A stretch of 36,827 bases of DNA from an uncultured Clostridia bacterium (GTDB lineage Bacteria; Bacillota; Clostridia; Oscillospirales; Butyricicoccaceae), in contig CAMEPU010000003.1 in NCBI GenBank assembly GCA_945932315.1, positions 1-36,827 of the forward strand, given 5' to 3'. Each line of letters starts with the position of its first letter. The first letter of the stretch is position 1. Made by a program: the position numbers and the translations under genes. Below the pieces are notes generated by a model. That model searched no databases, was not told the DNA's origin, and saw only the letters and a list, made by a program, of their open reading frames with translations. Shown here piece after piece: positions 1 through 36,827 of this stretch.

Positions 1-1363
1 GCGCGATGGACAGGATGGCGGCGACCGATTCGAGGAAGGTGATGTCGGTGTTTGAGATATTGTGACGGTGGGAGCCGCGCTCGTCCGTAAAAACAGTGAA
101 GCCGGCCAGTTCGCCTTCGCAGGTCATGGGTAGCAGAAAATCTGCATGCAAGGCGGTGAGTGCATTTTTTTCACTTTCCCACATCGATTTGTAGGAATGG
201 GTCCTGCGGAATTCGTTGTAGAATACGCCGCGCCGGTATTTTTCAAGCCAGACGGGCAGGGGATGGTCGGCCGCGAGCTTCAGCGAACGCTCCCGGGCGT
301 GATAGGTGCAGAATTGAATGTGGTATTCGCCGCCCTCCCGAACAAAGACGTAAGCCGGGTGATCGGGCATACTGTCCTGCAGCAGATCCTGATAGGTCTG
401 CATGATTTCACCCACGTCGAGCGTGTTGCTGATCGCGTGGCTGAATTCCTTGAGCACGGCCTCCTGCTGCTCCTGTCGCTTGACAAACACGCCGTTCATC
501 AGAAAACGCGTCGCATGATAAACCAGCATGGTGAGCAATGAAAAAACAACCGCGATGATGATCGTTTTGCGCTCGGCAAACTGACTGAAGTTTTTAAAGA
601 AGAAATCTTCAATCGTGCCGTAGCTCGCAACCAGGAAAATGGTGGTAAAGACCGCCGCAATCAGATAACTGGAACCGCGGGAGGCCATCTGCGTCAGTGA
701 GATCAACCGTTTTTTATAGAGCGCGTAATACAGGCAAATCGCGTTGATACCGCAGGAGAGGGTGTCAATCGGCAGGGAGACCATCTGCGGCAGTACCGCC
801 GCGCAGGTGCAGACGAACATGATCGCAATGCCTGCCAGAACGGGAACAAAGTGCGAGATGGGAACCAAATCTTCCGAGATCGCGCGCTGCATCAGACGGA
901 TGATGGCACAGATGATAAGCGCCATGACGATGATCGGGATCACGACTGTCCAGGACACGCCGTAGGTAAAGACGCGCTCGCCGTTCACCGTCGTGACCTG
1001 GGGATCGGGGAAATAAATGTTGAACAGATTGGGGATCGTCACCGCGATCGAGAGAACCAGAATCAGATTCTTGAGAAATTGTCCGCGCGCCCCGCAGAAG
1101 TGGTACATAAAATGATAGTAGGCGCAGGGAACGAGAAAGGTGCAGCAGATGGAAACCTGGTACCAGAAAGCGGAACCGGGATAGAGCATCATACGCATGA
1201 AAAAGGAGCCCGCTGTCCAGCCCGTGAAGATCAGAAGCAGGTGGATGAACGCTTTGACCGTGCGGTTCTTTTTCGCACCCGCGCAGGTCAGCACGAGGAA
1301 CAAATTGCACAGCATCGCGGCGAGCGGGACGGCGTAAAACACCTTGTCGTGGAAACTGCTCAC
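1..1363 (-). CDS. Multi-TM membrane sensor protein with C-terminal GAF-like region, partial (continues beyond left edge)
   Basis: Continuous minus-strand frame from a GTG at 1363 (AGGAGG-type RBS at about 1371-1376) to the edge: VSSFHDKVFYAVPLAAMLCNLFLVLTCAGAKKNRTVKAFIHLLLIF...LKEFSHAISNTLDVGEIMQTYQDLLQ...SNTDITFLESVAAILSIA. Several hydrophobic helices, then GAF-like sequence. GTGA overlap with the GH3 stop. Not in the ORF track because it is open at the edge. Confidence 0.8.
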   Translation of the reverse strand, partial: MSSFHDKVFYAVPLAAMLCNLFLVLTCAGAKKNRTVKAFIHLLLIFTGWTAGSFFMRMMLYPGSAFWYQVSICCTFLVPCAYYHFMYHFCGARGQFLKNLILVLSIAVTIPNLFNIYFPDPQVTTVNGERVFTYGVSWTVVIPIIVMALIICAIIRLMQRAISEDLVPISHFVPVLAGIAIMFVCTCAAVLPQMVSLPIDTLSCGINAICLYYALYKKRLISLTQMASRGSSYLIAAVFTTIFLVASYGTIEDFFFKNFSQFAERKTIIIAVVFSLLTMLVYHATRFLMNGVFVKRQEQQEAVLKEFSHAISNTLDVGEIMQTYQDLLQDSMPDHPAYVFVREGGEYHIQFCTYHARERSLKLAADHPLPVWLEKYRRGVFYNEFRRTHSYKSMWESEKNALTALHADFLLPMTCEGELAGFTVFTDERGSHRHNISNTDITFLESVAAILSIA

Positions 1364-2558
1364 GGCGCCGCCTCCTTTGCATCCGTCTCGTCCGGGCCTT
1401 GCCGGTAAAGGCGCAGCAGATCGAGCACATTCTCATGGGGCGGATTGATATGCGGGATCGGTTCGCCGTAAAGGGTCTCATAGCCCTGAATAGAACCCGT
1501 GCGCAGAATGGTGACCTCAAGCGGATTGATGCCGAGCAGCTTTTTGAGATCCTTGTAGTCTCCATCATAAAAGCGGAAATAAATCCCCAGATGCTCGCAC
1601 AGAATCTCCCGGGTCAGGGTGGCGCTTTGACGGGAGCCCGGCTCCATCTCGACATAAAGATGCAGGAAGGAGTGGTTGTGTTCGTCGTATTCTTTGAGCG
1701 CGAACCAGTCGTGAATGGGCAGACCGGACAATTCGATCACGCTGCGGATCTCGCGCTCGGTGATTCGTGTGAAGCCGGCGATGTCGATAACGGTCGGAAT
1801 GCGGTCTACATATTCAAATTGGGGAAGATCGAGTTCGTCAGCCGGATTTTTGGTGCGCAGACAGCGGTATACGTCGCCCACCCGGTACCGGGTGAAAGCG
1901 CCGCCCTTGAGAACCGTGATGACGAGCTCGTAGTTCTGATTGGCCGAAAGCTCATTCATCAGATAGGTCTTGGGGGTATACGACGGGTCGCGCAGGCTGT
2001 GCAGCATCTCCTGCTCAGGAATGAATTCATAAAAACAGGCGTCCGGGAAAAAGACCAGACCGTTGTGGGCACAAGGCCGGTCGCGTAGGGCAGGGGCGCC
2101 AAAGCGTACAGCATGCGACCGTTCGGCTTGACGTTGAAATGTCCCTTGCGCTTGCTGGTGGTCAGCAGCATGGTGGCCAGCGTGTTGTTTTTATAGGTCT
2201 CCAGCATAGCGGCCGTATAGGGGGCGCATTTATGCGGAAAGTTGCCGCCTTCCCAGGTCGTCTGCAGCCAGATGACCGCGGGCGCGGGCAGCGCGTCGTC
2301 CTTCTGAAGCAGAAGGATGTCGGCATAGTCCTCGAAGGTCGTCAGCGGCACCTGCGAACGGAATTCCTCGAGCGAGCGGGGAGGGGTGTCGCCAAACAGG
2401 CGGCGGCCCAGCTCACACTTGGAGAGCAGATCGATCTGCTCCATCAGCAGGCGTTCCTGCGTCTGCATATATTCCTCAAGTGTGAAATCCAGGAATCCAC
2501 AATATTCCTGCCAGACTGCGGCACGCGGGAGTTTTTTTATTTTTTCCTCGAATGTCAT
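1360..2558 (-). pseudogene. GH3 auxin-responsive-promoter family protein (acyl-acid-amido synthetase-like), split by one frameshift near 2065-2075
   Basis: N-terminal ORF 1959..2558 (MTFEEKIKKLPRAAVWQEYCG...GRMLYALAPLPYATGLVPT) continues in another frame as GLVFFPDACFYEFIPEQEMLHSLRDPSYTPKTYLMNELSANQNYELVITVLKGGAFTRYRVGDVYRC, typical of GH3 proteins. Confidence 0.75.
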
Positions 2559-2584
2559 GACGAACTCTTTTCTCCCCTAAGAAA

Positions 2585-3136
2585 TCACTTCGAGCGAAAG
2601 CAGGCCCGGATGCTGTCACGGGTGGGCAGCAAAAACGGGGTCCTCTTTTGATACGCATCGTACCCGGCGAGCGTATGCGGAAAAATAAATCGGTCCTGCC
2701 ACCAGACGTAGGCCGTATCGAGCGCGGTGTACAACAGGGCGGCGGTCCAGAGCTGCGCGCCGTCGAGAGCGGCCGCGGCCAGCAGATACGTCAGCGCCAG
2801 CCAGAGCACGCCGGGATGGCGGCAAAGGGCATAGACGCCGGTATCAATTACAGAAAGCCCGCCGTCTCCGGCGTAGGTGTCCGAAAACGGGAGCGCGAAA
2901 AACAGGGTATAGAACTCAAGCGCAAGCGCGCCTGCCGCCCCCAGCAGCAGGAGAACGCGCGGCAGAGTCAGTTGGCCGGGGTAATTGTCCCGGAAAAGCG
3001 CGACGGAAGAGGCGGCCAGCAGCAGACAACCGAGCGCAAACAGCGCGGAAGCGGAGCGGCGTCTGCCGCGCAGGCCGAGCCAATCGGACAGGGCGCAGAC
3101 CGGAAAGGACAGCGCGCCCAGAAACAGCGCGGTCAT
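2585..3136 (-). CDS. Membrane methyltransferase, isoprenylcysteine carboxyl methyltransferase/NnrU-like
   Basis: Start reassigned to MTALFLGALSFPVCALSDW at 3136 (ATGA overlap with degV stop). Multi-TM, CRHPGVLWLAL and C-terminal YDAYQKRTPFLLP resemble ICMT-like enzymes. Confidence 0.65.
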   Translation of the reverse strand: MTALFLGALSFPVCALSDWLGLRGRRRSASALFALGCLLLAASSVALFRDNYPGQLTLPRVLLLLGAAGALALEFYTLFFALPFSDTYAGDGGLSVIDTGVYALCRHPGVLWLALTYLLAAAALDGAQLWTAALLYTALDTAYVWWQDRFIFPHTLAGYDAYQKRTPFLLPTRDSIRACFRSK

Positions 3137-3987
3137 GCGTGCGGCTCGCGGAAGGCGATGCCGATGCAGCCCGGGCCGGTATAGATGCCGATGACGGCAC
3201 CCACCCACTCGACGCGCACGGTTGCTTCGGGGTCGATCGCACGCAGACGGTCGGCGAACGCGTTCGCCAGTTCCTCGCGCTGCGAATGATAGATGAAGAC
3301 GTCGGTGCCTTTATGAGCCAGTGTTTTATAGTTGTCCAGAAATTTCTGAATGCCCGCGTCGACCGTGCGGACGAAGCCGTCGTCGTGGATCATGCCGTCG
3401 GTGAAAGTCAGAATGGGTTTGATCTTCAACAGATCGGCAGCCAGCAGGCGGATCGTACCCGAACGGCCGCCCTTGCGGGCGTATTGCAGCGATTCGGTGA
3501 CGAAAAAGCAGTTCATGTGGCTGTGCGCCCGGTCGAGATAACTCAGAATCTCCTGCGCGTCCGCGCCCCGCTGGGCCATGCGGCCGGCTTCGATCGCGAG
3601 CAGCGCCAGCGTAAAGCAGATCTGCAGCGAGTCGTAGACATGGATCGGCGTCGGAAAGCCCTGTTCCGCCAGCAGCTTGGCTGCGGCGCAGGCCGTGTTG
3701 TAGGAACCGGACATGCGGCTGGTCAGACAGATGCAGATGATCGCGTCCGCGCCTTCCGCCTTGCGGAAATATTCAGCGTACAGGCCGATGCTGGGCTGCG
3801 AGGTGGTCGGCAGTTTTTCCGCCTTCGCCAGACGTTCATAAAGAACGGGCGGCGTGATGTCGATGTTGTTGAGCAGCTGTTCATCGCCGAAAATGACAGC
3901 GTCGGGCACCAATGTGATGCCGAATTCTTCCGCCAGCGCAGGGGTCAGGTCGGAGACGGAGTTGGTGAAAATACGGACGTTTGCCAT
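3133..3987 (-). CDS. DegV family (fatty-acid-binding) protein
   Basis: MANVRIFTNSVSDLTPALAEEFGITLVPDAVIFGDE...PTTSQPS...CICLTSRMSGSYNTACAAAKLL; classic DegV pattern. Confidence 0.92.
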   Translation of the reverse strand: MANVRIFTNSVSDLTPALAEEFGITLVPDAVIFGDEQLLNNIDITPPVLYERLAKAEKLPTTSQPSIGLYAEYFRKAEGADAIICICLTSRMSGSYNTACAAAKLLAEQGFPTPIHVYDSLQICFTLALLAIEAGRMAQRGADAQEILSYLDRAHSHMNCFFVTESLQYARKGGRSGTIRLLAADLLKIKPILTFTDGMIHDDGFVRTVDAGIQKFLDNYKTLAHKGTDVFIYHSQREELANAFADRLRAIDPEATVRVEWVGAVIGIYTGPGCIGIAFREPHA

Positions 3988-4041
3988 GGGCGCAGCACCG
4001 GCCTTTCAAGGTTACACTTTAAGCATAAAACTACAATTTGA

Positions 4042-4070
4042 ATTATAACAGAAAATAAATGAAACGCTAA
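4042..4070 (-). promoter_or_regulatory. Putative promoter for the degV operon
   Basis: Minus-strand TTAGCG-N17-TATAAT; exact -10, weak -35. Confidence 0.45.
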
Positions 4071-4094
4071 CTTATTTGTCAAAAAAAGCGAAAA

Positions 4095-4128
4095 AAAGAG
4101 AAAAAAAGAGGAAACCGAAGTTTCCCCT
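4095..4128 (-). terminator. Rho-independent terminator downstream of ruvX
   Basis: Minus strand GGGGAAAC-TTCG-GTTTCCTC followed by TTTTTTTCTCTTTTTTT. Confidence 0.7.
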
Positions 4129-4152
4129 TTTTATGTAAAGCAAACTGCCCGC

Positions 4153-4572
4153 TCATCCACGGGTTCTCCGAAAATCGAGATATCCCTGTAAAATCAGCGT
4201 TGCCGCGACCGCATCAACGTTCTGACGGTGCTTTTTTTCCTTTTTTCCGGCGCTGTGCAGGATGGCGTGCGCTTCGACCGTGGTGCGGCGCTCGTCCCAG
4301 AGGACAGGCTTGAGGCCGGTGCGCGCTTCGAGCTCGGCGGCCAGCGCCCGGCACTTCTCGGCGCGCGGGCCTTCAGAGCCGTCCATGTTGCGCGGGAAGC
4401 CGAGCACGATCTCCTCGATCCGGTTGTCGCGGATAAAGGCGGTGAGCTTGTCGAGCAGCTTGTCGTGGTTCCATTCGGCGATGACCGAGGGCGAGCCGGC
4501 GAGCAGGCCGGTCGCATCGGACACGGAAAGGCCGGTGCGCGCGTCACCGTAGTCGATGCCAAGGATCTTCAT
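4153..4572 (-). CDS. ruvX: Putative pre-16S rRNA nuclease / Holliday junction resolvase RuvX (YqgF)
   Basis: Start reassigned to [19 protein letters not shown] at 4572 with [21 protein letters not shown] and [10 protein letters not shown] motifs, [15 protein letters not shown]. Confidence 0.9.
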
Positions 4573-4659
4573 AGGGCAGTACCTCCGCTGGTTTGTGATT
4601 ATTATGCTCATTATAGCATAAACCGTCCGGAATTTGTACAAATTTTCCCGAAAAAAATG

Positions 4660-4688
4660 TTGACCGCGCGGGAGGGGCGTGTTACAAT
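4660..4688 (+). promoter_or_regulatory. Putative sigma-A promoter for rpmG-secE-nusG
   Basis: TTGACC-N17-TACAAT. Confidence 0.65.
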
Positions 4689-4878
4689 AAAAACACCTGT
4701 GCAGGTTCTTTTTTTGCGCTGTTTTTTGGAGCCATTCATCGGGTTCCGAAACGGGACGAGCTTGCAACAGGGAGGCAAGGTCCCTGAAAAACGGGACAGT
4801 AAAACAGGCTGCCGCCGGTGCATTTCCAACCCAATCTGCGCCGCGCGTCCGCTAAAAAATAAGGAGGTGCCGTTATTT

Positions 4879-5028
4879 ATGCGCGTTAAGGTAACGCTCG
4901 CCTGCACTGAGTGCAAGCAAAGAAACTACAACACGATGAAGAACAAGAAGAATGATCCCGACCGCCTTGAGATGAACAAGTACTGCCGCTTCTGCAAGAA
5001 GCATACTACGCATCGCGAGACCAAGTAA
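4879..5028 (+). CDS. rpmG: 50S ribosomal protein L33 (zinc-ribbon form)
   Basis: [49 protein letters not shown]; two CxxC pairs; AAGGAGG RBS. Confidence 0.95.
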
Positions 5029-5052
5029 TCGACAAGAAAGGAAGTACGCTGC

Positions 5053-5286
5053 ATGGCAGATCAGGAAATCAAAAAAACTGACAAGAAGCCGTCGGTGTTC
5101 GGTCGTTTCGGCAAATGGTATCGTGAGCTGAAGAGCGAGGTCAAGAAGATCGTCTGGCCGACCAAGGAGCAGACCCTGAACAACACCGGTGTTGTCCTGG
5201 CGTGCTGTCTGGTCGTCGGCGTTTTCATCTGGATCGTTGACGCGGTCCTGAACCTCGGTGTCGCCGGGCTCATCAGCCTCTTTTAA
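5053..5286 (+). CDS. secE: Preprotein translocase subunit SecE
   Basis: GKWYRELKSEVKKIVWPTKEQTLNNTGVVL; single C-terminal TM; next to nusG. Confidence 0.95.
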   Translation: MADQEIKKTDKKPSVFGRFGKWYRELKSEVKKIVWPTKEQTLNNTGVVLACCLVVGVFIWIVDAVLNLGVAGLISLF

Positions 5287-5303
5287 CCGAGAGGGGTCGG
5301 AAT

Positions 5304-5831
5304 ATGTCTGACGCTGCAAAGTGGTACGTTGTCCATACGTACTCGGGCTATGAAAACAAGGTAGCCTCGTCCATTGAAATGGCGGTTGAAAACCGCAAGC
5401 TCCATGATCTGATCACCGCGGTCAATGTCCCGGTCGAAAAGGTCACCGAGGTCAAGGACGGAAAAACCCGCGAAGTTGAGCGCAAGCTCTTCCCCGGCTA
5501 TGTCCTCGTGAAGATGGTGCTCACCGACGAAAGCTGGTATCTCGTGCGCAATACGCGCGGCTGCACCGGGTTTGTCGGCCCCAACTCCAACAAGCCGCTT
5601 CCGCTTTCCGATGAGGAAGTTGTGAAGATGGGCGTTGAAAAGCGCGAAATCGAACTGAACTATGCACTGGGCGACAGCGTTCGCATCATCGATGGCCCGC
5701 TTGCCGGATTCATCGGCGTGGTCGATCTGCTGGAGTCCGAAAAGAACAAGGTGCGCGTCGTCGTATCCATGTTCGGCCGAGAGACCCCCGTCGAGCTGGA
5801 GCTCGATCAGGTGGAAGCCCTCGGAGAATAA
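5304..5831 (+). CDS. nusG: Transcription termination/antitermination protein NusG
   Basis: AKWYVVHTYSGYENKVASSIE...FPGYVLVKM...VRNTRGCTGFVG; KOW-like C-terminus. Confidence 0.97.
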   Translation: MSDAAKWYVVHTYSGYENKVASSIEMAVENRKLHDLITAVNVPVEKVTEVKDGKTREVERKLFPGYVLVKMVLTDESWYLVRNTRGCTGFVGPNSNKPLPLSDEEVVKMGVEKREIELNYALGDSVRIIDGPLAGFIGVVDLLESEKNKVRVVVSMFGRETPVELELDQVEALGE

Positions 5832-5849
5832 AAAATTTGCCGCAATGAC

Positions 5850-5910
5850 GGCAGATGGCAAGTGGGAGAACCCGTCCTGTGGATGCGGTTCGCCAGCCAC
5901 CACATTTTGT
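5850..5910 (+). promoter_or_regulatory. Candidate structured r-protein leader upstream of rplK (L1-site-like)
   Basis: TGACGGCAGATGGCAAGTGGGAG...CCAGCCACCAC before the SD, similar in layout to the rplK-rplA intergenic element. Confidence 0.4.
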
Positions 5911-5929
5911 TAAGGAGGAAACCTCAACC

Positions 5930-6355
5930 ATGGCACAAAAAGTAGTAGGTTATATCAAGCTCCAGATTCCTGCTGGCAAGGCAACTCCTGCGCCTCCGGT
6001 TGGTCCTGCACTGGGCCAGCATGGCGTAAACATCATGGCCTTCACCAAGGAATTCAATGAGCGCACCAAGAACGACGCCGGCCTGATCATCCCGGTCGTC
6101 ATCACTGTATACGCAGACCGTTCTTTCAGCTTCGTCACCAAGACTCCTCCGGCAGCCGTTCTGATCAAGAAGGCTTGCAAGATCGAGTCCGGCTCCGCTG
6201 TTCCGAACAAGACCAAGGTCGCTAAGATCTCCAAGGCCGACGTTCAGAAGATTGCCGAGATGAAGATGCCCGACCTCAACGCCGCTTCCGTAGAGGCCGC
6301 GATGAGCATGATCGCCGGCACCTGCCGCTCCATGGGCATCACCGTCGAGGAGTAA
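5930..6355 (+). CDS. rplK: 50S ribosomal protein L11
   Basis: [53 protein letters not shown]. Confidence 0.98.
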
Positions 6356-6400
6356 TTTTTAGATCATATCTCCCCGACAATTCTGAAAGAATTACACGTT

Positions 6401-6456
6401 GACGGCAAATCTGCCGTCTTAGTGGGAGGGAAATTCCCGCTGTACCACTTAAGGAG
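6401..6456 (+). promoter_or_regulatory. Candidate L1-binding mRNA leader upstream of rplA
   Basis: GACGGCAAATCTGCCGTC hairpin followed by AGTGGGAGGGAAATTCCCGCTGTACCACT directly before AAGGAGG. Confidence 0.55.
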
Positions 6457-6465
6457 GATATTATT

Positions 6466-7158
6466 GTGCGCAAAGGTAAAAAGTATGTAGAGAGCGCGAA
6501 GCTGATCGATCGTTCCAAGCAGTACGACCCGGCTGAAGCGCTTGCAACCGTTGTTTCTACCGCAAAGGCTAAGTTCGACGAGACCGTCGAGCTGCATGTA
6601 AAGCTGGGCGTTGACTCCCGTCACGCTGACCAGCAGGTTCGCGGCGCTATCGTTCTGCCGAACGGCACCGGTAAGTCTGTCCGCGTTCTGGTATTCGCAA
6701 AGGGCGCCAAGGCTGACGAGGCTCGTGAGGCCGGCGCTGAGTATGTAGGCGAGATGGACATGGTCGAGAAGATCCAGAAGGAGAACTTCTTCGATTATGA
6801 CGTCGTTATCGCAACTCCCGACATGATGGGCGTTGTCGGCCGCCTCGGTAAGATCCTGGGCCCCAAGGGCCTGATGCCGAACCCCAAGGCCGGCACCGTT
6901 TCGATGGACGTTGCCCGTGCGGTTCGCGAGTCCAAGGCTGGTAAGATCGAGTACCGTCTCGACAAGACCAACATCATCCACTGCCCGATCGGCAAGGTTT
7001 CCTTCGGCCCCGAGAAGCTCGAGGAGAACTTCAACGCTCTGATGGGCGCGATCATCAAGGCAAAGCCGGCTGCTGCCAAGGGCCAGTACGTTCGTTCCTG
7101 CGTCGTCGCTTCCACCATGGGCCCCGGCGTCAAGGTCAACGCTGCCAAGCTGATCTGA
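6466..7158 (+). CDS. rplA: 50S ribosomal protein L1
   Basis: GTG start; [23 protein letters not shown]...[21 protein letters not shown]. Confidence 0.98.
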
Positions 7159-7192
7159 TCCGCGAAAATCGCGATTTTTACAGAGAAATGTG

Positions 7193-7220
7193 TTGACATT
7201 TCCGGCTTATCTGCTATAAT
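7193..7220 (+). promoter_or_regulatory. Sigma-A promoter for rplJ-rplL
   Basis: TTGACA-N16-TATAAT. Confidence 0.8.
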
Positions 7221-7228
7221 TAAATAGC

Positions 7229-7360
7229 TTGGTCAAAGACAGCAGGCCGCCGTATGGCTGTAAGACGGATTTCTTCCGCGCCCGCCGAGGTCAACACGTT
7301 TTACTTTGTAACGTTAGTACCCTCTTGTGTCTTTGCACAAGAGGGTATTTTATTATTGAT
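7229..7360 (+). ncRNA. Ribosomal protein L10 leader
   Basis: AAAGACAGCAGG...GCCCGCCGAGGT core of L10 leaders, then a terminator hairpin, upstream of rplJ. Confidence 0.85.
7318..7353 (+). terminator. Attenuator terminator in the L10 leader
   Basis: TACCCTCTTGTG-tctttg-CACAAGAGGGTA followed by TTTTATT. Confidence 0.8.
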
Positions 7361-7374
7361 GGAGGTGAAACAAG

Positions 7375-7926
7375 ATGCCTAACGCAAAGGTTCTTGAAGA
7401 AAAGAAGGCACTGGTCGCTTCTCTGGTTGAGAAGATCAAGAACAGCCCGTCCGGCGTTCTGGTCGACTACAAGGGTATCACCGTTGAGGACGATACCAAG
7501 CTGCGTCACGATCTGCGTGAGGCTGGCGTTGAGTACATGGTTATCAAGAACACCATGCTCCGCTTTGCCGCTGACGAGCTGGGCTTCAATGCTCTGGACG
7601 AGCATCTGAACGGCACCACCGCTCTGGCGATCGCCGGCGAGGATGTTGTCGCTCCCGCGCGCATCCTGAACGACTATGCCAAGAAGCATGACAACTTCAA
7701 AATTAAGGCTGGCTACCTCGAGGGCGAGGTAATCGACGAGGCGAAGGTCGTTAGCCTGGCTAACCTGCCGAGCCGCGAGGGTCTCATCGCGCAGGTACTG
7801 TATGGCTTCAATTTCCCCATTACTCAGCTGGTTATCGCGCTGGATAACATCGCGAAGAAGACTGAGGATGGCGAAGCCCTGGTTTCTTCCCTGGTTGCTC
7901 CCAAGGCAGAGGCTGCTGCTGAGTAA
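7375..7926 (+). CDS. rplJ: 50S ribosomal protein L10
   Basis: MPNAKVLEEKKALVASLVEKIKNSPSGVLVDYKGITVEDDTKLR...VIKNTMLRFA. Confidence 0.97.
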   Translation: MPNAKVLEEKKALVASLVEKIKNSPSGVLVDYKGITVEDDTKLRHDLREAGVEYMVIKNTMLRFAADELGFNALDEHLNGTTALAIAGEDVVAPARILNDYAKKHDNFKIKAGYLEGEVIDEAKVVSLANLPSREGLIAQVLYGFNFPITQLVIALDNIAKKTEDGEALVSSLVAPKAEAAAE

Positions 7927-7984
7927 TTCAGCGTTTCTTTCTTAAATTTAATTTATTTAATTACGAAATTGGAGGTATATTACC

Positions 7985-8353
7985 ATGACTATTCAGGAAA
8001 TTATGGATGCCGTCAAGGAACTGAAGGTTCTGGAGCTGGCTGAGCTGGTTAAGGCTCTGGAAGAGGAGTTTGGCGTTTCCGCTATGCCCGTTGCCGTTGC
8101 TGGCGCTGCTGCTGCTGGCGATGCTCCGGCTGCTGAGGAGAAGACCGAGTTTGACGTTGAGCTGACCGAGGCTGGCGCTTCTAAGATCAACGTTATCAAG
8201 GTTGTTCGTGCGATCACCGGCCTGGGCCTGAAGGAGGCCAAGGAGAAGGTTGATGGCGCTCCGTCCATCATCAAGGAGGCTGCTTCCAAGGAGGATGCAG
8301 AGTCCATCAAGGCTCAGCTGGAAGAGGCTGGCGCAAAGGTTACCCTGAAGTAA
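7985..8353 (+). CDS. rplL: 50S ribosomal protein L7/L12
   Basis: [33 protein letters not shown]...[20 protein letters not shown]. Confidence 0.98.
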
Positions 8354-8371
8354 TCTTTTTCCAATCGAATC

Positions 8372-8405
8372 AAAAGGGACAGGCTGTATGGCCTGTCCTT
8401 TTTTG
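8372..8405 (+). terminator. Rho-independent terminator after rplL
   Basis: AAAAGGGACAGGC-tgtatg-GCCTGTCCTTTTTT. Confidence 0.9.
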
Positions 8406-8419
8406 TATCTGTTCACAGA

Positions 8420-8455
8420 AAAAGTCCGTCCGAAGCAAGTTTCGGACGGACTTTC
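8420..8455 (-). terminator. Terminator for the nitroreductase gene
   Basis: AAAGTCCGTCCGAA/TTCGGACGGACTTT stem; T-run on minus strand. Confidence 0.75.
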
Positions 8456-8457
8456 GC

Positions 8458-9003
8458 TTATTCGCAGAAAGAGAGCAGCTCGCGCACAGCCTTGCGGCGG
8501 GGCGCGATCGGGGTCTCGTCGGGGTAGCCGATCGGGATCAGGCAGACGACGGTCTCGTTTTCCGGGATGTGGAGCAGCTCAGCGACCTTTTCGGCATCGA
8601 AGATGCCCATGATGACCGAACCGATGCCGCGCTCGGCGGCAGCCAGACAGAAGGTCTGCGCGGCGATGCCCGCGTCGAACATCAGCCAGCTCTCGCCCTT
8701 GGCGGTCGAAGCCGAGCCGTCCTTCTCCATGCCGCTGCGGCCGCGCAGAGCGGTCAGCACGACAACCTGGGGCGCGTGGGCGATTGTGCCGGTGTTATAG
8801 GCGAAGCCCAGCGTGTATTCAGCCGCGATCTTCTCAAGCACAGCGCGGTCCTCCACCACGTGGTAGCGGGCGCACTGGGTATTCTTCCACGAGGGAGCGA
8901 AGGCGGCGTCCGCGACGATGTCCTCAATGACCGCGCGGTCGACCTTTTTGTCCTGGAACTTGCGCACGCTGCGGCGCTTGCGGATGCATTCCAATGTATT
9001 CAT
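8458..9003 (-). CDS. Nitroreductase family protein
   Basis: MNTLECIRKRRSVRKFQDKKVDRAVIEDIVADAAFAPSWKNTQ...GIGSVIMGIF...IPIGYPDE. Confidence 0.92.
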   Translation of the reverse strand: MNTLECIRKRRSVRKFQDKKVDRAVIEDIVADAAFAPSWKNTQCARYHVVEDRAVLEKIAAEYTLGFAYNTGTIAHAPQVVVLTALRGRSGMEKDGSASTAKGESWLMFDAGIAAQTFCLAAAERGIGSVIMGIFDAEKVAELLHIPENETVVCLIPIGYPDETPIAPRRKAVRELLSFCE

Positions 9004-9041
9004 GGGGTCAGACTCCTTTGTTTTTCTGATGTATTGCTGTC

Positions 9042-9070
9042 AATATAGCACAAAATACGCGCCCGTTCAA
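9042..9070 (-). promoter_or_regulatory. Putative promoter for nitroreductase
   Basis: Minus strand TTGAAC-N17-TATATT. Confidence 0.6.
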
Positions 9071-9111
9071 TAGCTAAACCGCTGAAAACGGCATGAAAGC
9101 AGGCAAACGGA

Positions 9112-9165
9112 TTGACATGCCTCGAACATCGAGGTAAAATAAAGATACCTAGAAGATCGAGGTAT
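9112..9165 (+). promoter_or_regulatory. Promoter with two operator-like inverted repeats upstream of padR
   Basis: TTGACA-N17-TAAAAT; CCTCGAACATCGAGGTA fills the spacer (9120-9136) and ATACCTAGAAGATCGAGGTAT lies downstream (9145-9165). Confidence 0.7.
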
Positions 9166-9186
9166 GATTTACAGGAGGTGCTTTGC

Positions 9187-9513
9187 ATGGCGATTGATCA
9201 GAAAATGATGGCGGGCAGCACGACGCTGCTGGTTCTGTCTCTGCTGCGCGGTGGGGAGAAATACGGCTACGAGATGATTCTGGAGCTGGCGCGCCGCTCG
9301 GACAACACGTTTCAGCTCCGGGAGGGGACGCTCTATCCCATTTTGCACAAGCTCGAGCAGGACCGCATGGTCGAGGCTTTCGACCGCGAAACCGACACGG
9401 GCAAGAAACGCCGCTATTACCGCCTGACCCGTAAGGGCGAGGCGCTGCTCACTGAAAAGGCGGCCGAGTGGCAGACCTTCTCGAGCAAGGTGAACGCGAT
9501 CGTCTTTGGCTGA
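9187..9513 (+). CDS. PadR family transcriptional regulator
   Basis: MAGSTTLLVLSLLRGGEKYGYEMILELARRSDNTFQLREGTLYPILHKLEQDRMV...RRYYRLTRKGEALL. Confidence 0.95.
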   Translation: MAIDQKMMAGSTTLLVLSLLRGGEKYGYEMILELARRSDNTFQLREGTLYPILHKLEQDRMVEAFDRETDTGKKRRYYRLTRKGEALLTEKAAEWQTFSSKVNAIVFG

Positions 9514-9535
9514 GCAGGGGAGGTGTTCTGCTGGG

Positions 9536-10432
9536 ATGGGAGAAAAGAACATTCAGAGCTGGGCGGCGGAGGCCTGCCGGAGAATCGAATTTTTCCCCGA
9601 CCGCAAGGCGATGGAGCGCGAACTGACCGACCACTTTGCCGATCATCGGGACGCACTGCTCGAGAGCGGCATGAACGCTGCGGACGCCGAAGAGCTGGCG
9701 CTCCGCGCGCTGGGCGACGCGGAGGAGGTCGGCGAACAGCTTGCGCAGGTGTACAACACAGTCTGGACGCGCCTGTGGCGCTTTTCGCGCGGCGCGCTGT
9801 TTTTGCTTGTCATCCTGTTTGTCCTGTTTCGCGTCCTGACGCCGCCCTTCAGCGCCTATAAGATCCGTTATTTCGATCTCGACTTTTTGGACGACAGCGC
9901 GCAGATGTATTACGACCGGGACGCTTATGAAGCGTACAACGAAGGATTTACAGAGGAGACCATTGGCAAACGGCTGACGCTGACCAACTGGACGGCGGGT
10001 AAATCCGACGCGGCTGCCGATTACATGGGCTTTCACTGGACGGTGAAAAACTGGGCGCGGATGGATTACACGATGGAATGTAACGACCTCGATCCGAACG
10101 ACGGGCCGCCGCCTGTGCCCGATTCCTATGAAGGCGTAGTGTTGCTGCTCTGTCTGCGCGATTCCGCGCTCTATCCCGGTTCGGTTCACTTTGGAAACAG
10201 TGATTTTCATGTCGTGGACGATCGGGGTACGCAGTATCAGTTTGCAGGCCGCGATTTGGCTTCGCCGTGTTGGAGCATGGGTGAATGCGGGCGGGTGTGG
10301 AACCGGTATTATATTCAGCTCACGCTGAGGTCCGTTGATGAGGACGTGGAATGGATCGAGCTGCGCGCCGGTTCGGACGAGAACGGTCTGCGCCTGCGGA
10401 TCGACCTGATGGAAGGGGAGGTGTTTGGATGA
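9536..10432 (+). CDS. HAAS/permease-prefix-like domain membrane protein, copy A1
   Basis: N-terminal ELTDHFADHRDALLESGMNAADAEELALRALGDAEEVGEQLAQ resembles HAAS; one TM helix; unassigned extracellular region. Alternative TTG start at 9506. Confidence 0.75.
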   Translation: MGEKNIQSWAAEACRRIEFFPDRKAMERELTDHFADHRDALLESGMNAADAEELALRALGDAEEVGEQLAQVYNTVWTRLWRFSRGALFLLVILFVLFRVLTPPFSAYKIRYFDLDFLDDSAQMYYDRDAYEAYNEGFTEETIGKRLTLTNWTAGKSDAAADYMGFHWTVKNWARMDYTMECNDLDPNDGPPPVPDSYEGVVLLLCLRDSALYPGSVHFGNSDFHVVDDRGTQYQFAGRDLASPCWSMGECGRVWNRYYIQLTLRSVDEDVEWIELRAGSDENGLRLRIDLMEGEVFG

Positions 10433-10761
10433 AGCGAATTCCGCCGCTCGGCGGCCGGAAATGGCGCGCGGTGCGCAATCTGGCGGGCGTTTTGCTCCTG
10501 CTCGCCGTGTTCTACCTGTATTTTGGGCAGATCACGTTGGATCCGGTCAAGGCGGTGCAGGCGCAGGAGCGCTACGAGCTGCTCGAACCGGGCGAGCTTG
10601 TGAGCGTGCATGACATGACGAATCACTCGGCCAAGGGCGTGATGATGCGCGCGCCCGACGGCACGATCCGGGAGGTCGAGGTCTGGTATGCCGATGACAG
10701 CCTGTTCCGGATGCTCTATTACACCTATGGGAACCGTTTTAAAATCGAACCGGCGCCGTGA
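10429..10761 (+). CDS. Small single-TM protein, copy B1
   Basis: MKRIPPLGGRKWRAVRNLAGVLLLLAVFYLYFGQITLDPVKAVQAQE...; ATGA overlap with A1. Confidence 0.75.
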   Translation: MKRIPPLGGRKWRAVRNLAGVLLLLAVFYLYFGQITLDPVKAVQAQERYELLEPGELVSVHDMTNHSAKGVMMRAPDGTIREVEVWYADDSLFRMLYYTYGNRFKIEPAP

Positions 10762-10800
10762 GAACGCCGCGCAGACAGCGACAAAGAAGGGAGGCGCACT

Positions 10801-11586
10801 GTGCACGACTATCGCAGCATTGACAACTGGCTGTATCACGCCTGCAAAGATATTCGCTACGCGCCCGACCACGCGGCGGTGCAGGCCGAACTGCGCGCGC
10901 ACTATGAGGACGCCTTCGACGCGCTGGCTGGCTCCGGAATGACCGAAGCGGATGCCAAGGAGCTGGCGCTGCGCGGTCTGGGCGACGCGGACGAACTCGC
11001 ACCCGCGCTGGCGAAGGCGCATAATTCGATCTGGACGGCGATCTGGCGGGTGTCGCGCTGGCTGGCGCGGCTGTCGCTGACCGTGCTTCTCTGGTATGTG
11101 GTTTGCTTTGTCATCCCGGACTCCGGGGCGATCTATTGGTATGAATACGGCGATCTGACACCGCAGACCTGGGCGCAGGAGCAGGGCGTCAACGCCGTGG
11201 CGTGCGGCGCGCGGGGAGAATACGCCGGGTATGACTGGGAGGTCACCGAATGGGCGCGCAAAGAGGACACCTTGGTGTTTGAACTGGTGCTGCGCGACCA
11301 CAGCCTGTCGCCGGGTGATCCGATCACGTCGTTTTGGCGGCTGATATTGCGCGACGATACGGGGGAGGAATACGCTTTCACGAATGGTATGGTCGGGATC
11401 GCGAATGGGAGCGGATCTGCGAATTTTGCCTTTCTGCACGAGCGCAGCGCACGGTTTTTCACCCGGCACACGTACACCCTGATGTTCGAGGGCGTCCCGG
11501 AGGGAACCGAGTGGGTGGAGTTGTGTGTGCAGGATTCGGATTTCGCCCTGCGCATCGACCGGACGAAACGGGAGGGACGCGGATGA
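10801..11586 (+). CDS. HAAS-like domain membrane protein, copy A2 (paralog of A1)
   Basis: GTG start; ELRAHYEDAFDALAGSGMTEADAKELALRGLGDADELAPALAKAHNSIWTAIWRVSRW aligns with A1; same TM and extracellular layout. Confidence 0.75.
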   Translation: MHDYRSIDNWLYHACKDIRYAPDHAAVQAELRAHYEDAFDALAGSGMTEADAKELALRGLGDADELAPALAKAHNSIWTAIWRVSRWLARLSLTVLLWYVVCFVIPDSGAIYWYEYGDLTPQTWAQEQGVNAVACGARGEYAGYDWEVTEWARKEDTLVFELVLRDHSLSPGDPITSFWRLILRDDTGEEYAFTNGMVGIANGSGSANFAFLHERSARFFTRHTYTLMFEGVPEGTEWVELCVQDSDFALRIDRTKREGRG

Positions 11587-12260
11587 AAAAGGTGCTGCCT
11601 TTGCACAAGCGGCGCGGCCGCGCGCTGCTCTGCCTGCTTGTTACGGCGTTCTGCCTGCTGCTGCTCTGGCTGCTCGCCGGGATGCCCTCGACCGATCCGG
11701 CCGTGTTGGCGCGCCGCGCCGCTCAATGCTCACTGGTCGAGGTCGACCGGGTGCTGTACACCGGTCGGTATAACAAGGGAAAAAGCGCGTTCGTCGCCCT
11801 GCTCGGTACGGATGGAAAGGTCTGGCTCGGCCGCTACCAGCGGTATCAGTATGTCCCGCTTTTGTACCAGCCGACCGGATACGGCCTTGAGACGTGCGAC
11901 AATCTGGATGGCGCGGCGTATTTCTGCGAATCACCGCTTGTCGCTGAGCATGCTTACCTCGTGCTCAGGGACGAGCGGGCGGCAGCGGTCAAAATGACCG
12001 TGCGGTTCACGCTCGACGGCTTGCAGCATGAAGAAGGGATGAACGGCTGGGATGTCGGAAACGGCGTTTTCCAGCTCGATCTCAATGAGATGCTGAATAC
12101 GGCGCAGGGCAGAGTCTATGATTCGGTCGACCCCACGACCTATGACCGCTCCCTGTATTGGTTCGTGTTCCCAAGTCACCTGGGGCTGAGCGCGTTTGAC
12201 GCTTACGACATCCGCGCTTATGACGCGGCGGGAAATGAGATTGGCTGCTGGACAGCGTAG
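11583..12260 (+). CDS. Single-TM protein, copy B2 (longer relative of B1)
   Basis: MKKVLPLHKRRGRALLCLLVTAFCLLLLWLLAGMPSTDPAVLARRAAQCSLVEVDRV; ATGA overlap with A2. Confidence 0.75.
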   Translation: MKKVLPLHKRRGRALLCLLVTAFCLLLLWLLAGMPSTDPAVLARRAAQCSLVEVDRVLYTGRYNKGKSAFVALLGTDGKVWLGRYQRYQYVPLLYQPTGYGLETCDNLDGAAYFCESPLVAEHAYLVLRDERAAAVKMTVRFTLDGLQHEEGMNGWDVGNGVFQLDLNEMLNTAQGRVYDSVDPTTYDRSLYWFVFPSHLGLSAFDAYDIRAYDAAGNEIGCWTA

Positions 12261-12337
12261 AAAAGCAAGATGTTGAAAGAAAGGTGCGTCCCGGTTTGAT
12301 ATGATCAAACCAGATCAATCGAATATCCGCCTGCAAC

Positions 12338-12366
12338 TGGACATCGTTCCTGGAGTTTGCTATAAT
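12338..12366 (+). promoter_or_regulatory. Putative promoter for pyrE
   Basis: TGGACA-N17-TATAAT. Confidence 0.6.
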
Positions 12367-12408
12367 ATTCCCAGATATGACTTTATAACAGAGAGGAACT
12401 GGTAATTT

Positions 12409-13071
12409 ATGCTGACTCCCGCGAAAAAAGAATTCATCGAGTTTATGATGAGCGCTGATGTGCTCCGCTTTGGCTCGTTTGTCACCAAGTCGGGCCGCAA
12501 TACCCCGTACTTTGTCAACACCGGCAACTACAAGACCGGCCTGCAGAACTCCCGTCTGGGCGAGTTCTACGCCGCGCTGGTCAAGGAGACCGTAGGCGAC
12601 GAGTTCGACGCCATGTTCGGCCCGGCCTACAAGGGCATTCCGCTTGCCACCTCAACCGCCGGCGCACTGGCGCGCGACTACGGCATTGACAAGCCCTTCT
12701 TCTTCAACCGCAAGGAGGCCAAGGATCACGGCGAGGGCGGCTCGCTCGTCGGCTATAAGCCCAAGGACGGCGACCGCGTCATCATCATCGAGGACGTCAT
12801 CACCGCCGGCACCGCGATCCGTGAGACCATGCCCGTGCTGACCGGCGCGGCCGACGTCAAGGTCACCGACATGTTCATCTCGGTCAACCGCTGCGAAGTC
12901 GGTCAGACCCCGGGCAAGACCGCGGTCATGGAGGTCGGCGAGGAGTTCGGCATCCGCGTGCACGCGCTGATCACGGTTCAGGACATCTACGAGTACCTGA
13001 AGGAGCAGGGCACCTACGGCGACATTCTGCCGCTCATGGAGGCTTACATGGCCCAGTACTGCGTATTCTGA
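12409..13071 (+). CDS. pyrE: Orotate phosphoribosyltransferase
   Basis: LRFGSFVTKSGRNTPYFVNTGNYKTG...FGPAYKGIPLATSTA...DRVIIIEDVITAGTAIRETMPVL. Confidence 0.95.
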   Translation: MLTPAKKEFIEFMMSADVLRFGSFVTKSGRNTPYFVNTGNYKTGLQNSRLGEFYAALVKETVGDEFDAMFGPAYKGIPLATSTAGALARDYGIDKPFFFNRKEAKDHGEGGSLVGYKPKDGDRVIIIEDVITAGTAIRETMPVLTGAADVKVTDMFISVNRCEVGQTPGKTAVMEVGEEFGIRVHALITVQDIYEYLKEQGTYGDILPLMEAYMAQYCVF

Positions 13072-13126
13072 TGAAACAAAGCAGGCATCCCGTTTGGGAT
13101 GCCTGTCATTATATGGAGGTTCTGCT

Positions 13127-14290
13127 ATGGCAATGAAAGTCGGTCTGATCGGCGTCGGCGATATCAGCAACAAGTACGTCGATAACCTGAAGAAGTATCC
13201 GCACATCGTCGAGGTCTACGGCTGCGCCGCGCGCAATTACGAAAAGACCTGCGTCCGCGCCCGCGTGCTAGGCATCCCGCGGGTCTATGAATCGCCCGAT
13301 GCCCTGCTGGCCGATCCCGAGATCGACGTCGTGCTCAACCTGACCACGCCGGATGCGCACGCCAAATACAATCTGGCCGCGCTCGAGGCGGGCAAGCACG
13401 TCTACACCGAGAAGCCGCTTGCGGCGACCTTTGAAGAGGGCCGGATGATCATGGAGCTCGCGTGGGAGAAGGGGCTGTCGGTCTGCTGCGCGCCCGACAC
13501 CTTCCTGGGCGGTCGCGTGCAGGCCATGCGCGCCGCGATCGACGCGGGCGTGATCGGTCCTATCGGCTCGGGCGACGTGAGCATGCTCGCACACGGCTGG
13601 GAGTGCTTCCACCCTAATGTCGGCTTTTATTACCGCCCGGGCGGCGGCCCGGCGCTCGACATGGGTCCCTACTATCTGACCGCGCTGGTCGCGCTGCTCG
13701 GCCCGGTTGAGGCCGTCACTGCCATGACCAACCGCGCGCAGGATACCCGCTATATCCCGTCCACCGGGGAGGAACTGCCCGTCGAGGTCGATACCCATGT
13801 CGCAGGCGTGCTCAAATTCCGCAGCGGCGCGATCGTGAACGTGACCCTGTCCTTTGATGTCTGGGATTCGGCCAGGCCGCGCATGGAGCTTTACGGCACC
13901 AAGGGCAGCCTGATCATGCCTGAACCCCACCCGAACAGCGGCCCCAACATCTTTGGCGGAAAGATCTGGATGCGCAAGGCCGAAGACTTCCGCTGGGGCG
14001 TCATGCCCTGCCCGCCCGGCATGGAGGAGAAGCCGTTTGACGAGCTGCTCTACGACCGGCCGTTCAGCGAAACCGGCCACGACCGCAACAGCCGGGGCGT
14101 TGGCCTGATCGATCAGGTGCGCGCGCTGCAGGAGAATCGCCCCGCCCGCGCGGACGGAACGATGGCACTTCACGTTCTTGAGGTGCTGGAATCGCTGGAT
14201 ATCGCCGCGAAGGAGGAGCGATGGATTCGTATGCAGACCACCTGCGAGCGCCCCGCGCCCCTGCCGGAATATGATCCCTTTGCAAAGTAA
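13127..14290 (+). CDS. Gfo/Idh/MocA family oxidoreductase
   Basis: MAMKVGLIGVGDISNKYVDNLKKYPHIVEVYGCAAR...VLNLTTPDAHAKYNLAALEAGKHVYTEKPLAATFEEG. Confidence 0.95.
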   Translation: MAMKVGLIGVGDISNKYVDNLKKYPHIVEVYGCAARNYEKTCVRARVLGIPRVYESPDALLADPEIDVVLNLTTPDAHAKYNLAALEAGKHVYTEKPLAATFEEGRMIMELAWEKGLSVCCAPDTFLGGRVQAMRAAIDAGVIGPIGSGDVSMLAHGWECFHPNVGFYYRPGGGPALDMGPYYLTALVALLGPVEAVTAMTNRAQDTRYIPSTGEELPVEVDTHVAGVLKFRSGAIVNVTLSFDVWDSARPRMELYGTKGSLIMPEPHPNSGPNIFGGKIWMRKAEDFRWGVMPCPPGMEEKPFDELLYDRPFSETGHDRNSRGVGLIDQVRALQENRPARADGTMALHVLEVLESLDIAAKEERWIRMQTTCERPAPLPEYDPFAK

Positions 14291-14296
14291 AAAAGC

Positions 14297-14326
14297 TTGC
14301 CCGCCGGACTCCGGCGGGCAAATTTT
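14297..14326 (+). terminator. Terminator after the oxidoreductase
   Basis: TTGCCCGCCGGA-CTCCGGCGGGCAA followed by ATTTT. Confidence 0.65.
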
Positions 14327-14352
14327 GATTTATGAATGAAACCGGGTAAGAA

Positions 14353-14382
14353 AAAAGCGCCCTGCTGACGCAGAGCGCTTTT
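14353..14382 (-). terminator. Terminator after rpmB
   Basis: AAAAGCGCcCTGC-tgac-GCAGaGCGCTTTT with T-run on minus strand. Confidence 0.7.
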
Positions 14383-14396
14383 AAATTCCGCTTTGA

Positions 14397-14585
14397 TCAG
14401 ATAGCACGGGTAACCTTGCCGGAACGGAGGCACCGAGTACATACGTTGACATGGCACGGAGTACCATCGACGAGAGTCTTGACACGGCGAACGTTTGCCT
14501 TCCAGGTTCTGTTGGAACGACGATGGGAATGGGAAACCTTGATGCCGAAGCTGACGCCCTTGCCGCAAATATCGCACTTAGCCAT
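14397..14585 (-). CDS. rpmB: 50S ribosomal protein L28
   Basis: MAKCDICGKGVSFGIKVSHSHRRSNRTWKANVRRVKTLVDGTPCHVNVCTRCLRSGKVTRAI. Confidence 0.97.
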   Translation of the reverse strand: MAKCDICGKGVSFGIKVSHSHRRSNRTWKANVRRVKTLVDGTPCHVNVCTRCLRSGKVTRAI

Positions 14586-14628
14586 TTACCTGCACCTCCT
14601 TACCTAAAGGCATTGTGTAACGAATATT

Positions 14629-14657
14629 ATGATAGCACAACCGGTCGCGGATTGCAA
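14629..14657 (-). promoter_or_regulatory. Putative rpmB promoter
   Basis: Minus strand TTGCAA-N17-TATCAT. Confidence 0.55.
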
Positions 14658-14718
14658 GCGCAAACATAAAAAAGTTTTCTGATTTCGAGAAAATTTTTCA
14701 AGGCTCGACGGCTAACCA

Positions 14719-14747
14719 TTGAAAGAATGGGCAGGATGCATTATAAT
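14719..14747 (+). promoter_or_regulatory. Putative hprK promoter
   Basis: TTGAAA-N17-TATAAT. Confidence 0.7.
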
Positions 14748-14789
14748 AAAGATGTATCCATTGAAATTTTACCAGGAGGTTCTGCCTTT

Positions 14790-15725
14790 ATGCAGCTTCG
14801 CGAGAACGGCGTTACCTTGGAAAGCCTGATCCAGGAATTTAAGCTTGAAGTTGTCGTTGCGCCCGAGGGCTTTGAGAAGATCATGATCGTGCGCGATGAT
14901 GTAAACCGTCCCGGCCTGCAGTTGGCCGGCTTCTTTGATTATTTCGACCCCAACCGCATTCAGATCATCGGCAAGGTCGAGTTCACCTACTGCGAGAAAA
15001 TGTCTCCCGAGGATCGGCAGACCGCGTTCGACCGCCTGTTTGCATCGGGCATCCCCTGCCTGCTGTTTACGCGCAATATCGAGGTTTTCCCGGAGGCGAT
15101 CGCCTCGGCCGAGAAGTACGGAAAGCCGATCCTGCGCACCAACGAGTTCACCTCGTCCACCATCAATGCGATCATCGCGTCGCTGAAGGTCTCGCTCGCA
15201 CCCAAGCAGACGCTGCACGGCGTTCTGGTTGAGATCTACGGCGAGGGCGTCCTGATCCTGGGCGATTCGGGCGTCGGCAAGTCGGAGACCGCGATCGAGC
15301 TGGTCAAGCGCGGCCACCGTCTGATCGCGGATGACGCGGTCGAGATCAAGCGCGTTTCGGACAAGACACTGGTCGGTACCGCGCCCGAGGTCATCCGCCA
15401 CTTCATCGAGCTGCGCGGCATCGGCATCGTCGACGTGCGCCGCATCTTCGGCGTCGGCTCGGTCAAGCAGACCGAGAAGATCGAACTGGTGATCAACCTC
15501 GAGCCCTGGGAGGACGGCAAGGTGTACGACCGTCTGGGTCTGGATGGGCAGACCACCTCGATCATGGATATTGCGATTCCCTCGCTGACCATCCCGGTTC
15601 GCCCCGGCCGAAACCTCGCCGTTATCATTGAGGTCGCCGCGATGAACAATCGCTATAAGAAGATGGGCTACAACGCGGCTGCGGAGCTGCAGGAGCGCAT
15701 GATGCGTTCGTTCGGCGGCAATTGA
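14790..15725 (+). CDS. hprK: HPr(Ser) kinase/phosphorylase
   Basis: Start at MQLRENGVTLESL after AGGAGGT; GDSGVGKSETAIELVKRGHRLIADDAVEI; HFIELRGIGIVDVRRIFG. Confidence 0.95.
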   Translation: MQLRENGVTLESLIQEFKLEVVVAPEGFEKIMIVRDDVNRPGLQLAGFFDYFDPNRIQIIGKVEFTYCEKMSPEDRQTAFDRLFASGIPCLLFTRNIEVFPEAIASAEKYGKPILRTNEFTSSTINAIIASLKVSLAPKQTLHGVLVEIYGEGVLILGDSGVGKSETAIELVKRGHRLIADDAVEIKRVSDKTLVGTAPEVIRHFIELRGIGIVDVRRIFGVGSVKQTEKIELVINLEPWEDGKVYDRLGLDGQTTSIMDIAIPSLTIPVRPGRNLAVIIEVAAMNNRYKKMGYNAAAELQERMMRSFGGN

Positions 15726-15791
15726 CAAGTGTATTTCCGGACTGCGACAAAAGCCGCAGTCCATATTTTTGAAAGCAGGAGCATCAGAATC

Positions 15792-16520
15792 ATGAAAATC
15801 GTAGCAGATATGCACACACACACCAATGTCAGTGCGCACGCCTTTTCCTCGCTGGACGAGATGGTGCGCGGCGCACGGGACGCGGGTCTGCGCGCGATCG
15901 CGATCACCAACCACGGCCCGGCCATGAAGGACGGCGCGCACCAGTGGCACTTTGGCAATATGGGCATCATCCCCCGTGTGATGCACGGGGTCACGGTCAT
16001 CCGCGGCATCGAGTGCAACATCCTGCCGCCCGACGGTGCGCTCGACCGCATGGAGGGCTGGTGCTACAACGCGCTCGATTACGTCATCGCGTCCTTCCAC
16101 GAGCCGTGCTTCCCGCCGGTCAATGCGGAGGTGCACACGAAGGCGCTGGAGAACATCCTGAAGAACCCGCGCGTGCAGTGCTTCGGTCATTTGGGCAACC
16201 CCAATTACCCGTTCGATCAGGAATACATCATTTCCCGCTGCAACGAGTACGGTAAAATCGTCGAGATCAATAACAACTCGGTCAACGCCCGCAAGGGAAG
16301 CGAGGGCAACTGCGTTGAGATCGCCCGCCTGTGCAAGAAGTATGGCGTGCCGATCATGGTGTCGAGCGATTCCCATATCTCGTACAAGGTGGGCGGCTTC
16401 GACAACGCGCTCGGCGTGCTCGCGGCGGTCGATTTCCCGGAGGAACTGGTTATCAACGCCGATTTTGACCGCCTGGTTGAATACTTCCGCCTGGCCCGAA
16501 AAATTGATATTACCCAATAA
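15792..16520 (+). CDS. PHP domain phosphatase (YcdX-like)
   Basis: MKIVADMHTHTNVSAHAFSSLDEMVRGARDAGLRAIAITNHGP...FGHLGNPNYPFD...SSDSHISYKVG. Confidence 0.92.
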   Translation: MKIVADMHTHTNVSAHAFSSLDEMVRGARDAGLRAIAITNHGPAMKDGAHQWHFGNMGIIPRVMHGVTVIRGIECNILPPDGALDRMEGWCYNALDYVIASFHEPCFPPVNAEVHTKALENILKNPRVQCFGHLGNPNYPFDQEYIISRCNEYGKIVEINNNSVNARKGSEGNCVEIARLCKKYGVPIMVSSDSHISYKVGGFDNALGVLAAVDFPEELVINADFDRLVEYFRLARKIDITQ

Positions 16521-16527
16521 GTTCCAA

Positions 16528-16555
16528 ATCCCGCGCACAGAGTGCGGGATTTTTA
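16528..16555 (+). terminator. Terminator after the PHP gene
   Basis: ATCCCGC-gcacagagt-GCGGGATTTTT. Confidence 0.75.
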
Positions 16556-16602
16556 TAATTGCATCATTTTTGTTTCATTTCAATGACAAATACGGTCGAT
16601 TC

Positions 16603-16631
16603 TTGAAAATATTTCGGAGAGCTGGTATACT
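16603..16631 (+). promoter_or_regulatory. Putative promoter for the amidase
   Basis: TTGAAA-N17-TATACT. Confidence 0.65.
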
Positions 16632-16664
16632 TATCTCATACTGCGCAAAAGGAAGTCCTGCTCT

Positions 16665-18032
16665 ATGAAACGAATTTTATCGCTGTTCCTGACAGGTGCG
16701 ATGCTGCTGACGATGGCCGCTCCCGTCTGCGCGCTGGAATCGACCGGCGCGGGAACATTAACGGATACCGCTTATCTCGACCACATCGTCATTCCTTCAG
16801 CCGAAGATCCGGCAGCGCCTTCGACGCCGACGAGCCCGACCACGCCGACGAGCCCGACCACGCCGAGCCAGCCCGAGACGCCGGCCAAAACTTACAAGGC
16901 GATCCGGTCGAATATGATGATCTCGATCGACGGGGAATCGGTCAAGCCGGCCGGCTATGCCGTTGAGGGGTATACTTATTTTAAACTGCGCGACGTCGCT
17001 TATCTGATGCGCGGCAAGGCCTGCGCCTTTGCGGTCGGCTGGGATCAGCCGAGCTATTCGGTCACGATGACCACCGGGCTCGATTATACGCCCGCGGGCG
17101 GCGAACTGGCGGCCGAGAGCGCGTCCACCGCCACCGCCAAGGTCGGCGACTGTAATCTGCTGCTGAACGGCCGGCCCATTTCGCTCGAGGGCTATCTCAT
17201 CAACAACAACAATTATTTCAAACTGCGCGACATCGGTGACGCGCTCGGCTTTGTCGTCGATTACGATGAAGCGACGCGCACGATTCTGATCGACACCGCC
17301 CCGGAACCGGAGCCGGAACCCGATCCGGAGCCTGATCCGGAGCCCGAACCCGATGAACCGGAGGAGCCTGTGGAGGAGGATCCCTTTGACCGCACCGTTC
17401 ATCTGGACGGCAAATTGAAAATCGTCCTGGATGCCGGACACGGCGGCTCGGACGGCGGTACAACCGGCAAGGCCAGCATTGATTTTGAAGGCCCGGTGGG
17501 CGATGTCCTTGCGGGAGACGCGATTTATGAAAAGGATTTTAATCTTGCCGTCGCGCTGCGCCTGCGGGATCTGCTGGAAGAGGAGAGCGTCGAGGTCGTT
17601 ATGATCCGCGAGGAGGATGAGACCGTCACCTCGAGCGACCGCGTCGAGCTGCTCAAAGAGTATGGCGCGGATGCCGATATGATCTTCAGCATTCATCATA
17701 ATTCGGCCAACGGCACTGCGGCGGGCGCGGAGCTCCTGGCACAGATCCGCTTTGAAGAGGACGGCGCGCCCTTCGCGGACTACTATCAGGCCGAGATCGA
17801 GGCCGCCGGTCATACGCTGCGCCGCACGGTCTACAAGCGCGGCGACAACGGCGATTACTATTTCGTCCTGCGCGCAGCTGCGAATGTCGGCTGCCTGGCT
17901 TTCATCAGCGAGTACTGCTTCCTTGATAATCCGGAGGATCAGCAGTGGGTGTTCGGTGAGGACGCGCTGGACGCCGAGGCCGAGGCGCTGTTCAACGCCA
18001 TCATGAACTATTTTGAGGATTACGAATATTAA
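16665..18032 (+). CDS. Secreted N-acetylmuramoyl-L-alanine amidase with two copper-amine-oxidase-N-like repeats
   Basis: Signal peptide MKRILSLFLTGAMLLTMAAPVCA; two YFKLRDVAYLM/YFKLRDIGDALGF units; KIVLDAGHGGSDGG...SIHHNSANGTAAGAE is Amidase_3. Confidence 0.92.
   Translation: MKRILSLFLTGAMLLTMAAPVCALESTGAGTLTDTAYLDHIVIPSAEDPAAPSTPTSPTTPTSPTTPSQPETPAKTYKAIRSNMMISIDGESVKPAGYAVEGYTYFKLRDVAYLMRGKACAFAVGWDQPSYSVTMTTGLDYTPAGGELAAESASTATAKVGDCNLLLNGRPISLEGYLINNNNYFKLRDIGDALGFVVDYDEATRTILIDTAPEPEPEPDPEPDPEPEPDEPEEPVEEDPFDRTVHLDGKLKIVLDAGHGGSDGGTTGKASIDFEGPVGDVLAGDAIYEKDFNLAVALRLRDLLEEESVEVVMIREEDETVTSSDRVELLKEYGADADMIFSIHHNSANGTAAGAELLAQIRFEEDGAPFADYYQAEIEAAGHTLRRTVYKRGDNGDYYFVLRAAANVGCLAFISEYCFLDNPEDQQWVFGEDALDAEAEALFNAIMNYFEDYEY
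16824..16865 (+). repeat. 18-nt tandem repeat encoding TPTSPT linker
   Basis: acgccgacgagcccgacc twice plus a partial third copy. Confidence 0.85.
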
Positions 18033-18107
18033 AGTAAAAATACAGATTTCCCGCAGGAATCACAAGGCGCGCGGCGGGGAAACCTTTTCGTATGGGAGGG
18101 GAATGCT

Positions 18108-18977
18108 TTGGGTCAGAAAAAATGGGCGCGCGATCTGGCATTTGATGTGATCGGTGCGATCATGTATGCGGCCTCGCTTGTGGTCTTCGCGGCCAATGCG
18201 AATTTTGCGCCGGGCGGCATTTCGGGTCTGTCGATCGTGCTCCATCATCTGTTTGGCGTGCCGATCGGCACGACCGGGCTCGTGCTCAATATCCCGCTCG
18301 TGCTGCTGAGTCTGCGCTTCGTCGGGGCGGCGTTCCTGCTCAAGACCCTGTGCAGCATGGTGATCTGCGCGGTCTTTGTGGATGTCATTTTCCCGTTCCT
18401 GCCGTCCTATCACGGCGATCCGCTGTTGGCGTCCCTCTTCGCGGGCGTCTGCATGGGCGTGGCGCTCGCGATGTTTTACCGTCACGGCTCTTCCTCGGGC
18501 GGCACCGACCTGCTCACTATGTCGATCCGGGCGCGGTGCCCGCACCTGTCCATGGGCAGCATCACGCTTGCGATCGACCTTGCGATCATCGGCATCGGCG
18601 GACTGGTATATGGCAATGTGGATGCGGTGCTGTACGGCATCATTGCGACCACCGCGACCTCTTTCGTGCTCGACCGCATGCTGAACGGCGTGGGCGCGGG
18701 CAAGCTCCTGGTCATTATCACGAGCGATGGCCAGGCGGTCGCCGATCATATCGGCAAGGTCGCCTCGCGCGGCTCGACGATGAGCCGCGGCGTGGGCACG
18801 TACACCGGCAGTCCGCGCGATATCCTGTTCTGCGCGTGCTCCCGCGCCGAGGCGTGGCGCGTCCGTGCGGCGGCCTATCAGGTCGATCCTGACTGTTTTG
18901 TCATGATCTCGGATACCAGCGAGGTTTACGGCGAGGGCTTTATCGACCCGTTGAGCAAGGATTCCTTTATTTCTTAA
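18108..18977 (+). CDS. YitT family membrane protein (DUF2179 C-terminal domain)
   Basis: TTG start; NFAPGGISGLSIVLHHLFGVPIGTTGLVLNIPL...FYRHGSSSGGTDLL...VMISDTSEVYGEGF. Confidence 0.92.
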   Translation: MGQKKWARDLAFDVIGAIMYAASLVVFAANANFAPGGISGLSIVLHHLFGVPIGTTGLVLNIPLVLLSLRFVGAAFLLKTLCSMVICAVFVDVIFPFLPSYHGDPLLASLFAGVCMGVALAMFYRHGSSSGGTDLLTMSIRARCPHLSMGSITLAIDLAIIGIGGLVYGNVDAVLYGIIATTATSFVLDRMLNGVGAGKLLVIITSDGQAVADHIGKVASRGSTMSRGVGTYTGSPRDILFCACSRAEAWRVRAAAYQVDPDCFVMISDTSEVYGEGFIDPLSKDSFIS

Positions 18978-18985
18978 AACGGCAC

Positions 18986-19023
18986 AAAAAGAGCTGCGAT
19001 TTCCGGGGAAATCGCAGCTTTTG
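18986..19023. terminator. Bidirectional terminator
   Basis: AAAAAGAGCTGCGATTTccggggAAATCGCAGCTTTTGATTT between convergent genes. Confidence 0.75.
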
Positions 19024-19026
19024 ATT

Positions 19027-19878
19027 TCAGTTGTCGAAATAGGTGGAAAGACCGCCGATGGCGGCGAGCCTGTCCGCATACGCGGGATGATCGCGGCTGA
19101 TGCGCACGGCACAGCGGCGGCAGAAGCGCTCGCGCTCGGCAGGGTCGGCGCGCAGCACATTTTTATAGCCCCAGGTGTGGGTGAAGAAATTTTGTCCGGT
19201 GGTGAACAGCGCGCCGAGGTCGGCAAGCGCTGCGAGCGGAACGCCGTCCTGCGCCGCCAGCATGGGCAGCAGGCGCTGCTCGGCAAAGACCATGTAGGTC
19301 AGTCGGTCGCCGTCCGGCAGCGCATCCTCCATGAAATGGAGCGCGGCGTCGCAGTACCGGTTCTTGAAATCCGGGTCGGCAAACCAGGAAAACGCGGTGT
19401 TCGTGGCCGGCTGGGCGAGGTCAAACGCCGACAGATCAAACGGGGCGCGCGTGCGCAGCCCGTGTGGATCGGGATAGATGTCGGGCACAAGCGGTTCACG
19501 GTGGATGACCGCGAGCGGCAGCGCAGACAGAATCGCCTCCAACGGCTGCCAGACGATGAAATCAGTGTCGATCATCGCGCAGGGCGCGTCCATCTGGCGC
19601 AGGGCGAGCAGTTTGCCGGCCGCCCAAAAGCAGGATGGATCAAAGGGAACGTCCAGCGGCAGCGGGTGAATCTCGTTCCACAGGGGGAGCAGGCCGAGTT
19701 GTTCATAATACGCGTGTGCGACCGGGTCGCAAAACAGGTCGATCGGCCCGTTGCACCGCCGCCATTCGAGCGCGGAGAGCGCCGCTGTAAGAAGCTCAAA
19801 ATCCTCAACGCCGTATTTCGATTGCCGGTCGCGGGCGAACAGAGGCGCGCTCCAGGCGGTGTGAAAGGCGCGAATCAT
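19027..19878 (-). CDS. Putative glycosyltransferase-like protein (resembles DUF6734)
   Basis: Start reassigned to MIRAFHTAWSAPLFARDRQSKYG at 19878 (ATGA overlap with upstream gene); MDAPCAMIDTDFIVWQPLE has a DxD-like motif. Confidence 0.6.
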   Translation of the reverse strand: MIRAFHTAWSAPLFARDRQSKYGVEDFELLTAALSALEWRRCNGPIDLFCDPVAHAYYEQLGLLPLWNEIHPLPLDVPFDPSCFWAAGKLLALRQMDAPCAMIDTDFIVWQPLEAILSALPLAVIHREPLVPDIYPDPHGLRTRAPFDLSAFDLAQPATNTAFSWFADPDFKNRYCDAALHFMEDALPDGDRLTYMVFAEQRLLPMLAAQDGVPLAALADLGALFTTGQNFFTHTWGYKNVLRADPAERERFCRRCAVRISRDHPAYADRLAAIGGLSTYFDN

Positions 19879-20423
19879 ATGAGGTCGAGGCCGTAGCCAC
19901 CCGGGCCGAATGCGCACGAGCCCAGTCCGGAGCCGAACGAGCCAAACGAGCCGGCCGAACCCGAGCTTGTGTACCAGTACGAGCCCGAGAACGAGGTCGT
20001 AAAGGAGATCGTGTACGAGGTGCTGAGCGAGGTCAGATAGGACGTGGTGTAGGAGCCGGAGCCGCTGCCGACGGACGGGACGACGAATTCACCCGCGCGG
20101 ATTGCGCCGGCCATAATCGGATAAACGACGTGATTTTCGGTGGTGTACCAGCCCGCGTGCACCGGATCGACCGCGAAAACAGGCGCGGGCGCGGCTACGG
20201 GAGCCGGTTCGGATTGTGCGGCGGGCGCGGCGGGTGCCGGCTCGGCCGTTTGATGCTGGGGTGCTGCTTCCCGGGCGGACGGAACCGCTGGGGACGCGGG
20301 CTTCTGGTGCTGGATATATCTCTTGTAGCTGTCTTCATCAAAGACGACACCGCCGACCTCGCGCAGATGCGTGCGGTCGAGCTCCAGAATACCCTGGCAG
20401 CGGGATTGTTTCTTTTCCGCCAT
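19875..20423 (-). CDS. Low-complexity protein with Pro/Ala linker and Ser/Thr/Gly/aromatic tetrapeptide-repeat C-terminus
   Basis: MAEKKQSRCQGILELDRTHLREVGGVVFDEDSYKRYIQ...PVFAVDPVHAGWYTTENHVVYPIMAG...SYTTSYLTSLSTSYTISFTTSFSGSYWYTSSGSAGSFGSFGSG; RBS AGGAGGT and promoter present. Confidence 0.8.
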   Translation of the reverse strand: MAEKKQSRCQGILELDRTHLREVGGVVFDEDSYKRYIQHQKPASPAVPSAREAAPQHQTAEPAPAAPAAQSEPAPVAAPAPVFAVDPVHAGWYTTENHVVYPIMAGAIRAGEFVVPSVGSGSGSYTTSYLTSLSTSYTISFTTSFSGSYWYTSSGSAGSFGSFGSGLGSCAFGPGGYGLDLI

Positions 20424-20455
20424 GAAAGATACCTCCTGTGATGATCCATGCTTTT

Positions 20456-20484
20456 ATTATAGGGGGTTGGGGGGAGAATATCAA
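20456..20484 (-). promoter_or_regulatory. Promoter for the repeat protein/GT-like pair
   Basis: Minus strand TTGATA-N17-TATAAT. Confidence 0.7.
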
Positions 20485-20498
20485 CAAAAAAAGATGGC

Positions 20499-20527
20499 TT
20501 TACAGAAAGCAATTTGGAGGATATAAT
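20499..20527 (+). promoter_or_regulatory. Divergent promoter for FkbM methyltransferase
   Basis: TTTACA-N17-TATAAT. Confidence 0.65.
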
Positions 20528-20555
20528 GAAAGAAAAGAAATTAAAGGAATGAAAA

Positions 20556-21626
20556 ATGGAAAATATTACAGAAAAACCGACGGTTTGGGAGCGTTTGCGG
20601 GACGAAACCCGGCCGATTGTTTTGTACGGCATGGGCGACGGCGCGGACAAGATTCTGCGCGTGTTCGCCGGGCGGGGAATCCGGGCCTCAGGCGTGTTCG
20701 CGAGCGATGAGTTCGTCCGGGGACACGATTTTGCCGGTTTCCGCGTCAAAAAGCTCTCCGAGCTGACGGCCGAGCTGGGCGAGGATCTGATGATCGTCCT
20801 GTCCTTCGCCAGCCAGCGCCCCGAGGTGCTCGAGAAATTCTATGAGCTGGACGCACGCTTTGATCTGGTCGCACCCGACGTCCCGGTCGCGGGGGAAGGG
20901 CTGTTCGATCGGGACTACCTGAACGCGCACATGGAAGAATTTGAACAGGCCTACGGCCTGATGGCCGACGAGACCGCGCGCCGCTGCTTTACCGACATCC
21001 TCAATTTTAAGCTGACGGGCGAGATTCATTACCTGCGCGGCTGCGAGACCGCGAAGGACGAGGCGTTTCAGAAGATCCTGCGGCCGGATGCGGCCGAGCA
21101 TTTTACTGATCTGGGCGCGTATAACGGCGATACGATCCGGGAGCTGCTCTCCTATACCGGCGGGCAGTACGCCTCGATCACCGCGCTTGAGCCGGATGGA
21201 CGCACCTTCCGCAAGCTGCGCGCTTACGCCGATGAAAATCTGACCGGGGACGTTGCGCTGGTCAACGCGGGTGCGTGGTCGCAGGACACGACGCTCACCT
21301 TTGCGGCCCGGGCCGGACGCAATTCGGCGCTGGCTGCGAAAGGTGTGGAGACCCCGATGCGGGCGCTCGATTCGGTGCTGGACGGCCGCCCGTGCACCAT
21401 GCTGAAGCTGGACGTCGAGGGCGCCGAGCGCAAGGCGCTGCTGGGTGCGGCGCAGACCATCCGCCGCTGGTCGCCCCGCATGAACATCGCCTGCTATCAC
21501 CGCAACGAAGATCTGTTTGACCTGCCGCTGCTGGTGCACGCGCTCTGCCCCGGACACCGGCTGTATCTGCGCCATCACCCATATGTGCCGGCGTGGGACG
21601 TCAATCTGTATGCCGCGCCAAATTAA
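20556..21626 (+). CDS. FkbM family methyltransferase
   Basis: HFTDLGAYNGDTIRELL...ITALEPDGRTFRKLRAYADEN...VETPMRALDSVLDGRPCTMLKLDVEGAERKALLGA...NIACYHRNEDLFDLP. Confidence 0.88.
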   Translation: MENITEKPTVWERLRDETRPIVLYGMGDGADKILRVFAGRGIRASGVFASDEFVRGHDFAGFRVKKLSELTAELGEDLMIVLSFASQRPEVLEKFYELDARFDLVAPDVPVAGEGLFDRDYLNAHMEEFEQAYGLMADETARRCFTDILNFKLTGEIHYLRGCETAKDEAFQKILRPDAAEHFTDLGAYNGDTIRELLSYTGGQYASITALEPDGRTFRKLRAYADENLTGDVALVNAGAWSQDTTLTFAARAGRNSALAAKGVETPMRALDSVLDGRPCTMLKLDVEGAERKALLGAAQTIRRWSPRMNIACYHRNEDLFDLPLLVHALCPGHRLYLRHHPYVPAWDVNLYAAPN

Positions 21627-21715
21627 GGCTGGAAATCTCTTCCGCCGCGGGGTATAATAAAATCAGAAAACCGCGCGAGCGGGATATCAACTGAGAAAAC
21701 AAAGGAGACAAAAAT

Positions 21716-22138
21716 ATGGGATGCTTTTACTGTGATGAACACCATGAGGGCCGCGAAGCCATTATGTTTGAAGTCGGCAAGATGAAGGCCGGCACGCTTT
21801 ATCTGTTCAAGGATCAGTCCCACAAGGGCCGCTGCGCGCTGGCGCTGAACTCCCACAAGAAGGAGCTCTGCGAGTGCGACTCCGAGGAGTGCGCACAGTT
21901 CGCCGCTGATCTGGCCGCGGCTTCGGGCGCGATCAAGAAGCTGTGGGGCTGCACCAAGCTGAACCTCGGCTCTTACGGCGACACCAATCCCCACCTGCAT
22001 TTCCATATCGTCCCCAAGTATGAGGGCGGTTTTGAGTTCGGCGGCGCGTTCGCCATCACCAACCCCGAGCCGGTATTCCTGAAGGACGAGGAGTATCAGG
22101 AAATGATCGACGCTCTGAAGAAGGAACTGGGTCTCTGA
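21716..22138 (+). CDS. HIT family protein
   Basis: NPHLHFHIVPKY histidine triad; N-terminal CFYCDEH. Confidence 0.9.
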   Translation: MGCFYCDEHHEGREAIMFEVGKMKAGTLYLFKDQSHKGRCALALNSHKKELCECDSEECAQFAADLAAASGAIKKLWGCTKLNLGSYGDTNPHLHFHIVPKYEGGFEFGGAFAITNPEPVFLKDEEYQEMIDALKKELGL

Positions 22139-22172
22139 TCGGTCGATCATCCTACCAACACTGATTGCAATT

Positions 22173-22207
22173 GAGCCCGTCGGCATCCACCGGCGGGCCC
22201 GTTTTTT
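22173..22207 (+). terminator. Terminator after the HIT gene
   Basis: GCCCGtCGG-catcca-CCGgCGGGCCCGTTTTTT. Confidence 0.75.
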
Positions 22208-22314
22208 GCCCGCGCTTTTGAACCGCTTACCCCGGGATTTTGACCACTTGGCGAAAAACGGGAGACAGGCGCGCGCGGCTGTGATAAGCTGATTTCAGAA
22301 AGGGGGAGAACAGG

Positions 22315-22764
22315 ATGAAGATATCCTTTGAACAGGCCGCATTGCCCGAGCCTGAGGTGATCATCCGGGGCGATCTGGCTGATCCGCGGATCAGCGAACT
22401 GGCGGCGGCAGTGCAGAAGGCGGCGGGCGCGTCCCGGCTGTTCCTGTACCGGGACGAGCGGGAGTACCCGCACGACTTTTCCGAAATTTCCTGGTTTGAG
22501 ACTATGGACAATCGGACGATCGCCCATCTGGGGTCGGAGCAGTATGAAGCCAAGTACAAGCTCTATGAGCTGGCGGAGATGGGATACCGCCACGGCTTTG
22601 TCCAGATCAACAAGAGCATGCTGGTCAATGTGCGCGCGGTCGAATCGGTCGCGGCCGAGTTCTCGGGCAACTATACCGCGTATCTGCGGGACGGTAAAAC
22701 CCGGCTCACCATTTCGCGAAAGTATGTGAAGGCATTTCGGAACTATGTGATGGAGGTAGGATGA
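22315..22764 (+). CDS. LytTR DNA-binding domain regulator
   Basis: ISWFETMDNRTIAHLGSEQYEAKYKLYELAEMGYRHGFVQINKSMLVNVRAVESVAAEFSGNYTAYLRDGKTRLTISRKYVKAFRNYV. Confidence 0.92.
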   Translation: MKISFEQAALPEPEVIIRGDLADPRISELAAAVQKAAGASRLFLYRDEREYPHDFSEISWFETMDNRTIAHLGSEQYEAKYKLYELAEMGYRHGFVQINKSMLVNVRAVESVAAEFSGNYTAYLRDGKTRLTISRKYVKAFRNYVMEVG

Positions 22765-23165
22765 TGAAACAGAAAATAATCAACGTGGCAATGCATGTGA
22801 TTTTCGCGGTCGGCATCGGCGCGATCATTTCGACGATCTGCATGCTGTGCTTCAACTCCGATCCCGTTGTACGGGAGACTCTGCTGAATGTAGCGGCCTG
22901 GCTGGTCGCCTCGGCGCTTTACGGCCTGATCTCGCTCATTTATGACACCGATTTTCTGCCGCTTCCCGCGCTCATCGCGATCCACGCGGGCGGCTGCCTG
23001 GCAATTACGCTGGTGACCTGCTGGCTGCTCGGCTATGCGAGCCTGGGCGGAAATTTCTTCCTTGCGATCATTCCGCTGTTCTTTGTGATTTACGTGGTCA
23101 TCTCGGTTCTGGTGTTCTGGTCCGAGCATAAAAGCGCGCAGGAAGTGAATAGAAGACTGAAGTAA
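22761..23165 (+). CDS. DUF3021 family membrane protein
   Basis: 4-TM protein overlapping the LytTR gene (ATGATGA); typical LytTR partner. Confidence 0.85.
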   Translation: MMKQKIINVAMHVIFAVGIGAIISTICMLCFNSDPVVRETLLNVAAWLVASALYGLISLIYDTDFLPLPALIAIHAGGCLAITLVTCWLLGYASLGGNFFLAIIPLFFVIYVVISVLVFWSEHKSAQEVNRRLK

Positions 23166-23175
23166 AAAACAATAC

Positions 23176-23203
23176 CAGCCCGGCAAAGGTCTTTGCCGGG
23201 CTG
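23176..23203 (+). terminator. Hairpin/possible terminator after DUF3021 gene
   Basis: CAGCCCGGCAAAG-gt-CTTTGCCGGGCTG; weak T-run. Confidence 0.5.
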
Positions 23204-23225
23204 AAATATTCGCGTCGCTCCATTA

Positions 23226-23254
23226 TTGCGGGCTTGCGCGCAATTTGCTATAAT
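23226..23254 (+). promoter_or_regulatory. Putative promoter of PocR-AraC regulator
   Basis: TTGCGG-N17-TATAAT. Confidence 0.55.
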
Positions 23255-23290
23255 TTACTATGTATATAGCGAAAAGAAAGGAGTGGCGAA

Positions 23291-24484
23291 ATGGATATGC
23301 GCGAACGCTGTCTGCAGCTGTGCCGGCACGTCCAGACGCTGACAGGAGTGCATACGACTGTGCTCGATTTGAACATGAAGCAGTTCCTGTGCCCACCCTT
23401 CCGTGATACCTGCGCGCTGCATCCCAATGGCTGCAATGCCATTCTAACCCATCTGTATGGCGCGTATGAAGCGGAGCGCTGGGATGGGAAATATATTTAT
23501 TACTGCCCGCGCGGCCTGGTGTTTATTGCAACGCTGCCGATGGCCGTTGGCCAGGAGACGGCATATTGCCTGATTTCCGGGCCCATTCTGATGACAAATA
23601 CTGTTGATGAGGATGCGTTTGAGGACGCTTTGACCAACGCCAATGATCCAAAGGAGATTCCACGTTTGACGACCGCGCAGGCCCGTTCGCTGAGCGAGCT
23701 CATGGCCACGGCGGTCTCCTCCTTCCAGCTCGAGAGTGCGGCGCCCGACGTCGATTCCGGGCGGCAGGCGGCCATGCTGCAGCGCATGTATGAGCTGTCG
23801 AACGGAGAGGAGGTTCACGGCTACCCGATTGAGACAGAACGCCGCCTGCAGGAGCACATCCGAAGCGGCGATAAGGACGCGGCGCATGCGCTGCTCAACG
23901 AACTGCTGGTGCATATTTATTATGCCGCGGACGGTGATCTCGCGGTTATCAAGGCGCGCGTGCGTGAGCTGCTCGTTCTGATGAACCGGGCGGCTATCGA
24001 CGGCGGCGCCGACGTCGATGAGATCATGGACCTGTGCTCCCGCTATGAGCAGGAGGTCGACAGCATGAACAGCATGGAATCGCTCAACCGCTGGCTGGGT
24101 TCGATCCTGCATAAGTTCGTCAGCTTCGTGTTCGATTTCAACGACATCAAGCACCAGAACGTTGTGTTCCAGACGACCGCGTACATCAAGGCGCATTTGA
24201 CCGACAAGCTCTCGCTTGATCAGGTCGCCGAGCATGTTTACCTGTCCAAGTCCTATTTCTGCCGCATCATCAAGGAAGAACTCGGCTGCACGTTCACGGA
24301 ATACGTCAACCGGCTGCGCGTCGAGCGCAGCAAGATCCTGCTCAGCGGCACGAGTATGTCGATCGCGGAGATCGCCTGCGCCGTCGGCTTCGACGACCAG
24401 AGCTATTTCAACCGCATCTTCAAAAAGCAGACCGGGGTAGCGCCGGGCAGCTACCGCAAAAAGGGTGACAAAAAAGCGCGCTGA
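23291..24484 (+). CDS. PocR ligand-binding domain / AraC family regulator
   Basis: N-terminal TGVHTTVLDLNMKQFLCPPFRDTCALHPNGCNAI...YYCPRGLVFIATLPM PocR-like; C-terminal AraC HTH ISAKSYF-type VYLSKSYFCRIIKEELGCTFTEYVNRLRVERSKILL...GFDDQSYFNRIFKKQTGVAPGSYRK. Confidence 0.92.
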   Translation: MDMRERCLQLCRHVQTLTGVHTTVLDLNMKQFLCPPFRDTCALHPNGCNAILTHLYGAYEAERWDGKYIYYCPRGLVFIATLPMAVGQETAYCLISGPILMTNTVDEDAFEDALTNANDPKEIPRLTTAQARSLSELMATAVSSFQLESAAPDVDSGRQAAMLQRMYELSNGEEVHGYPIETERRLQEHIRSGDKDAAHALLNELLVHIYYAADGDLAVIKARVRELLVLMNRAAIDGGADVDEIMDLCSRYEQEVDSMNSMESLNRWLGSILHKFVSFVFDFNDIKHQNVVFQTTAYIKAHLTDKLSLDQVAEHVYLSKSYFCRIIKEELGCTFTEYVNRLRVERSKILLSGTSMSIAEIACAVGFDDQSYFNRIFKKQTGVAPGSYRKKGDKKAR

Positions 24485-24499
24485 CAAAGCGCGCTTTTT
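24471..24499. terminator. Bidirectional terminator between AraC-type gene and ilvN
   Basis: AAAAAGCGCG-ctgacaaa-GCGCGCTTTTT-type hairpin. Confidence 0.75.
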
Positions 24500-24504
24500 C
24501 CGTT

Positions 24505-25002
24505 TTATGCCCCGCCGATCGTCTCGATCGCCACGCTTCCGCCCCGGACGATTTCCAGACGGCCGGGGAAGCAGCGCTGCAGCAATGCAATCCAATCGTT
24601 GTTCCGGCTTTCGGCCTGCACGCTTTCCAGCAACACCGTATCGGCGCCCGATTCGAGGATTTTTGCCGCGAAGGGCAGGCACAGCCGCTCGATCTCCGCG
24701 CGGTCATTTTCGGAGCAGCCGCGAATTTTGACGAACATCAGCTCTTCGCTGTGAATCGCCGCATCGGTAAAATCAACGACCCGGATGACTTCAACGCTGC
24801 GGTTGAGCTGCTTTTTGATCTGCTCAAACGTCCGGTCGTCGCTCGTGAGACCGATGGTCATGCGGGAGACCGTGGGGTCTTCGGTCGTGCCGACGGTCAG
24901 GCTGTTGAGGTTATAGGACTTGCCCGAAAACAGGCCGGCGATCCGGGCCAGCGTGCCGATCTCATTTTCCACAAAAAGGCTGAGCCATCGTTTTTTCGTC
25001 AT
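24505..25002 (-). CDS. ilvN: Acetolactate synthase small subunit
   Basis: MTKKRWLSLFVENEIGTLARIAGLFSGKSYNLNSLTVGTTEDPTVSRMTI ACT domain. Confidence 0.93.
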   Translation of the reverse strand: MTKKRWLSLFVENEIGTLARIAGLFSGKSYNLNSLTVGTTEDPTVSRMTIGLTSDDRTFEQIKKQLNRSVEVIRVVDFTDAAIHSEELMFVKIRGCSENDRAEIERLCLPFAAKILESGADTVLLESVQAESRNNDWIALLQRCFPGRLEIVRGGSVAIETIGGA

Positions 25003-26510
25003 TGCTTTCCTCTCCTGTCATCATATCGCATAGTGGATTGCCGGGCGGAACGATCGGGAAGACGTTTTCCTCCCGGTCGATCAGAAACTCGATCACGGTG
25101 GGGGTGCTGCGGGTGTTTTTTGCTTCCAGCAGCGCGCGGTCGATCTCATCCGCGCACTGTACCCGGATCGCCTTCGCGCCGTAGCCTTCCGCCAGACGGA
25201 TGAAGTCGGGCGTGTACGCCGGGCAGCGCTCCGAGGGATGGCTGCAAACGGACGGACAGCCCTTGCGGTAACGCAGGCAGGTGCCCGAATAGCGCTTTCC
25301 GAAGAACAGCTCCTGCCACTGGCGCACATTGCCCAGATAGCCGTTGTTCAGAATGCAGATGATGACCGGGAGCTCGTAAACGACTGCGGTGGCCAGCTCC
25401 TGAATGTTCATTTGAATGCCGCCGTCGCCGCAGATCGCGAGGCGGCGTGGGCAGGGGATGCCCGGCTTTCCAGCGGACGATCTCCGCACGCCAGTCCGTC
25501 AGATCGAGCGTGGGCGCTCTGTCCAGCAGCGCGCGGATCGCGTTTTTGGCGTCGGCTACGATGGGGATGTCGACCGCGATATTGCGCGAAATGGACGCGG
25601 GATCGATGTCGATGTGGATGATGGACGCGTTGGGCGCAAATTCGCTCACTTTGCCGGTGATCCGGTCATTGAAGCGGACGCCGATCGAGAACAGCACGTC
25701 GCAGGCGCTGACCGCAGTATTGGCGGCGTAGCTGCCGTGGATGCCCAGATTGCCGACGTACAGCGGGTGATCGGTGGGGATCGCGCCCTTGCCCATGATC
25801 GTGGTGACAACCGGGATGCCTGTTTTCTCGGCGAGCACGGTCATCTTTTTGTTTGCACGCGCGATATTGACGCCGCCGCCCAGCAGAAAGAGCGGACGTT
25901 TGGCTTGCTTGAGACATTCCATGGCTTTTTTGAGCTGCCCCATGTGCACCTCGGTGTTGGGCTTGTAGCCCCGGATGTCGACCTGCGCGGGGTAGTCGGC
26001 GCTGCCGGGCGCGCGCTGGATATCCTTGGGCAGGTCGACCACGACAACGCCGGGTTTGCCCGACCGGGCGATATAGAAGGCCTTTTTGATGACCGCGCCC
26101 AGATTCTCCCGCCTGCGGACGGTGACCGCGTATTTGCAGATGCTCCGCGTGATGCCGACGATATCGACCTCCTGAAAGGCGTCGTTGCCGATGAGGACGG
26201 TGGGCACCTGTCCGGTGAAGCAGACGAGCGGGACGCTGTCGTAGTTGGCGGTCGCAATCCCGGTGACGAGATTGGTCGCGCCCGGTCCGCTGGTGACCAG
26301 ACAGACGCCGACCCGGCCGGTCGCGCGGGCATAACCGTCGGCCGCATGGATGAGACCCTGCTCGTGCCGGGGCAGGACGACGCGGATCTGCTCCACCCCG
26401 TAAAGCGCGTCAAACAGGTCGATCGCCTGCCCGCCGGGATAGGCGAACAGCGTGTCGACCCCCTCGGCCAGCAGCGCCTGGACAAACAACCCGGCTCCTG
26501 TGAGTTCTAT
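24962..26510 (-). pseudogene. ilvB: Acetolactate synthase large subunit with internal deletion plus frameshift and no ATG/GTG/TTG at the SD-positioned start
   Basis: N-terminal frame IELTGAGLFVQALLAEGVDTLFAYPGGQAIDLFDAL...DWRAEIVRWKAGHPLP then the frame changes to CPRRLAICGDGGIQMNIQELATAVVYELPVIICILNNGYLGNVRQWQ; the segment normally containing PQ.VI...VTDVGQHQMWAAQ...GLGTMGFGLPAAIGA is absent. Confidence 0.8.
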
Positions 26511-26562
26511 TTTGATTCCTCCTTGTGAATGCGTGTACTTGCTTGCATAATGGATTTTAGAA

Positions 26563-26590
26563 TACGGTACCATCGCAGGACAGTACCGTA
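26563..26590. promoter_or_regulatory. Operator-like inverted repeat between tetR and ilvB
   Basis: TACGGTAC-N12-GTACCGTA. Confidence 0.45.
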
Positions 26591-26595
26591 AAATT

Positions 26596-27174
26596 TTACT
26601 CGTGTGAGATTCCCTGAACAAATGTCGCAACAGACTGCCTGATATAGTCCTCGCGGCTTACTTTGGAGAGGTTCTGATCGAAAGACGCGCTCAAAAAGGT
26701 GTAGCCGAAGGTGCTGGAAAAGATGGTCATGGCGAGACATTCAAAATCCAGATGGGGGAGTTTGCCGCGCGACTCCATCTCCCCGAAATACTGCACGAGG
26801 GAGGACAGGAAGGCCTGCGGCACTTTCATGACGAGCGGCGCGGTCTCCGCATAAATCTGCGGCGCGCGGAGCCCGATGGAAAGCCGGACGAAATCGGGCG
26901 TGATCCGCTCCATATACTCCCGCATGAACATCTCCAGATCGGGCTGCAGCTCCCATTGCACGTTTTTGAAGATCTCAGGCGTCAGGTTGCCGCGCCACTT
27001 TTCCTGCTCCACACCGTGCAGAATGATGTCTTTTTTGTTCTTGAATTTGCGGAACAGCGTGCATTCGTTGACGCCCGCCAGTCTTGCGATATCCTTTGTC
27101 GTCGTGGCGACATAGCCCTTGTCGCGCACGAGCGCCATCGTGGCGTCTATGATCTTCTGGCTGGTTTCATCCAC
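26596..27174 (-). CDS. TetR/AcrR family regulator
   Basis: TSQKIIDATMALVRDKGYVATTTKDIARLAGVNECTLFRKFKNKKDIILHGVEQE. Confidence 0.93.
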   Translation of the reverse strand: MDETSQKIIDATMALVRDKGYVATTTKDIARLAGVNECTLFRKFKNKKDIILHGVEQEKWRGNLTPEIFKNVQWELQPDLEMFMREYMERITPDFVRLSIGLRAPQIYAETAPLVMKVPQAFLSSLVQYFGEMESRGKLPHLDFECLAMTIFSSTFGYTFLSASFDQNLSKVSREDYIRQSVATFVQGISHE

Positions 27175-27254
27175 GGCGTGTCCCTCCGATGCAAGTACTC
27201 ACTTTCATTTTAAGGGCTGAGCTGTTCTCTGTCAAGCCCCCGGAACGAAGAAAA

Positions 27255-27284
27255 GCCATCCGGAAATTTTGCTTTCCGGATGGC
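27255..27284 (-). terminator. Terminator after ferredoxin-like gene
   Basis: GCCATCCGGAAA/TTTCCGGATGGC with TTTTC on minus strand. Confidence 0.75.
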
Positions 27285-27298
27285 GGATCTCGTTTCAT

Positions 27299-27541
27299 TC
27301 AGTTCTTGCGGTGCGGCGGCGTCCAGCCGGTGTCATCTCCGAAGTAGGTGATGGCGCCCTGGGGGCAGAGGTTGCCGCAGCCGTGGCAGTGGTCGACGCA
27401 GTTGTCGGGCGCGGACACGACCGGCACCGGCGCGCGGTCGGGGTCATAGCAGAAGTGCTTGTTCCGGGTGCAGAGGGCGACGCAGCGGCCGCACTGAACG
27501 CACATCGTTTCATCGACAACGGGATACCAATTTTTGGCCAT
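27299..27541 (-). CDS. 4Fe-4S ferredoxin-like protein
   Basis: CVQCGRCVALC and CVDHCHGCGNLCPQGAI motifs. Confidence 0.85.
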   Translation of the reverse strand: MAKNWYPVVDETMCVQCGRCVALCTRNKHFCYDPDRAPVPVVSAPDNCVDHCHGCGNLCPQGAITYFGDDTGWTPPHRKN

Positions 27542-27602
27542 ATTTCAAACCTCACTTTACAAAGTCCGTCCAATACTGGACAAGCTCTGGATTTATTTTT
27601 GA

Positions 27603-27632
27603 AAAGACAGCGGAAGTTGATCCGCTGTCTTT
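27603..27632 (-). terminator. Terminator after cobW-like gene
   Basis: AAAGACAGCGGA-agttga-TCCGCTGTCTTT; TTTTC follows on minus strand. Confidence 0.7.
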
Positions 27633-27636
27633 GCGC

Positions 27637-28563
27637 TTATTCGATTGCAAGAATGGCCTCGCTGTACCACTTGGCAGCGTCCTTGACAGCCTTTTTCACC
27701 GGCATTCCGGCGCCGGAGAGAACGGTCAGCCAGCCCCGCTTCTCCGCGGGAATCTCGAGCGCGCAGCCTTCCACGGTGCACACATTGCCCACGCCGTCGA
27801 CCAGACAGAGCCCGGCGTCCGCCGTCTCGATGAAGCCCTTGACGCGGAAGGTGTCCTCGATGAACGTCTCCACGAATTTGCGGAGGTCGTACGAGGTGAT
27901 CGTGGACGCGATGTGGATATTGAGCTTGCGCAGGGTGAGGTCGGCGGTCAGCGGCATTTCTGCGGCCGGATCATGCTTTGACTGCGCGAGCAGCTCCAGA
28001 ATCCCGGGGCCGACCTCGCCGAAGCTGGTCTCGATGACCGGAAGGTCGGGGCGCTGGCCGCGCAGCAGGGCGCGGGTGGCCTCGAGCTGCTCGGGGGTCG
28101 CGCGGTCGACCTTGTTGATGACCGCGACGTCGCTCGATGCGAGCTGCTTGACGCAGGTGCGCGCGGTCGCGTACAGCTTGGGGAAGCGGACGGCGTCGAT
28201 GAGGCAGACGCCGCCCATATATTCGATGTGGGGGAACCGGTCGGTCTGGGCGAACAGGCGGCGCACGCCGGTCGGGTCGGACAGGCCGGAGGCCTCGACC
28301 AGAATGACGTCCGCGTCGATGTCAGCCGACTGGCGGAGCACCTTTTCAAACTGGTCCAGGCGGCAGGAACAGAATACCGAACCGCCCGAGATCTCCTGCA
28401 GATAGGCGCCGAGACCGGCGAGCAGCTCGCCGTCAACGCCCTCCTTGCCGAATTCGTTGACGATCAGCTGGAGTTTCTGCCCGGCGAACAGGCGCAGGAA
28501 CCGCTTGAGAAAGGTCGTCTTGCCCGCGCCCAGAAAACCGGTGACCAGATAGAGCCGGCTCAT
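27637..28563 (-). CDS. CobW/P47K family G3E GTPase (metallochaperone-like)
   Basis: MSRLYLVTGFLGAGKTTFLKRFL Walker A; GGSVFCSCR CxC motif; VINKVD; C-terminal CobW_C region. Confidence 0.9.
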   Translation of the reverse strand: MSRLYLVTGFLGAGKTTFLKRFLRLFAGQKLQLIVNEFGKEGVDGELLAGLGAYLQEISGGSVFCSCRLDQFEKVLRQSADIDADVILVEASGLSDPTGVRRLFAQTDRFPHIEYMGGVCLIDAVRFPKLYATARTCVKQLASSDVAVINKVDRATPEQLEATRALLRGQRPDLPVIETSFGEVGPGILELLAQSKHDPAAEMPLTADLTLRKLNIHIASTITSYDLRKFVETFIEDTFRVKGFIETADAGLCLVDGVGNVCTVEGCALEIPAEKRGWLTVLSGAGMPVKKAVKDAAKWYSEAILAIE

Positions 28564-28567
28564 GCGA

Positions 28568-29947
28568 TCAGCCCTTCATCTTTTCCATGGCCTCGCGGAT
28601 TGCAGCTTCCAGCTCGGCACGGGTCGGGATGATGGAGCGGTACTTCAGCTCGCCGTTGATGTACATGGAGGGCAGGTTCGGAACGCCCATCTTGACGCAG
28701 CGGGCGACGTTCTCCTTGTAGATGAACTTGTACTCGACCATGTCGATCGCGTCGCCGAAGGTCTCGACCGCCTGGTTGGCCGCGCCCATCATGTAGCCGC
28801 AGGCCGCGCACTGGGCGGAATCCAGGGTGAATACCTCGATCAGGGGCTTGGTCAGCTTGTCATACTCGGGCAGAACGACGTTGCTGGTGTCGATCTCCTC
28901 GGCCTGATAGTTTGCGACCATCTCACGGACGGCGTCGGTCTCGATCGCGGCCTGTGCCACGCCGATGCAGTTCTCAACCGGGACATCATAAGGCATGTCG
29001 CAGCCGGGAGCCAGGATGAAGTTCTTCTTGACCGGAATGCTGTCGAGCAGGTCGACGGCGAACTTCATGTTGTCCTGCTGGTTGCCCAGCAGCATGATGG
29101 AGGTCAGCGGGATGTTGCCGCCGATGGCGACGTTGTACTTGTCAGAGATCTCCTTGGCCTTCAGCAGGTTGACGTTCTCGTCGACCGAGATCGAGTCGGG
29201 GCCGGTCTGGCACATGACCTCGATGTTGCGGGTTGCGTCGCCGCAGACGAAGAAGGAGGAGAAAGCGCCCTTCTCGCGGATGTGGTTGAACAGCTCGGTG
29301 TAGGGCTCGGTCATGTACAGCTCAAAGTGCGCGGTGGAGATCTGGGAGATCAGCGGGTCGACCATGGCGATGACGTCCATGCCGGCCTCGATGTACAGAT
29401 CAGCCATGCGCATGCAGACGCGGTTGCAGAAGCCGAACAGCTCGGCGACCTCGTCCTCAAAATCGAACATATCGGTGAAGAGGTTGTTGCCGCGCAGGTG
29501 GGAAGCCAGGGTGAAGGGGCCGCAGATCAGGCCGTACAGCGCGGTGGTCTCGCCGACGGCTTCCTTCATGCGGTGCATGACGTCGAGCACGTAGGGGATA
29601 CGGCCGCTCTCGGCGGTCGGAATGGTGCAGTCGCAGGGAACCTCGGGGGCTTCCTCGTCGCTGCCGTCCAGCGGATGGGAGGAAACGGAGGGCGGGCAGT
29701 CGTCCGCCCAGGTCAGGCCGCAGCCCAGACACTCGGCTTCGATCTGCAGGTCGAAGATCACGGGCTGGCCGTCGGGCTTGTACAGGCGGTTGACCTCCAT
29801 CAGGGACTCGAAGGCCTTGTCGGCGTCGGTCAGCATCTCGGTGGCGGTATAGCCCTTCAGCTTACCGGCGTGAACACCGGCAAAGGGGACCCAGGGAGCG
29901 CGCTCGGTCTCTTCGTGGCGCAGGGTGCGGAATAACAGTTCTTTCAT
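28568..29947 (-). CDS. Uroporphyrinogen decarboxylase (MtaA/CmuA-like) family protein fused to C-terminal thioredoxin-like domain
   Basis: KELLFRTLRHEETERAPWVPFAGVHAGKL...GLICGPFTLASHLRG...HFELYMTEPYTELFNHI..ILAPGCDMPYDVPVENC; C-terminal EVFTLDSAQCAACGYMMGAANQAVE...KMGVPNLPSMYINGELKYRSIIPTRAEL has CAAC and cis-Pro-type motif. Confidence 0.85.
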   Translation of the reverse strand: MKELLFRTLRHEETERAPWVPFAGVHAGKLKGYTATEMLTDADKAFESLMEVNRLYKPDGQPVIFDLQIEAECLGCGLTWADDCPPSVSSHPLDGSDEEAPEVPCDCTIPTAESGRIPYVLDVMHRMKEAVGETTALYGLICGPFTLASHLRGNNLFTDMFDFEDEVAELFGFCNRVCMRMADLYIEAGMDVIAMVDPLISQISTAHFELYMTEPYTELFNHIREKGAFSSFFVCGDATRNIEVMCQTGPDSISVDENVNLLKAKEISDKYNVAIGGNIPLTSIMLLGNQQDNMKFAVDLLDSIPVKKNFILAPGCDMPYDVPVENCIGVAQAAIETDAVREMVANYQAEEIDTSNVVLPEYDKLTKPLIEVFTLDSAQCAACGYMMGAANQAVETFGDAIDMVEYKFIYKENVARCVKMGVPNLPSMYINGELKYRSIIPTRAELEAAIREAMEKMKG

Positions 29948-29980
29948 CGTTTTATCCTCCTCGTGTTTGTATGGGGGTCT

Positions 29981-30388
29981 TTATTTGGTGTTGTCCGCGG
30001 GATTGGAATCCATCCGTGTGATTTCATCGACGGTGACCTCCAGCCGGCCGATCACATCGTCGATGCCCGCGCGGTATTCCAGCAGGGTCGAGAGCCAGTT
30101 CATCGCACAGGCGCGCCCGGCGTCCGTGATCGAAAAAACCCGCTTGCCCATGCCCGCTTTGGAATCGGTCTCCAGGTGGGAGACGATCAGTCCCCGGCTT
30201 TCCATATCGCGCAATACGCGATAGACGCCGGCGGCATCCGGACGGGAATCCTGCCACAGCCGGGTCTCGCCGATCTTCCGCACGAGCTCATACCCGTGAT
30301 CGGGGGACGCGTTCAGCAGGGTCAGCAGGATCGGCTGGACGAACCGCACGAGCGAGCCGCCCTGACACGCGCATTTTTCATCTTTCAT
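29981..30388 (-). CDS. PadR family regulator with Cys-containing N-terminus
   Basis: Start reassigned to MKDEKCACQGGSLVRFVQPILLTLLNASPDHGYELVRKIGE...PDAAGVYRVLRDMESRGLI...KRVFSITDAGRACA. Confidence 0.82.
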   Translation of the reverse strand: MKDEKCACQGGSLVRFVQPILLTLLNASPDHGYELVRKIGETRLWQDSRPDAAGVYRVLRDMESRGLIVSHLETDSKAGMGKRVFSITDAGRACAMNWLSTLLEYRAGIDDVIGRLEVTVDEITRMDSNPADNTK

Positions 30389-30611
30389 GTCGTTACCGCC
30401 TTTCCGCTGTTCCGTTTCCGATGGCATCAGTATAGCATCTCCCATCGGGCGATTGCTTGCACAATTGTCTTTTGTTTTGCATTATCGTATCCAAATTTTT
30501 AAAATGAAGAAAAAACACGGAAAAAACAATTCCGAAGGAGCAAAATAGTACAAAAAATAAAAATTTCCTTCAAATGGCCAATAGGGAAGTGCTTCTATAA
30601 AACACTGCTGC

Positions 30612-31358
30612 TTAGAGGTCATCATCCGGGACGGCCTGGATTTTCCGGTTCGAGTAATCGGCCGCGACCTTGCAGCCGGGCGGGCAGGTCAGAAAATCCT
30701 CATCGTTCCAGGGGCCGTTCACCAGCAGGTTGAAGTAGCGCATGTCTCCCTCGATCTTGGTGAATTCCCAGCCGAAGTCGGCGGCTGCCTGCCGGGCGCC
30801 GGCCTCGTTTTCGGGCCGCTCGCAGATCGGATTCGTGATATAGCCGCAGGAGCGGTACTCTTTCATCCAGTTGTTCGTGCATTCGAGCAGATAATCGGCG
30901 TTCTCCTCGCCGTAGGCTTCGGCGTATTCGGCGCGGCGGCGGGCGTAATTCTCCTTTGAGGGATAGAACGCCTGCTCCATCCAGCCGGTGTTGTACCAGT
31001 ATGCGCCCTCGACCTCGCGGAAGCACTTGCGGTACCGCTCGGCCGAGCCCAGAAAGAGCGAGATACAGTCGTCGCAGCGCGGGATGACAAGGGGCAGCGA
31101 GCGGGGCTTGAGACCGATGACACCGTTCGAGCACAGGCCGTAGCCCAGGACGATGACCTCGAAGCGCAGATGGGCGGGCAGCGCCTCGTTTTCCGCTTCG
31201 ATGTCGTCAATTGTATTCTGAAGCGCGCGGCGGAGCAGATCGGGCGTGTCGTGCAGACCCTGCCGCAGCCACCAGCTCCGCACCACGTTTTTGCTGTTCG
31301 CCGTCAAATGGGCAATCTCCCGGTTTAAAACCATACAGCCGATGAGTGCAATGCGCAT
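30612..31358 (-). CDS. DUF1638 domain protein
   Basis: Start reassigned to MRIALIGCMVLNREIAHL after GGGAGGAA; VIVLGYGLCSNGVIGLKPRSLPLVIPRCDDCISLFLGS is characteristic. Confidence 0.85.
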   Translation of the reverse strand: MRIALIGCMVLNREIAHLTANSKNVVRSWWLRQGLHDTPDLLRRALQNTIDDIEAENEALPAHLRFEVIVLGYGLCSNGVIGLKPRSLPLVIPRCDDCISLFLGSAERYRKCFREVEGAYWYNTGWMEQAFYPSKENYARRRAEYAEAYGEENADYLLECTNNWMKEYRSCGYITNPICERPENEAGARQAAADFGWEFTKIEGDMRYFNLLVNGPWNDEDFLTCPPGCKVAADYSNRKIQAVPDDDL

Positions 31359-31520
31359 GCTGTTTCCTCCCAGTTTCATCTGTATTATATAAAATATCAT
31401 ACCGTTTTTGGAGCGCGTGCGCAATCGCGTTTGATGAGATTTGCAAGGTCGTGCAAAATCATGGCAATTTCCTTCAAATCCGAAAAAATTTCTTCCTATA
31501 CAGCGGTGTATACCCTCCGA

Positions 31521-31526
31521 TATAAT
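31521..31526 (+). promoter_or_regulatory. -10 element for hydantoinase-type gene
   Basis: TATAAT 40 nt before the start; no good -35; an inverted repeat TATACAgcggTGTATA (31497-31512) sits at the -35 position. Confidence 0.5.
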
Positions 31527-31567
31527 GAAGACTGAAAAGCTTTGCAAAAATAGAAGGGGAGATCAGG

Positions 31568-33559
31568 ATGAAAATCGCCATCGGCATCGACACCGGCGGA
31601 ACTTATACCGACGCGGTGCTGTATGATCTGGAGACCGGGCAAGTGCTGGGGCAGAACAAGGCGCTCACCACCCACGGCGATCTGAAGGTTGGCATTTTGG
31701 GCGCGCTGGACGGTTTGGACGGAAATCTCTGCCGTGAGGCCGCGGTCGCGGGACTCTCGACCACGCTGGCGACCAACGCCTGCGTTGAGGGCAAGCTGCG
31801 CCGCGTCCGCCTGCTTCTGATGGGCATTGACCGGACGGGTATCGAAAAATACGGCGCGCGTTATGGCTTTCACGACCCGGATGACATCTGTTATCTGAGT
31901 TGCCGCACCACCATCACGGGAGAGGTGCAGGAGGAGCCCGACTGGACCATGCTGGAAGCGCACGCGGCCGAATGGTTTGCGGACGTCGAGGGCTGCGCGG
32001 TCTGCGAGATCTTTGGTATGCGCAACGGCGGCGTGCTCGAAAAGAAGGCCGCCTCGATCATCCAGGAAAAGACCGGACTGCCGGTCGTCTGCGCAAGCAC
32101 CCTGTTCGGCGGGCTGTCGAGCCTCGAGCGGGCGGCCAGCGCGGTGCTGAACGCGGGGCTGCTGCCCGTGACCCAGGAGTTTCTGGAAGCGGTTTCGGCG
32201 TCCTTTCGGGAGCGCGGCATCGGCGCGGAACTGCTGATCGTCCGATCGGACAGCGGCCTGATGGGCCGCGATTATTCGGCTGAGCACGCGGTGGAGACCC
32301 TGCTCTCCGGCCCGGCGGCGTCGGCGTTGGGCGGCGGTGCGCTCTCCGGGCGCGACTGCGCGGTCGTCGTCGATATCGGCGGCACGACCACCGACGTCGC
32401 GCTGGTCGAAAAGGGCGCACCCCTCCTGTCCGATGACGGCATCCGCGTCGGCAAATGGAAGACGCTGGTGCACGGCGTGTTCTCGACCTCGTTTGCCCTC
32501 GGCGGGGACAGCGCGATCCGCTGGGATCAGTACGACCGGATCACGGTCGGCCCTGAGCGCATCCTGCCGCTCTGTGTGCTCGCGTCCCGCTGCCCCGAGG
32601 TGGCCGAAACCCTGCGCGTTCAGCTGCGCGAGACCCCGGCGCATACCCTGCCGCTCCATGAGTTCCTGACGCTCGAGCGCCCGGACTGGCGTGCCGTCGT
32701 CCGGGACGAGCGGGAGATCGTCCTCTGCGAAGCGCTCGAGCAGAAACCGCTCAGCCACTGTCAGGCCGCGCGCTTGCTGGGCGTGGACAAGTATCAGCTC
32801 AATACCCGCCCACTGGAACAGGCCGGGATCGTGATCCGTGCCGGACTGACGCCGACCGATCTTATGCATGTCCGGGGCGATTTTACCAAATATGACCGCG
32901 CGGTCGCCCGGATGGCGGCCGGCTTTGCCGCGGAATCCCTGCATAAATCGGTCAAACAGCTCTGCGACGAGATTTATGACCATATCTCCCGGGAGGTCTT
33001 TTACGCGGCCTCTCAAAGCCTGCTCGAGCGCAGCTCACCCTATTTCCGCAAAAACGGCCTGGACGACGGCATGCGCGAGCTGCTCCGCCTGCAGTGGGAG
33101 AGCCGGGACGGCGGGTGTGCCATGCTCGATCCTTCGTTCCGCTCCCGCGCGGTGCTGGTCGGCATCGGCGGGCCGACCCATCTGTTCCTTCCCGAAGCGG
33201 CCCGGGCGCTGGGCGTGGAATGTGTGATTCCGGCGTGCGCAGCCACGGCTAATGCGGTCGGCGCGGTGACCGGACGGATGACAGCCGAGCTGAGCGCAGA
33301 GCTGCGGTACAGCACTGGCGAGACCGCGGACGGCGAAAGCGCGCTTTATCAGGTGCTGATGAGCGGGGAAGAGCCGCGGCGGTTTGCGGAGGAAGACGAG
33401 GCGATCGCCTGGGCGGAGCAGACGCTCCGCGCGAAGGCGGAACAGCGCCTGCGCGAGCAGGGCGCGCCCGGTGAGCTCCATTTTACGACGAACACCGATT
33501 CGGTCTGCGCCGGTGATTTCAAGGTCTCGACCCGGATCACCGTGTGCGCGACCACTTGA
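31568..33559 (+). CDS. Hydantoinase/oxoprolinase (HyuA-like, ASKHA fold) family protein
   Basis: MKIAIGIDTGGTYTDAVLYDLETGQVL...STTLATNACVEGKLRRVRLLLMG...SGPAASALGGGALSGRDCAVVVDIGGTTTDVALVEKG. Confidence 0.92.
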   Translation: MKIAIGIDTGGTYTDAVLYDLETGQVLGQNKALTTHGDLKVGILGALDGLDGNLCREAAVAGLSTTLATNACVEGKLRRVRLLLMGIDRTGIEKYGARYGFHDPDDICYLSCRTTITGEVQEEPDWTMLEAHAAEWFADVEGCAVCEIFGMRNGGVLEKKAASIIQEKTGLPVVCASTLFGGLSSLERAASAVLNAGLLPVTQEFLEAVSASFRERGIGAELLIVRSDSGLMGRDYSAEHAVETLLSGPAASALGGGALSGRDCAVVVDIGGTTTDVALVEKGAPLLSDDGIRVGKWKTLVHGVFSTSFALGGDSAIRWDQYDRITVGPERILPLCVLASRCPEVAETLRVQLRETPAHTLPLHEFLTLERPDWRAVVRDEREIVLCEALEQKPLSHCQAARLLGVDKYQLNTRPLEQAGIVIRAGLTPTDLMHVRGDFTKYDRAVARMAAGFAAESLHKSVKQLCDEIYDHISREVFYAASQSLLERSSPYFRKNGLDDGMRELLRLQWESRDGGCAMLDPSFRSRAVLVGIGGPTHLFLPEAARALGVECVIPACAATANAVGAVTGRMTAELSAELRYSTGETADGESALYQVLMSGEEPRRFAEEDEAIAWAEQTLRAKAEQRLREQGAPGELHFTTNTDSVCAGDFKVSTRITVCATT

Positions 33560-33583
33560 CTTTAGATTGGGGAGGAGATCCGA

Positions 33584-35065
33584 ATGAATCAACTGACCAT
33601 CCACACCGGGAAGGAAACTTTGGTGTGTGCATTTGAGCCGGGCGCGGCGCTGCACGATGTTCTGCGCGACAACGTGCCCGACTTCGCGCAGCCCTGCGGC
33701 GGTAACCACACCTGCGGCAAATGCCGCGTGCGCATCACGGGCGGCGTGAGCGACCCGGGCGAGGCCGAAAAGCGGCTACTCGGCGGCGCGGCCGCCGACG
33801 GTATCCGTCTGGCTTGTTTCTGCACACTGACCGGGGACGCCGAGGTCACGTTGGGCGCGGCCGCGCCCGCCAAGATCGTGGCGTGGTACCGCATGCCTGA
33901 AATCTCCTGCACCGAGAAGGGATATGGCTTCGCGGTCGACATCGGCACAACCACGGTCGTCGTCCAGCTTTTTGACCGCGAGACCGGCCGGGTGCTGGCC
34001 GAGCGCATGGCCGAAAACGCCCAGCGCGGCTACGGCGCGGATATTATCTCGCGCATCGAGGCCTGCAAGACCGAGGGCGTGCAGACGCTGTCCGACCGCA
34101 TCGCCGGCCAGCTCGAGCGCATGGCCGCGGCCTGCATGGCGGAGTGCGGTGTGCATGAGATTGCGGAATCGGTCGTCACGGGCAACAGCACCATGCTCCA
34201 TCTGTATGAGGGGCTGGATCCGGCGTCCCTCGCCGTCGTGCCCTTCGACATGCAGTCGGCCTTCGGCTGCTACAGCCGCCGCACCCTGGCGGGCGCGCCC
34301 GTCTATCTGCCCCGCTGCATCGGCGCGTATGTCGGTGCGGATATCGTCTGCGCCATCCTGACCGCCGGGCTGACCCGGAAGGGCGTGCGCCTGCTGGCCG
34401 ATATCGGCACGAACGGCGAGATGGTGCTCGCGCGCGATGGAAAGCTGCTCTGCTGCGCGACGGCGGCCGGCCCGGCCTTTGAGGGCGCGGGTCTGAGCTG
34501 CGGCATGCCTGCCCAGCGCGGCGCGATCCGCAAGGTCACGCTGAAGGACGGCGCGATGCACTGGGAGACCGTGCAGGACGCGGAGCCGGTGGGCGTCTGC
34601 GGTTCGGGCATTCTGGACGCGCTGGCAATCGCGCTCCAGACGGAAAACATGGATGATTCGGGATTTCTGGAGGAGGACATCGAGCTGGGCGGCGTCACGA
34701 TCAACCAGCGCGACGTGCGCCAGATTCAGCTTGCCAAGTCGGCTATCTGCGCCGGATTGATCACCCTGCTTGAGGAGGCGGGCGTGCCGGCCTCCGGGGT
34801 GGACGTGTTCTCGATCGCGGGCGGCTTCGGCAGCTCGATGGATCTCGATTCGGCCAAGGCCATCGGCCTGTTCCCGGCCGGACTGCGCGACAAGACCGAC
34901 TTCATCGGCAACGCGGCGCTGGGCGGCGCGGCTATGCTGCTGCTCAACCGCACAATCCGCGCGGAGGCGGAAAAGCTGGCGGCGGACGCCGAAGAGATCG
35001 AACTGTCGGCCTCGGCGGCCTTTATGGATTACTATGTCGACTGCATGAGCTTTATGGAATTTTGA
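33584..35065 (+). CDS. RACo-like corrinoid activation protein (2Fe-2S ferredoxin + ASKHA domain)
   Basis: CGGNHTCGKCRVRITGG...ACFCTL 2Fe-2S cluster motif; YGFAVDIGTTTVVVQLFDRETG...LLADIGTNGEMVLA...CGSGILDALA...FSIAGGFGSSMDLDSAKAIGLFP. Confidence 0.92.
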   Translation: MNQLTIHTGKETLVCAFEPGAALHDVLRDNVPDFAQPCGGNHTCGKCRVRITGGVSDPGEAEKRLLGGAAADGIRLACFCTLTGDAEVTLGAAAPAKIVAWYRMPEISCTEKGYGFAVDIGTTTVVVQLFDRETGRVLAERMAENAQRGYGADIISRIEACKTEGVQTLSDRIAGQLERMAAACMAECGVHEIAESVVTGNSTMLHLYEGLDPASLAVVPFDMQSAFGCYSRRTLAGAPVYLPRCIGAYVGADIVCAILTAGLTRKGVRLLADIGTNGEMVLARDGKLLCCATAAGPAFEGAGLSCGMPAQRGAIRKVTLKDGAMHWETVQDAEPVGVCGSGILDALAIALQTENMDDSGFLEEDIELGGVTINQRDVRQIQLAKSAICAGLITLLEEAGVPASGVDVFSIAGGFGSSMDLDSAKAIGLFPAGLRDKTDFIGNAALGGAAMLLLNRTIRAEAEKLAADAEEIELSASAAFMDYYVDCMSFMEF

Positions 35066-35094
35066 AAACGGTGGGCTAAAAAACCAAACAAAAT

Positions 35095-35122
35095 GCCCTC
35101 TGCCGAGAAAACGGCGGAGGGC
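35095..35122. terminator. Hairpin between RACo-like gene and tRNA
   Basis: GCCCTCtGCCG-agaaaa-CGGCgGAGGGC. Confidence 0.55.
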
Positions 35123-35150
35123 AAAACTTTAAATCATCTTGAAAATACGA

Positions 35151-35184
35151 AAAAACCCGCTGAATCTTACGAAACAGCGGGTTT
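35151..35184 (-). terminator. Terminator after tRNA-Thr
   Basis: Minus strand AAACCCGCTG...CAGCGGGTTTTTT. Confidence 0.75.
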
Positions 35185-35188
35185 GTCC

Positions 35189-35264
35189 TGGAGCTACTGG
35201 TCGGACTCGAACCGACGACCTGCGCATTACGAATGCGCTGCTCTACCGACTGAGCCACAGTAGC
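35189..35264 (-). tRNA. tRNA-Thr (anticodon CGU), CCA encoded
   Basis: GCTACTGTGGCTCAGTCGGTAGAGCAGCGCATTCGTAATGCGCAGGTCGTCGGTTCGAGTCCGACCAGTAGCTCCA; acceptor GCTACTG/CAGTAGC, anticodon loop TTCGTAA. Confidence 0.95.
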
Positions 35265-35397
35265 ATTGCAGGCCGCGCTGCGCTGGGAGATGGATCACTG
35301 AAAATCATCCTCCGCGCAACATGAATATTTTATCATACACGAGTGGAAGAGTCAATTACTCTGCAAAAAAATTTTTCTATTTTTTCTTTGTTTTTTC

Positions 35398-35425
35398 TTG
35401 ACTTTTTCCAAGGGTGCATTATAAT
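35398..35425 (+). promoter_or_regulatory. Promoter for rpsF-ssb-rpsR
   Basis: TTGACT-N16-TATAAT. Confidence 0.7.
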
Positions 35426-35489
35426 AAGGAAGTATCCTTGCTCACGTGTGCCAGCATGTGGGCCAAAGTCCAAAAGGAGGTGCAAAGAA

Positions 35490-35783
35490 ATGGCAAAGGT
35501 AACTGGAAAGTACGAGACTCTTTTCATTGTCAATCCCACCCTCGGCGAGGACGAGATTGCCGCTGTCGTCGAAAAGTTCAAGGCTCTCGTAGAAGCGAAC
35601 GGTACCATCACGAAGGTTGAAGATTGGGGCAAGCGCCGCATGGCGTATGCGATCGAGGACCTGCACGAGGGCTACTACACGCTGATCGAGTTCGAGTCCG
35701 CTCCCGCGTTCCCGGCTGAGCTGGATCGTAAGTTCAAGATCAATGACAGCATCATGCGTTCGATCATCATCACCCAGGACTAA
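35490..35783 (+). CDS. rpsF: 30S ribosomal protein S6
   Basis: MAKVTGKYETLFIVNPTLGEDEIAAVVEKF...WGKRRMAYAIEDLHEGYYTLIEFES. Confidence 0.95.
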   Translation: MAKVTGKYETLFIVNPTLGEDEIAAVVEKFKALVEANGTITKVEDWGKRRMAYAIEDLHEGYYTLIEFESAPAFPAELDRKFKINDSIMRSIIITQD

Positions 35784-35795
35784 GGTGAAACCGAA

Positions 35796-36275
35796 ATGCT
35801 GAACAAAGCAATTCTCATGGGCCGCCTCACGCGCGACCCGGAAATGCGCCGCACCCAGAGCAACACCGCCGTCGCATCCTTTACCCTCGCGATTGACCGC
35901 GACCGCAAGGATCAGAACGGCAACAAGCAGACCGACTTCATCGACTGCGTCGCATGGGGCCGTCAGGCTGAGTTCGTGTGCCAGTGGTTTACCAAGGGCA
36001 TGCTCGCAATTGTCTGCGGACGCATTCAATCCCGCAACTGGGAAGACAAAAACGGAAGCAAGCGAACCTCGATTGAGATCAACTGCGACGAGATTTCCTT
36101 TGGCGAGACCAAGAAATCCCGCGAGCAGGGCGGCTACGGCAGCTATGACTCCGGTTCGCAGATCCGTCCCGAGGGCAATGGGTATCGTCCCCAGGCCGCG
36201 CCTTCGTTCGATCTGCCGGTTGGCAATTCGGACTTCGCGGAACTGGCCGATGACGATTCCGACGTACCCTTCTGA
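35796..36275 (+). CDS. ssb: Single-stranded DNA-binding protein
   Basis: MLNKAILMGRLTRDPEMRRTQSNTAVASFTLAIDR...DFIDCVAWGRQAEFV; acidic tip DDDSDVPF. Confidence 0.97.
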   Translation: MLNKAILMGRLTRDPEMRRTQSNTAVASFTLAIDRDRKDQNGNKQTDFIDCVAWGRQAEFVCQWFTKGMLAIVCGRIQSRNWEDKNGSKRTSIEINCDEISFGETKKSREQGGYGSYDSGSQIRPEGNGYRPQAAPSFDLPVGNSDFAELADDDSDVPF

Positions 36276-36299
36276 TTCTAACAAGGAGGTAAACCGACA

Positions 36300-36566
36300 A
36301 TGGAAGAGACTAAAAAAGAATTTACTCCCCGCCCGGAGCGTGCTCCCCGCGGTGGCCGCCGTCGCCGTAAGGTCTGCGCGTTCTGCGTAGATAAGGTTGA
36401 GGCGATCGACTACAAGGACGTTGCCAAGCTGCGCCGTTATATGTCTGAGCGCGGCAAGATCCTGCCCCGCCGCATGACCGGCACCTGCGCCAAGCATCAG
36501 CGTCAGCTGACCGAGGCGATCAAGCGCGCCCGTCACGTAGCTCTGCTGCCCTACACTGCAGAGTAA
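36300..36566 (+). CDS. rpsR: 30S ribosomal protein S18
   Basis: [62 protein letters not shown]. Confidence 0.97.
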
Positions 36567-36586
36567 TTTTGCGAAACGCAAAGCTC

Positions 36587-36615
36587 AAAGCCTGTCCGGA
36601 TGGACAGGCTTTTTT
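36587..36615 (+). terminator. Terminator after rpsR
   Basis: AAAGCCTGTCC-gga-TGGACAGGCTTTTTT. Confidence 0.9.
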
Positions 36616-36675
36616 GATATTTGATAAGCAGAGGGCGCATCCGAGTGGATGCGCCTTCTGGTCATTTGATGAAAT

Positions 36676-36827
36676 TCAGAACTTGATCTCGCGGCCCTGC
36701 TTGCGCCACTGCATGAATTCGGCGGTGGCGGTGAAGAGTGCATCGGAGGAGGAGTTCAGCGCGGTCTCGCAGGAGTCCTGAATGACGCCGATGATGAAGC
36801 CGACGCCGACGACCTGCATCGCGATAT
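36676..36827 (-). CDS. Dicarboxylate/amino acid:cation symporter, C-terminal fragment (continues beyond right edge)
   Basis: Minus-strand frame [62 protein letters not shown] is typical of the DAACS C-terminus. Not in ORF track. Confidence 0.75.

Follow-up and report, generated by a model that had tools for sequence, protein, structure and literature searches.

What does a gene for a Ser/Thr-rich protein do when it overlaps a gene for a glycosyltransferase-like protein, and does the methyltransferase gene across the shared promoter region belong to the same system? These questions are raised by a locus in an uncultured Butyricicoccaceae bacterium, lying within a 36,827-nucleotide stretch of DNA that was analysed as a whole and is referred to below as the window. 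An enzyme related to DUF6734, accompanied by a partner with a constant tail and found in many gut Clostridia, points to a previously unrecognised system for placing sugar on one particular protein.

Gene organization of the locus

The partner, a putative substrate of 182 aa, is encoded by a Ser/Thr/Gly/Tyr-rich ORF (19875..20423, minus strand), followed on the same strand by the gene of a 283-aa protein (19027..19878) that is a DUF6734 relative by PF20508 and GT-A glycosyltransferase-like by AlphaFold2 and Foldseek. The ATG of the latter (19876-19878; stop codon at 19027-19029) overlaps the stop codon of the former (19875-19877), giving the ATGA junction described in the sequence-only reading of this DNA. 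The same reading had proposed a compact divergent region with two TATAAT promoters, and both sites were recovered as sigma-A-like promoters matching 11 of 12 consensus bases, TTGATA-17-TATAAT for the partner-enzyme pair (20456..20484, minus strand) and TTTACA-17-TATAAT for the FkbM gene (20499..20527, plus strand). Five promoter-like sites were counted in the region against 0.7 expected from shuffling. Most of the relatives listed have a TTGxxx-17-TATAAT-like site 29-50 nt 5' of their partner gene, and a site upstream of the partner gene scoring at least 10/12 was present in 18 of 74 relatives compared with 5.2% in shuffles. A bidirectional terminator-like hairpin (18989..19022) ends the pair as well as the convergent YitT gene, and the partner and DUF6734 genes are best explained as a two-gene operon with a promoter of vegetative type. 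Elsewhere in the window, ilvB, encoding the acetolactate synthase large subunit (24962-26630, minus strand), is seemingly split into two overlapping frames with the middle stretch lost, followed by an intact small-subunit gene (24505-25002); ilvB would then be a pseudogene, unless the MAG is misassembled at this point.

The DUF6734 enzyme

By profile the enzyme is a relative of DUF6734 (PF20508), weakly so for the window protein itself (E = 4.1e-5, 23.6 bits, under the cut-off of 27). All 60 homologues matched PF20508 at E ≤ 0.1 with a best value of 2.3e-19, and many DUF6734 homologues exceeded the Pfam gathering score in genome searches. Neither the window protein nor the 60 homologues matched a Pfam glycosyltransferase family, no solved-structure chain was found by sequence-profile search with the enzyme, and by sequence profile the enzyme does not fall into CAZy family GT8. 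The open-access literature searched yielded no paper that names DUF6734.

The AlphaFold2 model, built from 60 sequences, reached a pLDDT of 95.8 and a pTM of 0.92. Foldseek searching against the PDB returned 74 matches at E ≤ 0.001, and the 50 listed were all glycosyltransferases with a probability of 1.00, including glycogenin, the xyloside xylosyltransferase XXYLT1, UGGT and LARGE at E values of about 1e-5 to 1e-4. These matches are remote, with query-normalised TM scores of 0.32-0.48 and about 10-15% identity. The computation establishes a predicted GT-A fold, with glycogenin, XXYLT1 and UGGT as its closest counterparts, so that the fold check called for on 19027..19878 came out positive, with a DxD motif present. 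That motif is the DTD previously pointed out in this protein (D104-T105-D106; 19561..19569, minus strand), a metal/sugar-nucleotide motif invariant in the 60 homologues. Towards the C-terminus, H234-T-W-G237-Y-K239 (19162..19179, minus strand), in which H, W, G and K are invariant in the same homologues, resembles the HxxGxxK metal/diphosphate motif of GT8 but is one residue shorter.

The partner protein and its C-terminal tail

The Ser/Thr-rich part of the window partner (residues 101-182) contains 23% Ser, 10% Thr, 20% Gly and 16% Tyr plus Phe, and harbours a Ser/Thr/Gly/Tyr/Phe-rich repeat region of TSYx-type and GSF units (residues 117-170; 19914..20075, minus strand). The protein ends in GGYGLDLI, a feature absent from the earlier reading, and the tail GYGLDLI (19878..19898, minus strand) fits the shared pattern GYG[LIVM][ENHD][LI][IV]. 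The N-terminal unit ILELDRTHLREVGGVVFDEDSYKRY (20316..20390, minus strand) is conserved in Butyricicoccaceae and duplicated in Agathobaculum, whose partners (e.g., L045:4396-4998) carry the ILAMDPxxYREIDGVVFDxDSYxKH unit twice, the second copy reading GVAMDEDSFERH, making the N-terminus itself a repeat of ~25-50 residues. The window partner fell into no known family. No signal peptide or membrane segment was apparent in it, and a hydrophobic segment scoring above 1.6 was absent (1.15), and such a segment was present in only one of 75 relatives. Relatives keep the adjacent partner, at 32-46% identity. Ten partner types gave no convincing Pfam or NCBIfam match beyond low-complexity ones; the HxsA match of a Criibacterium partner was weak (E = 0.0014) and was judged to reflect composition.

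In total, 80 DUF6734 loci from Clostridia were taken from the genome collection and examined with a tail pattern that required both Gly residues and permitted F, H or W in place of Tyr. In 76 of them an upstream ORF ends in GYG[LIVM][ENHD][LI][IV], its stop lying from 53 nt before to 3 nt inside the enzyme gene. The four positions after GYG were occupied by L58/I15/V2/M1, E42/N23/H6/D5, L73/I3 and I66/V10, and Tyr was found in 76 of 76 tails with none of the permitted substitutes. These tails are encoded by 61 distinct 21-nt sequences yielding just 12 distinct heptapeptides, demonstrating that the constraint acts on the protein. The remainder of the partner is far more variable, ranging from the 23-aa peptides of Cellulosilyticum (MRFSKEIEEIPTSNAGGYGLELI) and the ~60-aa peptides of Clostridium to proteins of 140-300 aa built on TSYx, SSGSFRx, GSF or (GS)n repeats. 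Five or more N-terminal types occur that are unrelated to one another. The N-terminal type tracks the enzyme clade, and the tail alone is common to all clades. Nearly all partners are devoid of a membrane segment, and practically every one, most short ones included, has a Ser/Thr- or Ser/Gly-rich stretch. At three loci the 15 residues next to the tail are free of Ser/Thr. In eight of the 76 partners (L095, L097, L101, L102, L109, L115 and L148 among others) the series of Ser/Tyr or Ser/Phe repeats is broken by a YEYEYEY-like tract. This tract may have arisen from an inverted repeat unit, the same repeat DNA being read on its opposite strand, or may be an acidic tyrosine tract with a function of its own.

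Coupling of tail and enzyme across genomes

Coupling was assessed in 291 genomes sampled evenly across the Clostridia, the tail being searched as a DNA pattern with the enzyme position unused. DUF6734 occurred in 14 of these genomes and the tail was found in all 14, directly upstream in ten and on another contig in four. In every case read, covering all of these matches but the trans one of genome G207, the tail ended a Ser/Gly/Thr-rich ORF, while no such tailed protein was recognised in the 277 sampled genomes lacking DUF6734. The enzyme-free genomes yielded 26 tail matches, 22 of which were read and proved to be frames of 7-103 aa without an S/G/T-rich region of this kind; the other four (GYGMLLV, GYGIAFV, GYGIILI and GYGISFV) are off-consensus at position 5. 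Of the four loci out of 80 that depart from this arrangement, two have the tail protein in trans, and the genome of locus L071 gave no tail protein with either the strict pattern or the L173 protein as query. That dozens of genomes retain both the gene pair and the motif at the partner's C-terminus indicates an association beyond chance. The pair, its tail and their coupling are thereby established computationally, and the Ser/Thr-rich protein is supported as the dedicated partner of DUF6734, in cis or in trans, in many families.

Outside Clostridia, DUF6734 was found in one Spirochaetaceae MAG among 149 genomes of that phylum. Each of its two DUF6734 genes is preceded by an ORF with an internal SSGGIGYG[IL]DLI (..ALTSSGGIGYGIDLI-TFIPK.. 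and ..LSSSGGIGYGLDLI-DNVSR..), suggesting that recognition depends on the motif itself and not on a C-terminal position. At the Spirochaetaceae loci L111, L176 and L177, the proteins carrying the GYG motif before DUF6734 are zinc-ribbon proteins, one of them TPR-like. Horizontal transfer or contamination of the MAG with foreign contigs are both possible origins of these genes.

Searches of phage, plasmid and viral collections gave no relatives, which disfavoured a phage or plasmid origin, and PADLOC returned no meaningful match to a defence system. The spoIVA gene was present both in relatives that have the glycosyltransferase and in relatives that lack it, 53 of 60 in all, and consequently does not discriminate sporulation specificity.

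Proposed function and alternative explanations

Since the enzyme has a predicted GT-A fold and a dedicated partner, glycosylation of the partner is the leading prediction. In the reading we favour, given an even chance of being right, the pair is a dedicated module for protein glycosylation in the cytoplasm, with the tail as the recognised element and the Ser/Thr-rich stretch as the acceptor of the sugar. The DUF6734 transferase would act in the cytoplasm on one dedicated acceptor, identifying it by the C-terminal GYG[LI]xLI tail; the sugar would come from a nucleotide-sugar, with the metal probably held by D104, D106 and H234, and would be passed to hydroxyl side chains in the flexible Ser/Thr-rich stretch that precedes the tail. 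Under such a scheme the number of acceptor residues could vary freely, from two or three in some of the shortest peptides to dozens in the repeat proteins, as long as the tail stayed. That a sugar is transferred, what it is, which residue receives it and what the tail does are all inferred. No transporter or protease is linked to the pair, which favours a glycoprotein that stays with the cell over an exported bacteriocin as the product. A read-through fusion of the L057 Clostridium peptide and its glycosyltransferase (stops read as Gly) was folded with AlphaFold, and the tail was not confidently placed (pLDDT below 50 for residues 1-70, three alignment rows only carrying the peptide), leaving the binding mode without structural support.

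Several observations count against this reading, namely the remoteness of the Foldseek matches, the three loci without Ser/Thr near the tail, and the tail Tyr that is never Phe, as a plain docking motif would be expected to tolerate Phe. The last point would fit the invariant Tyr of the GYG tail being the acceptor itself, in a glycogenin-like O-glycosylation of a separate small protein whose Ser/Thr region is a linker or structural element. The Tyr is constant although F, H and W were permitted (the invariance of the flanking Gly residues was required by the pattern), glycogenins, enzymes that glucosylate a tyrosine, are the closest among solved structures, and Ser/Thr residues vary in number, from two to dozens, and in spacing. 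Nevertheless, Tyr as acceptor appears somewhat unlikely, for practically every partner also keeps a Ser/Thr- or Ser/Gly-rich stretch, and the similarity to glycogenin is remote and common to Ser/Thr-active and sugar-active glycosyltransferases. Its extension into a two-component bacterial counterpart of glycogenin, in which a GT8-like enzyme glycosylates the tail Tyr and GYG[LI]xLI is a portable tag, borne by small or repeat-bearing proteins, that perhaps serves to prime a glycan, is quite improbable. The resemblance of the tail to a docking motif, its internal position in the zinc-ribbon proteins and the many N-terminal domains would also suit a partner serving as a scaffold, targeting or activating subunit, its tail binding DUF6734 and leading the enzyme to a surface or another glycan. 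Several clades, however, have partners of just 23-60 aa with little beyond the S/T stretch and the tail, for which a substrate role fits better, and a scaffold is accordingly doubtful in our estimate.

The remaining alternative is a three-gene system, in which the repeat protein is glycosylated by the DUF6734 enzyme and the sugar is then O-methylated by the FkbM protein, as the sequence-only reading had suggested. The 356-aa product of the divergent gene (20556..21626, plus strand) is indeed an FkbM-family methyltransferase, scoring 60.4 bits against the TIGR01444 cut-off of 37.7 and 37.5 bits against the PF05050 cut-off of 22.7. It lies divergently beside the pair in 12 of 15 Butyricicoccaceae neighbourhoods, an arrangement confined to this family, and within this family FkbM and the enzyme co-occur in the same genomes; of the other three neighbourhoods, two belong to genus g10 and a contig end intervenes in the third. 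Yet all Butyricicoccaceae genomes with both genes fall in one clade of the spoIVA tree (100/99) and therefore count as a single event, the FkbM-HIT genes of genus g10 sit elsewhere in the genome, unlinked from the pair, and other families have FkbM beside unrelated genes without DUF6734. Neighbour clustering of the 80 loci placed FkbM almost only in Butyricicoccaceae, leaving the other enzyme clades almost without it. FkbM was thus rejected as a core component and is probably a neighbour rather than an obligate part; with a link that amounts to synteny in a single clade, it gives the proposed methylation no support, and the three-gene system is very unlikely. The earlier proposal of a dedicated substrate-plus-modification system is accordingly supported as regards a dedicated partner (14/14 genomes, 76/80 loci) and unsupported as regards FkbM. 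A gene for a HIT-like protein follows FkbM on the plus strand, behind the same promoter, and the two (20556-22138) form a conserved pair in the module-bearing Butyricicoccaceae clade even when unlinked; at L117 and L118 this pair runs on into an apparent M50 peptidase and ScpA.

The favoured reading, glycosylation of a tail-bearing partner, would give DUF6734, a family that Butyricicoccus, Agathobaculum and many other gut Clostridia possess, its first testable function, with a partner protein identified and a seven-residue tag predicting it. If confirmed, tail and enzyme would constitute a compact, genetically encoded glycosylation tag, and common commensals would possess an unrecognised layer of glycoproteins.

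Comparison with known systems

Serine-rich repeat adhesins are glycosylated on their Ser/Thr repeats in the cytoplasm by the cognate GtfA/GtfB. In contrast, no signal peptide, LPXTG, SecA2/SecY2 or GtfA/B was seen at DUF6734 loci, and membership in the SRRP/accessory Sec systems was dismissed, the window partner having no hydrophobic segment and the neighbours being unrelated. Glycocins, bacteriocins that are secreted and contain Cys, have a transporter, disulfides and a glycosyltransferase of another family. Like the pair described here, those of the SunS and ThgS type combine a small ribosomal peptide with a dedicated glycosyltransferase (PMC6405829, PMC12457901). Membership was nonetheless rejected, as the partners have no Cys-rich core and no transporter was recognised among the recurrent neighbours of DUF6734 loci.

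Another clostridial GT-A enzyme, SgtA of C. difficile, adds beta-O-GlcNAc to Thr/Ser of the repeat protein BclA3 (PMC7157674). BclA3/SgtA differ in the collagen-like GPT repeats, the exosporium location, the WcaA-type glycosyltransferase and the lack of a known GYG tail, whereas the window promoters look vegetative. No evidence was found for an enzyme family or tail shared with SgtA/BclA3 or the glycocins.

Judged by its 60 matching homologues, the enzyme is a relative of DUF6734 (PF20508), a family without a described function whose description does not include the tailed partner. Beyond that family, its likeness is to GT8/GT24 enzymes such as glycogenin, XXYLT1 and UGGT, with which it shares the predicted GT-A fold, the DxD and a C-terminal His/Gly/Lys motif. 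It is set apart from them by having no detectable sequence relation to the solved chains, by HxxGxK instead of HxxGxxK, and by its separate partner protein.
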